The position numbers and the translations under genes were made by a program. DNA of 64,000 nt from Ilyomonas limi. Its GTDB lineage: Bacteria; Bacteroidota; Bacteroidia; Chitinophagales; Chitinophagaceae. The DNA is taken from the NCBI RefSeq assembly GCF_005233845.1, contig NZ_SZQL01000023.1, forward strand, positions 1 to 64,000. Direction: 5' to 3'. How positions within the stretch are numbered: the stretch's first letter is position 1; each line of letters begins with the position of its first letter. The notes beneath the pieces are model-generated. The model was given only the letters and a program-made list of their open reading frames with translations, ran no database searches and was not told where the DNA came from. Positions 1 through 64,000 of this stretch are shown piece by piece.

Positions 1-82
1 TGATGCCATACTTTTGAGCAAGCTGTCTGAAGCCCACTCCCTGCGTTAAATACTCTGTAATAATTTGTGTTTTTAAATCCAT
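1..82 (-). CDS. Transposase OrfA-like protein, N-terminal fragment (cut by window edge)
   Basis: Reading the minus strand from an ATG at 82 gives an open frame of 27 codons up to the window edge, starting MDLKTQIITEYLTQG and continuing GFRQLAQKYGI. This is the pattern of a transposase helix-turn-helix domain: a short helix, then a glycine-containing turn and a recognition-type helix. IS3-family OrfA proteins begin in this way. The remaining protein, and whether it is intact, cannot be seen. Confidence is limited by the short length. Confidence 0.5.
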   Translation of the reverse strand, partial: MDLKTQIITEYLTQGVGFRQLAQKYGI

Positions 83-123
83 AAATAGGCTGTTTTTTAG
101 TCAACCTATTTCAGGACGAGACA
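1..123 (-). mobile_element. End of an insertion sequence (IS3-like), partial
   Basis: Only one end of this element lies in the window. It contains the first codons of a transposase-like helix-turn-helix protein on the minus strand. The likely outer boundary is near 118-123, where the minus strand begins TGTCTC; a TG...CA terminus is usual for IS3-family ends. The boundary and the family are inferred from this short stretch and the rest of the element is outside the window. It has landed in the middle of a cassette-like palindromic site whose remaining half is at 142-176. Confidence 0.5.
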
Positions 124-141
124 TACAAATGTCGAATGACA

Positions 142-176
142 TTCGTCAGCCTAAGTATTGGCAATACCTGTGTTGG
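142..176 (-). repeat. Cassette-like half-site next to the IS end
   Basis: On the minus strand this stretch reads CCAACACAGG, then TTGCC, then AGGCTGACGAA. It matches in order and spacing the corresponding half of the full palindromic site at 62677-62808, which reads CCAACACATGG, then TTGGC, then AGGGCTGATGAAA. It follows the stop codon of the small TonB-type gene. The other half of the palindrome is missing; the IS end at 123 lies where the loop would be. Confidence 0.5.
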
Positions 177-203
177 CTGCTGTGTTGTTCTCATAAAGTA
201 AGT

Positions 204-914
204 TCATAATTCTTTGTACTCAATTTCTAATTCAACGTAAAATTCAACATTTCGTCCGGCTTGAATAGCAGGGTGCCAGGGATGCATCATTTTTAATGTA
301 TTAATTACTACTGTGTCAATAGTGTTGCTTATGCCCTTTATTAATCTGATATTTTCAAGAATTCCTTTTTTATCTATTAACAATCCTACTTTAATAGTTC
401 CGTCAAAATGTGGATAAGTAAGACTATCATAAATCCTTTTAAAATCTTTATCTAAATCTTCCCTTTTGTTACGATAAGAATACTTTGCAGGAATTTCTAT
501 GAGTATGTCTTTTGGACAATAATAATCTTTAACACTGTCGTCTTTATACCATCGCTTTATTAAATCTGAATCTTCACTATCAATTGTGTTGAGATTGTCA
601 GTTTTAGTTTCAATGAAGTACGAAGGAATATTTGGAATCAAGAAAAAGTTTATAGTGTCATTTCCCGAAAGTATTTCAGTTTGCTTTTGAAATGAAATGT
701 GATTACAAATCAAAGTGTCATGTTTGTAGGGTGTCTGAAATGTAAAAAATCCCTCCTTATCACTACAAAAACTCACACCTGTTTTCATACTTTTAATGGT
801 TGCATAAGAAACTACATTTCCTGACACATCAAAAACTCTTCCTTTTATAGTATAGTATTGGCAATAGCCAGTGATGGATAGAATAAGGAATAATTTTAAA
901 AGGATAAGCTTCAT
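204..914 (-). CDS. Small TonB-type protein with carboxypeptidase-regulatory-like domain
   Basis: A signal-peptide-like N-terminus (KLILLKLFLILSITGYC) is followed by a carboxypeptidase-regulatory-like beta-sandwich (GRVFDVSGNVVSYATI..., about residues 20-90) and a C-terminal segment resembling the TonB C-terminal domain (GTIKVGLLIDKKGILENIRLIKGI..., about 165-235). Proteins of this layout occur widely in Bacteroidota; some act as energy transducers, but here the lack of a clear proline-rich spacer and of an obvious inner-membrane anchor makes that role uncertain. I chose the ATG at 914 because it places the hydrophobic signal at the N-terminus; an ATG at 929 would add five residues. The gene stands alone between two palindromic sites, separate from the dcw operon, which suggests it is acquired DNA. 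Confidence 0.65.
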   Translation of the reverse strand: MKLILLKLFLILSITGYCQYYTIKGRVFDVSGNVVSYATIKSMKTGVSFCSDKEGFFTFQTPYKHDTLICNHISFQKQTEILSGNDTINFFLIPNIPSYFIETKTDNLNTIDSEDSDLIKRWYKDDSVKDYYCPKDILIEIPAKYSYRNKREDLDKDFKRIYDSLTYPHFDGTIKVGLLIDKKGILENIRLIKGISNTIDTVVINTLKMMHPWHPAIQAGRNVEFYVELEIEYKEL

Positions 915-949
915 GATTATAAGATGCAACCGAGATAACTTTCCACATG

Positions 950-1005
950 GCAGCTAACACAAATATTATACGAACTTCTAATTCCGCCAAAACGTTTTAC
1001 GCTGC
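950..1005. repeat. Short palindromic site upstream of the TonB-type gene
   Basis: Arms GCAGCTAACAC (950-960) and GTTTTACGCTGC (994-1005) are imperfect inverted repeats. They enclose about 33 bases with GCGG and TTCGTAT segments on the minus strand. The layout recalls a short attC-like or cassette boundary and marks the border between the ftsZ terminator and the accessory gene. The match to the long sites at 61961-62083 and 62677-62808 is only in general form. Confidence 0.3.
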
Positions 1006-1111
1006 TAAGTACCAACCTATTTGTATTCGCTTCTTTTTATTTATAAAGTTCGCCAATGCATTTATACGTAATCTCTTTTATTTATAAGTAGTACCTTTTT
1101 AAACAAAAAAA

Positions 1112-1133
1112 TCCCCGGTAAAACAACCGGGGA
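1112..1133 (-). terminator. Intrinsic terminator of the dcw operon after ftsZ
   Basis: The stem is TCCCCGGT (1112-1119) with ACCGGGGA (1126-1133) and a six-base loop. On the minus strand the stem is followed by a run of seven T. It lies about 30 bases past the ftsZ stop codon and is a textbook Rho-independent terminator for the leftward dcw transcript. Confidence 0.9.
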
Positions 1134-1161
1134 CTACAACTAAAAACACGATCATAACATA

Positions 1162-3087
1162 CTAATCGGGCTTCTTGCCGTCTAAAAAGGTATTGAGTGT
1201 AGATAACTGCGTTTCGTTGTTATCATCTTTATTCACCGTTACTTTACTGTAATAGTTTTCTGCCGAAGCGAGTGAATTGCCAAACAACTCCATGTTGCGG
1301 CGCACGTAAGCAGGCACGTTATCAAATTCATTGCTTACTTCGGGACTGCTCATGTTGTAAGACAAATTGCGCAGCTTGGCAAGACGTTCCTGTGCACGTA
1401 ATCTTTTTTCCTCTTCTTCGTTGCTCATGCCATAGTGCGGGTGCGCTACCTGTGGCTGCGGAGCAGGCGGTGTAGCGGGCGAGGTTTCTTTTATCACCAA
1501 CTCCATCATAGGTGCTTCCTCTTCTGCCGGCTCCTGCTGCTTGGGCTGCGGCGCAACAGGCTTAGGCATTTCTTGCTGTGGCTGCGATGGTGTATAAGAA
1601 GGTCGCTGCACTTCGGGTTGCGGTGGTGTAAAAGCTGCTGGTCTTGGCGCCTGCGGCTGCTGTACATAGGGTTGCTGCTTAGTAGGTGCTTCCGGCTGCT
1701 TAGGCTGTTGCGGCTTAGCGGCTTCTGCATATACGTTGGAAGGACGGTGTAAGAAACCGTTGGTATATGTATTAACAGCAGGTTGCGGCTGATTAGCAGG
1801 CTTTTCGGTATATTCCATACGGTAAGGCAGTGGCTCTTCTTCTTTTGGCTGCGGCAAGGTTGGTGCCTGCGGCTCTATAAAATCAAAGTGCAATACCATA
1901 CTTTCTTCCTGCTCTCCCTTCACTTCAGGCGCGGCTTTTACAAACGGTTCCGGGCTATTTTCGGAGAGTGTTGGCATTAGCGGGTTGGCTGGCTTGGCAG
2001 GCTGCTGTACACCATTAGCATACTGCTTTTTTTCTTCGCCTTCCACGCCCAGGGTCATAATGATTTTTTCTTCTTTCGGCTCCGGCTTCTTTTGGGGAGG
2101 TTCTATTTTAGCAAACGGATCGCGTTGCTCAAAACCGGTAGCAATCAGCGTAATACCAATTTTATCATCCAGGTTATTATCGTAACCCATACCTACTATC
2201 ACATCCGAAAATTCACCGGCTTGCGTGCGAAGGTGATTGTTGATGATTTCCAATTCGTCCATCGTACATTCATTCTCCCCTTCGGCACTGTTGATGTTGA
2301 TAAGAATCCACTTGGCACCACGAATATCATTATCATTCAACAGCGGCGAGTTCAATGCTTCTTCTATCGCACGTTGTGCACGGTTTTCACCACCCACTGC
2401 CGATGAGCCAAGGATAGCTACGCCACCATTTTTCATTACGGTGCATACATCGGCAAAGTCAACTATAATATGACCGCGGCTGTTGATAATATCAGTAATG
2501 CATTTGGCAGCAGTTGCTAATATATTATCAGCTTTGCCAAATGCTTCACGCATTTTGAGATTGCCATATTGCATGCGCAATTTATCGTTGCTGATAACCA
2601 GTAAGGTATCTACAAACGGCTCCAACTGGCGAATACCATTTTCGGCTTGCGCAATGCGGCGCGGACCTTCAAACGGAAATGGTGTAGTAACGATACCCAC
2701 CGTAAGAATGCCCAGTTCGCGGCATATCTTGGCAATGATAGGAGCGCCGCCGGTACCGGTACCGCCGCCCATGCCTGCACAGATGAATGCCATGCGGGTA
2801 TTTACTTCCAATATACGTTTAATTTCTTCGAGCGACTCTTCAGTGGCTTGCTTACCAACTTCGGGGTTGGCGCCGGCACCTAATCCCGCTGTGAGATGTG
2901 GCCCAAGCTGAATTTTATTAGGTATTCTACTTTGCTCCAATGCTTTAGCATCCGTATTGCAAATAATAAAGTCAACGCCTTCTATGCTTTCGCCATACAT
3001 GTAATTAACGGCATTGCTTCCACCACCGCCTACACCCAGCACCTTGATGATAGAAGACTTTTGTTTTGGCAAATCAAAATGAATCAT
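1162..3087 (-). CDS. ftsZ: Cell division protein FtsZ with long proline/glutamine-rich tail
   Basis: FtsZ is the tubulin-like GTPase that forms the division ring. The nucleotide-binding N-domain is clear: VLGVGGGGSNAVN at 17-28, the tubulin signature GGGTGTG at 107-113, and T7-loop catalytic acids D210 and D213 (VDFADV). The globular core ends near residue 325; a linker of roughly 230 residues rich in P, Q, E and K follows, with PAYVRRN (near 590-600) and a C-terminal peptide (LNTFLDGKKPD) that would bind FtsA. At 641 residues it is much longer than the usual 380-500. The position before V209-D210 is isoleucine where the T7 loop usually has asparagine. It is the last gene of the dcw cluster, 289 bases after ftsA, with a hairpin in between. 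Confidence 0.97.
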   Translation of the reverse strand: MIHFDLPKQKSSIIKVLGVGGGGSNAVNYMYGESIEGVDFIICNTDAKALEQSRIPNKIQLGPHLTAGLGAGANPEVGKQATEESLEEIKRILEVNTRMAFICAGMGGGTGTGGAPIIAKICRELGILTVGIVTTPFPFEGPRRIAQAENGIRQLEPFVDTLLVISNDKLRMQYGNLKMREAFGKADNILATAAKCITDIINSRGHIIVDFADVCTVMKNGGVAILGSSAVGGENRAQRAIEEALNSPLLNDNDIRGAKWILININSAEGENECTMDELEIINNHLRTQAGEFSDVIVGMGYDNNLDDKIGITLIATGFEQRDPFAKIEPPQKKPEPKEEKIIMTLGVEGEEKKQYANGVQQPAKPANPLMPTLSENSPEPFVKAAPEVKGEQEESMVLHFDFIEPQAPTLPQPKEEEPLPYRMEYTEKPANQPQPAVNTYTNGFLHRPSNVYAEAAKPQQPKQPEAPTKQQPYVQQPQAPRPAAFTPPQPEVQRPSYTPSQPQQEMPKPVAPQPKQQEPAEEEAPMMELVIKETSPATPPAPQPQVAHPHYGMSNEEEEKRLRAQERLAKLRNLSYNMSSPEVSNEFDNVPAYVRRNMELFGNSLASAENYYSKVTVNKDDNNETQLSTLNTFLDGKKPD

Positions 3088-3305
3088 AGTATGTTTTGTT
3101 TAGTTGTTGTAATGATGTGTGCCCTTTAGTTGTATGTTGAACCTTCCTGAACGGTAATAATAGAGCTTTAGTTGTGCCCTGCGAAGTAAAAGTTTTAAAT
3201 GTGAAAAGAATGGTTTGAAGCGCGTTTTTTTTCAACTATATGCAAATTTTTTATTTTCTTTTCTGGTGAAAAATACCTGCATATTCTGTAATCAATTAAA
3301 ATAGG

Positions 3306-3363
3306 ATAAGGAATGTTTTTATTAAAATAATGCAACTCATTTCATAATAAAAACATTCCTTAT
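3306..3363. repeat. Perfect 19-bp inverted repeat between ftsA and ftsZ
   Basis: Arms 3306-3324 and 3345-3363 are perfectly complementary with a 20-base loop. The stem is AT-rich and no T-run follows on the minus strand, so it is not a classical terminator. It lies just past the ftsA stop codon and upstream of ftsZ. It could protect the ftsA 3' end, pause transcription, or serve as a processing site that sets the ftsZ level. No TAnnTTTG promoter box was found for ftsZ in this spacer. Confidence 0.75.
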
Positions 3364-3376
3364 TTATAAAGTCCTT

Positions 3377-4762
3377 TTATTTCATTTCCCGGTCGCCTTC
3401 TTCTTTAAATAGATCAATGATGCTGTCTTTAAACTTATCCCAAAAAGAATTCAATCCTTTTTTGCGCTGGGCAACATCTACCGCTACTGGTTCTGCTGCC
3501 AATTGCTCTTTTTGCGGAGCAAAGTCTTCTTCTTTCTTCAATCCTCTCGGCACTTCCGTTGTACGGGCAAAGCTATCGTCAAAATCTTTCTTGTTGTGCT
3601 CGTAATCGTTGTAGCCTTTTAATATCAAACCAATACACGTAGCATACATTGGTTTCTTCAATTCATCCACGTGGTTAGCTGCCAGGTGTTCGTTAGGCAA
3701 GCCAATTCTTGCATTCAATCCGGTAGTATATTCTGTAAGTTGAATTAAATGTTTTAATTGGGAGCCGCCACCCGTTAAGATGATACCGCCATTCAACATT
3801 TTATCCAACCCGATTTGTTTAAGATGATAGGTTACAAAATCGAGTATTTCGCTCATTCTTGCCTGGATAATATTTGCCAGATTTTTTACACTGATTTCTT
3901 TGGCAGGCATGCCTTTTAAACCCGGAATGGTAATAAAGGCATTGGCTTTTGTTTCTTCGGCCAACGCACTGCCAAATTGTACCTTCATTGCTTCAGCTTG
4001 TCCTTTTAAAACACCTAAACCCATGCGTATATCATTGGTGATATTTTCGCCACCAAATGGTATAACGGCAGTGTGTTTTAAAATACCATCATAAAATACT
4101 GCAAGGTCACTGGTGCCGCCGCCGATATCCAATATAGCTACGCCGGCTTCCATGTCCACGTCGCTCATTACCGCAGCAGCGGAAGCAAGCGGTTGCAACA
4201 CCAAATCTTTTACTTTCAAATGGCTACGCTCCACCGCACGGTTGATGTTGCGAATGGCATTCCTGTCGCCGGTGATGATATGAAAATTGGCGCCTACTTT
4301 CACGCCGTTAAAACCTACGGGGTCTTTGATGTTTTGAAAATTATCTACGTGAAAATCCTGCGGGATAACTTCAATAATCTGGTCGCCGGCAGGTATAAAA
4401 GTCTTGCGCTGATTTTCTATCAGCATTTCAATTTCAGCATGATTAATTTCGGTATCACTGGTTTGCCTTACCATGTCTCCGCGTGTTTGGAGGCTTTTGA
4501 TATGATGACCGGCAACACCCACATATACCTCTTTTATTTCGAGATCGGGATTGCTGTCGTAGCAGGCAGTCAGCGCCTGCTGAATAGCTTTGATAGTCTG
4601 GTCAATGTTCAGTACCTGTCCGTGCTGTACACCATTGCTGTTAGCACGTCCAAAGCCTAAGATTTCCAGTTTGCCGTATTCGTTTTTTCGCCCGGCAATA
4701 GCAGCAATTTTTGTAGTGCCAATATCCAATCCTACAATGATAGGAGCTTCTTGCGTACTCAT
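3377..4762 (-). CDS. ftsA: Cell division protein FtsA
   Basis: FtsA is the actin-like ATPase that tethers FtsZ to the inner membrane. The ATPase fold starts IIVGLDIGTTKIAAIAG (phosphate-1 loop), has the SHS2/1C region, phosphate-2 (VAILDIGGGTSDLAVF) and the adenosine motif (GGIILTGGGSQL). The C-terminus ends with a hydrophobic/basic amphipathic segment (NSFWDKFKDSIIDLFKEEGDREMK), the expected membrane-targeting helix. I chose ATG 4762 (MSTQEAPIIVGLD), ten codons inside the longest frame, because it places the fold at the N-terminus as in relatives. It is preceded by a 306-base spacer after ftsQ, unusual for this tight cluster. Confidence 0.96.
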   Translation of the reverse strand: MSTQEAPIIVGLDIGTTKIAAIAGRKNEYGKLEILGFGRANSNGVQHGQVLNIDQTIKAIQQALTACYDSNPDLEIKEVYVGVAGHHIKSLQTRGDMVRQTSDTEINHAEIEMLIENQRKTFIPAGDQIIEVIPQDFHVDNFQNIKDPVGFNGVKVGANFHIITGDRNAIRNINRAVERSHLKVKDLVLQPLASAAAVMSDVDMEAGVAILDIGGGTSDLAVFYDGILKHTAVIPFGGENITNDIRMGLGVLKGQAEAMKVQFGSALAEETKANAFITIPGLKGMPAKEISVKNLANIIQARMSEILDFVTYHLKQIGLDKMLNGGIILTGGGSQLKHLIQLTEYTTGLNARIGLPNEHLAANHVDELKKPMYATCIGLILKGYNDYEHNKKDFDDSFARTTEVPRGLKKEEDFAPQKEQLAAEPVAVDVAQRKKGLNSFWDKFKDSIIDLFKEEGDREMK

Positions 4763-5068
4763 ATATATGTTTTTAGTTGTATCGTAATTCACCTATGCCA
4801 ATCCTCACGTATCTTTTATCTGTTTTTTAAAAACGAAGGTTTACAAATTCACACAATCATGCATTTTGGCTTACTGATCTTATGTGGCTTGATCAGGCAT
4901 TTGTACTTCAATTTTCTTTTACGGCAACAAGGATATTATTTATGTTGGGCTCAAGGTTTTTCTTACTCCCACTTCGCAAACTATTCGTATGCAAAGACAC
5001 AAATAATATAATGAAATATTTTACCGCGTGCACATTTTATACTGAATAAATTTTTTCTTCACACTATT
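4763..5068. other. Spacer between ftsQ and ftsA
   Basis: About 306 bases without a convincing gene. The only open frame on the plus strand has no family features. The minus-strand TAnnTTTG box was not found in exact form; a near match with one extra spacer base lies near 5000-5010. The stretch may hold an internal promoter for ftsA-ftsZ, but I cannot show one. Confidence 0.5.
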
Positions 5069-6121
5069 TTATCCCGATGCCTTCTTATTGTTTCTCACTA
5101 CTGCTTCCTTTGCCTCTTTTGCCGTTCTTTTTGTTGTAACCAGTGGTTTGTTGTGTTTGGTTGTATTATTCTGTTTAATACTTTTATTTACAACTACTGC
5201 ATTCTTTTTTAGCTGTGCCAAAGAATCTGTTTTATTAGTAAGCAATGGTGGCGAAATGGCAATGACAGATGCTACGGCAACTGTATCCTTTGCGATGTCT
5301 GTTCTGCTACGCATGGCACTGATGAGCTGCAGCGCCTGCCCGGAATCAACGACTGATTTTGCTAAGCCTCTCCTTACTGCTACAATCTGCCCATTAAATT
5401 CAACCGAAATGGTTTCATATTTCTCAAAGCTTTGTCTTGACCATACTTGTTTATAAAAAGCAGTAAGCCGGTCAAACTTGGATTGCAGATTGTTGGCATT
5501 GCCGAGTTTTATTGTCTGATTGCCCAGCACCGGAATAATTTCAAACGTTTTATCGCGTGTAATGTTTACCTGCGCTACCTGTGCGCTCCAGAAAGAATCC
5601 TGCTGAATATGCAACGCAATCGTTTTTACATCATTCATCAATAAGCTATCTGGTTTGGACAGCTTTTTCCTGGTGGACGTAAATCCGGTAAACATCGGTA
5701 CGCGGGCAGAATAATCATTGCTTAAAGGCAATTGCATACCACTGGTATCTATGTAAAAAGAGGTGCCTTGCAAAGTAAAAATTCTTGCCAGCGGCTCGTG
5801 TTCCTCTATACGTACATTCAACGCCTGGTTGTTATCAAAAAACAGTTCTGCATTGTAAATCCATGATTGTTGTTTTAATATATTTTCCAGTTGTTGCAAA
5901 TGAATGTCTGACACTGGTTTACCTATTGCTGCACCATTCTTCTTCAGGATCTGTGTAATGTCTTTTTCATCTATAAAAACATGTCCTTTCACGCTTTCAA
6001 TATTCACTTTTATATCGCTGCAAGGCAAATGCTTTTTGTATTGCATACCAGCCGTGAGCAAGCCGCAGAGGCACAAGCCCAATAGCCACCAAAGAGACGA
6101 TATAATACGTTGTTTCCACAT
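5069..6121 (-). CDS. ftsQ: Cell division protein FtsQ/DivIB
   Basis: FtsQ is a bitopic inner-membrane protein that links early and late divisome components. A short cytoplasmic N-terminus precedes a single membrane segment (about 8-26, SLWWLLGLCLCGLLTAGM). The POTRA domain (about 36-105, IKVNIESVKGHVFIDEKDITQILKKNG) and the beta domain follow. The last 60 residues are Lys/Asn/Thr-rich and look disordered. At 350 residues it is longer than most FtsQ proteins because of this tail. The start codon is three bases from the murC stop, so the two are surely co-transcribed. Confidence 0.9.
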   Translation of the reverse strand: MWKQRIISSLWWLLGLCLCGLLTAGMQYKKHLPCSDIKVNIESVKGHVFIDEKDITQILKKNGAAIGKPVSDIHLQQLENILKQQSWIYNAELFFDNNQALNVRIEEHEPLARIFTLQGTSFYIDTSGMQLPLSNDYSARVPMFTGFTSTRKKLSKPDSLLMNDVKTIALHIQQDSFWSAQVAQVNITRDKTFEIIPVLGNQTIKLGNANNLQSKFDRLTAFYKQVWSRQSFEKYETISVEFNGQIVAVRRGLAKSVVDSGQALQLISAMRSRTDIAKDTVAVASVIAISPPLLTNKTDSLAQLKKNAVVVNKSIKQNNTTKHNKPLVTTKRTAKEAKEAVVRNNKKASG

Positions 6122-6124
6122 GTT

Positions 6125-7528
6125 TTATGCATTCATTAAAATATTTTTTACAGGTTGCACCAATGCATCAATATCACCGGCGCCACACATCACCAATAGT
6201 TTTGGCCTTTCTGTAGCTACTACCTGCAGCATCATTTCTTTAGATAAAATCCTCTTATTGCTAATAGTCATTTGATGAAAAATCAATTCACTTGTTACAC
6301 CCGGTATGGGCAATTCTCTTGCCGGATAAACAGGCAGTAAAATTACCTCATCAGCAAGGCTCAGACTTTCAGCAAACTCCTTCGCAAAATCTTTTGTTCT
6401 GCTGAATAAGTGAGGCTGAAAAATAACCGTACATTTTTGACTGCCATACAAGCTGCGCACGCCTGTTATTAAAGCCCGTAACTCTTCAGGATGATGTGCG
6501 TAATCATCTATTAAAATGTGTTTCTCATTCTTAATAATGTATTCAAACCTGCGCTTAACCCCCTTAAAGTTGGCAACCGCTTTTGTTATCTTTTCATCAT
6601 CAATATTTAGGTGTTTTGCAACGGTAATGGCGGCAATACTATTCTCAATATTATGCAGGCCGCCCATGTGCAAAACAACATCTTTCAATTGCCAGTTTTT
6701 ATGAATGATATCATATTTATAAGAACCATTTTCTACCCGAATATTACGGGCAAATACATTTGCTTCTTCTTTATTAAAGCTATAGGTATAAACTGTTGCT
6801 GCTTGTAATTCGTTGCTGCGCTTCATACCATATTTCGCAACAATGCAACCGCCTTCTTTTACTTTTTGCGAGAATTGCACAAAGGCATCTTCCATGGCTT
6901 TGGCAGTGCCATAAATATCCAGGTGGTCGGGGTCCATGGCGGAGATGACTGCTACATCGGGCCGCAGTTTTAAAAACGAGCGGTCATACTCATCGGCTTC
7001 TACTACCACTACATTATTTTCACTGCTCCAAAAGTTTGTTTGATAGTTTGCAGAGATGCCACCGAGAAAGGCATTACAACCATATTCACTATCGCGCAGT
7101 AAATGTGCAATCATTGTGGTAATTGTTGTTTTGCCGTGTGTACCGGCAACACAAATGTTGAATGAATTAGCAGTTATCCATTGTAATACATCACTGCGCT
7201 TTAATACAGTATAATTGTGTTCTTTATAATAAACAAGTTCCTGATGATTGGCAGGAATGGCAGGTGTATAAACCACTGCATCTACGTTCTTCGGTATTGC
7301 ATTTACATCTTCGTTGTAATGTATGGCAATGCCCAATGTTTCTAATGCTTGTGTAAGTGGGGTAGGAGTGCGGTCATAGCCACTCACAGCCGCACCTTTA
7401 CTTTTAAAATAGCGCGCCAATGCACTCATACCAATGCCACCAATACCAATAAAGTAAAGCCCTCCCGCCCCCAAAGGGGAGCCTTTAGCAATATTGCCTT
7501 TTATATGTATGTTTTCCTGTTGTTCCAT
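6125..7528 (-). CDS. murC: UDP-N-acetylmuramate--L-alanine ligase MurC
   Basis: MurC adds L-alanine to UDP-MurNAc, the first amino acid of the peptidoglycan stem. The Rossmann motif GLYFIGIGGIGMSALA (23-38) and the ATP loop GTHGKTT (129-135) are clear, as are the central domain VVEADEYDRSF and the C-terminal IDDYAHHPEEL. The length of 467 is normal. Residues about 14-23 (AKGSPLGAGG) are encoded by a GC-rich palindrome-like tract (7461-7486) and sit just before the conserved fold, so this short N-terminal extension is probably repeat-derived. It lies 43 bases downstream of murG. Confidence 0.97.
   Translation of the reverse strand: MEQQENIHIKGNIAKGSPLGAGGLYFIGIGGIGMSALARYFKSKGAAVSGYDRTPTPLTQALETLGIAIHYNEDVNAIPKNVDAVVYTPAIPANHQELVYYKEHNYTVLKRSDVLQWITANSFNICVAGTHGKTTITTMIAHLLRDSEYGCNAFLGGISANYQTNFWSSENNVVVVEADEYDRSFLKLRPDVAVISAMDPDHLDIYGTAKAMEDAFVQFSQKVKEGGCIVAKYGMKRSNELQAATVYTYSFNKEEANVFARNIRVENGSYKYDIIHKNWQLKDVVLHMGGLHNIENSIAAITVAKHLNIDDEKITKAVANFKGVKRRFEYIIKNEKHILIDDYAHHPEELRALITGVRSLYGSQKCTVIFQPHLFSRTKDFAKEFAESLSLADEVILLPVYPARELPIPGVTSELIFHQMTISNKRILSKEMMLQVVATERPKLLVMCGAGDIDALVQPVKNILMNA
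7461..7486. repeat. GC-rich dispersed repeat within murC
   Basis: This tract is a run of C/G with AAAGGGGAGCC at its right side. On the minus strand it reads GGCTCCCC followed by GGGGGCGGGAGG. It resembles in style the palindromes at 7563-7581 and 8665-8685 and is translated as part of the MurC N-terminal extension. The relationship to those two copies is by composition and arrangement, not by a long exact match. Confidence 0.35.
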
Positions 7529-7562
7529 TAAAAATCAAATTCTTTAGTTAAACCGATCTTTC

Positions 7563-7581
7563 AAAGTCCCTTCAGGGATTT
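7563..7581. repeat. Palindrome overlapping the murG stop codon
   Basis: AAAGTCCCTTCAGGGATTT contains the hairpin GTCCC/GGGAT with a short loop. The murG stop codon (7572-7574) falls inside it. A sister copy lies at 8665-8685 inside the murG 5' coding region. Together they bracket murG, which suggests a dispersed mobile or REP-like unit. Confidence 0.55.
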
Positions 7582-8717
7582 AGGGCATTTAATATTTTTA
7601 TTGCAATCATATCCGCCGCATCAGTTACTGCCAACTTTGCAATATTGTGTTCTAATGCTCTTATTTTTTTATCATTAAAAATCAAATTAGTAACAGTAGG
7701 AAACAGCTTAGCTTGCGCTTCTTCGTCTTTCACCATCAAAGCTGCATTTCTATTAACCAGATGTTTGGCATTGGCAGTCTGATGGTCTTCGGCTGCAAAC
7801 GGAAAAGGTACAAAAACTACTGCCTTTTTTGCAATGCACAATTCAGCAACCGCCATGGCACCCGAGCGCGAAATCACTACATCGGCAGCGGCATACGCTT
7901 TATCCATTTCCTGTATAAAATCGCCTACCCACACGCAAGGGTTATTTTTGCTGGCTTGTATGTACAGGTCGGCTGTAGTTTTGCCGGTTTGCCATATTAG
8001 TTGCAGGTTGAGCGGTCCCAACTCACTGATGTGCCTTGCAAGCACCTTGTTAATACTTCTTGCACCGAGGCTGCCACCAACAGCGAGGATGGTTTTTTTA
8101 TTAGGGTCTAAACCAAAAAAACTCAATGCAGCCGCCTTAGATGCCGTTGATTCCATGATAGATTTCCGCACCGGGTTGCCGGTGATAACGATTTTATCTG
8201 CCGGAAAAAACTTTTCCATGCGTTCGCCGGCAACAAATATTTTAGTAGCATTTTTGCCTAATAATATATTGCTTTTGCCTGCAAATGAATTGCTTTCGTG
8301 TATAAAAGTGGGAATACCTTTTCGTTGTGCATAGCGCAACACCGGGAAAGAAGAATAACCGCCAACACCAATCACTGCATCGGGCTTGAAACGTTTGAAG
8401 ATATTGCTGACCTGGATGAAGCTTTTTACCAGTTTATATGGCAGCGAAATATTTTTAATGAGCGAACCTCTTTCAAAGCCCGCAATATCCAAACCTTCGA
8501 TCTTATACCCTGCCTGCGGTACTTTATCTATCTCCATTTTACCTTTGGCACCTACAAACAAAAACTGGGTATCCGGTCTTGTTTGTTTGATGGCATTGGC
8601 AATGGCGATAGCCGGAAAAATATGTCCACCTGTACCGCCACCTGCTACGATGATTCGTAGCGAAGAAGCCCCTGAAGGGGACTTTCGAGAACTTATATTT
8701 TTATTTAAATCCGTCAT
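7572..8717 (-). CDS. murG: Undecaprenyldiphospho-muramoylpentapeptide GlcNAc transferase MurG
   Basis: MurG transfers GlcNAc to lipid I to make lipid II on the cytoplasmic face of the inner membrane. The N-terminal glycine loop GGGTGGH (26-32) binds the lipid pyrophosphate. The UDP-binding half has GGSLGARSIN and the signature SRSGAMAVAELC with the following PFPFAAEDHQ. The length of 381 includes an N-terminal extension of about 18 residues (KNISSRKSPSGASS) encoded by a palindrome at 8665-8685; the stop codon lies in a second copy of the same palindrome. The true start could be anywhere before residue 20. It is followed by murC. Confidence 0.96.
   Translation of the reverse strand: MTDLNKNISSRKSPSGASSLRIIVAGGGTGGHIFPAIAIANAIKQTRPDTQFLFVGAKGKMEIDKVPQAGYKIEGLDIAGFERGSLIKNISLPYKLVKSFIQVSNIFKRFKPDAVIGVGGYSSFPVLRYAQRKGIPTFIHESNSFAGKSNILLGKNATKIFVAGERMEKFFPADKIVITGNPVRKSIMESTASKAAALSFFGLDPNKKTILAVGGSLGARSINKVLARHISELGPLNLQLIWQTGKTTADLYIQASKNNPCVWVGDFIQEMDKAYAAADVVISRSGAMAVAELCIAKKAVVFVPFPFAAEDHQTANAKHLVNRNAALMVKDEEAQAKLFPTVTNLIFNDKKIRALEHNIAKLAVTDAADMIAIKILNALNP
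8665..8685. repeat. Palindrome inside the murG 5' coding region
   Basis: The sequence GAAGCCCCTGAAGGGGACTTT forms a hairpin of CCCCT with AGGGG. It matches, in inverted orientation, the palindrome at the murG stop codon (7563-7581). It encodes residues about 12-18 of MurG (KSPSGAS), outside the conserved fold. Confidence 0.6.
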
Positions 8718-8859
8718 TAATATTCTATCAGCAGGCGCCTCACCTACCGAAATGATTTTGCTATTTTAAACTTTCCGGTGGGCAAGACACCCAACGGTAG
8801 AAAACCAGTACTTTATGCGCTTTTTATAATTAATCAGTTTATTAAAATATTACGTTTAT

Positions 8860-8903
8860 GCCCTTTGCGTTTCCTGTGTCCCTTTATGCCTTTGTGGTTC
8901 AAA
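8860..8903 (-). repeat. Dispersed ACCACAAAGGCA-type repeat after ftsW
   Basis: On the minus strand this reads TTGAACCACAAAGGCATAAAGG followed by ACACAGGAAACGCAAAGG in register, a degenerate string of short ACAAAGG-type units. Related strings lie at 14691-14730, 14757-14798 and 35945-35975, always between genes. It starts 11 bases past the ftsW stop codon. Function unknown. Confidence 0.5.
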
Positions 8904-8913
8904 AAACTTGCAC

Positions 8914-10203
8914 TTAAGCAGGTTGCAATGCCTTCTTTTCTTCTTTCATTTGCGCTGCCGGTGGCTCCACGTTCTTGCCTTCCAACTGCTCCACATTTCT
9001 TGCTACACTGAGTATAATTCCAATGGCTGCGCAGGTAAATAAAAATGAGCTTCCGCCCATACTCACCAGCGGCAATGTAACACCTGTAACCGGCGTGAGA
9101 TTAACGCCTACTGCCATATTTGCCAGCGCCTGTATAATCATAGAAAAACTAAGCCCCAATGCCAGAAAAGCCCCAAACGCATACGGGCACCGCCTGAAAA
9201 TATTGATGCAGCGAAACAAGAAAACCATGTAAATAAAAATGATAAATGCCCCGCCAATCAAACCATATTCCTCGATAATGATTGGAAAAATTTCATCGTT
9301 GTAAGCTTGAGGCAAAAAGTTGCGCTGACGGCTTTTGCCCGGTCCTAATCCATATAAAATGCTGCCATTGGCAATAGCAATATTTGCCTGCTCTACCTGG
9401 TAAGGAATGTCGTCATTACTGGCATACATAAAATCCTGCACACGGCTGACCCAGGTGCCAAATCTGCCCATAGAAGTAAGGCTTTCTGCTACTTTATTTT
9501 TAGAAGTTTCTTTTACGCCATCCGTAGTTTTGCCGGTATAGGTGAGCGCAGCAATACCAACAATTAACAGGATTGGTATTAATGCCACGCCAATTACCAT
9601 CATCAGGTGCTTGCCATGTACACGACCAATGAATAATAATAACAACGAAGTAGCACCGGTAAGCAGTGCGTTGGAAAGATTTGCCGGCATGATTAAAGCA
9701 CAGGTAATCATTATTGGAATAATCACCGGCAGGAAGCCTTTTTTAAAGTCTTTAATCACATGCTGCTTGCGGCTCAGTTCCCGCGAGATATACATAAACA
9801 AAGCTACTTTGGCAAAGTCGCTCGTTTGAAAAGTCATATTGATAACCGGCAGCTTTATCCAGCGGCTGCCTTCGTTTATTTCGGCGCCAAAGAACAAAGT
9901 ATAAATCAGGAGCGGCACCGAAATAAGATATAGAATAAGCGCTACGCGCGAGTAAAATTTATAATTAACCAGATGTAAAAAATAAACGGCCAGTAACCCA
10001 ACAATAATAAACGAAACTTGCTTAAAGAGGTACACTTCGGTATTGCCCTTGTACATTTTATACGCCAGCGACCCGGTGGCACTATATACCACCAGCACCG
10101 ATGCGAGTGCCAGCAAGAGCACACTGCTCCAGATGTATTTATCCCCTTTCGCCTTTCGTTGCAAATGTTTGAAAGGCTCCTGTATATAAGCCAGTTCTGC
10201 CAT
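8914..10203 (-). CDS. ftsW: Lipid II polymerase/SEDS protein FtsW
   Basis: FtsW polymerises lipid II at the septum together with FtsI. The protein has about ten hydrophobic segments beginning near residue 27 (SSVLLLALASVLVVYSATG) and the SEDS signature near the C-terminal part (NMAVGVNLTPVTGVTLPLVSMGGSSFL). The charged cytoplasmic tail ends KEEKKALQPA. At 429 residues it is of normal size. It starts two bases past the murD stop. An extended soluble loop (TYTGKTTDGVKETSKNKVAESLTSMG) precedes the RVQDF segment. Confidence 0.95.
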   Translation of the reverse strand: MAELAYIQEPFKHLQRKAKGDKYIWSSVLLLALASVLVVYSATGSLAYKMYKGNTEVYLFKQVSFIIVGLLAVYFLHLVNYKFYSRVALILYLISVPLLIYTLFFGAEINEGSRWIKLPVINMTFQTSDFAKVALFMYISRELSRKQHVIKDFKKGFLPVIIPIMITCALIMPANLSNALLTGATSLLLLFIGRVHGKHLMMVIGVALIPILLIVGIAALTYTGKTTDGVKETSKNKVAESLTSMGRFGTWVSRVQDFMYASNDDIPYQVEQANIAIANGSILYGLGPGKSRQRNFLPQAYNDEIFPIIIEEYGLIGGAFIIFIYMVFLFRCINIFRRCPYAFGAFLALGLSFSMIIQALANMAVGVNLTPVTGVTLPLVSMGGSSFLFTCAAIGIILSVARNVEQLEGKNVEPPAAQMKEEKKALQPA

Positions 10204-10205
10204 TG

Positions 10206-11597
10206 TTATAATGCTTTTACCGCTTCTTTAAATTGCTTGCCACGGTCTTCGTAATTTTTAAATAAATCAAAAGATGCACATGCCGGGCTTAGCAATACCA
10301 CATCGCCTTTCTCGGCGGCATCGAAAGAGGCCTGTACGGCATCGTGTGCGCTGGCTGTGTCAACAATCGGCACAATTTTATCAAACGCTGCATGAATCTT
10401 TGTATTGTCTACACCCATGCAAACGATGGTTTTTACTTTCTCTTTTACCAAGCTTTCCAGTATGCTGTAATCATTGCCCTTATCAGTGCCGCCTAATATT
10501 AGTATTACGGGCTTGGTCATACTTTCCAATGCAAACCACGTACTGTTGATATTCGTTGCTTTGCTGTCGTTGATAAATTCCACGCCACGCACTACCGCTA
10601 CCGGCTCCATACGGTGCTCAAGGCTTTCAAATGTCTCTACCGCTTCGCGGATTTTTTCTTTGCGTATATCCATCGTCATAGCGGCTACGCCTGCTGCCAT
10701 CGTGTTGTACTGATTGTGTTTGCCGGTTTGGGCAAAATCGTAAATGTTCATGCTTACGCGTTCTTCATTTACTTTAAGCATCATCTGGTCGCCTTTGATG
10801 TAGGCGCCTTTCTTGGGTTCTTGTTTCATGGTAAATGGCAATAAATTACTGGTTAATAATATGGTTTTCAACTTGTTTGTTATTACTTCATCGTCCAGGT
10901 TGTAGATGAAGTTGTCCTGTTCGTGCTGGTTTTGTACTATTTTAAATTTGCTGTCTATATATTTTTGAAAGCTGTAATCGTATCTGTCCAGATGGTCTTC
11001 GGTAATATTGAGTAACACGGCTACATCCGCTTTGAAATCTTTAATATCATCCAATTGAAAAGAACTGATTTCTGCTACATACAACGGCTTTGGATTTTCG
11101 GCTACCTGCTTGGCAAAAGAGTATCCAATATTGCCAACAAGCGCACAATCCAAACCTGCTTTTTGGCAGATGTAATAAATGAGCGAAGTAGTAGTGCTTT
11201 TGCCGTTGCTGCCGGTAACTGCTACAATCTTGCTCTCCCCTTTAAAGCGATACGCCAGCTCTATTTCACTGATGATTGGAATTTCTTTGGCACGTATCTT
11301 TTTCACCATCTCATTTTTCTCTGGTATGCCCGGACTCTTCACTATCTCATCAGCCATCAAAATCCTTTCTTCGGTATGCCGGCCTTCTTCAAATTCAATC
11401 CCGTTATCAATTAACTCCTGTTTGTAATGGTCCTTTATTTTGCCCCCATCGCTTACAAATACATGGTAGCCCCTTTGCTTGCCCAGCAAAGCCGCGCCCA
11501 CGCCACTTTCGCCAGAGCCAAGCACTACTATATTCCAGCTCCATTGCGTTGTAGCTGGTGCATCTTGTAGGTGTGTATGTGTATAGGTCTCAGCCAT
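10206..11597 (-). CDS. murD: UDP-N-acetylmuramoylalanine--D-glutamate ligase MurD
   Basis: MurD adds D-glutamate to UDP-MurNAc-L-Ala. The ATP loop GSNGKST is at 129-135, preceded by an N-terminal UDP-binding domain (IVVLGSGESGVGAALLG, 23-39). The central domain has AEISSFQLD and the C-terminal domain FINDSKATN and LSPACASFDLFKNYEDRG, all typical of MurD. The length of 463 is normal. The N-terminus carries a polar extension of about 20 residues. The spacer of 171 bases before it, after mraY, contains a dispersed palindrome. Confidence 0.97.
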   Translation of the reverse strand: MAETYTHTHLQDAPATTQWSWNIVVLGSGESGVGAALLGKQRGYHVFVSDGGKIKDHYKQELIDNGIEFEEGRHTEERILMADEIVKSPGIPEKNEMVKKIRAKEIPIISEIELAYRFKGESKIVAVTGSNGKSTTTSLIYYICQKAGLDCALVGNIGYSFAKQVAENPKPLYVAEISSFQLDDIKDFKADVAVLLNITEDHLDRYDYSFQKYIDSKFKIVQNQHEQDNFIYNLDDEVITNKLKTILLTSNLLPFTMKQEPKKGAYIKGDQMMLKVNEERVSMNIYDFAQTGKHNQYNTMAAGVAAMTMDIRKEKIREAVETFESLEHRMEPVAVVRGVEFINDSKATNINSTWFALESMTKPVILILGGTDKGNDYSILESLVKEKVKTIVCMGVDNTKIHAAFDKIVPIVDTASAHDAVQASFDAAEKGDVVLLSPACASFDLFKNYEDRGKQFKEAVKAL

Positions 11598-11670
11598 TGT
11601 TTATAGCTTATGTTTTTTCTTTTTGATGACGAGCTCTGATGCTACTATTAAGCTGTTGGTGTGTCACTCC

Positions 11671-11697
11671 CCGCCTGACTGGCGTCAGTCGGACAGG
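11671..11697. repeat. Dispersed palindrome between mraY and murD
   Basis: GACTG and CAGTC pair around a GCGT loop (core 11677-11690), flanked by GC-rich CCGCCT and GGACAGG. Palindromes of this kind are common between Bacteroidota genes. It lies inside the operon, so it would be transcribed. Only one copy is seen in this window. Confidence 0.4.
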
Positions 11698-11768
11698 ACT
11701 TCAACACCTTTGCTCCCTTCCCTTCAGCAAGGCTTTCGGCTTTGCCTTCATTATTCCTTTTTCTAATA

Positions 11769-13076
11769 TTATCTAATCTTCAATGTTGCTATGGAAAGCA
11801 GCACGCATAATATCGTTACTATCCAAAAGCGTATTGCTATTTTACTCTCATGAAATCCTTTCTTCTGATAATGATGATGCAGCGGGCTCATCAGAAAGAT
11901 TCTTCGTCCTTCGCCATATTTTTTCCTGGTGTATTTAAAATAACTCACCTGCATAATCACACTTAGATTTTCTACCAGGAACACACCGCAAAAAATAGGA
12001 ATCAGCAATTCTTTGCGCACGATGATTGCGAGTGATGCAATAATACCACCCAGTGCAAGGCTGCCGGTATCGCCCATAAATACTTGTGCCGGATAGGCAT
12101 TATACCACAAAAAACCAACACATGCACCCACAAACGCACCTATAAAAATGGATAGTTCACCAAGGTTGGGTATGTACATAATGTTGAGATAATCTGCCCA
12201 CAAAAAATTGCCGCTTACATATACAAAAATGCCAATGCCGGCACCGATAATTGCACTTACGCCGGCAGCTAATCCATCCAATCCATCCGTTAGATTGGCA
12301 CCGTTGGATACAGCCGTAATAATGAGCGTTACAATAACGATATACACTATCCACGTATATTTTTCTGCACCTTCACCCATCCAGCTAATGAGTCTGCTAT
12401 AATTAAACTCATGTGTTTTTACAAAGGGGATGGTAGTAATAGGTGTTTTTACTCTTGCAAAACGCACCGGCTTGCCATCTCTTATATGCACTACTTCATT
12501 CAGGGTGTGTTCGCCGGGGCGCACGCCGGATTCTACACCATTTTGCGTAATGATTTCTCTTTCCATCACCACATTGCTGTTGAAATACAGCGTAACACCT
12601 ATAATGATTCCCAAGCCAACCTGACCGATAATTTTTGATAAACCAGCCAGCCCGTCACTATCTGTTTTTTTATATTGGATACCCTTTAACTGTGCTTCCT
12701 TACGGGCTTTTAGTTTAAAATAATCATCCAAAAAGCCAATAATACCCAGCCACACGGTGCATAATATCATCAGGCGGATATATACCTTGTCCAAATCGGC
12801 AAACAGCAACGTAGGTATCAGTATCGAAAGTAAAATGATGATGCCGCCCATTGTTGGTGTGCCTTTCTTTTGCTGCTCGCCCTGCAACCCGAGGTCGCGA
12901 ACTGTTTCGCCAATCTGGTTGCGCTTTAATACATTAATCAACCGCTTGCCGTATATCGTGGCGATGGCTAACGACAATATGATTGCCATTACCGCACGAA
13001 AGGTGATGAACTGAAACAATCCGGCACCGCTCATGTGAAACTCTTTTCCCAGCCAGCCAAACAAATAATACAGCAT
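11769..13076 (-). CDS. mraY: Phospho-N-acetylmuramoyl-pentapeptide transferase MraY
   Basis: MraY moves phospho-MurNAc-pentapeptide to undecaprenyl phosphate to make lipid I. It is a polytopic inner-membrane enzyme; [19 protein letters not shown] (aspartates of the active site), [13 protein letters not shown], and the [12 protein letters not shown] histidine motif are all present. At 435 residues it is longer than the usual 360 because of an insertion of about 70 residues after the fourth or fifth membrane segment ([15 protein letters not shown]... to ...GEGAEKYTW), seen in many Bacteroidota MraY proteins. The start was taken as the longest ATG, giving [13 protein letters not shown]. Confidence 0.97.
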
Positions 13077-13218
13077 CTTTATTAGTTAATAATTCTTTTT
13101 AGTTCTTTTAAGTTGATCGTTGGTGAATAACATATTATTTTTTACCAGTCATTTTTTCTTTTAGTTGATGATGAAGGTATTTTCTACTGTCATCTGTCAA
13201 TCAGCAACTATCATCTCT

Positions 13219-14682
13219 TTATTTATTCAATTGTTCAAATGTCTTCTGCAACACAGCTTTGTCATCAAAAAGGTGCTTAACGCCTTTGATGTCCTGGTAT
13301 TTCTCATGGCCTTTGCCTGCCACCAAAATGATGTCCTCTTTATTAGCCATTTCTACTGCCGTTGTTATCGCTTCTTTACGGTCAAGAATGGTTTTACTTT
13401 TCCTTTTGGCGGCACTATTCAAACCTTGTAGCATATCATCAATAATTTCCTGCGGGTCTTCGCTGCGGGGATTATCACTGGTGAGAATTACTTTATCGCT
13501 CAATTCGGCTGCAACCTGCGCCATCACTGGTCTTTTAGCTTTGTCCCTATCACCACCACAACCCACAACGGTAATTACCTGCTCGTAACCTTTGCGTAGT
13601 TTTTTGATAGTTGACAATACATTTTCCAATGCATCGGGTGTATGTGCGTAATCAACTATACCAATGATTTGCTTGTTGCTGATGACATAATCAAACCGGC
13701 CTTCAGCGCCCTGCAAGGCACTTAATATACGCAATACCTCATCGCTGTTTTCGCCGAGGCAAACAGCAGCGCCATATACGGCTAACAGGTTGTATGCGTT
13801 GAATTCTCCAATCAATCTAAAGTGTACCTCTTTATCATTCACCAGCATGATCAGGCCGGTTAGTGCATTTTCTAAAATCTTGCCTTTAAAATCTGCTACA
13901 TTTTTTAAACTGTAATAATACTTATGTGCCTGTGTGTTTTGCAACATCACGGTTCCGCGCTTGTCATCCAGATTGGAAATGGCAAATGCAGAAGAAGGTA
14001 AATCATCAAAGAAGCTCTTCTTTACGCGGATGTATTCATCAAACGTTTTATGATAATCTAAATGATCGTGTGTGATGTTACTAAAAATAGCGCCCGTAAA
14101 TTTCAATCCGGTAATGCGATGCTGATGAATAGCATGGCTGCTGCTCTCCATAAATACATACGTGCAGCCTGCTTCTACCATTTGTTTTAATAATGAATTT
14201 AAACTAACAGCATCCGGCGTGGTGTGTGTGGATGGCAATACCTGATTGCTTATCTGGTTTTGAACCGTGCTTAATAATCCACAGGTATAACCCAATTGCG
14301 CAAACAGCTTAAAAAGGAGCGTGGCAATAGTAGTCTTTCCGTTGGTACCGGTAACGCCCACCAGTTTCAGTTTGGCAGAAGGCTCATCATAAAAATTATG
14401 CGCTATGTAAGCCACTGCTTCACTAGTGTTACTTACTTTGATGTAGGTGATATTTTCCAGCAGCATCAACGGCAGTTCTTCACAAACAATGGCAATGGCT
14501 CCTTTTTCTATAGCTGTGGTGATAAAGTTATGTCCATCTGCAACTGTACCTCTTACTGCCACAAACAGCGAGCCTGCACTCACTTTACGCGAGTCAATCT
14601 GTACATCTTTCACCTCAATATTAGTTGCACCATTTACCTCTTGCAGATGCACCTTGTATAATATGTTTTGCAGATTTGCCAT
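13219..14682 (-). CDS. murE: UDP-N-acetylmuramoyl-L-alanyl-D-glutamate--2,6-diaminopimelate ligase MurE
   Basis: MurE adds the third residue of the stem peptide. The ATP loop GTNGKTT is at 112-118 (numbered from this start), with the MESSSHAIHQHR substrate segment after it. The DNPR motif (TSDNPRSEDPQEI) is the family marker for meso-diaminopimelate rather than lysine. I chose ATG 14682 (MANLQNILY); the longer frame begins with GTG inside a dispersed repeat. The length of 487 is normal. The gene is followed by a 142-base spacer before mraY in which I see no signal. Confidence 0.96.
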   Translation of the reverse strand: MANLQNILYKVHLQEVNGATNIEVKDVQIDSRKVSAGSLFVAVRGTVADGHNFITTAIEKGAIAIVCEELPLMLLENITYIKVSNTSEAVAYIAHNFYDEPSAKLKLVGVTGTNGKTTIATLLFKLFAQLGYTCGLLSTVQNQISNQVLPSTHTTPDAVSLNSLLKQMVEAGCTYVFMESSSHAIHQHRITGLKFTGAIFSNITHDHLDYHKTFDEYIRVKKSFFDDLPSSAFAISNLDDKRGTVMLQNTQAHKYYYSLKNVADFKGKILENALTGLIMLVNDKEVHFRLIGEFNAYNLLAVYGAAVCLGENSDEVLRILSALQGAEGRFDYVISNKQIIGIVDYAHTPDALENVLSTIKKLRKGYEQVITVVGCGGDRDKAKRPVMAQVAAELSDKVILTSDNPRSEDPQEIIDDMLQGLNSAAKRKSKTILDRKEAITTAVEMANKEDIILVAGKGHEKYQDIKGVKHLFDDKAVLQKTFEQLNK

Positions 14683-14690
14683 GTTTGTTT

Positions 14691-14798
14691 GTTGAACCAC
14701 AGCGACACAAAGGCACGGAGTGGCACAGAGAATTATTATATATTTATATTCACATTTTCGTTGTGAACCGTTGTGTCGTTGTGACGCTGTGGTTCAAC
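14691..14798. repeat. Large inverted repeat filling the ftsI-murE spacer
   Basis: Perfect 14-base arms (14691-14704 and 14785-14798, GTTGAACCACAGCG and complement) continue inward as degenerate ACACAA/AGGCAC-type units on both sides. The stretch between the ftsI stop codon and the murE start is almost entirely made of this repeat. It would form a long hairpin in the operon transcript. Related single-sided strings are at 8860-8903 and 35945-35975. Confidence 0.6.
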
Positions 14799-14800
14799 AG

Positions 14801-16945
14801 CTAATTCAATTCAATACTTACTACCTGACCTTTGCTGATTTTATTACCACTGCTAATGGATTGTGTAGTTACTTTTCCGGCACCTTTCACCCGAACTTTC
14901 AGTCCCATATTTTCGCACAGATAAACGGCATCTTTCAAGCCCATGCCTTGCAACGAAGGCATGACGGAAGCAGGCATTGTTTTGCCGGCTACGGCGGGTG
15001 CTTTTCCATTTTTATATACACTTATCCAATCGCTGTTCGTAGATGATGCTTTAAATGGAATGTCCAATGCGTTCATCACTTCAGATACATCGGTTTTCAT
15101 TCCTATATAATTGTAACCAATGCTGTCATTTACTATATCGGTTGCGTATCGTATAGAATCGCTGTGTTGTACATACATGCTGTACAGGCGGTCGGATATT
15201 TCCTTGAAAACCGGCGCAGCCAACTGACCGCCAAAATGCAATGGCGCATACGGCTTTGTTTTGATAGCAACTATGCAGGTAAACTGTGGATTATCGGCGG
15301 GGAAATAGCCCACAAACGATGCTTGGTACACTCCATCGTTATAGCCGTATTTTCCATCAGCTACATGTGCAGTACCGGTTTTGCCGGCCACTTTATAAGG
15401 ACAGTCTTTAAATATGGGTTTGCCGGTACCAAAAGCAGTAACTGCAAGCATACATTGCTGTGCGGCTTTTACTATGCCAGGCTTGCAAATACTTTCTCTT
15501 AACACAGTTGGCCCGTATTGTTTAATGATAGTACCATCGTTTTGTATGCTGTTTACAAGATAAGGCTTCATCATTTTACCACCATTGGCAATAGCATTAT
15601 ACAGCGTTAATGTTTGCAGCGGACTTATCTGTATGGCATATCCAAAACTCATGGTAACCATAGCGTGCAGGCCCTCGTTGCGGCGGTTCATACGCGGCAG
15701 GCGTGGCTTTGATTCGCCCAGTAAATCTATACCTGTTATGGTATCCAGCCGGAACTGATGCAGGTATTTCATAAACTTATCGGGCTGCTGTGCAAAAGTG
15801 TTGTACGCAATTTCGCTCATGCCAATGTTGGAGCTATGGGCAAAACATTCTGCTACCGTCATTACCGGCTTGGGCGAACGTTCTGCATCAGTTACTTCGC
15901 GTACGCCAACAAAGGCGGTGCCGGTGTTGCCTACTTTCACTACATCGTTGATGCTTGTTTTGCCTTCGCTCAATACCGCTAATAAAGTAGCCAGCTTAAT
16001 AGTAGAACCCGGCTCTGTGGCACGCATGGCATAGTTGTAATCTTCCCAATAACTGCCATCGGGGCGGCGACCCAAATTTGCCATCGCTCTTATCTTGCCG
16101 GTCTTTGTTTCCATTACAATGCAGGTACCTGTTTGCGATTCGCTTTGCTGCATCATGTTCATCAAAGCATTCTCGGCAATCTCCTGTATGTGCACATTCA
16201 ATGTGGTAATTACGTCTTTGCCATTCTCCGGTTCTATATCTAAAGCACCATCCACCGGCACACTCACGCCACCGCCGATGTAGCGTACCAAACGCTTGCC
16301 CGTTGTGCCTTTCAGCACACTGTCGTATGTTTGTTCCAGCCCTATTTTTTGTGCATTTTCCCTGTTTAATCCAATGGTCCTGTAGGCTAATAACTGGTAA
16401 GGATTGAGGCGAATACTTCTTACCTCAGCAATAAAGCCGCTCTTGTTCCTGCCCAACCTTACCAATGGGAACTGACGCAATTGCTGATACTCTTTAAAGC
16501 TTATTTTTCGCTTTAATAAAAAATATCTTGTCTTTTTTGCGTAGCCATTGCTTAGTATTTTTTTGTAAGCTGATCCTGATTTGTCTTTAAACAAATTGCT
16601 TAAACAATAGCTTAATGAATCCAAATTTTGCCGGAAAAGTTTACCACTTTTATCCCGCAATCCTTCTGCACCAAAGTCAACATAAATATCAAACTGCGGA
16701 ATGCTGGTGCTGAGCATTTGTCCGTCTTCGCTATAAATAGTTCCGCGCTCGGCATCCAGCTCTACAATTTTTTGATGCATGCTATCGCTCATGCCGCGCC
16801 AATGTTCGCCCTGTACTTGTTGTATGTAAAAGGCTTTAGACATCACTACCACACACACCAGTATAATGGCAATAAAACACAGATATACCCTCCAGAGTAT
16901 ATCACGCTTTACTTCAATGGTGGATGTGTTTTTCAATGTCCTCAA
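14801..16945 (-). CDS. ftsI: Septal peptidoglycan transpeptidase FtsI/PBP3 with PASTA domain
   Basis: FtsI cross-links septal peptidoglycan. One membrane segment (about 20-36) precedes a PBP dimerisation domain, then the transpeptidase with S314-x-x-K317 (EPGSTIKLAT), S371-S-N373 and K521-T-G523. The last 60 residues form a PASTA domain (MPSLQGMGLKDAVYLCENMGLKVRVKGAGKV...). At 714 residues it is longer than the E. coli enzyme, in line with the Bacteroidota type. Its start codon overlaps the ftsL stop by four bases (16942-16945), implying coupled translation. Confidence 0.96.
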   Translation of the reverse strand: MRTLKNTSTIEVKRDILWRVYLCFIAIILVCVVVMSKAFYIQQVQGEHWRGMSDSMHQKIVELDAERGTIYSEDGQMLSTSIPQFDIYVDFGAEGLRDKSGKLFRQNLDSLSYCLSNLFKDKSGSAYKKILSNGYAKKTRYFLLKRKISFKEYQQLRQFPLVRLGRNKSGFIAEVRSIRLNPYQLLAYRTIGLNRENAQKIGLEQTYDSVLKGTTGKRLVRYIGGGVSVPVDGALDIEPENGKDVITTLNVHIQEIAENALMNMMQQSESQTGTCIVMETKTGKIRAMANLGRRPDGSYWEDYNYAMRATEPGSTIKLATLLAVLSEGKTSINDVVKVGNTGTAFVGVREVTDAERSPKPVMTVAECFAHSSNIGMSEIAYNTFAQQPDKFMKYLHQFRLDTITGIDLLGESKPRLPRMNRRNEGLHAMVTMSFGYAIQISPLQTLTLYNAIANGGKMMKPYLVNSIQNDGTIIKQYGPTVLRESICKPGIVKAAQQCMLAVTAFGTGKPIFKDCPYKVAGKTGTAHVADGKYGYNDGVYQASFVGYFPADNPQFTCIVAIKTKPYAPLHFGGQLAAPVFKEISDRLYSMYVQHSDSIRYATDIVNDSIGYNYIGMKTDVSEVMNALDIPFKASSTNSDWISVYKNGKAPAVAGKTMPASVMPSLQGMGLKDAVYLCENMGLKVRVKGAGKVTTQSISSGNKISKGQVVSIELN

Positions 16946-17265
16946 TTATTTTTAGTATCTGTTTTTTGTTCAACTACAATATGCACGGGCGGCTCTGCCG
17001 ATACTTTCAAGCCCAATGGTGCAGTGGCTTTTATCATTTCTGTTTCACGGCTTTTATACATCAGGTCGCTCTTCACAGTTTTGTATTCGTACTGCAATTC
17101 CTTTAGTTGGTTGGCAGTGGTATTAATGTCTCTTACGGTTTTATCGGCTATATGTCCGTTGGCGATGTACAAAACAGCTAATACCGATAAGAACAAAAAG
17201 AAGGGTACATTGGCTGTTACCCATTTGTAATTCATTAAGCGGCGGAGTGAATGTTTTAATGCCAT
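16942..17265 (-). CDS. ftsL: FtsL-like divisome protein
   Basis: A small bitopic protein: basic N-terminus (ALKHSLRRLMNYKWV), one membrane segment (about 20-37, VPFFLFLSVLAVLYIA) and a periplasmic coiled-coil-like helix (DINTTANQLKELQYEYKTVKSDLMYKSRETE). FtsL proteins share this layout but little sequence; the assignment rests on that and on the position between rsmH and ftsI. It would work with FtsQ and FtsB in activating FtsWI. The length of 107 is normal. Confidence 0.85.
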   Translation of the reverse strand: MALKHSLRRLMNYKWVTANVPFFLFLSVLAVLYIANGHIADKTVRDINTTANQLKELQYEYKTVKSDLMYKSRETEMIKATAPLGLKVSAEPPVHIVVEQKTDTKNN

Positions 17266-17392
17266 GTGGTTTTTGGATAATGATTAAACTGATTGTCTTC
17301 TGATATTACTGACGCGCTTATTACTGTCTTTACTTGTTGCTTTATCTTCTAAGTTTTGTTATTATTCTTCTTTTATGATTTCATAAATGCTA

Positions 17393-18328
17393 TTAATCTT
17401 TCTCTGCTATCCTCAACTTCGCACTGCGGCTGCGGCTGTTCCGTTTCATCTCTTCTGCAGTTGGCACAATAGGCTTGCGGGTGATGATTTTAAAGCCGCT
17501 CTTCTTTTCCACTGTTTCAAACGGATTTTCATCTATTATTTCTTCAAAACTGCCCCGGCGAAAAAAGTTTTTTACCAGCCGGTCTTCAATGGAATGAAAG
17601 GTGATGACTGCTATGCGCCCGCCGGATTGTAACACCTGTGCAGACTGTTGCAGCAAATCTTTCAAAGCACCCATTTCATCATTTACTTCTATGCGCAGAG
17701 CCTGAAACACTTGCGCGAAGTATTTGTTGGGAGCACCTTTTACCACCGGCGACAGCATGGCCATCAAAGCGTTGGTTGTTTTAAAAGAACTGATTGTTCT
17801 GTTTTGAACAATGTGTCTGGCTAATGTTTTGGCGTTTGTTACTTCGCCCCATTGCTCAAACAGTTTATGTAATTGCTGCTCACTGTATGTTTGCAGTATA
17901 TTCATTGCTGTTCCTTCCTGCCGCGCATCCATCCGCATGTCCAATGGTCCTTCAAACCTCGTAGAAAAACCGCGCGTAGCTTCGTTGAACTGATGACTGC
18001 TTACTCCCAAATCTGCCAGTAAACCGTTTATCTTTTCTATTTTGTACAAGCGCAAAAAACGCTGCAGGTGACGAAAATTCTGCGGTACAAAAATCACGCG
18101 TTCATCCTGCGGCACATTGCGCTGAGCATCTGCATCCTGGTCAAAGGCAATCAGCTTTCCCTTACTGCTTAATTTTCCCAGGATGCCCCTGCTATGACCG
18201 CCCCCACCAAACGTTGCATCAACATAAATTCCATCCGGTACTATACTCAATCCTTCCAATGCCTCGTGATACAAAACCGGAATGTGATAGTCATTACCGG
18301 CTGGTTGATTATGAGTTGCTTCCTTCAT
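17393..18328 (-). CDS. rsmH: 16S rRNA (cytosine(1402)-N(4))-methyltransferase RsmH
   Basis: RsmH (MraW) methylates C1402 of 16S rRNA using S-adenosylmethionine. The start HIPVLYHEALEGL and the SAM-binding YVDATFGGGGHSRGIL (35-50) are diagnostic, as are LLADLGVSSHQFNEATRGFSTRFEGPLDMRMD and AVITFHSIEDRLVKNFF. The length of 311 is normal. Its start codon touches the mraZ stop (one-base overlap at 18328), the usual mraZ-rsmH arrangement. Confidence 0.97.
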   Translation of the reverse strand: MKEATHNQPAGNDYHIPVLYHEALEGLSIVPDGIYVDATFGGGGHSRGILGKLSSKGKLIAFDQDADAQRNVPQDERVIFVPQNFRHLQRFLRLYKIEKINGLLADLGVSSHQFNEATRGFSTRFEGPLDMRMDARQEGTAMNILQTYSEQQLHKLFEQWGEVTNAKTLARHIVQNRTISSFKTTNALMAMLSPVVKGAPNKYFAQVFQALRIEVNDEMGALKDLLQQSAQVLQSGGRIAVITFHSIEDRLVKNFFRRGSFEEIIDENPFETVEKKSGFKIITRKPIVPTAEEMKRNSRSRSAKLRIAEKD

Positions 18329-18783
18329 CAGATTGTTACATTATAATCAACCATTACATTCTTTGCGGTAAAGCTGAAACTTTCGCTATACGATTCGATG
18401 AGCTGTTTATATCTTGTGGTATCCCACACTTCTAATTTGTTTACTGCCGATGCCAGCGTAATATCTTTTTGCAAGCCTGCATATTCTTTTAAAGTCGGGG
18501 GTATCAGCAAGCGACCAGCACTATCCAATTCTACTTCGCTGGCGCTACCCAAAAAGAACCGGCGAAATTCCCTTACTTTGGGGTCGAAATCGTTTAACTG
18601 ACTCAACTTATCGTATATGGGTTTCCAGCTTGATGACGGGTATAACCAAAGGCATTTTTCGGTGCCGCGGCATACCACAAATGTGCTTTCTCCTTCGGGT
18701 AATTGTTTTTTAAAACCGCCCGGCAGCAGAAAACGACCTTTGGGGTCAAGCGTGGATTCATATTCGCCAAGAAAGCCTGTCAT
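18328..18783 (-). CDS. mraZ: Transcriptional regulator MraZ
   Basis: MraZ is the DNA-binding repressor that opens most dcw clusters. It has two AbrB-like halves with the motifs STLDPKGRFLLPG (about 10-22) and VELDSAGRLLIPP (about 87-99). The length of 151 is normal. It is the first gene of the leftward cluster. Direct GTGG/GTGT elements upstream on the minus strand (18795-18835) may be its own operator: families with known sites use spaced TGGG repeats, and one clear GTGGGA is present here. Confidence 0.95.
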   Translation of the reverse strand: MTGFLGEYESTLDPKGRFLLPGGFKKQLPEGESTFVVCRGTEKCLWLYPSSSWKPIYDKLSQLNDFDPKVREFRRFFLGSASEVELDSAGRLLIPPTLKEYAGLQKDITLASAVNKLEVWDTTRYKQLIESYSESFSFTAKNVMVDYNVTI

Positions 18784-18794
18784 CCGGTTTTGAA

Positions 18795-18850
18795 TTATTA
18801 TTTACTGACACAAAATAACACTTTTTCCCACTTTTAGTTCCAAAATCAGG
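18795..18850 (-). promoter_or_regulatory. Candidate dcw promoter and MraZ box region
   Basis: On the minus strand this reads TTTTGG, then GTGGGAAAAAGTGTTATTTTGTGTC. TTATTTTG differs by one base from the TAnnTTTG -7 box, and GTGGGA and GTGTTA lie ten bases apart, like the spaced repeats bound by MraZ in other bacteria. No exact -33 element at the usual distance is seen. This is an inference from pattern only. Confidence 0.35.
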
Positions 18851-18975
18851 CGGTTGATTTTATCCACCTTATCAAAAACGGCTGAAAGGCTTACGGGCAT
18901 TGGCATTGGCGAAAAAATGCCCCAAAAGTGATGTGAATAGGTGTGCTTTTATTGTGGATAAATTGTGCACGATCA

Positions 18976-20196
18976 ATGATGTTGCCCCAGGAAATATTGA
19001 TTAAAGAATACACTTATCATCTGCCAGAAGAAAGAATTGCCATTCATCCATTGCCGGAAAGGGATAGGAGCAAGCTGTTGGTGTATAAAAGTGGTAAAAT
19101 AGATGAACACACTTATGCACAACTTGCCGATTGCCTGCCTGCAGATAGCTTGCTGGTATTTAATAATACAAAGGTGATGGCGGTAAGATTACACTTTACC
19201 AAACACACCGGCAGCACCATAGAACTATTTTGTTTGGAACCAGCAGATGATTATCCTGATATAACAACAGCGATGTTGCAAAAAGGAAAAGTGCTATGGA
19301 AATGTTTGGTGGGTGGCGCTAAAAAGTGGAAAGAAGAAAGACTGAGTTGCAGTAAAGAAAATATGATATTAACTGCAAAAAAAGTAAAACAGGAAAAGGA
19401 TTATTTTATCATTGAATTTGAGTGGAATGATACTACACTCAGCTTTGCCGATGTATTGCAACTATTGGGAACGATTCCTTTGCCCCCTTATTTAAACAGG
19501 GTAGCAGAGCAGGAAGATGAAGAACGGTATCAAACCATTTATGCAAAGTATAATGGTTCGGTAGCAGCACCAACAGCAGGCTTACATTTCACCGAAAACT
19601 TATTTGAAAAATTACAGGCAAGGGGTATTCAAAAAGATTTTGTTACGCTACACGTGGGCGCGGGTACTTTCAAACCTGTAAAAACAGAAAGCATTGCGGA
19701 GCACGATATGCATGCCGAGTTTATTGAAGTAAGTACCGCTTTTATTGAGCACCTTATTCAATATCTCCCAAAAACAATTGTTGCAGTGGGTACTACTTCG
19801 TTGCGTACTATAGAAAGTTTGTATTGGATGGGCGTGAAGGTGATTGGTAATGAAAATATTTTAGCGGAAAATATTAGTGTAATGCAATGGGAGGCTTATC
19901 ATCTGCCACAAGATATTACTCCCGCAGATGCCTTGCAATCTTTATTGAACTGGATGAAAAAAATGCAAATAGAAAAGCTAATCACTAAAACTAAAATTTT
20001 AATTGCGCCCGGCTATCAACTGCGCATTGCAAAAGCATTAATTACCAATTTTCATCAACCGCAAAGCACGTTGTTGTTGTTGATTGCAGCTATTGTAGGC
20101 GATGATTGGAAAAGAATTTATGCATATGCTTTAGCAAATGATTTTCGTTTTTTGAGTTATGGGGATGGAAGTTTATTGTGGAAGCGGGAGGAGTAA
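18976..20196 (+). CDS. queA: S-adenosylmethionine:tRNA ribosyltransferase-isomerase QueA
   Basis: QueA builds epoxyqueuosine at the wobble base of tRNAs with GUN anticodons from preQ1 and S-adenosylmethionine. The start LPEERIAIHPLPERDRSKLLV, VFNNTKVMAVRL, and the C-terminal APGYQLRIAKALITNFHQPQSTLLLL with the preceding VGTTSLRTIESL are characteristic; AAPTAGLHFTENL is the family signature. I chose ATG 18976 (MMLPQEILIKEY); the longest frame starts at a poor upstream codon. The gene is divergent from mraZ; the segment between them also holds the dcw promoter. Confidence 0.95.
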   Translation: MMLPQEILIKEYTYHLPEERIAIHPLPERDRSKLLVYKSGKIDEHTYAQLADCLPADSLLVFNNTKVMAVRLHFTKHTGSTIELFCLEPADDYPDITTAMLQKGKVLWKCLVGGAKKWKEERLSCSKENMILTAKKVKQEKDYFIIEFEWNDTTLSFADVLQLLGTIPLPPYLNRVAEQEDEERYQTIYAKYNGSVAAPTAGLHFTENLFEKLQARGIQKDFVTLHVGAGTFKPVKTESIAEHDMHAEFIEVSTAFIEHLIQYLPKTIVAVGTTSLRTIESLYWMGVKVIGNENILAENISVMQWEAYHLPQDITPADALQSLLNWMKKMQIEKLITKTKILIAPGYQLRIAKALITNFHQPQSTLLLLIAAIVGDDWKRIYAYALANDFRFLSYGDGSLLWKREE

Positions 20197-20232
20197 TTAC
20201 ATTCAACAAAGTAATTTTTAAAGTGATATACC

Positions 20233-20304
20233 CCTCATTCTGTAATTGCACCTAATGCATACTTGCATTACTTTGGTCTAAGCGGCAACATTTACAGAAT
20301 GAGG
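20233..20304. repeat. Nested hairpin between queA and the M16 protease gene
   Basis: Outer arms 20233-20245 and 20292-20304 are perfect 13-base inverted repeats (CCTCATTCTGTAA). Within the 46-base loop is a second perfect stem TAATGCA (20253-20259) with TGCATTA (20264-20270). The genes on both sides point toward it, so it may act as a bidirectional terminator, but it lacks T-runs and its two-level stem also fits a structured RNA or a small mobile element. Confidence 0.65.
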
Positions 20305-20341
20305 CGATAATTTTGCAATCTGTGTATAAATAATAATACAA

Positions 20342-21580
20342 CTACCGCTTACTATAGTACCGCAATGTATTGCTATTGTTCACATCAAATATTTGCCGGC
20401 TGTATTGTTGAATTTCTGCTGCCGTAATTGCCTGGTATTTACTTAATTCTTCATTCATCAGATCCGCATTGCCGAGCAGTTCATAATACGCCAAACTATT
20501 GGCACGACTCATAATCGTCATGTCTTCAAAGGCAATCATGCTTTCGGTTTTATTCTTTACTTTTTGCAGTTCTGTTTCGGTTACGAGTGTATCTTTTATT
20601 TTTTCCAGTTCTTCGTCAATCGCCTGTTCTGCTTCTTCCATCGTTCTGCCTTTTACCAGCTTGCCTTCTATTGCCAGCAAGCCTTTATCGGTGCTGCCAA
20701 AATGATAGCAATCAATATTGCTAAACAATTGCTGCTCTTTTACCAATGATTGATACAAGCGCGAAGAACCACCACCGCCTAAAATCTCGGTTATCATTTC
20801 GGTTACATAATAACCTTTCTCCAATCGACTGTCCATGTGCCACGTTTTATACAAGGCATCCAGTGGTACATCGGCATACACCTCTAAATAACGTGGAGCG
20901 GTTTGCTTTGGTTCTTCGGGTAAATAGCGGGTATATTTGGTGCCCGCATCAATAGGTCCAAACCATTTTTCAGCCAGGCGTTTTACTTCATCTGTTGTTA
21001 CTTTTCCGGCTACTACCAGCACTGCATTGGCAGGTGTATAATGTTTAAAGAAAAAACTTTTTACGTCTTCCAGCTTTGCTTTTTCTATGTGCTCCAGGTT
21101 TTTGCCGATCGTCATCCATTGATAAGGATGAACTCTATATGCCAGCTCGCGCATTTTGTGCCACGCATCCCCGTAAGGTTTATTAATATAATGCTCTTTA
21201 AATTCTTCGCACACCACTTTGCGCTGCACATCCAAACTCCTTTTCGAAAAAGCAAGACTCAACATCCGGTCGCTTTCCAGCCAAAAGGCCGTTTCTATGT
21301 TTTCTGCAGGCAACTGGCAGTAATAATTCGTAAGATCGTTGGTAGTATAAGCATTGTTTTCGCCGCCGGCTTTTTGCAACGGTTCGTCATAATCTTTTAT
21401 ATGGATGCTGCCGCCAAACATCAGGTGCTCAAAAAGGTGTGCAAAACCTGTTTTGTTGGGGTCTTCATCTCTTGCGCCTACATCGTACATTACATTTACC
21501 ACTGCCATGGGAGTAGAATGATCTTCATGCACCAAAACTCTTAATCCATTATCTAAAACAAATCGGTTGAATGCTATCAT
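20342..21580 (-). CDS. M16-family zinc peptidase
   Basis: The inverted zinc motif H48-L-F-E51-H52 (GFAHLFEHLMFGG) is complete, and the downstream acidic region that gives the third ligand (VVCEEFKEHY) is present. At 412 residues it corresponds to a single-chain processing-peptidase-like M16B protein. No signal peptide is visible at the N-terminus (MIAFNRFVLDNGLRVLVHEDHSTP), so it may be cytoplasmic, or the partner chain may carry the export signal. No second M16 chain is adjacent. A TAnnTTTG box ends only seven bases before the ATG, suggesting a leaderless mRNA. Confidence 0.9.
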   Translation of the reverse strand: MIAFNRFVLDNGLRVLVHEDHSTPMAVVNVMYDVGARDEDPNKTGFAHLFEHLMFGGSIHIKDYDEPLQKAGGENNAYTTNDLTNYYCQLPAENIETAFWLESDRMLSLAFSKRSLDVQRKVVCEEFKEHYINKPYGDAWHKMRELAYRVHPYQWMTIGKNLEHIEKAKLEDVKSFFFKHYTPANAVLVVAGKVTTDEVKRLAEKWFGPIDAGTKYTRYLPEEPKQTAPRYLEVYADVPLDALYKTWHMDSRLEKGYYVTEMITEILGGGGSSRLYQSLVKEQQLFSNIDCYHFGSTDKGLLAIEGKLVKGRTMEEAEQAIDEELEKIKDTLVTETELQKVKNKTESMIAFEDMTIMSRANSLAYYELLGNADLMNEELSKYQAITAAEIQQYSRQIFDVNNSNTLRYYSKR

Positions 21581-21587
21581 AAGGCGG

Positions 21588-21595
21588 CAAAAATA
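21588..21595 (-). promoter_or_regulatory. Candidate -7 box for the M16 peptidase gene (leaderless)
   Basis: The minus strand reads TATTTTTG, an exact match to TAnnTTTG. Seven bases separate it from the ATG at 21580, so transcription would begin at or next to the start codon. No -33 TTG at the usual distance is obvious. Confidence 0.4.
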
Positions 21596-21864
21596 TTATA
21601 AATAGTGCTTTGTTGGGTGGTGAATTGTGAATGGCGAGTGTAGGGAGATGACAGATGGAGGTTGCCGGATAACAGCCTCTTATTGCTCTGGCGCTTTCTT
21701 CTTATGCCTGTATCTTGTTCCTTTCTCCTTGCTTTTTGTACCTTGCGCCTCATTACTTACAGCTTGCGGCTAAAAGCTTACAACATCTTACTTAAAGCCC
21801 ACTGCTTTCTTTGTCATTGCAGCGTAACAATTTCAGGCGCAATTATTAAACAAATGTTTTTTAG
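21596..21864. other. Spacer with no gene, partly built of degenerate repeats
   Basis: About 270 bases. Near 21616-21640 it contains GGTGAATTGTGAATGG, a degenerate string found in similar form (reverse sense) at 26641-26662 and 30880-30915. Near 21740-21800 are degenerate CTTACAGCTTGCGGCTAAAAGC-like units. I see no coding region or RNA gene. Confidence 0.4.
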
Positions 21865-21872
21865 TAATTTTG
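21865..21872 (+). promoter_or_regulatory. Candidate -7 box for the Nfu-type gene
   Basis: TAATTTTG matches TAnnTTTG exactly and lies 80 bases upstream of the chosen start codon at 21952. The leader would be about 70 bases. No -33 element is clear. Confidence 0.4.
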
Positions 21873-21951
21873 TAGCTGCAATGTATTCTTGTAATACGGC
21901 AGGAATGTAGTAATATTGGAATACCAAAAGCATAAATTTAAACTTAGTTGT

Positions 21952-22551
21952 ATGATAAAAACAGGCAATCCCGTTATCAGTATCTATACTGAAATGACAC
22001 CTAACCCGGAGACGATGAAGTTTGTTGCCAACAAGCTTTTATATCCTGGCAAGAGCATAGATTTTCAGGATGAGATGAGTGCAGCACCTTCGCCGCTGGC
22101 TAAAGAATTATTTAGCTTTCCGTTTATAAAAAGCGTGTTTATTGCTTCTAATTTTGTTACGCTTACCAAAACATCCGACACCGAAGACTGGCAGGATGTA
22201 ATTCCATCTATCAAACAGTTTTTGAAGGACTATTTGGAGAATGGCGGTGTGATAATAAATGAAGAGGAAGTATCCAAAATAAAGCAGGAAGCAAGCAATA
22301 CCGTTGCTGCAGATGACGATGATGTGGTAAAACGCATTAAAGAACTGCTGGATAATTACGTAAAGCCTGCTGTGGAAATGGATGGTGGCGCTATACAATT
22401 TAAAAGCTATAATGATGGGGTGGTAAACCTGATGCTGCAAGGTAGCTGCAGCGGTTGCCCCAGCAGTATGATAACACTGAAAGCCGGTATAGAAGGCATG
22501 ATGAAGCGCATGATACCTGAGGTAAAAGAAGTAGTTGCCGAAGCTGAATAA
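21952..22551 (+). CDS. NifU/Nfu-type iron-sulfur cluster carrier
   Basis: The protein has an Nfu N-terminal domain (about 10-95, ISIYTEMTPNPETMKFVANKLL...PFIKSVFIASNFVTLTKT) and a C-terminal NifU domain with the cluster-binding C166-S-G-C169 (VEMDGGAIQFKSYNDGVVNLMLQGSCSGCPSS). It is expected to carry a [4Fe-4S] cluster to target enzymes in the cytoplasm. The order of domains matches mitochondrial NFU1 and alpha-proteobacterial NfuA more than the nitrogen-fixation NifU. I chose ATG 21952 (MIKTGNPVISIY); the longer frame opens with TTG. A terminator follows directly. Confidence 0.9.
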   Translation: MIKTGNPVISIYTEMTPNPETMKFVANKLLYPGKSIDFQDEMSAAPSPLAKELFSFPFIKSVFIASNFVTLTKTSDTEDWQDVIPSIKQFLKDYLENGGVIINEEEVSKIKQEASNTVAADDDDVVKRIKELLDNYVKPAVEMDGGAIQFKSYNDGVVNLMLQGSCSGCPSSMITLKAGIEGMMKRMIPEVKEVVAEAE

Positions 22552-22572
22552 TAGTTTTGTGTGCGAATAATT

Positions 22573-22600
22573 GAGAACCCTGCCTGCGGCGGGGTTTTTC
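22573..22600 (+). terminator. Intrinsic terminator after the Nfu-type gene
   Basis: AACCCTGCC (22576-22584) pairs with GGCGGGGTT (22588-22596) around a three-base loop, with one G-T wobble, and is followed by a T-run on the plus strand. It is 25 bases past the stop codon. Confidence 0.9.
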
Positions 22601-22862
22601 AATTTTATGTGCGTGGCAGGAGTACAACTCTCCCTTATTTTCACTTTTCTTGTTCACTCTACTTCCCGTATGTTTCTTATTTGTTCCTTGTATTCCTGGT
22701 GCCTCAATTTTGTACCTTTTCTTCTTTTTGCTTGTACGTTTATTTCTTTTTTAGTCGTACGCGCTGCTTTTTATCCTTTAAATTTTGCATCTTTTTCCAT
22801 TACTTTCCTTATTTCGAAACCATAATTTCCCGATTTATAAAGCTGACGCTGTTGCACCAAAC
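22601..22862. other. Spacer before the siderophore receptor gene
   Basis: Pyrimidine-rich DNA of about 260 bases (many TTCTT, CCTT runs on the plus strand). I see no gene, no Fur-box-like 19-base palindrome and no RNA structure beyond the terminator at its left edge. The only signal is the TACTTTTG box at its right end. Confidence 0.4.
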
Positions 22863-22870
22863 TACTTTTG
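22863..22870 (+). promoter_or_regulatory. Candidate -7 box for the siderophore receptor gene (leaderless)
   Basis: TACTTTTG matches TAnnTTTG exactly and ends six bases before ATG 22877. Transcription from it would start at or very near the start codon. A nearby TTG at 22850-22852 is too close to serve as a normal -33 element. Confidence 0.4.
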
Positions 22871-22876
22871 TGTGCT

Positions 22877-25270
22877 ATGATAAACACAAGTAAAGAAGCT
22901 ACTGCAACAAGGATCATATTCAATAGAATGATATGTGTGTTGTTGGCAACGGGGATAGCTGTTGCAGGAATGGCACAGAATAAGAATGGAGTCATAAAAG
23001 GTGTTATCAAACTATCAGGTGGTGAGCCGGCTGCTTATGTGCATGTACAATTGCAGGGCACACAACGCGGAGCCACTACAACAGAAAGTGGCAGCTTCAT
23101 TATCCGCAATGTGGTGCCGGCTACTTACCAGGTAGAAGTATCGCTGAGCGGCTATCAGTCTGTTTCGCAGCCGGTTACAGTAAGCGAAGCTGCTACGGCA
23201 ACAGTCAATATTGAGCTGTCTCTATCGGAACAGCAATTGGAAGAAGTAGTTGTACGTACCGGGCGCACTGGCTACAAAGTGAGTCAGCTTTCTCCCTCTT
23301 TACGCCTCAACGAGTCGCTGCTGCAAACGCCGCAAAATATACAGGTAGTTACCAGCCAGGTGCTGAGGGATCAGCAGGTTTTTGACATGCTGGAAGGCGT
23401 AACCCGCAATGTAAGTGGCGTAACGCGCGTAGAGCATTGGGACAATTATGCCCGTATTAATATGCGCGGCTCTGCTATTCCCTCATTTCGCAACGGCATG
23501 AACATCAGTATGCCGTGGGGACCACTTACAGAAGATATGAGTTTTGTGGACAGAATTGAATTTGTAAAAGGTCCTGCCGGTTTTATGATGGCTAATGGAG
23601 AGCCTGGCGGTTTTTATAATGTAGTTACTAAAAAGCCGACAGGTATTAATAAACGGGAAATCAACTTTACTTACGGCAGCTACAATACCTATCGCGCTAC
23701 TGCCGACCTGGATGGCAAGTTTACAAAGAATGACAAACTACTGTACCGCTTAAATATAATGACCGAGCATAAAGGTTCGCACCGCTTGTTTGAGTATAAT
23801 AACCGCTATACGATAGCGCCGGTTGTTACCTACAATATAGATAAAAAAACATCGCTGACTGCCGAATATGTTTACCAGTTTTCGCGTATGTCTGCTATCG
23901 GTTCTGCCTATGCTTTTTCTGCCAATAAGTATGGCGAATTGCCAAAAAATGCAACTACTGCAGAGCCTAATTTGCCTCCAACTAACATTAATGACCACAG
24001 TGCTACGCTTACTTTCAACCGCCAACTAGGCAGCAATTGGCAGTTTACCACCCAACTGGCTTATCTCCGCTTCAAACAGGTGGGCAGCAGCCTGTGGTAC
24101 GATAGTGTAAAAGCTAATGGCGACCTTTACCGGAATACCAGTATCTGGGATGCTATAGGTAGAAATCAGATTGCGCAGGTATATGTAAACGGGCAAGTAA
24201 CTACCGGAAATATTACTCACAAAATATTGGCAGGTGTAGATGCCGGTAAAAAGAATTACTGGGCAGACTGGAGTCAATCTGCACCACTGCAAGGTCCGGA
24301 AGTATTTAATATTTATCATCCGGTGTATGGTATTCCGGATAATATGATTCCCGTTTTCGATCGTTCAAAAAGTATTAAGGATAGGGCAGAAGCAAGCTAT
24401 GGCATTGTAAACCAGTCGTACACTGGCTATTATGTGCAGGACCAGTTGCAACTACTGAATGATAAATTACGCATCACACTTGCAGGGCGTTATACAACCG
24501 TAACTCAAAACGATTATGGCACAAAGTATAAAGGGAAAAAGCTAACACCCAGAATAGGTGTCAGCTATTCCATTGACAAAGCCACGTCTGTTTATGGTTT
24601 ATACGACCAGGCTTTTGTGCCGCAGGCAGGATATGATAGTTTAAAAATGCGTTCTTTTATTCCTGTTACCGGCAATAATATAGAGGTTGGTTTTAAAAGA
24701 GACTGGCTTGATGGCAGATGGAATACTACACTCGCTGCTTACCAGATAATCAAGAACAATGTAGCTACTGCTGTTAGTGGCAGGCCAAATGCACAAACGC
24801 AGTTGGGACAAACAAAAACACAGGGCGTAGAGTTTGACTTGCGCGGGCAAATAGCAAAGGCCTTAGACATTACACTCAACTATGCCTTCACCGATGCTAA
24901 GATTAGTAAAGATAACGATAAAAGTGTAGTGGGTAATCCGGTAGCTGGCTCTACTAAGCATATAACAAATGGCTGGCTATCTTATCGTATACCACAAGGT
25001 GTATTAAAAGGAGTTGGTATTGGTGCTGGCTACCAGTATCAGGTAAAACGTTCTTCCTGGTTTATATTTGACAATAGTTCGGCTTCTTTGCCTGATTACT
25101 TTAGAATGGATGGCGCGCTTTCGTGGCAGAATGATAAGCTGAGTGTGGCACTGAATGTAAACAATCTGCTTAATGCGTACCTCTATTCTGGCTCGCCGTA
25201 TGCAGGTGCCTATTACTGGCAAACCGAGGCTCCACGTAATTTCCGTATTAGCGTAGAGTATAAATTTTAA
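22877..25270 (+). CDS. TonB-dependent siderophore-type receptor
   Basis: An outer-membrane gated channel for ferric siderophores or similar metal chelates. After a signal segment (ICVLLATGIAVAGMAQ, about 20-33) comes a carboxypeptidase-regulatory-like domain (about 40-115), a plug domain (LNESLLQTPQNIQVVTSQVLRDQQVFDMLEGVTRNVSGV ... VKGPAGFMMANGEPGGFYNVVTKKP) and a 22-strand barrel ending in aromatic-terminated EYKF. The plug segment with QNIQVVT and VKGPAG is typical of the FhuE/FoxA-like siderophore group. I chose ATG 22877; the frame upstream begins with TTG. Three bases separate it from the PepSY gene, so they form an operon for iron uptake. Confidence 0.92.
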   Translation: MINTSKEATATRIIFNRMICVLLATGIAVAGMAQNKNGVIKGVIKLSGGEPAAYVHVQLQGTQRGATTTESGSFIIRNVVPATYQVEVSLSGYQSVSQPVTVSEAATATVNIELSLSEQQLEEVVVRTGRTGYKVSQLSPSLRLNESLLQTPQNIQVVTSQVLRDQQVFDMLEGVTRNVSGVTRVEHWDNYARINMRGSAIPSFRNGMNISMPWGPLTEDMSFVDRIEFVKGPAGFMMANGEPGGFYNVVTKKPTGINKREINFTYGSYNTYRATADLDGKFTKNDKLLYRLNIMTEHKGSHRLFEYNNRYTIAPVVTYNIDKKTSLTAEYVYQFSRMSAIGSAYAFSANKYGELPKNATTAEPNLPPTNINDHSATLTFNRQLGSNWQFTTQLAYLRFKQVGSSLWYDSVKANGDLYRNTSIWDAIGRNQIAQVYVNGQVTTGNITHKILAGVDAGKKNYWADWSQSAPLQGPEVFNIYHPVYGIPDNMIPVFDRSKSIKDRAEASYGIVNQSYTGYYVQDQLQLLNDKLRITLAGRYTTVTQNDYGTKYKGKKLTPRIGVSYSIDKATSVYGLYDQAFVPQAGYDSLKMRSFIPVTGNNIEVGFKRDWLDGRWNTTLAAYQIIKNNVATAVSGRPNAQTQLGQTKTQGVEFDLRGQIAKALDITLNYAFTDAKISKDNDKSVVGNPVAGSTKHITNGWLSYRIPQGVLKGVGIGAGYQYQVKRSSWFIFDNSSASLPDYFRMDGALSWQNDKLSVALNVNNLLNAYLYSGSPYAGAYYWQTEAPRNFRISVEYKF

Positions 25271-25273
25271 AGA

Positions 25274-26428
25274 ATGAGGTTTAAAAAACTGATTGGCAAA
25301 ATACACCTCTGGCTCGGACTCTCATCCGGGCTTTTGGTTGTTTTCTTAGGTATTACAGGTTGTATGCTGGTGTTTGAAAAAGAGATCACCAAACTCACCG
25401 AGCCGCTTACGGTTGCACCACAGCAAAAGCAGTTTTTATTGCCATCTGTATTAAAAGCTGAAGCGGAAAAGCACCTGGATGGCAAAAAGGTATTAACGAT
25501 TGAATATCCCGGTAAAGACAAAAGTGCAATTGCTTATTATTGGGATGCAACAGAATATTTCATCGTATTACTCAATCCTTACACCGGGCAAGTGCTGAAG
25601 GTAAAAAACATGAACCATGACTTTTTCCGTGTTATTACAATGGGGCATTATTACCTGTGGCTACCTCCAGCCATCGGCCAGCCAATTGTGGCTTCGGCAA
25701 CACTCATCTTTGTAGTAATGTTGATATCGGGGATTATTTTGTGGTGGCCGAAAAACAAAGCCGCCCGCAAGCAACGTTTTAAAGTGAAATTAAATGCCCG
25801 TTGGCGCCGTGTTAATTACGATTTACACAATGTATTAGGATTTTATATTACATGGATAATCATTTTTATTGCCATCAGTGGTTTGGTTATGGGTTTCCAA
25901 TGGGTGGCCAAGTCGGTATATTGGGCTACCTCCGGCGGCAAAACGTTGCCAGTACATGCCGATCCGGTTTCTGATACCACAAAAGCGGGTACCATTGCTT
26001 ACAATGCTGCTGATAAAATATGGCAGCAGATGTATGCACAAGTGCCGGATGGGGCTGGTGCCTCTATTTATTTTGCAACTACCAAAACAGCCCCGATTGA
26101 ATTTTTTATCAATTACCGTCCCGGCACTTATTACAAGCTGGATGCTTTCCATTTCGATCAATATACATTAAAGGAATTGCCTGCCACCGGGCCTTATGCA
26201 GGCAGGTACAAAGCTGCTTCTGCTGCCGATAAAATTGCCCGCATGAATTACGATATTCACGTAGGTGCTATTGGTGGGTTGCCTACTAAAATACTGGCTT
26301 TTTTTGCCAGCTTTATTGTTGCGAGTCTTCCTGTTACCGGCTTTCTTATCTGGCGTGGCCGCAAAAAGAAAAAACAAGTTGCACAACCCGCTTTATCAAC
26401 ATCCAGGCGTAAAGCGGTGTTGGTATAA
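25274..26428 (+). CDS. PepSY-associated membrane protein
   Basis: The protein has an N-terminal membrane segment (RFKKLIGKIHLWLGLSSGLLVVFLGITGCMLVF, 1-36), a periplasmic PepSY-like domain, further segments (about 135-160 and 185-210, the latter GFYITWIIIFIAISGLVMGF) and a C-terminal membrane helix (ILAFFASFIVASLPVTGFLIW) followed by a basic tail. Histidines in the helices (HLWLG, HYYLW, LHNVLGF) fit the haem-binding pattern suspected for this family, members of which reduce ferric siderophores. Placement three bases after a siderophore-type receptor supports a role in iron acquisition. Exact chemistry is not known from sequence. Confidence 0.88.
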   Translation: MRFKKLIGKIHLWLGLSSGLLVVFLGITGCMLVFEKEITKLTEPLTVAPQQKQFLLPSVLKAEAEKHLDGKKVLTIEYPGKDKSAIAYYWDATEYFIVLLNPYTGQVLKVKNMNHDFFRVITMGHYYLWLPPAIGQPIVASATLIFVVMLISGIILWWPKNKAARKQRFKVKLNARWRRVNYDLHNVLGFYITWIIIFIAISGLVMGFQWVAKSVYWATSGGKTLPVHADPVSDTTKAGTIAYNAADKIWQQMYAQVPDGAGASIYFATTKTAPIEFFINYRPGTYYKLDAFHFDQYTLKELPATGPYAGRYKAASAADKIARMNYDIHVGAIGGLPTKILAFFASFIVASLPVTGFLIWRGRKKKKQVAQPALSTSRRKAVLV

Positions 26429-26664
26429 ATGTATCAGACTAAAAGTAAAAGTATTATACTGCAAGGTAGTATGGCGCTTTTACTTTTGAGAAAAGGTTAA
26501 GCCCGGAGTGCAAAGGCGTTCGGAACTTTTTACTTTGAATGGTCTTAAGCAAGGCACTTATATTTACTTCCATCTTATTTATCACAATAATCTTCCCAAA
26601 TCCCAGTTAGGATACTTTGCGCCTGCGCAGTTCAAAAAACCATTCACAACTCACCACTCCCTCT
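26429..26664. other. Spacer before the acyl-CoA carboxylase gene
   Basis: About 236 bases without a gene. The right part (26641-26662) carries the degenerate CATTCACAACTCACCACTC string that is also present, in similar form, at 30880-30915 and in reverse at 21616-21640. No hairpin terminator for the PepSY gene is obvious. Confidence 0.35.
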
Positions 26665-26672
26665 TATCTTTG
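26665..26672 (+). promoter_or_regulatory. Candidate -7 box for the acyl-CoA carboxylase gene
   Basis: TATCTTTG matches TAnnTTTG and lies 20 bases upstream of ATG 26693, giving a leader of about 13-15 bases. No clear -33 TTG. Confidence 0.45.
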
Positions 26673-26692
26673 CTAAACTAGCAATTGTAAGT

Positions 26693-28318
26693 ATGGATAT
26701 AAAATGCAACCGCAACGGAGACTGGATGCAGCTTTTGATGAGTGAAATAAAACAACGCACCGAAAAAATAAAACAGGGTGGCGGCAAAAAAGCAAACGAA
26801 AAACAAAAAGAGAAAAACAAGCTTACTCCTCGTGAGCGCATTGCTTATCTGTGCGATACAGACAAACCATTTATAGAAATAGGAATTTTTGCCGGCTATG
26901 ATATGTACGAAGAATATGGTGGTTGTCCCGCGGGTGGCACAGTTGCCGGACTTGGTTATATCAGCGGCAGACAATGTGTGATTGTTGCCAATGATCAAAC
27001 CGTAAAAGCTGGTGCCTGGTTTCCCATTACAGGCAAGAAAAACCTGCGTATGCAGGAAATTGCCATGGAAAATAATTTGCCCATTATTTATCTCGTAGAT
27101 AGTGCCGGTGTTTTTTTGCCCATGCAAGACGAAATCTTTCCCGATAAAGAACATTTTGGACGCATCTTTCGCAACAATGCCAGAATGAGTGCAATGGGTA
27201 TCACGCAAATAGCGGCAGTAATGGGCTCTTGTGTGGCAGGCGGCGCTTACCTCCCCATTATGAGTGATGAAGTATTGATGGTAGAAGGTGCCAGCATTTT
27301 TCTGGCTGGTCCATATCTGGTAAAAGCTGCTATTGGGGAGGAGGTAGATAATGAAACCTTGGGTGGCGCTACTACACAAACTGCCATCAGCGGTACAGCC
27401 GATTATAAGTTTGATACGGAACACGAATGTCTGGATTACATCAAAAGTCTCGTGAGTAAAATTGCGTTGCCCAATACTGCCGGATTTAACCGTATTGCAC
27501 CGAAAGCGCCTGCGAAAGACACACAGGGCATCTACAGCATTATGCAACAAAACAATGCAAAGCCCTACGATGTGGTGGAATTAATAGAACATATTGTGGA
27601 TGCAGACAGCTTTGAACAGTTTAAAGAAGATTATGGCAAAACCATCGTATGCGGCTATGCGCGCGTTGATGGCTGGGCTGTGGGCATTGTTGCCAATCAA
27701 CGTCTCATTGTAAAAGCACAAAAAGGGGAGATGCAAATGGGGGGCGTTATTTACAATGACAGTTCGGATAAAGCAGCCCGCTTTATTATGAATTGTAATC
27801 AAAAAAAAATACCACTTATTTTTTTGCAGGATGTAACCGGTTTTATGGTAGGCAGCCGCAGCGAGCAGGCGGGCATTATAAAAGATGGTGCTAAGCTGGT
27901 AAATGCAGTTGCCAATTCGGTAGTTCCAAAAATTACTATTGTCACCGGCAATTCGTTCGGTGCAGGTAATTATGCCATGTGTGGTAAAGCGTACGATCCA
28001 CGTTTTATTTACGCCTGGCCTTCGGCAAAAATAGCAGTAATGGGCGGTGAACAGGCAGCCAAAACGCTGTTGCAAATTCAGGTAGCTTCTATGAAGAGCA
28101 AGGGCAAAGAAGTAAGCCCCGAAGAAGAGCAGCATTTATTGAATGAAATAAAAAGCCGCTATGAAAAACAAACCACGCCATACTATGCGGCTGCAAGATT
28201 GTGGGTAGATGATATTATTGATCCGGCACAAACCAGATTGGTGATTTCGGAAGGCGTTGCGGCAGCGAATAATAATCCTAAAATAGAGGAGTTTAAAACG
28301 GGCGTATTGCAGGTGTAA
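26693..28318 (+). CDS. Acyl-CoA carboxylase carboxyltransferase (methylcrotonyl-CoA carboxylase beta-like)
   Basis: The two crotonase-fold halves of a biotin-dependent carboxyltransferase are present: IYLVDSAGVFLPMQDEIFPDKEHFGRIF and AAVMGSCVAGGAYLPIMSDE in the first, and VTGFMVGSRSEQAGIIKDGAKLVNAVA and GNSFGAGNYAMCGKAYDPRFIYAWPSAKIAVMGGEQAAKTL in the second. The closest pattern is the beta subunit of methylcrotonyl-CoA carboxylase (leucine breakdown), though propionyl- or geranyl-CoA specificity cannot be excluded. At 541 residues it is full-length. The first ATG is preferred because relatives begin with a similar DWxxLLxxIKxRxxKIKxGGGKK segment. No biotin-carboxylase subunit is adjacent. 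Confidence 0.92.
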   Translation: MDIKCNRNGDWMQLLMSEIKQRTEKIKQGGGKKANEKQKEKNKLTPRERIAYLCDTDKPFIEIGIFAGYDMYEEYGGCPAGGTVAGLGYISGRQCVIVANDQTVKAGAWFPITGKKNLRMQEIAMENNLPIIYLVDSAGVFLPMQDEIFPDKEHFGRIFRNNARMSAMGITQIAAVMGSCVAGGAYLPIMSDEVLMVEGASIFLAGPYLVKAAIGEEVDNETLGGATTQTAISGTADYKFDTEHECLDYIKSLVSKIALPNTAGFNRIAPKAPAKDTQGIYSIMQQNNAKPYDVVELIEHIVDADSFEQFKEDYGKTIVCGYARVDGWAVGIVANQRLIVKAQKGEMQMGGVIYNDSSDKAARFIMNCNQKKIPLIFLQDVTGFMVGSRSEQAGIIKDGAKLVNAVANSVVPKITIVTGNSFGAGNYAMCGKAYDPRFIYAWPSAKIAVMGGEQAAKTLLQIQVASMKSKGKEVSPEEEQHLLNEIKSRYEKQTTPYYAAARLWVDDIIDPAQTRLVISEGVAAANNNPKIEEFKTGVLQV

Positions 28319-28340
28319 AATTATCAGGTACAAAAATATT

Positions 28341-28373
28341 AAAGCCCGTTACATGTTAAATATAACGGGCTTT
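28341..28373. terminator. Bidirectional terminator between convergent genes
   Basis: AAAGCCCGTTA (28341-28351) and TAACGGGCTTT (28363-28373) form a perfect 11-bp stem. Flanking A and T residues give short U-runs on both strands. It ends the carboxyltransferase gene (plus) and the DUF3108 gene (minus). Confidence 0.9.
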
Positions 28374-28395
28374 GCAATAAATTCTATAACAAAAA

Positions 28396-29190
28396 TCACC
28401 TCCAGCTAATCAGTGAAGTAAGCGGATAGCGCAGATTGCGCCATTGCATCGCATCTACTTTTACGCTGCCAACATTAATAGGGCTTTCAATGCGCAATGG
28501 AATATGGTTGGCATCATCACTCACCCAAACGGTCATTTTTTCACCACCGGTAAAAATAGTACCCTGCACCAGCAGCGGTTTAAATTTTATAGTGCGAAAT
28601 TTACCATATTTAGTCCGCACCGTTTCTTTGCCCAGATAACGGATGTAAATATTATATACCTGATTGTCGAGGAAAAGATTAAACGGAATTTTATCGCCCA
28701 CTTTCATTCCTTCAAAATTGATGTTGCGGGCATAGTAAATAGAGCTTAAAACATCCTGTACACAGTTAGGCACATTAAAGACACCCTTGGCAGAAATTGC
28801 CGTGTTGGTCTTTTGATTGAAGGTAACATTCTCATATTTAGTATAGCCCCCCTCGTCCACTTTGCGGATAAACTTAACAGGTTGCAACGTAGAGGTATCA
28901 AAGTAGGTTTCATATCGGTCGCGTACTTTAAATATCCAATCGTAGCTGCTGTTGCTGGTGCCCGTTCCTACTACATGATACACCGGTTTGTTGTTCAATC
29001 TTTCTATTGAGGTGATGAAATTGGCAGTACCGGCATTTACATAAATGCCTGCTACGGAGTAAAACACCGTAAACGTAATGTTTTCACCTGCCTTAAAAGC
29101 GGTATTGCGCACACCGCAAAAGTCGTCGCCTGCCGAAAGCTTGCCGAAAGTAAACGTAGTAAGTAGTAAAATGAATACAAATTTCTTCAC
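28396..29190 (-). CDS. DUF3108-type exported protein
   Basis: A signal peptide (MKKFVFILLLTTFTFGKLSAG) is followed by a beta-rich periplasmic domain of about 240 residues matching the DUF3108 pattern: ENITFTVFYSVAGIYVNAGTANF near the start, then DRYETYFDTSTLQPVKFIRKVDEGG, SSIYYARNINFEGMKVGDKIPFNLFLDN and WVSDDANHIPLRIESPINVGSVKVDA. Function of the family is unknown; the lipocalin-like periplasmic fold suggests lipid or envelope association. It starts three bases past the stop of the upstream membrane protein gene, so both are probably one operon. Confidence 0.85.
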   Translation of the reverse strand: MKKFVFILLLTTFTFGKLSAGDDFCGVRNTAFKAGENITFTVFYSVAGIYVNAGTANFITSIERLNNKPVYHVVGTGTSNSSYDWIFKVRDRYETYFDTSTLQPVKFIRKVDEGGYTKYENVTFNQKTNTAISAKGVFNVPNCVQDVLSSIYYARNINFEGMKVGDKIPFNLFLDNQVYNIYIRYLGKETVRTKYGKFRTIKFKPLLVQGTIFTGGEKMTVWVSDDANHIPLRIESPINVGSVKVDAMQWRNLRYPLTSLISWR

Positions 29191-29193
29191 GCG

Positions 29194-30192
29194 TTATTGT
29201 TTCTTGAATAATTTAATGCCTGTTATAAAAATAGTGCCTGCCAATGCCGGAATTATTAAATTTATAATCCAGATAAAAGCTGCTGAAAAAACTATACCAG
29301 CTGCATTGGCACTGAATAAACCAAATAATTGCCGGCTCACTTCGCTACGTACACCCAGCTCGGCAATACTGGGTACTGCCGGCACAACTGCCAACAATAA
29401 GAATAGTACACTAACGGCAAACGCTGCCTGTATTATTGGAATATTTACGTTAAATAAACGAAAAACGATAAAGTATTGGATGATAAATACTGCATAACGT
29501 AAAACAGAAAGCATTAAAATGTGTGTTAATTGTTGTATGTCAAACTGTTCGAGGCTTTGCACAAAGATGCGATGCCGCTGTATAAATGGTATTTTCTCGA
29601 ACCAGACCGTAAACCACGAAATTTTAAAGAACAGCAAGAGGAATACAATCAGCGCAGCGATAACAGCATACAGCAAACCATTTAGCCAATAAATATTTAA
29701 ACCCTCGATATGCAAAATATTTGCTTTCAGGTAAAACAAGCCAATAACGCCTGTAGTGAGTGTTACAATCAATTGGCTGATGCTGCCAATAACATTTAAA
29801 GGTACTGAGCGCAGCCTGTTGCCTTCGCGCATATACAACGTGCGGCCAATGTAATCGCCCACACCGTTTGGAATAAATAAAGAAAAAGACAAGCCGGAGA
29901 GCACTGCCTTGCAAGCCCTGAAAAAGGAAACCGGCTGAACGCGCTGCATCAGTATTTTCCATTTAAAAGCTTCAATACTCCAGTTGGCGCACATGAGTAA
30001 GAGCACATAAATGATTAGATGTTGATGATTGTTGCTGAAGGCATTGCCAACAATTTCTTTTATTTGGGAAAAAGTATATTGATCTTTGAGTTTTGTGTAA
30101 ATAGACCACGCAAGAAGCAGGAATAAAAGTGGCCCGGCGATATAATTGATTAATATTTTGTATCGTTTGTTCAGCAACAAAAAATTTTTCAA
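29194..30192 (-). CDS. LPG-synthase-TM/flippase-like membrane protein
   Basis: A polytopic protein with about eight hydrophobic segments and the family pattern WSIEAFKWKILMQ...FFRACKAVLSGLSFSLFIPNGVGDYIGRTLYMREGNR, then a C-terminal VPAVPSIAELGVRSEVSRQLFG. This is the membrane domain family of lysylphosphatidylglycerol synthases and AglD-type proteins, without a catalytic lysyl-transferase part; proposed roles are lipid flipping. The longest frame opens with TTG at 30192 (MKNFLLLNKRYK in translation); no ATG occurs in the first 60 codons. A TAnnTTTG box overlaps this codon, so the real start remains open. Confidence 0.75.
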   Translation of the reverse strand: MKNFLLLNKRYKILINYIAGPLLFLLLAWSIYTKLKDQYTFSQIKEIVGNAFSNNHQHLIIYVLLLMCANWSIEAFKWKILMQRVQPVSFFRACKAVLSGLSFSLFIPNGVGDYIGRTLYMREGNRLRSVPLNVIGSISQLIVTLTTGVIGLFYLKANILHIEGLNIYWLNGLLYAVIAALIVFLLLFFKISWFTVWFEKIPFIQRHRIFVQSLEQFDIQQLTHILMLSVLRYAVFIIQYFIVFRLFNVNIPIIQAAFAVSVLFLLLAVVPAVPSIAELGVRSEVSRQLFGLFSANAAGIVFSAAFIWIINLIIPALAGTIFITGIKLFKKQ

Positions 30193-30197
30193 ACGTA
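30190..30197 (-). promoter_or_regulatory. TAnnTTTG box overlapping the assumed start of the flippase-like gene
   Basis: The minus strand reads TACGTTTG, an exact -7 match, but it overlaps the TTG start codon taken for the membrane protein. Either the box is accidental, or translation begins a few codons later (TTG or CTG, residues 5-7) on a leaderless transcript. Confidence 0.25.
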
Positions 30198-30255
30198 CAC
30201 CAAAAATAATTTACTGTATTGTTGTGTTTTCATTTTATTACTTTCATCGGCGCAA

Positions 30256-30816
30256 ATGAAACCTACAGAAGTGATATTGGCTATTGACCCTGGCACGTTG
30301 CTCATGGGTTTTGCAGTGGTTGCTATATACAATGGCAAGCCAATGCTGGTAACAATGGACGCGCTAAAACTGAGTGCCCATAAAGATGTGTACCTGCGCC
30401 TGCAATTAATTCACAACAAAGTTTCGGAGCTGATTGCTGCGCATAAACCAACCACTTTTGCCATTGAAGCGCCCTTTTTTGGTAAGAATGTACAAAGTAT
30501 GCTCAAACTCGGTCGTGCGCAGGGCGTTGCCATTGCTGCTGCCATGCAGGCAGGTATTTCTGTTACAGAATATTCGCCACGCAAAGTAAAACAATCTGTT
30601 ACCGGCAATGGTAATGCGGGTAAAGAACAGGTTTGGAAGATGCTGCAGCATTTGTTGAAAATAGAGGTACAGCCCACTTATTTTGATGCTACCGATGCGC
30701 TTGCAGTCGCACTATGCCATTATTATCAAACATCTTCACCATTGGCAGCAGCTACCAAAGACTTCAAAGGCTGGGGAGATTTTATTGCAAAAAATAGTGA
30801 GCGGGTGAAGGGGTGA
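30256..30816 (+). CDS. ruvC: Holliday junction resolvase RuvC
   Basis: RuvC cleaves Holliday junctions as a dimer together with RuvAB. The RNase H-like fold shows the catalytic acids: D in ILAIDPGTLLMGFAV, E in TFAIEAPFFGKNVQSMLKLGRAQG, and the paired aspartates of YFDATDALAVALCH. Q/K-rich SPRKVKQSVTGNGNAGKEQV is also typical. The length of 186 is normal. It is divergent from the flippase-like gene with 63 bases between start codons. No other ruv gene is nearby. Confidence 0.95.
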   Translation: MKPTEVILAIDPGTLLMGFAVVAIYNGKPMLVTMDALKLSAHKDVYLRLQLIHNKVSELIAAHKPTTFAIEAPFFGKNVQSMLKLGRAQGVAIAAAMQAGISVTEYSPRKVKQSVTGNGNAGKEQVWKMLQHLLKIEVQPTYFDATDALAVALCHYYQTSSPLAAATKDFKGWGDFIAKNSERVKG

Positions 30817-30918
30817 ATGTTTAAGGGTTCACGAAAAGTTTTAAAAGTACAACTTATACTTACTTTTTATTTCTCACAAACTCATACATTCACCATTGAC
30901 AATTCACTATTCACAAAA

Positions 30919-31869
30919 TCATTTCGTTATCCTAAAACACCAGCGTTTCAGCTTACCTTCAAAGTCGAATGGAGTAGTGGCTTTGGTAATATCTTTGATG
31001 CTGGATGCTTTTATCTTTTCCGCATCTAACACAAACTTTGTAAAGTTGGTGCTGAAGTAAACAATGCCTGCTGCTGTAGTAGCCGCCAATACATCATTCA
31101 GTAGTTCAACATGGTCCCTTTGAATATCTAAAAAATCATTCATGCGCTTGCTGTTGCTGAAGGTGGGCGGATCCATGATCACCAAATCAAAACTGTTCTC
31201 CCTTAATGTCTTCAGATACTGCTTTACATCGGCATGTACAAAATGATATTTATCTTTTTGAGTAAAATGATTCAGTGCAAAATTATCTTCTGCCCAACCT
31301 AAATACGTTTTGGAAAGATCAACCGAAGTAACACTTGCTGCGCCGCCTGCCGCAGCATACACCGAGAAAGAACCGGTATAACAAAATAAATTAAGCACGC
31401 GTTTGCAGGCAGCATGCTCACGCACCAATTGCCGTGTAATGCGATGGTCGGGAAACAAGCCGGTATCTACATAATCAGTTAGATTAACCAGGAATTTCAA
31501 ATCACTTTCTTCTACCGCAAAAAATTCCTTTTGTACGCCTGTTTTCTCATATTGCTGCTGACTGCGGTGGTTCATACGGCGGCGCTGACGAACGTAGATG
31601 TGTTCAACACTAACCGAAAGCACTTTACTGATTACGTCCAAACAATCATTTAACCAAAACTCATGCTCCTCTTCGTCCATGCCATGCCGGCGCAGGTATT
31701 CTGCTACATATACTTTATCGCCATACAACTCAATACTAAAGGGAAACTCGGGCAAGTCGTGGTCGTACACGCGATAGCAGGTAACGTGCTGCCGTTGCGC
31801 CTGTTTGCTGCGGTGCTTATACACTTTGAGCAAACGGTTTTCGAACATTTCTAATTTGGTGCCTTGCAT
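30919..31869 (-). CDS. RlmK-like 23S rRNA methyltransferase
   Basis: The protein matches the C-terminal (RlmK) half of RlmL, which makes m7G2069 in E. coli 23S rRNA: QYEKTGVQKEFFAVEESDLKFLVNLTDYVDTGLFPDHRITRQLV, then motif I VLNLFCYTGSFSVYAAAGGA, VTSVDLSKTYLGWAEDN, and catalytic VIMDPPTFSNSKRM. It is a stand-alone enzyme of about 316 residues, without the RlmL THUMP and N-terminal methylase half. I chose ATG 31869 (MQGTKLEMFENRL), 13 codons inside the longest frame. It follows the aminotransferase gene's terminator. Confidence 0.87.
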   Translation of the reverse strand: MQGTKLEMFENRLLKVYKHRSKQAQRQHVTCYRVYDHDLPEFPFSIELYGDKVYVAEYLRRHGMDEEEHEFWLNDCLDVISKVLSVSVEHIYVRQRRRMNHRSQQQYEKTGVQKEFFAVEESDLKFLVNLTDYVDTGLFPDHRITRQLVREHAACKRVLNLFCYTGSFSVYAAAGGAASVTSVDLSKTYLGWAEDNFALNHFTQKDKYHFVHADVKQYLKTLRENSFDLVIMDPPTFSNSKRMNDFLDIQRDHVELLNDVLAATTAAGIVYFSTNFTKFVLDAEKIKASSIKDITKATTPFDFEGKLKRWCFRITK

Positions 31870-31952
31870 GAGCGAAAGCGAAGATAAGCGACAAGTAGCA
31901 AGATTCAAGCTGCAAGGCTATGAGCGTATTAGATGAAACTGTACTAAAAATT

Positions 31953-31989
31953 AAAAGCTTCGGTTTACTTTTAGTAAACCGAAGCTTTT
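31953..31989. terminator. Bidirectional terminator between aminotransferase and RlmK-like genes
   Basis: A perfect 16-bp stem (31953-31968 with 31974-31989, AAAAGCTTCGGTTTAC and complement) with a five-base loop, bordered by A/T runs on each side. It lies 110 bases past the aminotransferase stop (minus strand) and before the RlmK-like start. Confidence 0.88.
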
Positions 31990-32098
31990 TGTAGATTTTA
32001 TTCAAAAGCGGACTTCAGATTATGAATTAAAATGTCACTGCTGATTGCTTGCAGCTTGTATTTTTTATCTTGTTTTTGTCTTCCCAACCTATCTTATC

Positions 32099-33289
32099 TT
32101 ACTTTAATTTACTCAACGCCTCTTTTATTCTTGCCCATGCTCTCTCAATGTTTTGCATGCTGTTGGCAAATGAAAAACGTACACAGTCCGGCTCGCCAAA
32201 GGCATCGCCCATCACCGAAGATACGTGCGCGGTATTGAGTAAAAACATGCTAAAATCTGCTGAATTATTAATGGTAGTAGTGCCATAACTTTTGCCGTAA
32301 TAAGAAGACACATCGGGGAAAATATAAAATGCACCTTCGGGCTCAAAGCATTTAATGCCGGGTATTTCCTTTACTAATTCCAGCACGCGCTGGCGGCGGC
32401 GCGTAAATTCTTCCACCATTTCCATCGAAGGGCGAAGATCAGTGGTGAGTGCTACCACAGCAGCTTTTTGTGCAATGGAGTTGGTACCGCTGGTCATTTG
32501 TCCCTGAATCTTTTCGCAGGCTTTTGCAATTTGCGCATTAGCTGCAATATAACCAATACGCCAGCCGGTCATAGCAAAACCTTTACTTAAGCCATTTATC
32601 ACTACTACACGGTCTTTCAAATCTTCAAACTGCGCAATGCTTTCGTGCTTGCCTACAAAGTTGATATACTCATAAATCTCATCACTCAGAATAGTAACAT
32701 CCGGATGTTTGCGGAACACCTCTGCCAAACCTTCCAGCTCTTCCTTGCTGTACACTGCACCACTTGGGTTGCAAGGTGACGAAAACAGGAATACTCTTGT
32801 TTTATCGGTAATCGTATCTTCCAGTTGCTGTGGCGTAATTTTAAAACCACTTTCGGTAGTAGTATGCAGTTCCACTACTTTGCCGCGTGCAATCTTTACC
32901 AGTTCACTATACGTAACCCAGTAAGGTGTTGGAATGATTACTTCATCCCCATCATCCGTCAGTGCAAGAATAGCATTAGCAAGACTTTGTTTGGCACCGG
33001 TAGAAACTACAATGTTTTCCGGTTTATAATCAAGATTGTTGTCGCGTTTAAATTTAAAGCATACGGCCTCACGGAGGTCGAGATAGCCGGCTACCGGCGT
33101 GTAATGGCTCCAGTTGTCCTCAATCGCTTTGATAGCCGCATCTTTAATATGTTGTGGAGTATCAAAGTCAGGTTCGCCAAGGCTCAGGTCAATCACATCA
33201 ATGCCCTGTGCGCGCAGCTCGCGGCCAAGTTTGGCCATTTTGAGCGTTTCCGGCTCGTTGAAGCGCTGCAGGATAGAAGATAAATGCAT
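32099..33289 (-). CDS. aspC: Class I pyridoxal-phosphate aminotransferase, aspartate type
   Basis: A fold-type I aminotransferase: GAKQSLANAILAL, the PLP region, NPSGAVYSKEEL, LSDEIYEYINF and the Schiff-base lysine segment INGLSKGFAMTGWRIGY. The N-terminus (LSSILQRFNEPETLKMAKLGRELRAQGIDVIDLSLGEPDFDTP) is typical of the aspartate/prephenate aminotransferase subgroup 1b. At 396 residues it is complete. It probably interconverts aspartate and oxaloacetate; other amino donors are possible. A TAnnTTTG box lies 38 bases upstream of its ATG. Confidence 0.9.
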   Translation of the reverse strand: MHLSSILQRFNEPETLKMAKLGRELRAQGIDVIDLSLGEPDFDTPQHIKDAAIKAIEDNWSHYTPVAGYLDLREAVCFKFKRDNNLDYKPENIVVSTGAKQSLANAILALTDDGDEVIIPTPYWVTYSELVKIARGKVVELHTTTESGFKITPQQLEDTITDKTRVFLFSSPCNPSGAVYSKEELEGLAEVFRKHPDVTILSDEIYEYINFVGKHESIAQFEDLKDRVVVINGLSKGFAMTGWRIGYIAANAQIAKACEKIQGQMTSGTNSIAQKAAVVALTTDLRPSMEMVEEFTRRRQRVLELVKEIPGIKCFEPEGAFYIFPDVSSYYGKSYGTTTINNSADFSMFLLNTAHVSSVMGDAFGEPDCVRFSFANSMQNIERAWARIKEALSKLK

Positions 33290-33326
33290 AACGGTTGATT
33301 GCTTGTTTTTTTTAAATAAAAGCGAG

Positions 33327-33334
33327 CAAATGTA
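33327..33334 (-). promoter_or_regulatory. Candidate -7 box for the aminotransferase gene
   Basis: TACATTTG on the minus strand matches TAnnTTTG and lies 37 bases upstream of the start codon at 33289. No -33 element is clear. Confidence 0.45.
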
Positions 33335-33620
33335 ATAATAAAGGAGGTTGTGTTTGGGGTAAATATTTAAGAAACCTGCTGGTTATGTAATGAATGATTT
33401 TGCCTTTGTGAATTAATTTTCTTCTTTTTTGTTTGCTATATATTTTCTTTTTTACACTAAAAACATCCATATTTCTTTAAATTGTTTGCCCTTTAATAAT
33501 GGCTGTATTGCTATTACTAATAATTATAAAGGCAGTGAAATACAAGCTATTGTATCCTTCTGCATGAAACAGCCGTAACTTCATACTACGGAAGTAATAT
33601 TATTCCGGTTTGCAGGGCTG
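33335..33620. other. Divergent spacer between aminotransferase and dehydrogenase genes
   Basis: About 290 AT-rich bases without a gene. It holds the two facing -7 boxes at its ends. I see no hairpins beyond chance and no operator-like direct repeat. Confidence 0.4.
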
Positions 33621-33628
33621 TAGCTTTG
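33621..33628 (+). promoter_or_regulatory. Candidate -7 box for succinate-semialdehyde dehydrogenase
   Basis: TAGCTTTG matches TAnnTTTG and lies 22 bases before ATG 33651. The expected leader is about 15 bases. A TTTG at 33609-33612 is too near to be a normal -33 element. Confidence 0.45.
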
Positions 33629-33650
33629 CAACAAATAAAATTGAATAAAA

Positions 33651-35108
33651 ATGCAGCTAACCAACACCACTTTACTACAAAAAGATATTTTCATCAATAA
33701 TCAATGGCTGCCTGCGGAAGATAACGGCACATTTGCTGTGTATAACCCTGCCGATGGCAGCAAAGTCGCTGACGTTGCCAACGCTACCGTAAAGGAAACA
33801 GAACAGGCCATTGCCGCTGCTGTGGAAGTATTTAAAACATGGAGCAGCACACCTGCAAAAACACGCGGCGCCATTTTAAAAAAATGGTACGAATTAATCC
33901 TTGATAATGCAAACGACCTTGCTTTACTGCTTACTACCGAGCAGGGCAAACCTTTATCCGAAGCAAAAGGCGAGGTAATGTACGGCGCTTCGTTTGTAGA
34001 ATGGTTTGCCGAAGAAGGTCGCCGCACGTATGGCGAAACCATTCCATCGCCGGTGCAGGATAAGCGGCTCATCACTATCAAACAACCAATCGGCGTAGTG
34101 GCGGCTATTACACCCTGGAACTTTCCTGTTGCTATGATAACGCGCAAAGTAGCACCGGCGTTTGCGGCCGGTTGTGCCGTGGTTTTAAAACCGGCAGAAG
34201 ATACACCATTATGTGCCTTGGCACTGGCAAAGCTGGCAATGGATGCAGGCTTCCCTGCTGGTGTGTTCAATGTACTACCTACTATGCAGGCTGCCGAAAT
34301 AGGACAGGTGTTAACCACGCATCCGGCAATTGCGAAAGTATCATTCACCGGCTCTACAGAAGTGGGAAGGATATTGATGAAGCAATCGGCATCAACAGTT
34401 AAAAAATTATCGCTGGAACTGGGTGGTAATGCACCGGTTATTGTTTTTGACGATGCGAAAGTGGATGTGGCTGTAAAAGGAACGATTGCCAGCAAGTACC
34501 GCAATGCAGGGCAAACGTGTGTATGTGCCAACAGAATTCTGGTGCAGGAAAACATCTATGAAAACTTTATGAATGCATATAAAAAAGCGGTAAAAAATCT
34601 GCAGGTGGGCAATGGCGTACATGCTGATGTGGAGATAGGTCCACTAATAAACGAAGCGGCAGTACAAAAGGTAGAAACCTTGATGGATGATGCCATAAGT
34701 AAAGGTGCGGAAGTAGTGCTTGGCGGTAAAAAAAGTAATGCAGGTGATTTGTTTTATGAGCCCACCATTATTACACATTGCAATGCCAATATGCGGTTGA
34801 GTAATGCAGAAATTTTTGGACCTGTTTCCGCTATATATGTATTTAAAACCGACGAGGAAGCTATTGCGCTATCAAACGCAACTGAGTATGGATTGGCAGC
34901 TTATTTTTTTACAGAAAATGTAAGCCGCGCATGGCGCATAGCCGAGCAGCTACAGTATGGAATAGTAGGCATTAATGAAGGAATAATCTCTTATACCGAA
35001 GCACCTTTTGGCGGTGTAAAACAAAGCGGCTATGGAAGGGAAGGCAGCCGCTACGGTATAGAAGAATACATGACCATCAAATACATGTGTTTTGGTGATA
35101 TAGGGTAA
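33651..35108 (+). CDS. gabD: NAD(P)-dependent succinate-semialdehyde dehydrogenase
   Basis: An aldehyde dehydrogenase superfamily member: PWNFPVAMITRKVAPAFAAGCAVVLKPAE (cofactor loop), VSFTGSTEVGRILM, the catalytic glutamate in LSLELGGNAPVIVFDDA and the catalytic cysteine in YRNAGQTCVCANR. The pattern of FVEWFAEEGRRTYGETIPSP and GYGREGSRYGIEEYMTIKYMC is that of GabD-type enzymes, oxidising succinate semialdehyde to succinate, for example after GABA breakdown. At 485 residues it is full-length. No GABA transaminase is adjacent. Substrate is inferred from pattern. Confidence 0.9.
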   Translation: MQLTNTTLLQKDIFINNQWLPAEDNGTFAVYNPADGSKVADVANATVKETEQAIAAAVEVFKTWSSTPAKTRGAILKKWYELILDNANDLALLLTTEQGKPLSEAKGEVMYGASFVEWFAEEGRRTYGETIPSPVQDKRLITIKQPIGVVAAITPWNFPVAMITRKVAPAFAAGCAVVLKPAEDTPLCALALAKLAMDAGFPAGVFNVLPTMQAAEIGQVLTTHPAIAKVSFTGSTEVGRILMKQSASTVKKLSLELGGNAPVIVFDDAKVDVAVKGTIASKYRNAGQTCVCANRILVQENIYENFMNAYKKAVKNLQVGNGVHADVEIGPLINEAAVQKVETLMDDAISKGAEVVLGGKKSNAGDLFYEPTIITHCNANMRLSNAEIFGPVSAIYVFKTDEEAIALSNATEYGLAAYFFTENVSRAWRIAEQLQYGIVGINEGIISYTEAPFGGVKQSGYGREGSRYGIEEYMTIKYMCFGDIG

Positions 35109-35118
35109 TTATTTTTAT

Positions 35119-35211
35119 TTTTCACCGGGGAGAGCTGGAGTTAATAGAGTTTACGCAGAGCGTTGTTTACACTTCGAAACCTCTATCTTCTCCCGTCCGC
35201 CGCGGTGAAAA
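35119..35211. repeat. Long-range inverted repeat between convergent genes
   Basis: TTTTCACCG (35119-35127) pairs with CGGTGAAAA (35203-35211), and a second weaker pairing joins the GGGGAGAG segment with TCTCCC further in. The stretch fills the spacer between the dehydrogenase and SRPBCC genes, which point toward each other. It could serve as a terminator; the unpaired middle of about 50 bases is unusual for that. Confidence 0.4.
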
Positions 35212-35213
35212 TA

Positions 35214-35672
35214 TCAGCCGTACATTTCCTTTATTTTCTGTGCGCGGTAGTCGAATATTTGTGCTACTTTTTTCTGCACCAAAAAGCGATTGGCAACATC
35301 GCCTAAAAAGTAATAAGGTATTTTGTAGTGTAATAAATCCGTCATTTCAACACCATTTTCTACTTCTCTAAAATGGTGTTGGTGATGCCAGAAACTGTAT
35401 GGGCCAAAACGCTGCTCATCTACAAAATAAGCTTTGTCTTTTACATGCGTTATCTCTGTCATCCAGTACAACGAAATACCCAACAGAGGTCGCACGCGAT
35501 ACTCAATCAGTTGACCTGCATACATTGTATCGCCGTACGTATCTGTAACTTTAAACTTCATAAATGGCGGCGTGATTTGTTGCAGGTTTCCCGGATTGCT
35601 GAAGAAGCGCCATGCTATATCCATGGAGGTATGTAAAAGCTGTACGCGATGGAGCTTGTATATTTTACTCAT
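35214..35672 (-). CDS. SRPBCC/START-like small-molecule-binding protein
   Basis: A 152-residue cytoplasmic protein with the helix-grip fold pattern of the SRPBCC superfamily: KLHRVQLLHTSMDIAWRFFSNPGNLQQITPPFMKFKV at the start, GQLIEYRVRPLLGISLYWMTEITHVKDKAYFVDEQRFGPYSFWHHQHHF in the core and the C-terminal helix (FLVQKKVAQIFDYRAQKIKEMYG). Members with WHHQHHF are often labelled cell-division-inhibitor- or CoxG-like without proof. Ligand and role are unknown. Confidence 0.8.
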   Translation of the reverse strand: MSKIYKLHRVQLLHTSMDIAWRFFSNPGNLQQITPPFMKFKVTDTYGDTMYAGQLIEYRVRPLLGISLYWMTEITHVKDKAYFVDEQRFGPYSFWHHQHHFREVENGVEMTDLLHYKIPYYFLGDVANRFLVQKKVAQIFDYRAQKIKEMYG

Positions 35673-35783
35673 ATAAAAAAGGAATTACTTACGTATTTAC
35701 ATAGTGGGCGATGAACCTTGTGTACTGAATGAAGAATACCTTAAAATGAATTAGAGATTTTAAATAAACAGTAACAGGCTTTT

Positions 35784-35895
35784 CGTCATTGCGAGCGGTA
35801 GCGAAGCAATCTGTAGATTATCGTACAATCAAAATAAGCTATCGATAATGATTTGAGGCCAAGCACAGATTGCTTCGCTACCGCTCGCAATGACG
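35784..35895. repeat. Large dispersed palindrome (30-bp perfect arms)
   Basis: Perfect 30-base inverted arms at 35784-35813 and 35866-35895 enclose 52 bases. The arms contain GCGAGCGGTAGCGAAGCAAT. A second, degenerate copy lies at 57451-57522, where only part of the right arm survives. The structure is that of a MITE- or REP-like element; no transposase for it is present. Confidence 0.75.
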
Positions 35896-35927
35896 ATAAC
35901 TGCTTTACTTTCAAATAAAGCAGTTAT
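35896..35927. terminator. Hairpin between the palindrome and the oxidoreductase gene
   Basis: ATAACTGCTTTA (35896-35907) and TAAAGCAGTTAT (35916-35927) form a perfect 12-bp stem with an eight-base loop. It directly abuts the large palindrome and lies past the stop codon of the luciferase-like gene (minus strand). Role as its terminator is plausible, though the T-run is weak. Confidence 0.5.
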
Positions 35928-35944
35928 GTTTCGAATACATCTGG

Positions 35945-35975
35945 TTGTAACCCTTTACGCCTTGGTGGTTTAATA
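35945..35975 (-). repeat. Dispersed AACCACCAAGGCGTAAAGG-type string
   Basis: On the minus strand this reads AACCACCAAGGCGTAAAGG, a relative of the strings at 8860-8903 and 14691-14798. It sits 20 bases past the luciferase-like gene's stop codon. The whole 321-base spacer (35673-35993) is therefore made of repeats and hairpins, with no gene. Confidence 0.4.
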
Positions 35976-35993
35976 AATTTTTCCTATTAAACA

Positions 35994-37031
35994 TTATACC
36001 GCAACCGAGGTTTCTTCGTTCTCCTTCTTTAGTTCAAACAAATCGGCCAGCAGCCGGTACGATTGCAGCCGGTCCTCAAAATGCTCTGTAAATGTGGCTA
36101 TCATTATTTCATCTGTATCACATGCTGTTGCCAATGCTGTCAGCTTTTCTTTTACCATATCCGGCGTACCTGTTATTACACGACCGCGGTTGTGCAATAC
36201 GCGCTGCCATTCTGCAGGCGAATATTCATAATCTTTTATATCGTTATACGAAAACTGCAGATCGTACTGTCCTTTTTCAAAACTTAGAAAACGAAAGTCC
36301 ATCATGGCCTGCACTTCTTTTACTTTTTGCTCACTTTCGGCACAAAAAGCAAAAATAGCTACGCAGGTTTGCGGTGCTGCTAATATGCCGGACGGTTTAA
36401 AACGTTGTTTGTATTGTTGAATTGCTTCTGCCGCACCAACAGGATTAATAAACTGTGCAAAGCAAAGCGCCATGCCAAAGTAAGCAGCCAGGTAAGCGCT
36501 CTCGCCACTGGAGGTAAGCATCCACAAATCGGGTGCAGTACTGGTTATGGGGATGGCCCGCACTTTGCCGTTCATGGTACCTTCGGTGGGCGTATCTGTA
36601 AGGAACGCCTGCAGGTCGGCTACCTGTCTTATGTATTCCTGCGGGTCGAACGTATTGGAAGGATTGAGTAGCTGCGAAGTAATACGATCGCCACCGGGCG
36701 CACGACCAACACCTAAATCTATGCGTTGCGGATAAAGGGCTTCGAGTAATCTAAAATTTTCTGCAACTTTTAAAGTGCTGTGATTGGGCAGCATAATGCC
36801 GCCGGAGCCCAGCCGGATATGTTTTGATTCATTAGCCAGTCTGGCTATCAATACTTCGGGTGCTGAGCCTGCCAGCATGGTGGTATTGTGATGTTCGCTT
36901 AACCAATAACGCGTATAGCCCAACTCATCGGCAAGGCGCACCAACTGCACGCTCTCCTGCAATGCCTCGTATGCATTGCTTCCGCGGCGTACCGGCGACT
37001 GGTCTAATACACTTAACCTTATTCTTTTCAT
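35994..37031 (-). CDS. LLM-class flavin-dependent oxidoreductase
   Basis: A TIM-barrel flavoprotein of the bacterial luciferase superfamily: RLSVLDQSPVRRG at the start, GYTRYWLSEHHNTTMLAGSAPEVLIARLANESKHIRLGSGGIMLPNHSTLKVAENFRLLEALYPQRIDLGVGRAPGGD. This is the MsnO8-like subgroup, with unknown substrates; partner proteins supply FMNH2 or the enzyme binds FMN directly. The length of 345 is normal. It is divergent from the secreted glycosidase gene and I see no functional link. Confidence 0.9.
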   Translation of the reverse strand: MKRIRLSVLDQSPVRRGSNAYEALQESVQLVRLADELGYTRYWLSEHHNTTMLAGSAPEVLIARLANESKHIRLGSGGIMLPNHSTLKVAENFRLLEALYPQRIDLGVGRAPGGDRITSQLLNPSNTFDPQEYIRQVADLQAFLTDTPTEGTMNGKVRAIPITSTAPDLWMLTSSGESAYLAAYFGMALCFAQFINPVGAAEAIQQYKQRFKPSGILAAPQTCVAIFAFCAESEQKVKEVQAMMDFRFLSFEKGQYDLQFSYNDIKDYEYSPAEWQRVLHNRGRVITGTPDMVKEKLTALATACDTDEIMIATFTEHFEDRLQSYRLLADLFELKKENEETSVAV

Positions 37032-37157
37032 AGTTCTGTATTAATTTTTAACAGGCGATGCCTGTTAATGCAATGATACATACTTGGCAAATGCTGAGTG
37101 TGCATTTAAATTACATTAAATGATATGACATACCAAGGTAGCACTTAAAGGCTGTCT

Positions 37158-37165
37158 TATATTTG
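37158..37165 (+). promoter_or_regulatory. Candidate -7 box for the secreted glycosidase gene
   Basis: TATATTTG matches TAnnTTTG and lies 35 bases before ATG 37201. The motif CCAATATC (37193-37200) fills the last eight bases before the start codon. Confidence 0.45.
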
Positions 37166-37200
37166 TTGTATAATACGAAAATTTGTAATCTTCCAATATC

Positions 37201-39210
37201 ATGCAAAAACTTTTTATCAGTTTGCTTCTATTATGTGCGTCGGCTGTTTCTTTTGCTCAGCCATTACCCAACAAAATACCAATTGACCCACACCGCTGGT
37301 ATCAGCTCAATAACTGTTCCCGCGGATTAGATGATTTATTTGATGGTAACTTATATGCTAATGCCAACACCGGCTTTGGCAAAATGTTCAATAATTTTGA
37401 TGCATACTATCCTTTGCTTGATGGCGAACAAATGGTAATTGACAGCATCCGCTTTTTCGACTGGCAAAGCACCATGAGCGACTACCCGGTAACCATTTCT
37501 GTAATTACCTCCGACTGGAAAAGGATTGAAATTGCCAAATTTACCGGTGCACAATACAACGTGTGGGTTGGTCCGCACAACGAACAAAATTTGTTTGCTG
37601 TAGATTCTGTGATACCAAACGTTCGCTATATCGTGCTGAATGCATGGTATCAATATCCTGCCGAAATGGAACTGTATGGCAGTTACACACCGCCACCTGT
37701 AACACCCGTTATTACCAAGCAGGTGCCGTTGAAAAACTTTTTTGGCGTGAACGCTTTTGAATGGGATTTTATTAATGGTGTAACGGGGCAACTGGATAAT
37801 ACAAAGGTAAATGCCATGAAAGGCTTTGCAGGGCTGCGACATTATATGGATTGGGAAAAGCTGGAGTCTGTAGAAGGCAAATATACTTTTAACCCCGTGC
37901 ATAGTGGCGGCTGGAACTACGATACGATTTATGCTACCTGTAAAGCAAATGGTATAGAAGTACTTGCCGACCTGAAAACGCTGCCTAACTGGATGTTGAA
38001 TACATATCCAGATAATCAGCGCGATGCGGAGAACGTGCCGGTGCGTTATGGCAAAGATTTCTCTGACCCCAACTCTTATATAGAGCAAGCAAAGGTAGCT
38101 TTTCAGTATGCGGCGCGCTATGGCAACAACCCCAATGTAGATACTTCGCTGGTAAGTGTTGATGCGTCGCAACGCTGGACCGGCGACCAGATCAATAAGA
38201 AAAGGGTAGGACTGAATTATGTAAAATATATAGAGTGCGATAATGAGCGTGATAAATGGTGGAAGGGGCGTAAAGCTTATCAGACTGGCCGTGAATATGC
38301 CGCTAATTTATCGACTTTTTACGACGGTAATAAAAACACCATGGGGCCTGCTGTTGGCGTAAAAAATGCCGACTCTTCCATGCAGGTGGTAATGAGTGGC
38401 GTGGCATTGGCTACACCCGATTTCTTAAAGGGAATGATAGATTGGTGTAAAGAGTTTCGTGGTTACAAGCCGGATGGCAGCGTAAATTTCTGTTGGGATG
38501 TTATTAATTATCATTTTATCAGCAACGATACGCGAACCTCTCAAAACGGCTACCCTACACGTGGTGTAGCGCCCGAAGTGGGCAATGGCGATAGCACTGC
38601 TTACAGCTTTTTGCTTGCAGCACACCAGTTTGCGGCAGATATGCCGGTGTGGATTACCGAAACTGGCTACGACGATACCGCCAGCCCCTATAAAGCTATA
38701 CCGATTGGTGATAAAACGGCTGCCCTTACCAAAGCCGACTGGACTTTACGCACCTCGCTGATGTATGCACGAAGAGGTATTCAAAAAGTATTTTTTTATG
38801 AATTGACGGATAATAATCCCGGCGGTACCGGTCAGTTTGCTACCTGTGGTTTATTGTACCAGGACAGGACCCGCAAGCCAAGTGGTAATTTTGTTTACCA
38901 AACACTCAAAACTTTTGGAGAATATACCTATAAAGAAACGCTAAACAACGACCCGATTGTTGATCGTTATGAATGGAATGGTTACAGCATGTATGCGGTA
39001 ATGATTGGTGATGAAAAAGGCAGAACCGGAACTTGTACCATTGATCTTGGCGATGCCATTGCAGCCACCATTTATACGCCTACACCCACTGGTGATATGA
39101 TGGCAACGCAAACAGTGAATACGGTGAATGGGCAACTTACCATTACTGCTACTGAAACACCGGTGTTTGTAGTGCCGGTATCGGGTAATTATGTAATGAG
39201 ATTGAGATAA
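37201..39210 (+). CDS. Secreted glycoside hydrolase-like protein with clan GH-A motifs
   Basis: A signal peptide (MQKLFISLLLLCASAVSFAQ, 1-20) is followed by a discoidin/carbohydrate-binding-like beta domain (about 25-165), a linker (YTPPPVTPVITKQVP) and a barrel-like domain (about 178-560). Residues N348-E349 (YIECDNERDKWW) fit the acid/base NE motif of clan GH-A glycosidases, and E487 (VWITETGYDD) fits the nucleophile. A C-terminal beta domain (about 580-669) completes it. The exact family, and hence substrate, cannot be named; GH39- or GH5-like enzymes and endo-acting glycanases are possible. It stands beside the polysaccharide region and may trim or remodel that glycan. Confidence 0.75.
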   Translation: MQKLFISLLLLCASAVSFAQPLPNKIPIDPHRWYQLNNCSRGLDDLFDGNLYANANTGFGKMFNNFDAYYPLLDGEQMVIDSIRFFDWQSTMSDYPVTISVITSDWKRIEIAKFTGAQYNVWVGPHNEQNLFAVDSVIPNVRYIVLNAWYQYPAEMELYGSYTPPPVTPVITKQVPLKNFFGVNAFEWDFINGVTGQLDNTKVNAMKGFAGLRHYMDWEKLESVEGKYTFNPVHSGGWNYDTIYATCKANGIEVLADLKTLPNWMLNTYPDNQRDAENVPVRYGKDFSDPNSYIEQAKVAFQYAARYGNNPNVDTSLVSVDASQRWTGDQINKKRVGLNYVKYIECDNERDKWWKGRKAYQTGREYAANLSTFYDGNKNTMGPAVGVKNADSSMQVVMSGVALATPDFLKGMIDWCKEFRGYKPDGSVNFCWDVINYHFISNDTRTSQNGYPTRGVAPEVGNGDSTAYSFLLAAHQFAADMPVWITETGYDDTASPYKAIPIGDKTAALTKADWTLRTSLMYARRGIQKVFFYELTDNNPGGTGQFATCGLLYQDRTRKPSGNFVYQTLKTFGEYTYKETLNNDPIVDRYEWNGYSMYAVMIGDEKGRTGTCTIDLGDAIAATIYTPTPTGDMMATQTVNTVNGQLTITATETPVFVVPVSGNYVMRLR

Positions 39211-39226
39211 GTTTTTTAATGAAAAT

Positions 39227-39260
39227 AAAAACAGCCGGTACATTATGTGCCGGCTGTTTT
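39227..39260 (+). terminator. Terminator after the secreted glycosidase gene
   Basis: A 15-bp stem with one G-T wobble (39227-39241 with 39245-39259/60, AAAACAGCCGG core) and a three-base loop; it ends in a T-run on the plus strand. It is about 20 bases past the stop codon. Confidence 0.88.
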
Positions 39261-39987
39261 ATTTTATATGGATGGTTATTGCTTTAGGTAGATTATCAGC
39301 TAAATAATTCTCATCTATCAGAAGTAGAGGTGCTGTTTTACAGCGAGCTGTTACGGACACTCTACCTGCCATAATAGGGATTTGCTTATGCAAGATATAT
39401 TTAGCTGGCAGCATACATAGTAAGTTGTACAGCATTGACTGACAGTAATCCAGACCTTCGGGCATGAAAACTGAAGTAAATAATTACAGGTTTTAGTCAA
39501 GGTAAATGCTTGCGTTAAAAGCCTGTCACTGGTTTTTATTCTATTCAAAACCTGAATCCAGTATCATTCAGCTAATTCTATCACCTCACCGGAGTTTAGC
39601 TAATTTTATTATTGATTTACCGCTATAATCCGGGCAGGTTTTCTAATCGGCAAAGGCAATAAAATGGTTATAGTATGTTATTAGTATCATATCCATCAGT
39701 CCTAAGGGGTAAGATGTAGATTTACATACCTGCCTCCTGATAAAGAAAGAATTCTGGACTTTACAGGACAGGCTCCCTTTACACCTGCGTATCATGGAGC
39801 GAATTTGTACTTTGTTTATTACACTCAAGGTATGCTCGCATCTATGGTAATTAGAGCGCATAGCAATAATCAAACTTCATCACGGCGCAGGCTCGTAGCA
39901 TCTCCATTTACCCGCAAAATATAGTAGCACGGTTATTTACTGTAGTCTTATCAAAGTGAAATTATCCCATCACCTCTGTAAATAAAA
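39261..39987. other. Gene-poor stretch between the glycosidase and LruC genes
   Basis: About 730 bases. Short open frames occur on the minus strand (39259-39465, 39643-39873) but have no family pattern, no good start context and biased composition, so I do not call them genes. No tRNA-like cloverleaf or CRISPR-like repetition was seen. It may be a decayed gene or a long 3' region. Confidence 0.4.
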
Positions 39988-40014
39988 AAGCAGCTTCCTG
40001 TTTGGAAGCTGCTT
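39988..40014 (-). terminator. Terminator of the amber-interrupted LruC gene
   Basis: AAGCAGCTTCC (39988-39998) and GGAAGCTGCTT (40004-40014) form an 11-bp perfect stem with a five-base loop, followed on the minus strand by a run of T. A second, 14-bp perfect palindrome lies immediately upstream at 40022-40052 and includes the stop codon. Confidence 0.9.
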
Positions 40015-40021
40015 AACAGAC

Positions 40022-40052
40022 ATAAATAAAGCTAATGATTAGCTTTATTTAT
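40022..40052. repeat. Palindrome overlapping the LruC stop codon
   Basis: ATAAATAAAGCTAA (40022-40035) and its complement (40039-40052) around TGA. The gene's last codons and stop codon lie within it. With the terminator at 39988-40014 it makes two consecutive hairpins at the 3' end. Confidence 0.7.
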
Positions 40053-42108
40053 GAAAGATATAATTGTTGTTGCGATAACCAGCAATATCCTTGTACCAGT
40101 CTGCCTTTTGCGTACCACCGCTTTGTGCCCAGGTAAGGAAGTTTAAATAGCCTTCTGAAACATTGTTTGTTTCTGCGGGGTAATCAAAGCCTTCAACAAA
40201 ACTTAAAGCCCAGGGCCAGTTTTGCGCACTTAAATAATATTTATTGCTGGCAGTGCTGGAGTTGTCCTGCATGGTACCAAGCAATGTTTTATCAGCTTTA
40301 TCCGTAGGTTTAAGTCCTGCTAAATGCACTTCGTAGCCACGGCGTTGATTACTGATAAGAAAAGGGTTATACGTACCCGCAGCTAATTCCGTACTGGTGA
40401 GTGGTGTTGTGAACCCAATATATACATGGGCAGTATCGCCATACATATACGTTGTACCATCTACAACATTGGTGAAGCCACCAGAAGGATACAGTGCACG
40501 GGTATCATCAAAAGGAATGATTACTGCATTGGTTTGTCCTGCTTCGGTACCATTCGCATTGGTGGAGATGTAATTAGCTATCAGTTTTTGCCCGGTTACT
40601 GTCTTTACTTTGCTGGATGCAACAGGTAGCTGCACGCCAAAGCCATTGATAAAGGTAGCTCCAATTGCACGGATGGTATAATCGCCATACATTTCAACCG
40701 TATTGTTTAGCGCATTTTTAATGTATTTATAGCGATAGCCTACTACCATATCATTCAGGTCGTAGTCACCAGTGGAAGGCCACAGGTCTTCGAAGGAAAG
40801 AGTGCCCCAAATGCTTTCTGCAGGGTAGTACTGAATATAAGCGCGGGCAGGATCAGCAGGGAATTTATCGTACACATCCGTTACACCATCTGCATCTGTA
40901 TCTGTTGGTTTATCAATAGGATTTACACTTTCTCTTGAAATTGCCTCTACAGGATTGGAACTAGTATAAAAAATTAAGTCATTGAAATCATTATCACTGC
41001 TGCCTGTAGAGCGTGTCTGATCTTCAAAGCCGGTAAGAAATAATTTGTTTACATTATCATACAACAATACGGCATGCCTTTTCATTGATGTGCTGGTTTC
41101 GGTGGTATTCAGCTCATCATGTGTGAAGAATTTGGGGGCACTTGTATTTACCGCTCTGGAAATTGGACTCCAGGCATTTTGAAGCAATACAAAGCCAACA
41201 GATACACCGGGGTTAAAACGACCTAAATATACCTTATCACCTGAACGCATAGCACCACCTGAGCCGGAAAGAGATGCATTCGGCAGCATAATATGAATGG
41301 AGTCAATGTCTGCTTGTGTGGCAGGAGGATCGTTGGTAGGATAGGTGTAGTAGCCAAGCGTATTGTAGTAACCTGCACCTTCACTTACAAACGTAACCCA
41401 CACATCTGCTTTCTTTACAATATTGATGTCATTTACTGCACCTGCATTTAGATAATCAGGATGGTAGGTAGGTACTGGCTTTGCTTCCGGCAGCGAAGTA
41501 TTGATAAAGGAAAGCAAGCTGGATGAAATTACATCTGAGATGAGTGTAAGATACAGCGGACGTCCACTAAGATCGTATAATCCCATGTAGTCATATTTTG
41601 TTGTAGTGCCTCTGCCAGTTATGCTTCTGCCCGTAGTAGCATCTATAGCTGGTGCTTCTTCCTGTTCGTTGTTGGCTACAATATCACCGCTAAAGCCCGC
41701 ATCACCACCAATAGTACCTATAACGCTGCTGCCGTTAATTACAGCTTTAGCATTGCGTATGAGACCCACATAGGCAGGATCTATAAACAGGGTATCTACA
41801 TAAGCCGGTATGCTTACCGTAGCTTTAACCGAGCCGTCACTACCACTTAATACCGACTATAGTGATTTGCCGTCTTTGTTTGCAGAGGACGAATATATAT
41901 TTACCAACACGCCACTCAGCGGCTGGTTGTCGTTGGTAAGCAATTTTACGTTAATTGTTATACTTTTAGTAGTAGAAAAGTTAAAGCCGCTGGGTGCAAT
42001 TGGTTGCGCCTCTGGCTGATTGCCATTTATATTTCCTGATTCCTTTTTGCAGGAAATTGCAAGTGAAATGGCCGCTCCACACAGGAGTGCTACATAATAC
42101 TTCTTCAT
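40045..42108 (-). pseudogene. LruC-domain surface lipoprotein, copy 1, interrupted by an in-frame amber codon
   Basis: The reading frame from ATG 42108 (MKKYYVALLCGAAISLAISCKKE, lipobox LAISC with lipidated Cys20) is open to a TAG at 41857-41859, then continues in the same frame to 40045. The neighbouring paralogue (42685-44751) has TTG (Leu) at the matching codon (KALLSVLSG; here KSL-stop-SVLSG), so one base change explains the stop. The remaining parts match: a DUF4114-like segment (HAVLLYDNVNKLFLTGFEDQTR...DNDFNDLIFYTS), a calcium-loop-like DTDADGVTDVYDKFP and a C-terminal LruC/DUF4842-like domain. The rest of the frame is intact, so the lesion is recent, is suppressed, or is a sequencing error. 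Confidence 0.85.
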
Positions 42109-42229
42109 AATATTGATTTTAAAGAAAGCGGAATATTAGAATGTAATTGAGATTTGATATACCAGCACCAAATAAGTCTCAGTTTATATTGATTAATATT
42201 GGATATATGATATTGGAATTATTGAATCT

Positions 42230-42237
42230 CAAAGTTA
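42230..42237 (-). promoter_or_regulatory. Candidate -7 box for LruC copy 1, followed by paired CCAATAT motifs
   Basis: TAACTTTG on the minus strand matches TAnnTTTG. The predicted transcript begins near 42223 and its first bases run into CCAATATC (42209-42216) and CCAATATT (42195-42202). The start codon is about 115 bases further down and is preceded by TCAATATT (42109-42116). Confidence 0.45.
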
Positions 42238-42632
42238 CTTGTTGTACCAGATAAGGCGGTTAAAATGTAATTAATTGAAGGTTGAATATTAACGTTAGCT
42301 TTAAGATATAATGGCAGTAGTTTGGCTGTATTTTCTCCTGAATATCAGACACTTTATCGTCAACTCATTATTTTGCTATACTTGCTTTACTTTAAAAGGG
42401 ATATAAATTTAAATCTATTTACATCAGGCATTATACATGAAAGTATCAAGGTAAGTGCATCGCCACATTTAAGCCTGATTGATCCGATGAACAACGCTAC
42501 ACAATTTGTCCCGAATGTGGAAGAGCGCCGCTAATGAATGCTAATAACCAGTTATGATTAAGGCATCCATCGGCAGAAAATAAAGGCTTGGATTATGATA
42601 ACTTGAATTTAATGACTTGTTTACCACTGTTC
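42238..42632. other. Spacer between the two LruC genes, no gene seen
   Basis: About 395 bases. A 70-codon open frame on the plus strand (42322-42534) has no recognisable features and is flanked by nothing that would express it. I see no RNA gene. Confidence 0.4.
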
Positions 42633-42674
42633 ATAATAAAACAACTGCTTTATTGCAAGCAGTTGTTTTATTAT
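42633..42674 (-). terminator. Terminator of LruC copy 2
   Basis: A perfect 18-bp stem (42633-42650 with 42657-42674; core AAAACAACTGCTT) with a six-base loop, about 10 bases past the stop codon at 42685, rich in A/T at its base so that U-runs follow on either strand. Confidence 0.88.
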
Positions 42675-42684
42675 AAAGTAGATA

Positions 42685-44751
42685 TTATTTCTTTTTAAAA
42701 ATTAAGAGATTATTACGATAGCCGCCAATATCCCTATACCAGTCAGTATATTGTACACCACCGGATTGCGCCCATGAAAGAAAGTTTAAATAAGCATTGG
42801 CAACATTAGCGGTCTCTTCAGGATAATCGAAGTCTTCAATAAAGTTCATTGCCCAAGGCCAATTGCTGGCACTTTTATAGTAACTGTTGGTCGTTGCATC
42901 GGTGTTATCCTGTTCGGTACCAAAAAGATTCTTATTGGCTTTATCGGTAGGTTTGCTGCCCGGTAAGTGTATTTCGTTGCCCCGGTTTCTATTACTTATA
43001 AGGAATGGATTATACACATCCGCCGGTAGTTCAACAGAAGATAGTGCTGCTGTGAACTTTACATACACGTGTGCAGTATCTGCCGTGAGGTAAACCGACT
43101 CATTTGTTACATTCATAAAGCCACCGGAAGGATACAGTGCACGGGTATCATCAAAAGGAATGATTACTGCATTGGTTTGTCCTGCTTCGGTACCATTCGC
43201 ATTGGTGGAAATGTAATTGGCAATCAGTTGCTGACCACTTACCGCACTTACTTTATTAGCTGCAACCGGAAGCTGCACACCAAAACCATTGATAAAGGTT
43301 GCTCCAATGGCGCGGATGGTATAATCACCATACATTTCTACTGTTTTATTCTGCGCATTATTGATGTATCTATAGCGATAACCCACCACCAAATCATTCA
43401 GGTCGTAATCGCCGGTAGAAGGCCACCGGTCTTCAAAGGAAAGAGTGCCCCAAACGCTTTCCGCAGGGTAGTACTGAATGTAAGCACGGGCAGGATCAGC
43501 AGGGAATTTATCGTACACATCCGTTACACCATCCCCATCTGTATCGGCTGGCTTATCAATAGGGTTTACATTCTCTTTTGAAATGGCCTCTACAAAAGTG
43601 GAAGTAGTATAGAACACCAAATCATTAAAGTCCTCATCACTGCCCCCACCCGTGCGGGTCAAATCTTCAAAGCCGGTAAGAAACAAATGGTTTACATCAT
43701 CATACAACAATACGGCGTGTCTTGCCTTGGTTGAGTTAGTTTCGGTAGTATTCAAATAATCATGTGTAAAAAACCTGTCGGCATTGGTGTTTATTTTCCT
43801 GTTTGTAGCATTCCAGGCATCCTGCAACAATACAAAGCCAACGGATACACCGGGGTTAAAACGACCTAAATATACCTTATCGCCTGTAAGCATACCACCA
43901 CCTGCACCGTTAAGTGAGGCATTCGGCAGAATGATATGAATAGAATCAATATCTGCCTGGGTAGCAGGAGGATTATTGGTAGGATAGGTGTAGTAGCCAA
44001 GTGTATTGTAGTAACCTGCACCTTCGCTTACAAACGTAACCCACACATCCGCTTTCTTTACAATATTGATGTCATTTACTGCACTGTTGCTCAAAAAGTC
44101 AGGATGATAATTCGGCACCGGCTTACCTTCGGGCAGGGAAGTATTGATAAAGGAAAGCAGCGTGGAAGAAACAACATCCGACGGACTTACTAAATTAGTA
44201 GGCCGGCCATTGCGGTCGAATGGAACCGAAACGTATTTGGTAGTAGCAGTACCCCTGCCTGTTACGTTTTTGCCGGTTGTACCATCATCGGCAGACGCAG
44301 TTTTCTGATTAGTGTTCTCTGTTATATCACCGCTAAAGCCAGTGTTGCCGCCAATAACGCCGGTAATACTATTACCGGTGATAACAGCCTTAGCATTGCG
44401 CAAAAGACCTATATAGGCAGGGTCAATATACAGCGTGTCTACATAAGCCGGAATGCTGATGGTTGTCTTAATACTGCCATCGCTGCCGCTCAATACAGAC
44501 AATAAAGCTTTGTTTTGCTGATTATTAAGTGATGAGTAAACATTAACCAATACGCCTGATATTGGCTTATTATCGTTGGTTAATAGCTTAACGTCAATTG
44601 TTATGTTTTTGGTAGTAGAGAAATTAAAAGCAGCAGGTGCAATTGGTTGCGGCCCCGGTTGGTTGCCGTCTATATTCCCCTGTTCTTTTTTGCAGGAAAT
44701 TGCAAGTGAAATGGCTATTCCGCAAAGGATGACGACAGAATACTTTTTCAT
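42685..44751 (-). CDS. LruC-domain surface lipoprotein, copy 2
   Basis: A lipoprotein signal (MKKYSVVILCGIAISLAISC, lipobox LAISC, Cys20) is followed by a carboxypeptidase-regulatory-like beta domain (KNITIDVKLLTNDNKPISGVLVNVYSS), a DUF4114-like part (ARHAVLLYDDVNHLFLTGFEDLTRTGGGSDEDFNDLVFYTTS), a calcium-binding-like loop (DTDGDGVTDVYDKFP) and the LruC/DUF4842-like C-terminal domain (SFEDRWPSTGDYDLNDLVVGYRYRYI...). It is probably exposed on the outer membrane. I chose ATG 44751, which puts the lipobox in the right place and is preceded directly by CCAATATC. At 688 residues it is intact, unlike the downstream paralogue. Confidence 0.88.
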   Translation of the reverse strand: MKKYSVVILCGIAISLAISCKKEQGNIDGNQPGPQPIAPAAFNFSTTKNITIDVKLLTNDNKPISGVLVNVYSSLNNQQNKALLSVLSGSDGSIKTTISIPAYVDTLYIDPAYIGLLRNAKAVITGNSITGVIGGNTGFSGDITENTNQKTASADDGTTGKNVTGRGTATTKYVSVPFDRNGRPTNLVSPSDVVSSTLLSFINTSLPEGKPVPNYHPDFLSNSAVNDINIVKKADVWVTFVSEGAGYYNTLGYYTYPTNNPPATQADIDSIHIILPNASLNGAGGGMLTGDKVYLGRFNPGVSVGFVLLQDAWNATNRKINTNADRFFTHDYLNTTETNSTKARHAVLLYDDVNHLFLTGFEDLTRTGGGSDEDFNDLVFYTTSTFVEAISKENVNPIDKPADTDGDGVTDVYDKFPADPARAYIQYYPAESVWGTLSFEDRWPSTGDYDLNDLVVGYRYRYINNAQNKTVEMYGDYTIRAIGATFINGFGVQLPVAANKVSAVSGQQLIANYISTNANGTEAGQTNAVIIPFDDTRALYPSGGFMNVTNESVYLTADTAHVYVKFTAALSSVELPADVYNPFLISNRNRGNEIHLPGSKPTDKANKNLFGTEQDNTDATTNSYYKSASNWPWAMNFIEDFDYPEETANVANAYLNFLSWAQSGGVQYTDWYRDIGGYRNNLLIFKKK

Positions 44752-44835
44752 GATATTGGTTTTAGAAATTAGACTTGGATTTATGTTGAAAAATGTAGAA
44801 ATAATCGAAATGCGATATTGGATATAATAGTTTAT

Positions 44836-44843
44836 CAAAAGTA
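44836..44843 (-). promoter_or_regulatory. Candidate -7 box for LruC copy 2
   Basis: TACTTTTG on the minus strand matches TAnnTTTG. The predicted transcript start (near 44829) is just before the motif CCAATATC at 44814-44821, the same order and distance as in the promoter region of LruC copy 1. The leader to ATG 44751 is about 78 bases. Confidence 0.5.
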
Positions 44844-44936
44844 AGAATGGATAATAAAGCAGTTATTAAATTAGCATTAATACTGTCGTTTTAAAATTAA
44901 TTTCAGCTATAATAGTGCATGTTCCTGCCTTCGCTG

Positions 44937-46139
44937 TTACGAGTTAATGATTGCCTTATAAATTTCCTGTACGCTATTCTCCCATGTATGTTGCTGCGCA
45001 AAGGCCTTGCGTTGTTGTTGCATACAGTTGCTGTCTTCTTTTAAGGCTTGTTGTATAAGTTGTATATAATCTTCTTTGGTATTGCCAAGGTAAGTATGCG
45101 CTTCAAAAATGCGCATACCTTCGGTACGTGTGGCTACTACCGGCTTGCCCATGGCTAAATATTCATCTATTTTACGAGGATAATTGCCTATGGTTACTTC
45201 ATTTACCAATTGTGGGTTGAGGCATACATCAAATGCATGAATATAAGCCGGCAACTGCTCCGGCGGCTTTGGTCCCGCAAAGAAAACGTTATCCATCTGG
45301 TGCAGGGCAGATTCCTTAAACTGTTCATCTTCAGGGCCAACCAGCACCAGTGTCCAATCCGGTTTTTGCACCGCAATATATTGAAGCAGTTCAATATCCA
45401 GCCGTATGCTTTGCAATGCACCAACATAGCCAATCATAGGTGTGTTGAGAAAACGTATATCCAACGGCTTTACGCGGCTGTTGTAGCTCGTAAACAGGTC
45501 CAGTTCACAACCCTGCCCAACATAATAAGAATGTGGATTGTTGCGCTTGCAGTAATCGGATAAGTAAGGCGAATTGGCTACGCATACATCGCTCTTGGCA
45601 ATAATCTTTGGCTCCAATACTTCGCCATGCGTTTTCCAGTAATCTACTGCTAATAAATAATCACGGGAGTAATAAACGCTTTTTGCAGGATGCAGGAAAT
45701 CTTTTAAATAAAAGCTGCGAAAAATGTCATTATCGTTGAACAAAATCACATTGCTGAAGCCTAATTGATCGGCTGCTTTCTTAATGCTGTTGGCAAATAT
45801 GCGGTTGTTGTATTTATTTAATTTATCAAAAAGTGCTTGGTTCTTTATCCAGTTGATGGATTCGATCATCTTATCGGGATAATAATTCCAAAGATTGTCT
45901 GCAATTTTAATCAGGCTGTCACTTTTACCCTCAATAACATGAATGCGCTTTTGCACTTTCGGGTCTTTGCGGCTGCGTAATAACGTAATACGGTCCAGCG
46001 GCGAATTAACGTACAGCACACGGTTGTGCTTACTAAACTCCAGCGCAATGTTTTTACAATTGCTGCCAATCTCTACATCCCAGGGCTGTTGCCCTACAAT
46101 AATGATGTCGCGATTTTTTATGATATTGGGTTGGTTCAT
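44937..46139 (-). CDS. Glycosyltransferase, GT4-like (GT-B fold)
   Basis: The N-terminal half (IIIVGQQPWDVEIGSNCKNIALEFSKHNRVLYVN) and the C-terminal half (IGYVGALQSIRLDIELLQYIAVQKPDWTLVLVGPED ... VFFAGPKPPEQLPAYIHAFDVCLNPQLVNEVTIGNYPRKIDEYLAMGKPVVAT) fit a GT-B transferase, with the last part giving the donor-nucleotide-binding EX7E-like region. The sugar and acceptor are unknown. Its start overlaps the stop of the polymerase/ligase gene by four bases (46136-46139). The CCAATATC motif lies in codons 4-7. Confidence 0.85.
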   Translation of the reverse strand: MNQPNIIKNRDIIIVGQQPWDVEIGSNCKNIALEFSKHNRVLYVNSPLDRITLLRSRKDPKVQKRIHVIEGKSDSLIKIADNLWNYYPDKMIESINWIKNQALFDKLNKYNNRIFANSIKKAADQLGFSNVILFNDNDIFRSFYLKDFLHPAKSVYYSRDYLLAVDYWKTHGEVLEPKIIAKSDVCVANSPYLSDYCKRNNPHSYYVGQGCELDLFTSYNSRVKPLDIRFLNTPMIGYVGALQSIRLDIELLQYIAVQKPDWTLVLVGPEDEQFKESALHQMDNVFFAGPKPPEQLPAYIHAFDVCLNPQLVNEVTIGNYPRKIDEYLAMGKPVVATRTEGMRIFEAHTYLGNTKEDYIQLIQQALKEDSNCMQQQRKAFAQQHTWENSVQEIYKAIINS

Positions 46140-47635
46140 ACGGTAATAGGTCCGTTTTTTTCTATGTCCAGTCTATAAAGAATATTAATTAATGCAACTA
46201 CCAGATAGAAATATACATTGGAAGGAAACTGCACCAACGCTTCCTGCGGGTAGTTGCCAACATTAAATGCAAACACAATCAGCACCATTGCTAAACAATA
46301 CGTCTTCAGTTCGGGATCCCGGATGCGGTAGTAGTAGTTGATGCCCGTTTTTAAAATCATGAACATAAAGATGCAGAAAATGAGCAACCCGATCCAGCCT
46401 AGTTCTACCGCAACGCGTACGTAACCGCTATCGGGTGGGAAGTGCGCTAAGTAAGAGTTAGGTGCAAAACGCTGCCCCCATGCGCCTGTTGCGCCCAGTC
46501 CGCCGCCCATCGGATGACTTAAAATATATGGTTGAATACGTTTTTGATTTACTTTACGTGCTGTAAACGATACATCATCTGATGGCTTGAAAGCTGTTTG
46601 AAAACGTAAAATATTTTGATTGGAAGTGGGCACAACAATTAAAAAGCCAAATGCCAGGGCAGCAAAGATGGAAAAAATTAAAACCTTTTTATTAAAGTTA
46701 AGTACTGCATATAAAGCCAGTGCTGCCGGGGGCAAAACAAAAGCACCGCGCGTGCCTGAGAAAATCATGGCACTGAGAAATAGAGCCATTAAGAAACCCA
46801 ATACAATTTTCTTCCACAGTTTTCTCTTGCCGGTAATCAACGCAAAGCAAAGCAGGCTGCTTACTACCATGTTGTAAGAAAATGCCACCGGATCGGAAAA
46901 AATGGAAAACTTACGCCAGTGCCCTGCCAGAAACAGCAAAGCTGCAATGTTAGGGTCGGAATGGAGGTACGCTTCTTCATTTGCCGAAAAGCCAATAAAC
47001 TCCTGCTTGTATGCCCACAACGCACCAACAACAGACAACAGCAGCCACATTTTTAGTATAAACCTTATAAAAGTAACTGTGCGGATGTTGTACATAAATA
47101 CAAAGTACATCAGCATCACCACTGCTACCGACCTTACCGTATATACCCAGGCTAACCTTGACTCGGCCGACGGGTTAGCAACTTCCATCAAATTGTAGCA
47201 AATCCATACGAGTATAATGCCGCTGATAGGACTTTTAAAAATTTTCCAATCGGGGTTCTTCTTTAGCCTGATTAATACACTTAATATTAATAAGCCTTGT
47301 AGTGCATCCATCAAAGTGCCCAATGGAAATGGTATGCCCAGCGACATAATTAAAAACAGCAGATATGCCATGAGCAACAAGAGCACCGTACCAAATTGAG
47401 GAAAAGTTAATACTGCGTATAATACCGGAATGCCAACACTCAGAGCTATGATCATAAAGCCTGGTGTAAGCCCATACTGCCTGGTGAGCAATGCAATAAA
47501 AGCAGCTACCAACACTAAAGACAACACGCCATATACACTATTAAATTTTTGCAGTATAATGCCGTTGTACAACTTCTTCCAAAAGCTTTGCTTTTCGTTG
47601 GTTGCGGATATTGGTATTTGCGTGTAACCCTTCAT
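46136..47635 (-). CDS. O-antigen ligase/polymerase-like membrane protein (Wzy/WaaL type)
   Basis: About twelve hydrophobic segments (for example LVLVAAFIALLT, MIIALSVGIPVLYAVLTFP, VVMLMYFVFMY) and a large periplasmic loop between the last groups containing FTARKVNQKRIQPYILSHPMGGGLGATGAWGQRF...DSGYVRVAVELGWIGLLIFCIFMF. The H-PMGGGLG and GYVRVAVELG parts fit the Wzy_C pattern. It would join or polymerise undecaprenyl-linked glycan units on the periplasmic side. The gene is three bases after the 46-codon gene and overlaps the glycosyltransferase gene. Confidence 0.87.
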   Translation of the reverse strand: MKGYTQIPISATNEKQSFWKKLYNGIILQKFNSVYGVLSLVLVAAFIALLTRQYGLTPGFMIIALSVGIPVLYAVLTFPQFGTVLLLLMAYLLFLIMSLGIPFPLGTLMDALQGLLILSVLIRLKKNPDWKIFKSPISGIILVWICYNLMEVANPSAESRLAWVYTVRSVAVVMLMYFVFMYNIRTVTFIRFILKMWLLLSVVGALWAYKQEFIGFSANEEAYLHSDPNIAALLFLAGHWRKFSIFSDPVAFSYNMVVSSLLCFALITGKRKLWKKIVLGFLMALFLSAMIFSGTRGAFVLPPAALALYAVLNFNKKVLIFSIFAALAFGFLIVVPTSNQNILRFQTAFKPSDDVSFTARKVNQKRIQPYILSHPMGGGLGATGAWGQRFAPNSYLAHFPPDSGYVRVAVELGWIGLLIFCIFMFMILKTGINYYYRIRDPELKTYCLAMVLIVFAFNVGNYPQEALVQFPSNVYFYLVVALINILYRLDIEKNGPITV

Positions 47636-47638
47636 TAG

Positions 47639-47779
47639 TTATAAAAAAAGAAGCTTGATAAAGAAAATAAAAACACTTACAAAAGCTATGCAAATGGCCA
47701 GCTTACGGGTAATTTCCTGAACCTTCTTTTGCTGTGCGGCTATCTTTTCCGGCGGTATGATTTCTGGCTCGTAGCGCAT
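47639..47779 (-). CDS. 46-residue single-pass membrane protein in the polysaccharide operon
   Basis: ATG at 47779 opens a frame of 46 codons ending TAA at 47639-47641, three bases before the ATG of the polymerase/ligase gene. The protein has a charged, glutamine-rich N-terminus (MRYEPEIIPPEKIAAQQKKV, helix-prone) and one hydrophobic segment (LAICIAFVSVFIFFIKLLFL, 27-46) ending the chain. It starts 27 bases after the glycosyltransferase stop codon. Tight spacing on both sides and a well-formed membrane helix argue that it is real. It might bridge or anchor the synthesis complex; no family is recognised. Confidence 0.65.
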   Translation of the reverse strand: MRYEPEIIPPEKIAAQQKKVQEITRKLAICIAFVSVFIFFIKLLFL

Positions 47780-47806
47780 GATTTTTATTTGTGTGGGTAA
47801 ATAAAA

Positions 47807-49006
47807 TTATGGTGTTATCTCTTCTATGGTATTACTGTGATAGTGTTGGGTAGCTACCGAAAAACTGTTAGCTTTTTTTACTTTCAGCAACGACAATACC
47901 TGGTAAAACATAAACATTGGAATTTTTACCAGCGATTTATATATCCGCTTGTCTGTTTCTTCGTGAACAACCGGAATGATAAATCCAATTAGGAATAAAA
48001 CAAAGCTTGCTATCCAAATGAATGCAATAATTGGATTGATAAACAAATTTACCAACGTAAACAAACCTGATAAGATAATAAACATAAACAAAGGCGGACG
48101 CAACAGGATGCAGCCAAACAACAGTTGGTTCCAATTGAAGTGCTGAATGCCTTTGCCGGTAAGTTTAAAACCAAAAGAAAAGTAGCGAAACCAGGTATTT
48201 ATCCAGCGGGCGCGTTGCTTTACCAATTGCTCTGATTGGGATGTTTTTTCATCAAAAACAATAGCGTTTTTTGCAAAAGCTATGCGCTTTTTTCGCTTTA
48301 CGATTTCATACTGTAGCACTTTATCAAAGCCTGCTCCGCTTACATCTAATTTCTCCAAACACTCTTTATATAAGGCCGTTGTGAATGCCATTCCTGAGCC
48401 TGCCAGTGTTGCAGAAGAACCTAAGCCAAACAGCACTTCGCCATCGTAAAAATGATAATAAATATCTCTCGCTGCATCGAGACAGGAATACGTAGTATCT
48501 AAGTTTTTGGCTTTGCGTACACCTTGTACCGCAGCATATCCCTTATCAAAATATACATTCAGTTGTTGCAGATAATCTGTTGCAACCAGGTTGTCGCTGT
48601 CTATGATTGTAAGCCGCTCATGCGCTCTTCTGAAACGCTTGATTGCGTAAAAATGAGAACGGGTGTTGCTGCCCAATGTTTGGTCTGGGTGTAATATAAT
48701 TACGCGCTTATCTTTAAATTTTAAATTGCTTATATCACATTTATCTGCCACAATATAAATGAGGTAATTGGTGTAGTTCATCTTCAGCAACGAAGCTATC
48801 ACTGCAGGCAATGTATTCGTTTGCTCGTAAGCCGTTACTATAATGCCGTAATCCGCTTCTTCTTTGATGACGGTATGAGCTGTTGTTTTCTTATTGCCAA
48901 TACTTTTTACTTTATACAAGCAAACCAAAACGAATGGCAATGCTAAGTTGTAGCCTACTATTATTTGCAACAGTATCCACAATGTGTTCAGCATATTTTG
49001 ATACAT
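47807..49006 (-). CDS. Family 2 processive-type membrane glycosyltransferase
   Basis: An N-terminal membrane segment (LWILLQIIVGYNLALPFVLVCLY), a GT-A domain with ADKCD and the DSDNLV (D-x-D) metal motif, FTTALYKECLEKLDVSGAGFDKVLQYEIVKRKKR, and the QxxRW-like KQRARW motif, then membrane segments (FMFIILSGLFTLVNLFI, IIAFIWIASFVLFLIGFII). This layout is that of cellulose/hyaluronan-synthase-like enzymes. It would add or polymerise sugars of the surface glycan. The ATG at 49006 is preceded by AAATCCAATATC, and lies 24 bases after the Wzc-like stop codon. Confidence 0.87.
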   Translation of the reverse strand: MYQNMLNTLWILLQIIVGYNLALPFVLVCLYKVKSIGNKKTTAHTVIKEEADYGIIVTAYEQTNTLPAVIASLLKMNYTNYLIYIVADKCDISNLKFKDKRVIILHPDQTLGSNTRSHFYAIKRFRRAHERLTIIDSDNLVATDYLQQLNVYFDKGYAAVQGVRKAKNLDTTYSCLDAARDIYYHFYDGEVLFGLGSSATLAGSGMAFTTALYKECLEKLDVSGAGFDKVLQYEIVKRKKRIAFAKNAIVFDEKTSQSEQLVKQRARWINTWFRYFSFGFKLTGKGIQHFNWNQLLFGCILLRPPLFMFIILSGLFTLVNLFINPIIAFIWIASFVLFLIGFIIPVVHEETDKRIYKSLVKIPMFMFYQVLSLLKVKKANSFSVATQHYHSNTIEEITP

Positions 49007-49030
49007 GATATTGGATTTATGCTAATTGTT

Positions 49031-51232
49031 TTAAGCCAGCTCTTTGGTTTGCTGCTTTTTAATTTTTGCAGGCTTTCCGCTCTTTAATACCGCTCCGGTC
49101 TTATTTATTACCCAGCCGATAAAATGCCCGTTGAGGCTGGTAAAGTAATTGGTATATTGCTTTTTGGCATCATTAATCGTTTGTCCGGCCTCAAACACAG
49201 CAATGGTTTTATCGGTAAAGAGCATCCATTCTTTTGCTTTATTGCGGTTTTCAAGCGCCGGTGTTTCCACAATAATAATATCAAACTGGCTGCGGAGGCG
49301 CTGCAACTTGTTGTTTACCTGGTCGCGGTTGCTAATCTCCAACAGCGAGTTATCATTGCCTGCATTACCTATCACGGTAACCATTTGAGGGCTTTGCATT
49401 AATGTATAATACTCATCGTTTGCTGCTGTTAAATAATCATCCAGCAACAAGTCGGGCTTTGCAGTAGCAGTAATCGTGTTGTTGCTAAAATTGCCATCTA
49501 TCAGGAGCACGCGACTGTTTGCCATAGCGCAGGCATACGCAAGACTCATGGCAAAAAATGTTTTGCCTTCTCCCTGCTTCATGCTGGTAACGGCAAGCAT
49601 GGTAGCACCATCCATTTCTTTTTCAATTTCAAAACGCGAAGAACGCAGGAGATTTTTGAAAGTGAGCACCGATTTATCACTCACATTTTGCTGCCACATT
49701 TGTTCTAAATCCAGCATTTTGCCGTCCATTTTAGGCAACCAGCCCAGTACCGGCAAATCTGTTTTGTGCGCCAACGCCCTGGCATTGTGCAGCGAATCAT
49801 CTATATAAAACAGTACAAAAAACACAATAAGGCAAAACACAAAACATACAATGCCTGCCAGTATCACCATGATGATTTTTTTGGAAGGAAGCGCTGTACC
49901 GGGCATTGCCACTTCTATTTGTTTAGGTTGTACCGTAAAGCTGGATGCCAGGTTGGCATCGTTGTATTTTTCCAATAACTCAAGGTACTCGCGGCTGGCA
50001 ACATCTATATCGTTTTCATATGCCTGTATTACAGCTTCGTGCGGTACGAGGCGGTCAAAATGCTGGTTGAGACGAACGATTTCCTGCTCTAAAGATGCTA
50101 CGCTGTTTTTTGCCAGATCCAGTGCTACTTCCATGCCCAGTTTTTGCGAAATAAGGTCTTGCTTAGCACTCATGGGATTGAAGATATACTTGTCTGTACT
50201 CTGGGTAATTTTTGCATTGAGTTCGCCGCGCAAAGAGTCTATGCTGCGCTTATATTTTTCATCAAAATTGCTGGTAACATACAGGTCATTCAACTGCTTC
50301 AATCTTTCTTTATCCGCAAGAATAGCAGTGTTAATGTTGGTCATGCTTGCTTCGAGGTACTTTCTGTCTTGCGGCTTGAATTTATTATCAATTTCTTTAA
50401 TAGCTGCTGTATAGGAAGTAATTTCTTTTTGTGCGGTTTGCCTGCGTGTTTCAAAGTCTGCTATCTGTCCAAATACGCTCTTCGCTTCCTCATTAAGGTT
50501 CAATACACGGTTGTGAATTTTATATTCTTTCAGTTCCAGCATTTTAGCATTCATAGCCGCATATTTCTCCTTCATCAGTTGCTCCAGAAAATTAACTGCT
50601 TTACTTTGGCTTGCTTTCTTCAGCGAGTCGTAATAAGAAAGAAATTCCTTGGTAAGCGTATTGGCTAAAAAGGCGCTCAATTCAGGGTTTTCCGATTCAA
50701 ACTGCACATCTATGTAATCGCTGTTGTTTACGCGGTAAACACTCAGCTTGGAGCGAAGCTGCATTTCTTCATAACCCATAGATTTCAATACCTCGTTCAT
50801 TCCATGCTGATCCTGATCGTGTAGCGATAACTCGGAAAGCGAGTTGTGTTTTTGGGTAAAAACATCTATTGCATGTTTTTTTGAAGAGGCATTAAGCTGT
50901 TTTATAAGTGCACTTTGCTTGCGAAAAGGCTGTTTATCGGTAAGATCGTGCAGGATGAGTTGGTATGAAACCTGATCTATCATACGCTTCAACTGTATCA
51001 TTTGTACCAGGTTGTTGAATTGTTGATTGATCTCCGATTCCTGCTTTTTATTGTTGTTTAGTAATGCCTGAGAGTCATCTACAATGCCGGTTGCAATGCG
51101 GGCTTTAGAATCATATACATCGGGCAAATGGCGCACGAGAAAATAGGTGATAACAACAGCCACCAGCGGAATGCCAATAAGAATATATTTTCTTTTGACT
51201 AATAATCTTACGTAATCTTTAAGGTCTGTCAT
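49031..51232 (-). CDS. Wzc-like polysaccharide co-polymerase with ATPase domain
   Basis: The Wzz domain has two membrane segments (about 16-36 and near 460-480, IIMVILAGIVCFVFCLIVFFVLFYI) around a long periplasmic coiled coil. The cytoplasmic ATPase follows with Walker A (TSMKQGEGKTFFAMSLAYA) and Walker A' (RVLLIDGNFS). The protein would control chain length and export. Unlike true tyrosine autokinases, the C-terminus is Lys-rich (SGKPAKIKKQQTKELA) without a tyrosine cluster, and Walker B is replaced by FDIIIVETPALE. It is therefore probably an ATPase/scaffold rather than an autokinase. It starts six bases after the TolC-like stop. Confidence 0.86.
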   Translation of the reverse strand: MTDLKDYVRLLVKRKYILIGIPLVAVVITYFLVRHLPDVYDSKARIATGIVDDSQALLNNNKKQESEINQQFNNLVQMIQLKRMIDQVSYQLILHDLTDKQPFRKQSALIKQLNASSKKHAIDVFTQKHNSLSELSLHDQDQHGMNEVLKSMGYEEMQLRSKLSVYRVNNSDYIDVQFESENPELSAFLANTLTKEFLSYYDSLKKASQSKAVNFLEQLMKEKYAAMNAKMLELKEYKIHNRVLNLNEEAKSVFGQIADFETRRQTAQKEITSYTAAIKEIDNKFKPQDRKYLEASMTNINTAILADKERLKQLNDLYVTSNFDEKYKRSIDSLRGELNAKITQSTDKYIFNPMSAKQDLISQKLGMEVALDLAKNSVASLEQEIVRLNQHFDRLVPHEAVIQAYENDIDVASREYLELLEKYNDANLASSFTVQPKQIEVAMPGTALPSKKIIMVILAGIVCFVFCLIVFFVLFYIDDSLHNARALAHKTDLPVLGWLPKMDGKMLDLEQMWQQNVSDKSVLTFKNLLRSSRFEIEKEMDGATMLAVTSMKQGEGKTFFAMSLAYACAMANSRVLLIDGNFSNNTITATAKPDLLLDDYLTAANDEYYTLMQSPQMVTVIGNAGNDNSLLEISNRDQVNNKLQRLRSQFDIIIVETPALENRNKAKEWMLFTDKTIAVFEAGQTINDAKKQYTNYFTSLNGHFIGWVINKTGAVLKSGKPAKIKKQQTKELA

Positions 51233-51238
51233 TCAATG

Positions 51239-51934
51239 TTATTTGATGTTTTCCAGTTTGGTTCCAAGTAATTCTTCGAGGTTGGATTTTGCTATCAGCA
51301 CGGCACCTTCAGCCTGCATTTTACCTTCTATCCTGTCTTCGTACGAAACGAGATCTTTGTTGTAAGCATCCAGCGTTTCTTCACCTTTTTCATACTTGTA
51401 TTTTACCTGTTGCATGGTGCTTTCCACATCTATAAGGGATTGTGCTTTCATCTTTAATACGCTTAAGGCCTGTATGTACAAATAATAGCGTTGTTTTACA
51501 AGTGCCGTAATATTCAGCTCGTATTCAGCTTTTTCAGCTTTGCTTATTTCTACATCGGTCTTTGCTTTTTTAATAGTAGCAGGGCGCTGCAGCATAGAGC
51601 CTACATTTACAAACATACCTACCTGATAGCCATTCAGCAGGTTAGGATCTACTATAGTAGTGGCATTGTTGGGGCTGTATAAGTAAGAAAAGCTAAGCGC
51701 ATCAAACCAGCCGGCTTTTGCACGTTTTACTTCAATTTGTGCATTTTCTATACGCTTGTCATATACCTGCAGGCGCGGGTAATTCTTTTTTGCTGTATCA
51801 ATCAGCTTTTGCAGATAAACGTCTGATACGTTGTACAGCATTGTTTCCTGCGATGATACGGTTTGCTGTGCCGATGAAATATGATAAAAGCTCAGGAACA
51901 GAATGAACAAAAAGATGTTGGATTTGTGTGACAT
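51239..51934 (-). CDS. TolC/OEP-like outer-membrane protein, half length
   Basis: After a signal peptide (MSHKSNIFLFILFLSFYHISSAQ) comes a helical region with the outer-membrane efflux protein pattern: YLQKLIDTAKKNYPRLQVYDKRIENAQIEVKRAKAGWFDALSFSYLYSPNNAT, a beta-like stretch (GYQVGMFVNVGSMLQRPATIKKAKTDVEISKAEKAEYELNITALVKQRYYLYIQAL) and a final coil. At 231 residues it carries one of the two repeats of TolC (normally above 400). It may assemble as a hexamer or have another role in exporting the glycan. I chose ATG 51934, which puts the signal peptide first. It opens the leftward Wzc-glycosyltransferase operon. Confidence 0.75.
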   Translation of the reverse strand: MSHKSNIFLFILFLSFYHISSAQQTVSSQETMLYNVSDVYLQKLIDTAKKNYPRLQVYDKRIENAQIEVKRAKAGWFDALSFSYLYSPNNATTIVDPNLLNGYQVGMFVNVGSMLQRPATIKKAKTDVEISKAEKAEYELNITALVKQRYYLYIQALSVLKMKAQSLIDVESTMQQVKYKYEKGEETLDAYNKDLVSYEDRIEGKMQAEGAVLIAKSNLEELLGTKLENIK

Positions 51935-52135
51935 TGGATGATTTGTTGGTGATGAAAAACATCTGATTATTGGGTAATTAATTGAAAGTAAAATTAAATG
52001 AAGCTGCAAACTCAGGACTTATAAACGGATTTAATTTACCTGAACTATTGCTTAATTTTTTCCAGATATGATAAACTTGTTTCATTTGTGTATAATTTGT
52101 CGCCTCATATAGTTGTTATCCAATATTTGTTTATC

Positions 52136-52756
52136 ATGTCCTTCGCACAAAAAATTAAAAGCAATCCCAAATTGAAGCAGGCTGTTCACCGCCTTATTAT
52201 TGCAAAAGGCGAAGCTAAGCCGCGCCTGTGGGTAAAGCTGTTTGTAAACCGTTGGTTTCATACCTATGGCAAAGGCAGTAAAGTGCGCCGGTACACGCGC
52301 ATGGATGTACATCCGTTTAATAAGTTCAACCTAGGCAGCTATTCTACTATAGAAAACTTTTGCACTGTCAATAATGGTGTTGGCGATGTATTAATTGGTA
52401 ATAACACATTGATTGGTATGGGCAATGTGCTGATAGGACCTATACAGGTAGGCAACGATGTGATACTGGCACAAAATATTGTAATGAGCGGGCTAAACCA
52501 TGAATATAAAAATGTACATCTGCCGATACATGTACAGCCGGTATCGGTTGCACCAATTATTATAGAAGATGAATGCTGGATTGGCGCAAATGCAGTGATC
52601 ACCGCCGGTGTAACTGTTGGTAAGCATTGTGTAATTGCTGCCGGAGCCGTTGTTACCAAAGATATTCCACCTTATTCGGTAGCTGCCGGCAACCCCGCCA
52701 GCGTAATTAAGCAATACGATGCAACTACGGATGAATGGCGAAAGGTACAACGTTGA
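52136..52756 (+). CDS. Left-handed beta-helix acyltransferase (hexapeptide family)
   Basis: Hexapeptide repeats run through GSYSTIENFCTVNNGVGDVLIGNNTLIGMGNVLIGPIQVGNDVILAQNIVMSGLNHEYKNV, with the catalytic-type histidine in GLNHEY, and IIIEDECWIGANAVITAGVTVGKHCVIAAGAVVTKDIPPYSVAAGNPASVIKQY. It is like WbbJ/NodL/VatD O-acetyltransferases and would acetylate the glycan. I chose ATG 52136 (MSFAQKIKSNP); the longer frame opens with GTG. It is transcribed in the opposite direction to its neighbours. CCAATATT lies eight bases before the start codon. Confidence 0.88.
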   Translation: MSFAQKIKSNPKLKQAVHRLIIAKGEAKPRLWVKLFVNRWFHTYGKGSKVRRYTRMDVHPFNKFNLGSYSTIENFCTVNNGVGDVLIGNNTLIGMGNVLIGPIQVGNDVILAQNIVMSGLNHEYKNVHLPIHVQPVSVAPIIIEDECWIGANAVITAGVTVGKHCVIAAGAVVTKDIPPYSVAAGNPASVIKQYDATTDEWRKVQR

Positions 52757-52880
52757 AAGGATAGATAAAATAAATGGGGATATGATCATTTATCAGTTAA
52801 AAACGGATACAATTTGCTTCAATTAACAGCGACAGATACAATTATCTTGATAAAGGCGATTGTATTTCGTTTTAAAACAA

Positions 52881-52907
52881 AAAGCCCGCGATATTATCAC
52901 GGGCTTT
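52881..52907. terminator. Bidirectional terminator between acyltransferase and sugar transferase genes
   Basis: AAAGCCCGCG (52881-52890) pairs with CACGGGCTTT (52898-52907), with one G-T wobble. It lies between the two convergent genes and has A/T runs on both sides. Confidence 0.88.
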
Positions 52908-52951
52908 AATCACAAACCATATCCATTCTACACTATTAACCAACTACTTAT

Positions 52952-54148
52952 TTATACACTTTCTTTTTGAAACAAGGCGGGTATCGTTTTAAAAATAAGC
53001 CGTATGTCATTCAAAAAGCTGTGATTTCTTGCATACATATTATCCAGCATCAGGCGCTCTTCTTCGCTCATCTCACCTTTGCCTCTTTTTTCTACCTGCC
53101 ACAAGCCGGTAATGCCTGCCGGTGCAACAAAACGTTGCACATATTTATCGGTAGTTAGTTTTTCGGCCTCGTACAGCGGCAGCGGCCGATTGCCTACAAT
53201 ACTCATATCGCCAATCAGCACATTAAACAACTGTGGCAGTTCGTCCATACTGGTATTGCGCAATATTTTGCCTACTTTGGTAATGCGCGGATCGTCCTTT
53301 ATTTTAAAGAAAGTAGCGCCGGTATTCTGCTTTTTAGATTGTGCGTACTGCTTTTCGCACCACGAATGTTTATCGGCATACAGCGACATCTGGCATTTGG
53401 TGCATGCGTTTTTACATTCCTGGCACAGCATCTCTATCGGTTGTTGCTTAGCTGCAGCACTATCTGCATTGTACTGGTTCAGATGCTGCAGGTCTTTCAG
53501 CTTTTGGTCGGCATTCACATACATGCTCCTGAATTTGTAAAACCTGAATATACGATAGCCCGTGCCCACACGCAGCGAATAGTAAAATATAGGACCTTTT
53601 GATTCTAATTTTAATGCAATGATAATTATCAAAAAGAAAGGCGATAAGAGCAGTAAGACAATGGATGAAAAAACAATATCAAAAATCCTTTTTGTAAAGG
53701 GTGTTTTATAGAGTTCCTGAGTGCGCGCCGCAGCGCCTTTACAGAGGGCAGCCCAGTTATTTATTACAAAACCAATGCGATTGCATATACTTTGCTTATC
53801 AAAACGGCTGCTAAACACATCTGCAATACCTGCATCCAGCGCTAAATGCATCAGCTTTGCATCTGTATCATCGGAGATAAGAAAAAAAGGAATGGTGGCC
53901 AGTTTTCTTGCCTGCAGTTTTTGATAAAAAGGAATGCCTGCATTGCCGGTGATAGAGGTTTGGCAAATAATAGCTGCTACCGGAAATTTTTGTTTAAGCC
54001 ATTTGCTGATAAACTCATTACGGCTATTAAAATATACCAGTTCTACAGCCTTATTATGCACGCAAGATTGCAGCAATGAAAAATCGGCGGAAAGATTTAT
54101 CAAGGCTATCACTTGCCTTGTTGAAGTAGTTGTGCTATTGTCTTGCAT
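52952..54148 (-). CDS. Undecaprenyl-phosphate sugar-1-phosphate transferase with N-terminal pseudo-receiver domain
   Basis: The C-terminal part is a bacterial sugar transferase: membrane segment about 155-178, then RVGTGYRIFRFYKFRSMYVNAD, FFKIKDDPRITKVGKILRNTSMDELPQLFNVLIGDMSIVGNRP (D302-E303) and FVAPAGITGLWQVEKRGKGEMSEEERLMLDN. It would prime the glycan by attaching sugar-1-phosphate to the lipid carrier. Residues about 10-135 resemble a response-regulator fold (SDDTDAKLMHLALDAGIADVFSS) without the phospho-Asp. A cysteine cluster, C242-x2-C245-x3-C249-x2-C252 plus C264, interrupts the catalytic part and may bind metal. It lies 14 bases after the receiver gene. Confidence 0.9.
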   Translation of the reverse strand: MQDNSTTTSTRQVIALINLSADFSLLQSCVHNKAVELVYFNSRNEFISKWLKQKFPVAAIICQTSITGNAGIPFYQKLQARKLATIPFFLISDDTDAKLMHLALDAGIADVFSSRFDKQSICNRIGFVINNWAALCKGAAARTQELYKTPFTKRIFDIVFSSIVLLLLSPFFLIIIIALKLESKGPIFYYSLRVGTGYRIFRFYKFRSMYVNADQKLKDLQHLNQYNADSAAAKQQPIEMLCQECKNACTKCQMSLYADKHSWCEKQYAQSKKQNTGATFFKIKDDPRITKVGKILRNTSMDELPQLFNVLIGDMSIVGNRPLPLYEAEKLTTDKYVQRFVAPAGITGLWQVEKRGKGEMSEEERLMLDNMYARNHSFLNDIRLIFKTIPALFQKESV

Positions 54149-54162
54149 AAAACGGGTATTAT

Positions 54163-54573
54163 TTAGCCTGCTATCATCTTATTGGACCGCTTCAAAATGC
54201 CTTTAAGCCGTGCATTTAGTTCTCTGGGGTTAAAAGGTTTTAACACAAAGTCATCTGCACCAATTTCCAGGCATTTTATTCTGGTGTCGGTATTGTCTTC
54301 GCCCGATAAAATAACTACCGGAATATCATTGAAAAAACCGCTGCTTTTTATTTGTTCCAAAAACTTTACACCATTTAGCCGTGGGGTGTTAAGATCAGAA
54401 ATAATAATATCGGGGATATTGCCAGCCTGGAAGTGTGCAAGCGCATCGAGACCATTGTTGAATAGTATAGGTTGAAAATGATCTCTGAGGCAATGCTTCA
54501 AAACACCTTGCATATAAGGGTCATCCTCAATAACTACAATCGCGGGTAAGATTTCTTCAGTAGTAGGTTTCAT
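54163..54573 (-). CDS. Single-domain response regulator (receiver only)
   Basis: A complete CheY-like receiver of 136 residues with the acidic pair D17-D18 (VVIEDDPYMQG), phospho-acceptor D60 (IIISDLNTPRLNG), S90 (VILSGED) and K112 (FVLKPFNP). It has no output domain. It lies upstream of the sugar transferase in the same direction, which carries a related but phosphorylation-dead domain; one may control the other by contact. Its start codon is preceded by AAATCCAATATC. Confidence 0.92.
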   Translation of the reverse strand: MKPTTEEILPAIVVIEDDPYMQGVLKHCLRDHFQPILFNNGLDALAHFQAGNIPDIIISDLNTPRLNGVKFLEQIKSSGFFNDIPVVILSGEDNTDTRIKCLEIGADDFVLKPFNPRELNARLKGILKRSNKMIAG

Positions 54574-55012
54574 GATATTGGATTTGATGCGATAAAACTA
54601 CGACTAATTTGATGCGGCGTTCAACCCTATGAAAAATTTAGTCGAGATTTAATGATTATATATTTATCTAAAGCCAATTTAAAGCCCATCCTTCCCATTG
54701 TACCAGACGTGCTAATACAATTTTAAGCAGTGGCAGATTGCCGTAGTTTTGTTTTTATACTTATCCCGGCTTGCGTGTAAGCATATGTTTGGAGTTTAAC
54801 GTTGTTTAAATATAATAAGCAGCGGTGAATACTATTCACATACAAGTCCTGTCATTTACTTTTATAATGCCGAGATGATTGAGCTTAAGCCTACAGCTTT
54901 TTCTACGTCGTACACCGTACATCTCACATCGTATATGGAACAACATCTTATCTATTTGCTCAGCTTATCCATTATTTTTTACTTCTTACATTTTTGTAAC
55001 ACTTAAACCGGC
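54574..55012. other. Divergent spacer between the receiver and TonB receptor genes
   Basis: About 440 bases without a gene. An imperfect inverted repeat CGACTAATTT (54601-54610) with AAATTTAGTCG (54634-54644) lies in the receiver gene's leader region. CCAATATC occupies 54574-54581 on the minus strand. No exact TAnnTTTG box is seen for the receiver gene; TAGTTTTA at about 54592-54599 (minus) is one base off. Confidence 0.45.
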
Positions 55013-55020
55013 TAAATTTG
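55013..55020 (+). promoter_or_regulatory. Promoter of the TonB receptor gene
   Basis: TAAATTTG matches TAnnTTTG, and TTTTTG ends 16 bases upstream (near 54992-54996), close to the distance accepted for a -33 TTG. The start codon is 17 bases downstream at 55037 (or 55046). It is the best promoter match in the window. Confidence 0.55.
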
Positions 55021-55036
55021 CAACATTGTTTCAAAA

Positions 55037-57445
55037 ATGCACCTTATGAAATGGCTCTTCGTCCTTATTTTCTGCTCGCTTCCACTAATCTTTTTTGCGC
55101 AATCCAATAAACCTAAGGGGTTTCTCAGTGGTAAAGTAACCGACAAAATCAGTGGGCAGGTGCTGCCGGGAGCTACTGTTTATATCCATGAATTAAACAC
55201 AGGAGCCATTACCAATGATAGTGGTTATTTTAAAACACCGCAGGTGAATGCCGGCACTTACACAGTAGAGATTTCTTATCAGGGGTATGCAGCAGATGTA
55301 GAACAGGTAAAGGTTGCTGCAGATAATACTATGAAGGAGTTTAAGCTATCGCCTACCTATGTAGAGCAGCAGGCAGTTACGGTTACGGGTGTTTCTTCGG
55401 CTACCAGCACCAAACGCGCTTCGCAGCCTATAACTATTGTACGGCACGACGATCTGGTAAAAACCACCTCTTCCAACCTTATAGATGCATTGAGCAAAAC
55501 AGTGCCTGGTGTGTCTTCTATTACTACCGGTCCGGCTATTTCCAAGCCGGTTATTCGTGGTTTAAGTTACAATAGGGTAGTAGTTGTAAATGATGGTATC
55601 CGTCAGGAGGGGCAGCAATGGGGCGATGAACATGGTATAGAGATAGACGATTACAGCGCGCAACGTGTAGAGGTGCTAAAAGGTGCGGCCTCCCTGATGT
55701 ATGGTTCTGATGCGATTGCAGGTGTAATCAATATACAAACGCAGTTGCCTGCACCCGAAGGAACAATCAGAGGTAATATCATTAGTGAATACCAAACCAA
55801 TAATAACTTGCGTGGCTTAGGTGGCAATATTGGAGGAACTAAAAACGGCTTTCACTGGAATGGGTATGGCTCGTTTAAAGGCGCACAGGATTACCGCAAT
55901 CCGTATGATGGGCGCGTATTCAATTCTAAGTTTTACAATGCCAACTTTGGTGGTATGGTTGGAATTACCAAAAGCTGGGGACACAGTTATTTATTGGTTT
56001 CCAATTTTAACCAGCATGTGGGCATGGTAGAAGGCGAGCGCGACAGTGCTACGGGTGCTTTTATAAAAGCGGATGCCAGCGGCAGTTCTTCTACTGCAAC
56101 GGAAGAAGATTTTAAAAAAATAGCGCCCGAAGTGCCTTATCAGCATGTACAGCATTTTAAGGTGATTTCAGATAACACGTTTAACCTCGGCAGCAGCCGG
56201 TTGGATGCTGTTTTCGGCTTTCAACGCAATCAGCGCCGTGAATTTGGCAACGCCGAAAATACAGCAATACCCGATGCATATTTCGATTTAAAAACGGTCA
56301 ATTACAGTCTGGATTTTCATTTTCCTTACAAGGGCAATTTCAAAACGAGTGCTGGTATTTCGGGCATGTATCAAAACAATCAGAATAAGGCAGAAGAGGT
56401 GTTAATTCCTAATTATGATTTGCTGGATATAGGCGGTTTTATTTACACTCAATATACCCAGGGCAAACTTAGCTTTAATGCCGGTGCGCGTTTTGATAAC
56501 CGCCATCTGCAATCGAAAGCAATGACGGTGGATAATGTTCAGAAATTTACGGCTTTTAGTAAAAATTTTTCCAACCTGTCTGCCAGTGCAGGCATCAGCT
56601 ATCAGGCATCGGATAAAATAACACTAAAAGCAAATATTGCTAAAGGTTTCCGTGCGCCCAATATGGCTGAGCTGGCGAGCAACGGCGCACACGAAGGCAC
56701 GTTGCGCTACGAGGTAGGCTCGCCTTCGCTCAAAAGCGAAAATAGTTACGAAGTTGATGGCGGTATGGAAATAAATACAGAGCACGTGTCTTTTTCTGCC
56801 AGCTTATTTTACAATTACATCCATCATTTTATATTCTACCGCCGTGTACAAAATGCGACAGGCAGCGACTCACTGTTATATGATAATGAAACAAATGAAT
56901 ATTTGCAGGTGTTTCGTTTTGCACAGCAAACTGCTTATTTGTATGGTGGCGAGCTGCACGTGGACATACACCCGCACCCGCTGGACTGGCTGCATTTTGA
57001 AAATACATTTACATATGTGCGTGCACAGTTTACACAGGCTATTGACGGCAGTATCAACGTGCCATTTATACCCGCTGCCAGGTATCTGTCGGAGTTGCGC
57101 GGCAATTTTTTATCTAAAGGTAAGAGCTTAAAAAATGTGTATGTAATGGTAGATGCCGATTATACTTTTAAGCAAAGTCATCCTTTTACCGGCTATAACA
57201 CCGAAACGTCAACAGGCGACTATTTGCTGTTTAATGCAGGTATTGGTGCCGATATAGCGCGCAACGGCAAAACGCTCTTTACTATTGCATTGGCTGGTAA
57301 TAACCTTGGCAACCTGGCATATCAAAATCATTTGAACCGTTTAAAATATTTGGATATAAACAATGTAACCGGCAGACAGGGCGTGTATGAGATGGGCAGG
57401 AATTTTAGTATAAAAGTAAATGTGCCGCTGAACTTTAAAATGTGA
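55037..57445 (+). CDS. TonB-dependent receptor
   Basis: A signal segment (MKWLFVLIFCSLPLIFFAQ) leads into a carboxypeptidase-regulatory-like domain (KGFLSGKVTDKISGQVLPGATVYIHELNTGAITNDSGYFKT, about 30-110), a plug (IDALSKTVPGVSSITTGPAISKPVIRGLSYNRVVVVNDGIRQEGQQWGDEHGIEIDDYSAQRVEVLKGAASLMYGSDAIAGVINIQT) and a barrel with the IAKGFRAPNMAELASNGAHEGTLRYEVG segment typical of vitamin B12/metal-type receptors. The last residues (FSIKVNVPLNFKM) form the final strand. The substrate is unknown; zinc or copper uptake proteins have a similar plug. ATG at 55046 is an equally possible start. A terminator follows. Confidence 0.9.
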   Translation: MHLMKWLFVLIFCSLPLIFFAQSNKPKGFLSGKVTDKISGQVLPGATVYIHELNTGAITNDSGYFKTPQVNAGTYTVEISYQGYAADVEQVKVAADNTMKEFKLSPTYVEQQAVTVTGVSSATSTKRASQPITIVRHDDLVKTTSSNLIDALSKTVPGVSSITTGPAISKPVIRGLSYNRVVVVNDGIRQEGQQWGDEHGIEIDDYSAQRVEVLKGAASLMYGSDAIAGVINIQTQLPAPEGTIRGNIISEYQTNNNLRGLGGNIGGTKNGFHWNGYGSFKGAQDYRNPYDGRVFNSKFYNANFGGMVGITKSWGHSYLLVSNFNQHVGMVEGERDSATGAFIKADASGSSSTATEEDFKKIAPEVPYQHVQHFKVISDNTFNLGSSRLDAVFGFQRNQRREFGNAENTAIPDAYFDLKTVNYSLDFHFPYKGNFKTSAGISGMYQNNQNKAEEVLIPNYDLLDIGGFIYTQYTQGKLSFNAGARFDNRHLQSKAMTVDNVQKFTAFSKNFSNLSASAGISYQASDKITLKANIAKGFRAPNMAELASNGAHEGTLRYEVGSPSLKSENSYEVDGGMEINTEHVSFSASLFYNYIHHFIFYRRVQNATGSDSLLYDNETNEYLQVFRFAQQTAYLYGGELHVDIHPHPLDWLHFENTFTYVRAQFTQAIDGSINVPFIPAARYLSELRGNFLSKGKSLKNVYVMVDADYTFKQSHPFTGYNTETSTGDYLLFNAGIGADIARNGKTLFTIALAGNNLGNLAYQNHLNRLKYLDINNVTGRQGVYEMGRNFSIKVNVPLNFKM

Positions 57446-57450
57446 TAATT

Positions 57451-57522
57451 CGTCATTGCGAGCGTAGCGGAGCAATCTGTGCTAAGCTGTAAATCATTAT
57501 TGATGGTTTATTTTGCAATGAC
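57451..57522. repeat. Degenerate second copy of the large dispersed palindrome
   Basis: 57451-57480 matches the left arm of the element at 35784-35813 with a few changes (CGTCATTGCGAGCG...GAGCAATCTG), while only GCAATGAC (57515-57522) remains of the right arm. It begins six bases past the TonB receptor stop codon. Confidence 0.6.
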
Positions 57523-57547
57523 AGGGGCTTCCGGAAAGTTATAAAAC

Positions 57548-57586
57548 AAAAAAGCTGCAAACATCACCAATGTTTGCAGCTTTTTT
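57548..57586. terminator. Strong bidirectional terminator after the TonB receptor
   Basis: A perfect 17-bp stem (57548-57564 with 57570-57586; AAAAAAGCTGCAAACAT and complement) with a five-base loop and flanking T/A runs. It separates the convergent TonB receptor and acidic protein genes. Confidence 0.92.
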
Positions 57587-57599
57587 GTTGATCCGGGGC

Positions 57600-58160
57600 T
57601 TAACCGTTTGTTGTGCTGTCCATATCCCTGCCATCACCGGCATCGCCGCCGAGGCTGTAGATATTATTTTCTTCGTCTTCCTCCCCAATTTTTTCCATTG
57701 CATCATCGGCATCTACAATTGTAGTATCGAGGTCGTGGCCGGATATGGCATCTTCACTCATTTCGTTCAGCCGTTCGCCATCGGCATCATGCTCATCTAC
57801 GTAAGATTGGCGGAGGTTTAATTCATCCTGCGTAGGCAGGTCGGAGAAAGTGCGGGCAAGTGTATCTTTTTCCTCCTGTGTTACGCTCTCATTATCGCCA
57901 TCCAGCAGGTCATCCTTTGTCATCATGTTATTACTTTCATCCCAAATATCGTCGCCTTCTTCATCGGCAGATGCAATGGTTGTATCTGCCAGTTCGCCCA
58001 AACCGGGCACATGCACAAACTCCTGCCCGGGGATATCACTCACATCCGGAATTTCTATATATGCAGTTTCACTTTTCAGACGCTCTTCATCTCTGGGCGA
58101 ATCGTGCACATCGCTGGTGCGGTCTGGTGTTGGGTTTACGCGATTATGGTTATTATCCAT
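57600..58160 (-). CDS. Acidic hypothetical protein
   Basis: A 186-residue protein with a very high Asp/Glu content and no hydrophobic segment, so probably cytoplasmic and largely disordered. Ordered-looking motifs are FVHVPGLGELADTTIASADEEGDDIWDESNN, and near the end DLDTTIVDADDAMEKIGEEDEENNIYSLGGD. Similar acidic proteins with an EEDEENNxYSLGGD ending seem common in this bacterial group, but I do not know a function. The codon pattern and the terminator on its 3' side support a real gene. Confidence 0.7.
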   Translation of the reverse strand: MDNNHNRVNPTPDRTSDVHDSPRDEERLKSETAYIEIPDVSDIPGQEFVHVPGLGELADTTIASADEEGDDIWDESNNMMTKDDLLDGDNESVTQEEKDTLARTFSDLPTQDELNLRQSYVDEHDADGERLNEMSEDAISGHDLDTTIVDADDAMEKIGEEDEENNIYSLGGDAGDGRDMDSTTNG

Positions 58161-58663
58161 ACAATTCCTGTTTTTATGATTAATAAAAAATAAGTGGGCT
58201 CCGGCAATTATATCCTGTATTTTAAAACCTGTATAATAGCAGCAGCAAATATCAATCCCATACTCTTCACTTTTACAGCCATGATTTTTCCCGGCGCTAT
58301 TACTGCCTGTTACTTCACGTTTACTTATTATACCACAAAATACTGATAGCTACTATACTAACAGCTTTGCAAAAACATTGCCGTACTACCAATAATTCTG
58401 CACACACCATGCCGTAAAGTTAGCGCGCTGGCAGCGCCAATTTATCTTTTACAGATGCTGCATTTTGAGTAATACGATTGCCTGGTAAACAGATAACCTA
58501 TGCTGGCATTGTACGTTACTAATACGGTACTCGGGAAGTGGTATGCAGCAGGTTTTGGTGCAATGTGTTGCTAAGAATCTCTTACCAAGAGCTATGGCAT
58601 AGTTGAAGGCCTGAAGAAAGCGGGTAAAAGCATTAAGTAAAAGAAGCATCCTTTAGTGCAAAC
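58161..58663. other. Spacer with no gene recognised
   Basis: About 500 bases. A 66-codon open frame on the minus strand (58449-58649) lacks family features. A short GC palindrome GCGCT-GGC-AGCGC lies at 58425-58437. No TAnnTTTG box for the acidic protein gene was found in exact form. Confidence 0.4.
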
Positions 58664-58682
58664 AAATGGTATTATACCATTT
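58664..58682. terminator. Short hairpin after sppA
   Basis: AAATGGTA (58664-58671) and TACCATTT (58675-58682) form an eight-bp stem with a three-base loop, seven bases past the sppA stop (minus strand). The T-run after it on the minus strand is poor, so termination strength is uncertain. Confidence 0.4.
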
Positions 58683-58688
58683 TTATTC

Positions 58689-60443
58689 CTACTTTATATC
58701 TGGATTAAATGGCAGTTTAGCCTGTGGCGTACCCATCATGCTTTGCACATTCTTTAGCTGTAGCAATAATTGATAAGACTTTTTACCAAGCTGCTCTTCT
58801 ATTTTATCTTCTTTTATGCTTGGGTTACTTACATTCTCCAGCAACTGTTCCAGCCAGCCTTTAGGCTCGGGGTAGTCGCGGGTGTAGTAGCTGCTTGTTT
58901 TTGCCATTTTAGCAGCGGCGGCTATAGCATCCTGCAACGTACCAATGCGATCCACAATACCTACCGGAATGCCACGTGCACCCGTCCATACCCGGCCTTG
59001 CGCAATACTGTCTATGTACGCCATGCTTTTATTTCGTCCGGCTGCTACACGCTGCTTAAAGGTATTATAAGTAGTATCCACATTGTTTTGCAAGAACTGT
59101 CTTTCCACCTGGGTGAGCGGGCGCGTTACCGTCATCATATCGGCATGTTCGGCTGTTTTTACACCATCAAATGTAATCCCCAGTTTATTCTTAAAAAAAG
59201 ACTGCAGATTGGGTATCATCGTAAATACGCCGATAGAACCCGTAATGGTACTTGCATTGGCAAAAATACTGTCGGCACTGCACGAAATGTAATAGCCGCC
59301 CGAAGCTGCATAGTCTCCCATACTTACCACTACGGGCTTTGCTTTGCGGGCAAGCGTTACCTCATTGGCTATCACATCGCTTGCCAGTGCACTGCCACCG
59401 GGCGAATTAACACGCAGTACAATAGCTTTCACGTCATCATCCAGCCGCAACTTGCGCAACAGGTCTCTATATTGATCGCTGGCAATAGTGCCGCGTTGTG
59501 CTTTACCATCCACTATATCGCCTTCGGCAAATACCACTGCAATCTTGCTGCCCGAAGTACTTTTATAATCCACTGCTTCGGCATACGTGCTGAGGTTAAT
59601 AAAATTGACCTTTTCTTTATTACCCTGGTGCAGCCGTTGCAGCAATTCGGTTTTTATATCATTATCATACTTTAATCCATCTACTAAACGATACTTCAAA
59701 GCATCATTAGCGGTTTGTATAGCACCGCTGCTTGCCAGTTGGTGCAGTTGTGCCGTATCTATGCCACGCGTAGTGCTTATTTGTTGTAACAACTGGTTGT
59801 ACAAATCGCCCAGCCACACACTTGTTTGCAGCCGGTTGGGGTCGGTCATTTCTGTAGCCCGAAAGGGTTCGGTGGCACTTTTAAATTTGCCCGCATAAAA
59901 TATTTCGGGCTGAATTTCCAACTTGTCCAGCAGATTTTTTACAAAAGCGAGTGTAACGGCATAGCCATCCCACTCCATGCCGCCTGCCGGATGACAATAC
60001 ACTTTATCTGCTGCCGAAGCTATATAATAGGCACGCTCACTCATCGTTTCGCCGTAGGCAATTACAAATTTTTTGCTTCCTTTAAAATCCTGCACAGCAC
60101 GCAACAGTTCTTCGGAGGCAGCCAGCCCATTGCTATTATCATCCGCTTTTATGTACAAGCCTTTGATGGTAGAATCGTATTTGGCATAATGCAGCATGCG
60201 CACTACATCGTACAAGCCGGGTGTATAAGATGCTTTATCTGCAAAAGAGTTGATAGGATTGTCCTGCCCCTGTTCGTTGAGCGAAGTGCTCAGGTCGAGC
60301 ACCAGCACCCCTTTGCTGCCGAGATTAGGTTTTGATGGCTGCATGGCACTGCCTACAATCCATGCGATAATGAATACTGCCAGTAAACAAAAGACAATAA
60401 TTGCCAGCAGCGAAGCAAAGAATATTTTAAAAAACGATTTCAT
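58689..60443 (-). CDS. sppA: Signal peptide peptidase SppA, 67K type
   Basis: A membrane-bound serine/lysine protease that degrades cleaved signal peptides. One N-terminal membrane segment (MKSFFKIFFASLLAIIVFCLLAVFIIAWIVG) precedes two S49 domains: the first supplies the catalytic lysine (EIFYAGKFKSATEPFRATEMTD), the second the catalytic serine (VVSMGDYAASGGYYISCSADSIFANASTITGSIGV). The family's LRVNSPGGSALASDVI segment is present. At 584 residues it is of the long type. I chose ATG 60443; the longer frame would run into the divergent folK gene. Only 18 bases separate the two start codons. Confidence 0.94.
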   Translation of the reverse strand: MKSFFKIFFASLLAIIVFCLLAVFIIAWIVGSAMQPSKPNLGSKGVLVLDLSTSLNEQGQDNPINSFADKASYTPGLYDVVRMLHYAKYDSTIKGLYIKADDNSNGLAASEELLRAVQDFKGSKKFVIAYGETMSERAYYIASAADKVYCHPAGGMEWDGYAVTLAFVKNLLDKLEIQPEIFYAGKFKSATEPFRATEMTDPNRLQTSVWLGDLYNQLLQQISTTRGIDTAQLHQLASSGAIQTANDALKYRLVDGLKYDNDIKTELLQRLHQGNKEKVNFINLSTYAEAVDYKSTSGSKIAVVFAEGDIVDGKAQRGTIASDQYRDLLRKLRLDDDVKAIVLRVNSPGGSALASDVIANEVTLARKAKPVVVSMGDYAASGGYYISCSADSIFANASTITGSIGVFTMIPNLQSFFKNKLGITFDGVKTAEHADMMTVTRPLTQVERQFLQNNVDTTYNTFKQRVAAGRNKSMAYIDSIAQGRVWTGARGIPVGIVDRIGTLQDAIAAAAKMAKTSSYYTRDYPEPKGWLEQLLENVSNPSIKEDKIEEQLGKKSYQLLLQLKNVQSMMGTPQAKLPFNPDIK

Positions 60444-60461
60444 ACCTTGATATTTGAGATT

Positions 60462-60950
60462 ATGAACACAGCGTATTTGCTGGCGGGCAGCAATATGGGC
60501 AACCGGACCGCGTACCTGCAACAAGCAACAAAAGTAATAGAAGAACAGTGTGGTAGCATCATTGCGCGCTCACATATTTACGAAACGGCAGCGTGGGGCA
60601 TTTTAGACCAGCCTTCTTTTTACAACCAGGCATTTGCAGTGCAAACCAGCCTTACACCTGAGCACCTTATGCAAAACCTGCTACATATTGAAGCAATGAT
60701 AGGAAGAAAGCGTGTACAAAAAATGGGCCCGCGGATTATTGATTTGGATATACTGTTGGTTGATGATCTGGTAATCAACACGTCTTTGCTCACTGTTCCA
60801 CATCGGCATTTGACGGAACGACGATTTGCATTAACACCGCTGGCGGAGATTGCTCCGCATCTTATTCACCCGGTGGCGCATAAGACTATTGCAGAACTGC
60901 TGGCGGAGTGCGGGGATAGGTTAGGGGTAGAAAGGTTGGATGGGGTATAA
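60462..60950 (+). CDS. folK: 2-amino-4-hydroxy-6-hydroxymethyldihydropteridine pyrophosphokinase FolK
   Basis: FolK transfers pyrophosphate from ATP to hydroxymethyl-dihydropterin in folate synthesis. The N-terminus AYLLAGSNMGNRTAYLQQA, the central YETAAWGILDQPSFYNQAFAVQT, and RVQKMGPRIIDLDILLVDDLVI with VPHRHLTERRFALTPLAEIAPHLIHP are typical. The length of 162 is normal. I chose ATG 60462; the longer frame opens with TTG. It is divergent from sppA with an 18-base gap, so each promoter must lie in or near the other gene. Confidence 0.94.
   Translation: MNTAYLLAGSNMGNRTAYLQQATKVIEEQCGSIIARSHIYETAAWGILDQPSFYNQAFAVQTSLTPEHLMQNLLHIEAMIGRKRVQKMGPRIIDLDILLVDDLVINTSLLTVPHRHLTERRFALTPLAEIAPHLIHPVAHKTIAELLAECGDRLGVERLDGV
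60529..60536 (-). promoter_or_regulatory. Candidate -7 box for sppA inside folK
   Basis: TACTTTTG on the minus strand matches TAnnTTTG and lies 86 bases upstream of the sppA start, within the folK coding region. It is a candidate because the 18-base intergenic gap cannot hold a promoter. Confidence 0.3.
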
Positions 60951-61143
60951 AAAGATTAATGTTTTAGTGTGATTGAGTCATGGTGGTGGCGTAAGAGCCT
61001 GCTTTATATCGTTTTCGAAGTCTGGCAATATGGCGATAACCAAAGCGTTTTAGTTTATTTTGTACTATAGCGCTATTGAAGCTCATCTGTTGAATCTATT
61101 GTTGCAACCTCTAACATCGACAACATAGGACGTTAAGGGTAGT
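60951..61143. other. Spacer at the left border of the accessory island
   Basis: About 190 bases after folK. Neither strand shows a gene. It contains partial inverted sequences (TCTGGCAATATGGCGATAACC) with a look of cassette-like DNA but no clear palindrome that pairs with the sites at 61961 and 62677. Confidence 0.35.
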
Positions 61144-61767
61144 TTACTTTTTTCGCCCTACAAATCTGATAACAGCGCCTTGTCCATTGTGGTAAAGTCC
61201 TTCATGGAGATGTATTACCGTTTCTTTCAACTCTGCCATGTCATAGTTGTCAAAGTCTGTCTCGATTTCATCCACCGAAAATAAAGAACCAATATCTTTA
61301 GGTCCGCCCACTTTTTCATTCTTTGCTAAATAGTTCAGGTGGCTTTTACTGAACGCTTCTAAAATAATTGTTCCGCCTTTACGCAAATAGTTGTTGAGGG
61401 TTTTGTGTAAATATGATTTGACATTTGCCGGAAAGTGTGCATAAATTAAGGCGATTGCATCAAATTGTTCCTCCTTATAGTTGAGCGTTTGCAATTCTCC
61501 AATTCTATAGTCAATAGTCACGTTGTTTGTTTCGGCAAGTCGCCTGGCTTTCTTTTGTCCTTCACTGCTTATGTCAAACGCAAAAACTGTCCAGCCAAGT
61601 GTAGCAGCAAATACAGCATTGCGCCCTTCCCCTTCTGCCGGAAAAAGTATAGTGCCAACATTTAATTTTTCTAATTGTTCTTTCAAATAATTGTTAGGTT
61701 TTTCGCCGTATGCAAATCCGTTATTGGCATATCGTTGGTTCCATTTGTCTATCCAGTTGTCTGCCAT
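61144..61767 (-). CDS. Class I SAM-dependent methyltransferase (TehB/thiopurine-like)
   Basis: A 207-residue enzyme. [24 protein letters not shown] at the start is the pattern of small TehB-/TPMT-like methylases; motif I is [40 protein letters not shown], followed by [40 protein letters not shown]. Such enzymes may detoxify metalloid or thiol compounds; the substrate is unknown. The gene lies in the accessory island, on the same strand as the other island genes, and upstream DNA (61780-61800) contains GTTAGCGGTTCG, partly like the right halves of the cassette sites. Confidence 0.85.
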
Positions 61768-61954
61768 AATTTAAATACCTTGTTAGCGGTTCGTTGTTTT
61801 AGTTATTGGAAGTGTTGAATTGATTATTACATTTTACTCAGTCCTCAATTGCTTTAATACTAAATGCCCCGTAACAGCACCTCACTTAAGCAAGGGGTTT
61901 TGTGTCTCATTATAACCGGAAATTTTTTGCTGTGGTATATGTAAGTAGTCATAA
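61768..61954. other. Spacer between methyltransferase and cassette-like site
   Basis: About 190 bases. It includes TTAGCGGTTCG (about 61783-61793), similar to part of the right half-sites, and a GCCCCGTAACAG...AAGCAAGGGG stretch (61867-61900) with a weak CCCC/GGGG pairing. No gene is seen. Confidence 0.35.
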
Positions 61955-62140
61955 TTAAGCATAACGTTTCGCGTAGTGGCGATGATGGGGCATTTGAAAT
62001 ACGTCTTGACTAACATTTGCATAAATGTCCAATAAAATTACAAATATTGAGTTTACAACTGTAAGCCCCACTATTGCCAATACGATGTAATGCGCTGCTT
62101 TTATTGTCTTATTGACGTCATCAGTTTGTGGGTCAACCAT
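61955..62140 (-). CDS. Doubtful 61-residue membrane-like ORF built from a palindromic site
   Basis: An open frame of 61 codons with one hydrophobic stretch (HYIVLAIVGLTVVNSIFVILLDIY). The frame spans most of the cassette-like site at 61961-62083: the hydrophobic part is encoded by the left half-site and loop, and the C-terminal MPHHRHYAKRYA by the right half-site. It begins 21 bases past the VOC gene's stop codon. The product may be accidental, or the site may be an evolved 3' end of a small gene. Confidence 0.3.
   Translation of the reverse strand: MVDPQTDDVNKTIKAAHYIVLAIVGLTVVNSIFVILLDIYANVSQDVFQMPHHRHYAKRYA
61961..62083 (-). repeat. attC-like palindromic site (copy 2)
   Basis: Arms 61973-61990 and 62066-62083 are imperfect 18-base inverted repeats (14 of 18 match; GTnnTGGC and TGGGG shared) around a 75-base loop. 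The outer edge (61961-61966) is ATAACG, followed by TTCG. The layout and spacing match the copy at 62677-62808 (72-base loop). It lies downstream of the VOC gene, as cassette recombination sites do. Confidence 0.6.
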
Positions 62141-62161
62141 TTTTTATACAAAGTTTCTAAG

Positions 62162-62641
62162 TCAAGGGTTTTCTAAAATATCTGTCGCTGTTTGGTTACC
62201 GAGTTGTTCAGCTAATCCGATAAGAAGTCCTTCCGTCCCACGAATGTAGCAAAGCCTATAAATGTTCTCATAATTAACCACTTCGCCAACGACTTCAGCA
62301 CCATGCTTCGTAAGTCTGGATAGCAATTCATCAAGATCGTCAACCCTAAACATGATACGGAGATAGCCGAGAGAATTCACTGGAGCAGTCCTGTGGTCTG
62401 CTATTGTATGTGGGGTGAGAAACCGTGAAAGTTCAAGTCGGCTGTGCCCGTCTGGAGTAACCATCATTGCAACCTCTACCGACTGATTTCCAAGTCCGGT
62501 TATTCGTCCTGCCCATTCACCTTCAACCATCGTTCGTCCTTCAAGTGTCAGTCCTATTTCTGTGAAAAAAGAGATGGCATTGTCGAGGGATTCTACAACG
62601 ATACCGACATTGTTCATTTCCGTTAATTTACTTTTAGCCAT
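62162..62641 (-). CDS. VOC-superfamily (glyoxalase/bleomycin-resistance-like) protein
   Basis: Two beta-alpha-beta-beta-beta modules are visible: NNVGIVVESLDNAISFFTEIGLTLEGR...SRLELSRFLTP and YLRIMFRVDDLDELLSRLTKHGAEVVGEVVNYENIYRLCYIRGTEGLLIGLAEQLG. The length of 159 fits single-chain VOC proteins that bind metal or drugs. No substrate can be named. It sits between two palindromic sites, in the same direction as the island's methyltransferase gene, in the manner of a one-gene cassette. Confidence 0.85.
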   Translation of the reverse strand: MAKSKLTEMNNVGIVVESLDNAISFFTEIGLTLEGRTMVEGEWAGRITGLGNQSVEVAMMVTPDGHSRLELSRFLTPHTIADHRTAPVNSLGYLRIMFRVDDLDELLSRLTKHGAEVVGEVVNYENIYRLCYIRGTEGLLIGLAEQLGNQTATDILENP

Positions 62642-62676
62642 TATCTTTTGTTAGGTTTTTCGGTCTTAAGTTGTAT

Positions 62677-62808
62677 ATAACGGTTCGGGCTTGGCGAAGG
62701 CAGGGAAATAGAATTACAACTGCCGGCGCTTGCTCTGTTGTTGAATAAAGATATAAAGTTTAGCACATTTTCATCAGCCCTGCTTTTGCCAAGCCATGTG
62801 TTGGTAGC
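62677..62808 (-). repeat. attC-like palindromic site (copy 1)
   Basis: Arms 62688-62705 and 62778-62795 (GGCTTGGCGAAGGCAGGG and near-complement) pair at 16 of 18 positions, the two others being G-T wobbles, around a 72-base loop. Outer edges are ATAACGGTTCG on one side and ATGTGTTGGTAG on the other. It lies upstream of the VOC gene and downstream of the gene cut by the IS982 element. Confidence 0.65.
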
Positions 62809-62903
62809 AGTGATGCTTGTGTCATATATTGTACCTGAAGCAGGTCGTTACCACTTGCTAACAAAAGTAAGGCACAAAAGCCCGTTTCAATTTTGTAATT
62901 AAC
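62809..62903. other. Remnant 3' end of the gene split by the IS982-type element
   Basis: Removing the IS and one copy of the TAATTA target duplication makes the minus-strand frame from 63834 continue here without a stop as far as a TAA at 62760-62762, inside the cassette-like site. So this piece, and part of the site, was probably the 3' end of that gene. Confidence 0.5.
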
Positions 62904-63829
62904 TCAAGTTGTGAGTTAGATAAAAGGAGCAGAGCATGGGATAAGGAATAATTTTGAGTTACCACACTTAAAATTATGTACCGATGCTCTGCGAGGATAA
63001 AATTATAGCTCTTTACTGTATAGTAGATGATATTTTAAATGGAATTGGGCACCATGAAGACTGCCGAAGAACAGTAAGTGATAGTGAAGTAATAACAACA
63101 GCACTGGTATCGGCACTTTACTTTGGCGGTCATCAGGATCATGCAAGACAATTTATGAGGATGACCAGACTTATTCCTGCCATGCTGGATAAAAGTCAGT
63201 TTAACCGACGGCTGCATGCACTATCTGAGCTGCTCTTTGATATGTTCTATCAGATTGGTCAGCAACTGAAAGCCGCAGCAGGTGCTTCGGAATACGTAGT
63301 TGATTCTTTGCCGGTGCCGGTTTGTGATAACATCCGCATCAGCCGTTCAAAGATTGTCAAAGGAAAACAGTGGAGAGGAAAGCAGGCAAGCACCAGAAGA
63401 TACTTTTATGGTATTAAAGTGCAGGTACTGACCAGCGTACAGAACGGTATTCCGGTTGAGTTCTGCTTTGTTCCCGGCAGTGAAAGTGATGTGCAGGCAC
63501 TTAAGAAGCTGCCCTTGACAGTAGCAGCACAAAGTAAGGTATATGCAGATGCAGCTTACACTGATTATACTATGGAAGATAATATAAAAGAATCAGAAGG
63601 TATAGAACTGATGATGCAACGCAGATGCAATTCCAAAGAAAGGATGAGCCATGGATCAGATTCCTCAAAGAACAGATGAGAAAAAGAATTGAAACCACCT
63701 TCAGCGAAATCAACGCCTTGTTCCTCAGAAATATTCATGCCGTCACCTTCAAAGGCTTCCTTATTAAACTCACCCTCTTTCTCCTCGCCTTTACTCTAAA
63801 TAAACTCTCTTGACTAACTCACAACTTGA
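62904..63829 (+). mobile_element. IS982-family-like insertion sequence
   Basis: Terminal inverted repeats of 16 bases, TCAAGTTGTGAGTTAG (62904-62919) and complement (63814-63829), bound the element. TAATTA occurs on both sides (62896-62901 and 63833-63838) and may be the target duplication, with one to three ambiguous bases at each edge. The length of about 926 bases fits IS982-type elements. It holds a frameshifted transposase gene. Confidence 0.85.
62984..63813 (+). pseudogene. IS982-type transposase, frameshifted
   Basis: The first part (231 codons) has the DDE pattern YVVDSLPVPVCDNIRISRSK and KVYADAAYTDYTMEDNI. The last part (to 63813) has RKRIETTFSEINALFLRNIHAVTFKGFLIKLTLFLLAF, including the expected final glutamate. 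The two lie in different frames; joining them near 63645 (CCAAAGAAAGG), where one base appears to be missing, restores a normal family end (NSK-KDEPWIRFLKEQ). IS982 elements do not usually rely on programmed frameshifting, so the gene is likely inactive. Confidence 0.8.
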
Positions 63830-63831
63830 AT

Positions 63832-64000
63832 TTAATTATGCAACTCTTTGCACTCCTGCTCCAATATCTTATCGATGATTTCTGGCGGAGCAGTCCATTT
63901 TGAAATTGTTCTGTCTGTGAGTATCGGCAGAGCAGAACTGTAACCGCCAATCTCGCCAGTTGTCATACCGACGATTAGTAATCCTATTTTATAATGCCTG
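63832..64000 (-). CDS. 3' part of an unknown gene, truncated by the IS and by the window edge
   Basis: The minus-strand frame entering from the window edge gives about 55 residues (GLLIVGMTTGEIGGYSSALPILTDRTISKWTAPPEIIDKILEQECKELHN) ending TAA at 63832-63834. The last base of this stop comes from the IS side of the junction. The original frame without the IS would continue beyond (TAC) to a TAA at 62760-62762. No family is recognised from this piece. Confidence 0.5.
   Translation of the reverse strand, partial: RHYKIGLLIVGMTTGEIGGYSSALPILTDRTISKWTAPPEIIDKILEQECKELHN

Follow-up and report, generated by a model that had tools for sequence, protein, structure and literature searches.

Towards one end of the 64,000-nucleotide stretch of Ilyomonas limi DNA analysed here (the window, C16:1-64000, on a contig that continues 4.4 kb further), two hairpin-like elements of similar architecture flank a single small gene. 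A first-pass annotation had read these elements as attC-like sites of a cassette-like recombination system in Bacteroidota. This raises the question of whether the sites are part of such a system and, if so, which enzyme might act on them and how the system relates to integrons.

Sites and genes in the window and beyond

Both sites were recovered at the positions first proposed, and a covariance model (R1), trained on six sites of this contig with both window sites included, matched the two on the + strand, at 61959..62094 for site 1 (47.1 bits) and at 62675..62807 for site 2 (65.2 bits, with a predicted fold). The shared ATAACG edge, TTCG, GGCGA and run of G are present in the sequence as described. 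The proposed geometry, with 18-base imperfect arms and loops of 75 and 72 bases, holds for site 2, in which 62688-62705 and 62778-62795 form 18 contiguous pairs around a 72-base loop with zero bulged bases in both the fold and the covariance match, but needs revision for site 1, whose arms (61973-61991 and 62065-62083) span 19 aligned positions with two mismatches and enclose a 73-base loop. A VOC/glyoxalase-family gene does lie between the sites (62162..62641, minus strand, 159 aa; PF13669 1.4e-9, PF00903 7.9e-8). The orientation has to be corrected, as the strand first used to describe the sites is antisense to the cassette genes: the + strand at both sites is the bottom strand relative to the genes.

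At this end the array finishes with a SAM methyltransferase-like gene (61144..61767, minus strand, 207 aa; PF13649 2.2e-10), which lies downstream of site 1 at its GTT end. On the other side, positions 62808..62900 (no strand assigned), between site 2 and an insertion sequence, are probably the leftover of an interrupted cassette, judging from their sequence. The 0.93-kb insertion sequence that interrupts the array (62901..63832, + strand) has 26-base imperfect terminal inverted repeats and a DDE transposase (PF13612 7.9e-15) split by a frameshift into 62984-63679 and 63625-63813; beyond it lies the 3′ portion (63832..64000, minus strand) of the next cassette gene, which encodes a nucleoside/CMP deaminase (PF00383 1.4e-24) and extends to C16:64278. 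With the ends of the VOC unit mismatched (start GTTATATACA, end GCGCATTAC) and the next unit interrupted, the stretch of array inside the window looks worn. Lone core-like stretches, in gene orientation CCGCTAACAAGG and ACCTAACAAAAG, also sit just 5′ of the methyltransferase and VOC start codons (61775-61795 and 62645-62662) and are possibly remnants of lost sites.

Taken singly, the two window sites fold unremarkably on the + strand (z -2.75 and -1.72), and single-sequence folds alone provide no significant evidence. In an alignment of the six C16 sites, 82% of the arm cells are paired, versus 74% in shuffles and 30-50% in slid-arm controls, with double changes at 9 arm pairs. The sixth training site, E7, is partly wrong, in that its stem is right and its outer 3′ end resembles the left end of an IS110-type element, a flaw visible from contig-end overlaps. 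An Rfam search of the sites returned no relevant family. A consensus pattern search of the genome (L002, L003) yielded only chance matches inside genes because the sites vary, and the covariance model was used instead.

The first-pass annotation had suggested a covariance search of this genome and its relatives, and that search returned many further copies. On the window's own contig, the element recurs at C16:64394, 65393 (a weak match), 65918, 66731-66932 and 68008, always on the + strand, and the genes between these later sites, all on the minus strand, are the deaminase, an HTH and DUF2975 pair, a glyoxalase, a PIN-domain gene with a small partner, and an alpha/beta hydrolase. Across the genome, R1 identified 38 sites at E<=0.004 on 15 contigs, 32 of them outside the training set. 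Many of these contigs are short or carry sites at their ends, the pattern that breakage of the assembly at a repetitive array would produce. The intervals between sites hold mostly single genes, and the expected alternation in one polarity was borne out, the longest ORF being antisense to the site strand in 29/32 intervals (one exception is an insertion sequence transposase). Measured from core to core, the sites are of two size classes, about 117-123 bases and about 179-186 bases, and both are often present in a single array. Different genera share near-identical sites (up to 92% over 133 bases) whose flanks are unrelated, and solitary sites dot chromosomes (G022, G023, G005, and C1:426362 and C2:85361 in the I. 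limi genome itself), in some genomes with no detected recombinase. A check for matching cassette starts at isolated sites that belong to no array (C1, C2, G022, G023 and others) was positive only for L072, and we do not claim these sites as intact single cassettes.

Cassette ends and strand folding

Cassettes follow a common layout, with a GTT-N7 start and a reverse-complementary N7-AAC end. These ends match at 6/7 or more of the bases after GTT in 13/24 adjacent site pairs versus 2.7% of all pairs, and the two flanks of one site agree at a mean of only 3/7 (model-defined sites). Cassettes combining a hairpin with 7/7 matched ends numbered 37 in this and related genomes, versus 1 in reversed sequence. 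On contig C20, nine consecutive cassettes, read by eye, have matching ends, for instance GTTATGTGCC/GGCACATAAC, GTTGTGCGTA/TACGCACAAC and GTTACCTGCC/GGCAGGTAAC (the first of the nine starts with GTA). Many array ends are mismatched, those of the VOC unit among them; the PIN cassette just beyond the window (C16 66.0-66.7 kb) is better preserved, with ends matched at 6/7 bases after GTT, or 9/9 including GTT when aligned by eye. In integrons, matching ends show that cassettes are circular units that rebuild their site, and the matched ends read from these sequences are that hallmark of an integron cassette. The first-pass annotation had noted that the GTTRRRY/RYYYAAC core is matched only in part; 0/37 well-matched cassette starts fit GTTRRRY, and only GTT/AAC is conserved.

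In 63/79 sites defined from cassette ends alone, independently of the covariance model, the better fold is that of the bottom strand, which is antisense to the genes (p = 9e-8, mean 2.5 kcal/mol). Among model-defined sites the bottom strand is better in 54/69, with 176 versus 72 G.T pairs, counts that are partly circular as R1 was built on that strand. Because this strand folds best, it probably acts, in folded form, as the substrate, as in integrons, and because the bottom strand of site 2 folds better with no bulged base, the choice of strand could rest on wobble pairs.

The array-adjacent recombinase and the proposed insertion junction

The first-pass annotation described the system as having no visible integrase and raised the possibility of an unlinked recombinase. 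The window's contig indeed carries none, but a 382-aa tyrosine recombinase lies on C20 directly before the first of the nine cassettes; hence a recombinase exists as supposed, and it is linked to such arrays, the window being on another contig. A second copy stands at the very start of C3. A third, C33:9227-9910 (L054:8790-10114), with 73% DNA identity to the C3 copy, is decayed by several stop codons and lies beside three sites; it is probably a third, dead platform in this genome.

All R-K-HxxR-H-Y catalytic residues are conserved in the recombinase (PF00589 2.6e-37). Its best NCBIfam match is the XerA-like family NF040815 (212 bits, cut-off 220), and it scores 171 bits (range 170-179) against the integron integrase model TIGR02249, under the cut-off of 265, with profile positions from about 180 to 240 unmatched. 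The spacing from KG..DR to LRH is 60-65 residues in 12 array-linked recombinases and 64-68 in host Xer, versus 102 in the 5 IntI measured (of 6), so that the IntI-specific insertion, the I2 region of about 40 residues, is absent. In a tree of 94 rows, the IntI rows and one Planctomycete form a clade with 100/100 support that includes no array-linked recombinase, and host Xer proteins occupy a branch separate from the recombinase. The array-linked recombinases form no exclusive clade; relatives from Bacteroidota are interspersed among them, and many of these relatives come from contigs too short for an array to be visible. A structure model of middling confidence (pLDDT 76.5, pTM 0.55) gave fold matches to Xer-type structures, which we treat as only supportive. 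Residues 12-65 of the L052 recombinase are predicted to form a small N-terminal domain (strand-strand-helix-strand-strand-helix) outside the regions matched by the Xer and IntI models. The next closest plasmid relatives are TnpF-like tyrosine recombinases of Acinetobacter plasmids (H5-H25), 48% over the catalytic part, and these matches do not include the N-terminal part.

The link between recombinase and arrays extends across the class. Around related recombinases at 78 loci, 36 cassette calls fell downstream (434 kb searched) versus 1 upstream (531 kb), in genera including Aquiflexum, Algoriphagus, Seonamhaeicola, Winogradskyella and Algibacter. An exclusively downstream placement was ruled out by upstream arrays in other genera: loci added later comprise downstream (L217, L218, L221) and upstream arrays (L213, L214, L216, L220), and by the model's strand calls these later arrays always point away from the recombinase. 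Recombinase relatives in Sphingobium, Mesorhizobium and similar genera had no cassettes at their loci. The comparison sample consisted of species representatives and two plasmids. Within it, sites at E<=1e-4 occur in 86/247 class genomes, and the search for a co-occurring tyrosine recombinase that the annotation had proposed succeeded, with 44 of the 247 genomes carrying both (Fisher p = 1.3e-5; p = 0.005 among 61 nearer relatives) and the enzyme directly adjoining arrays. Fifteen of these 61 relatives have sites at E<=0.01 and no recombinase at E<=1e-60; as some sites are also solitary, cassettes may be moved by other enzymes as well or persist as relics.

Aligned by eye, an attI-like motif lies 3′ of the recombinase stop codon, just before the first GTT, reading GCGTATATTTnnGA|GTT in the window's own family and taking the form of a palindrome such as TAAACGCAATTGCGTTTATCCAATT|GTT in Flavobacteriaceae. 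Gene content between sites was predicted to vary, and two similar Chryseobacterium plasmids (NZ_CP094530 and NZ_CP041688) differ exactly from this junction onward. Their identity (86% over 4.5 kb, 90% over 3.2 kb) spans the recombinase and the attI-like region up to ATAAACAA|GTT, beyond which one plasmid has a VOC gene and an IS91-type element, and the other a Crp/Fnr regulator, RidA, a metallophosphoesterase, IS110 and a group II intron. This second plasmid also carries, at three positions, a mini-cassette that has no ORF (GTTGGGAAAAATCG...CGATTTTTCCCAAC plus site). The plasmid junction, as a comparison of sequences, is the nearest view of insertion that these data offer. Between Seonamhaeicola and Winogradskyella, 6.7 of 8 kb align upstream and only 1.1 of 6 kb downstream.

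Other mobile elements are found within these arrays. A group II intron reverse transcriptase lies inside the cassette array of NZ_CP041688 (L212:15750-17066), recalling the group IIC-attC introns of integrons. IS110-type elements seem to lie inside attC-like sites, just past the AAC core, at L052:13874-14007 (the C20 end), L004:8200-8377 (the C16 end) and L212:13243-14480, with junctions CTGGTAACATATTC|IS on the plasmid and TACCTACAACAAGAGTATC|CTATG on C20; they resemble the IS1111-attC elements of integrons. Contig ends are near-identical, which suggests that IS110-type copies broke the assembly.

Relation to integrons and competing explanations

Taken together, the further copies, the array and its polarity, the matched ends, the adjacent recombinase and the genes that vary from a fixed junction, all read directly from the DNA, support the cassette-like recombination system first suspected. 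We consider it highly probable (roughly 0.86) that these sites correspond to attC in an integron-like cassette system with an array-adjacent recombinase. From the same features we infer recombination activity, circular intermediates, a single-stranded substrate and strand choice by wobble pairs. A cassette would consist mostly of one small gene and a hairpin site, and in the free circular form its GTT-N7 start would meet its N7-AAC end, completing the site. The array-adjacent tyrosine recombinase would pair the attI-like DNA beside its own gene with the folded cassette site and insert cassettes there by strand exchange at GTT, and might excise or shuffle them by cleavage at GTT. The folded bottom strand would fix cassette orientation, as in integrons, and its selection may depend largely on G.T wobble pairs, which become A.C mismatches on the opposite strand.

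We call the system integron-like because the system-level features of integrons that can be tested from sequence are all present. Both have one-direction arrays of mostly single small genes, each followed by an imperfect palindrome, a GTT cut-site triplet with a complementary AAC, cassette starts complementary to their own site, variable cassettes behind a fixed platform, and a bottom strand that folds best. Integrons have attI beside the integrase; here, an attI-like site would play that part, with cassettes beginning at its GTT. Cassette genes are of the usual integron kinds, namely glyoxalase, PIN toxin-antitoxin, methylase and hypothetical. Unlike in integrons, the recombinase has no IntI-specific insertion, lies outside the IntI clade, carries an extra N-terminal domain and is often co-directional with its cassettes, and the cores are roughly GTT-R-N-N-N-G-Y-M rather than GTTRRRY, with matching over 10 bases. 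Profile score, insertion, clade and core sequence thus set the system apart from IntI integrons, and it is a distinct variant.

A conventional integron remnant (CALIN), in which ordinary attC cassettes with degenerate cores have lost their IntI, would share the general architecture and the absence of an integrase from the window's contig; CALINs are common in bacteria (PMC9668308), and true IntI exists elsewhere in the phylum (84/296 genomes). Among the matches listed, however, G054 alone in this class has IntI, none scored above the cut-off in the I. limi genome, and R1 had no match across 20 IntI loci and their flanks of about 1.5 kb. Since none of the 37 cassette starts fits the canonical core, the sites are not canonical attC, and a recombinase of a different lineage adjoins arrays and an attI-like region elsewhere in this genome and in relatives, we regard such a remnant as very unlikely. 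In IntegronFinder papers, integrons are nearly absent from Bacteroidetes proper: the output of IntegronFinder 2.0 for Bacteroidetes was limited to In0 elements plus a single complete integron, from Salinibacter (PMC9024848). Taxon-specific attC models left out Bacteroidetes (PMC8352920).

That host XerC/D recombine the sites, with the adjacent recombinase a bystander, is highly improbable. The recombinase does resemble Xer proteins, with XerA/XerC/XerD as its best sequence and fold matches (NF040815, 4A8E, 5HXY) and the same insertion-free spacing, and folded phage DNA can serve as an Xer substrate (PMC4792948). In CTXphi integration, XerC/D, which lack I2, use a folded single-stranded site with no extrahelical bases (PMC4792948), but CTXphi is a phage that has no integrase of its own and no cassette array. 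Against host XerC/D, the recombinase lies close beside arrays in many genera and on plasmids, and these arrays point away from it; recombinase and sites also co-occur across the class, and host Xer form a separate branch. Unlike Xer, the recombinase is array-linked, partly plasmid-borne and equipped with an extra N-terminal domain, and has a C-terminal SPLD motif shared with IntI. We find it scarcely credible that the hairpins are repeats unrelated to cassette movement, such as terminators, REP-like or MITE repeats, or RNA structures. They are palindromic, intergenic and near-identical across genera, but their matched ends belong to the gene unit (13/24 adjacent pairs) rather than to the site (mean 3/7), which neither terminators nor MITEs predict, and no Rfam family fits. 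Site length classes, fixed polarity and recombinase adjacency are ill-suited to terminators, and the end-matching statistic and the plasmid junctions contradict the repeat explanation as a whole.

Within the integron-like reading, we moderately favor a second kind of integron in Bacteroidota, whose XerA-like integrase never gained I2 and whose strand choice rests on wobble pairs, either as a survivor from before IntI or as an independent invention. A literature search found no description of this system, with subscription papers and preprints outside its scope. The I2 domain is held to be necessary for integron recombination, I2 reads the extrahelical bases on which integrons depend for bottom-strand choice, and Escudero et al. 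describe the origin of I2 and attC sites as a chicken-and-egg problem (PMC4792948). A widespread, apparently mobile, I2-less cassette system with attC-like hairpins would make this question directly testable. If this is true, tools based on IntI domains and canonical attC sites miss much of the cassette pool of Bacteroidota, one of the largest bacterial phyla, given that 86/247 class genomes carry such sites.
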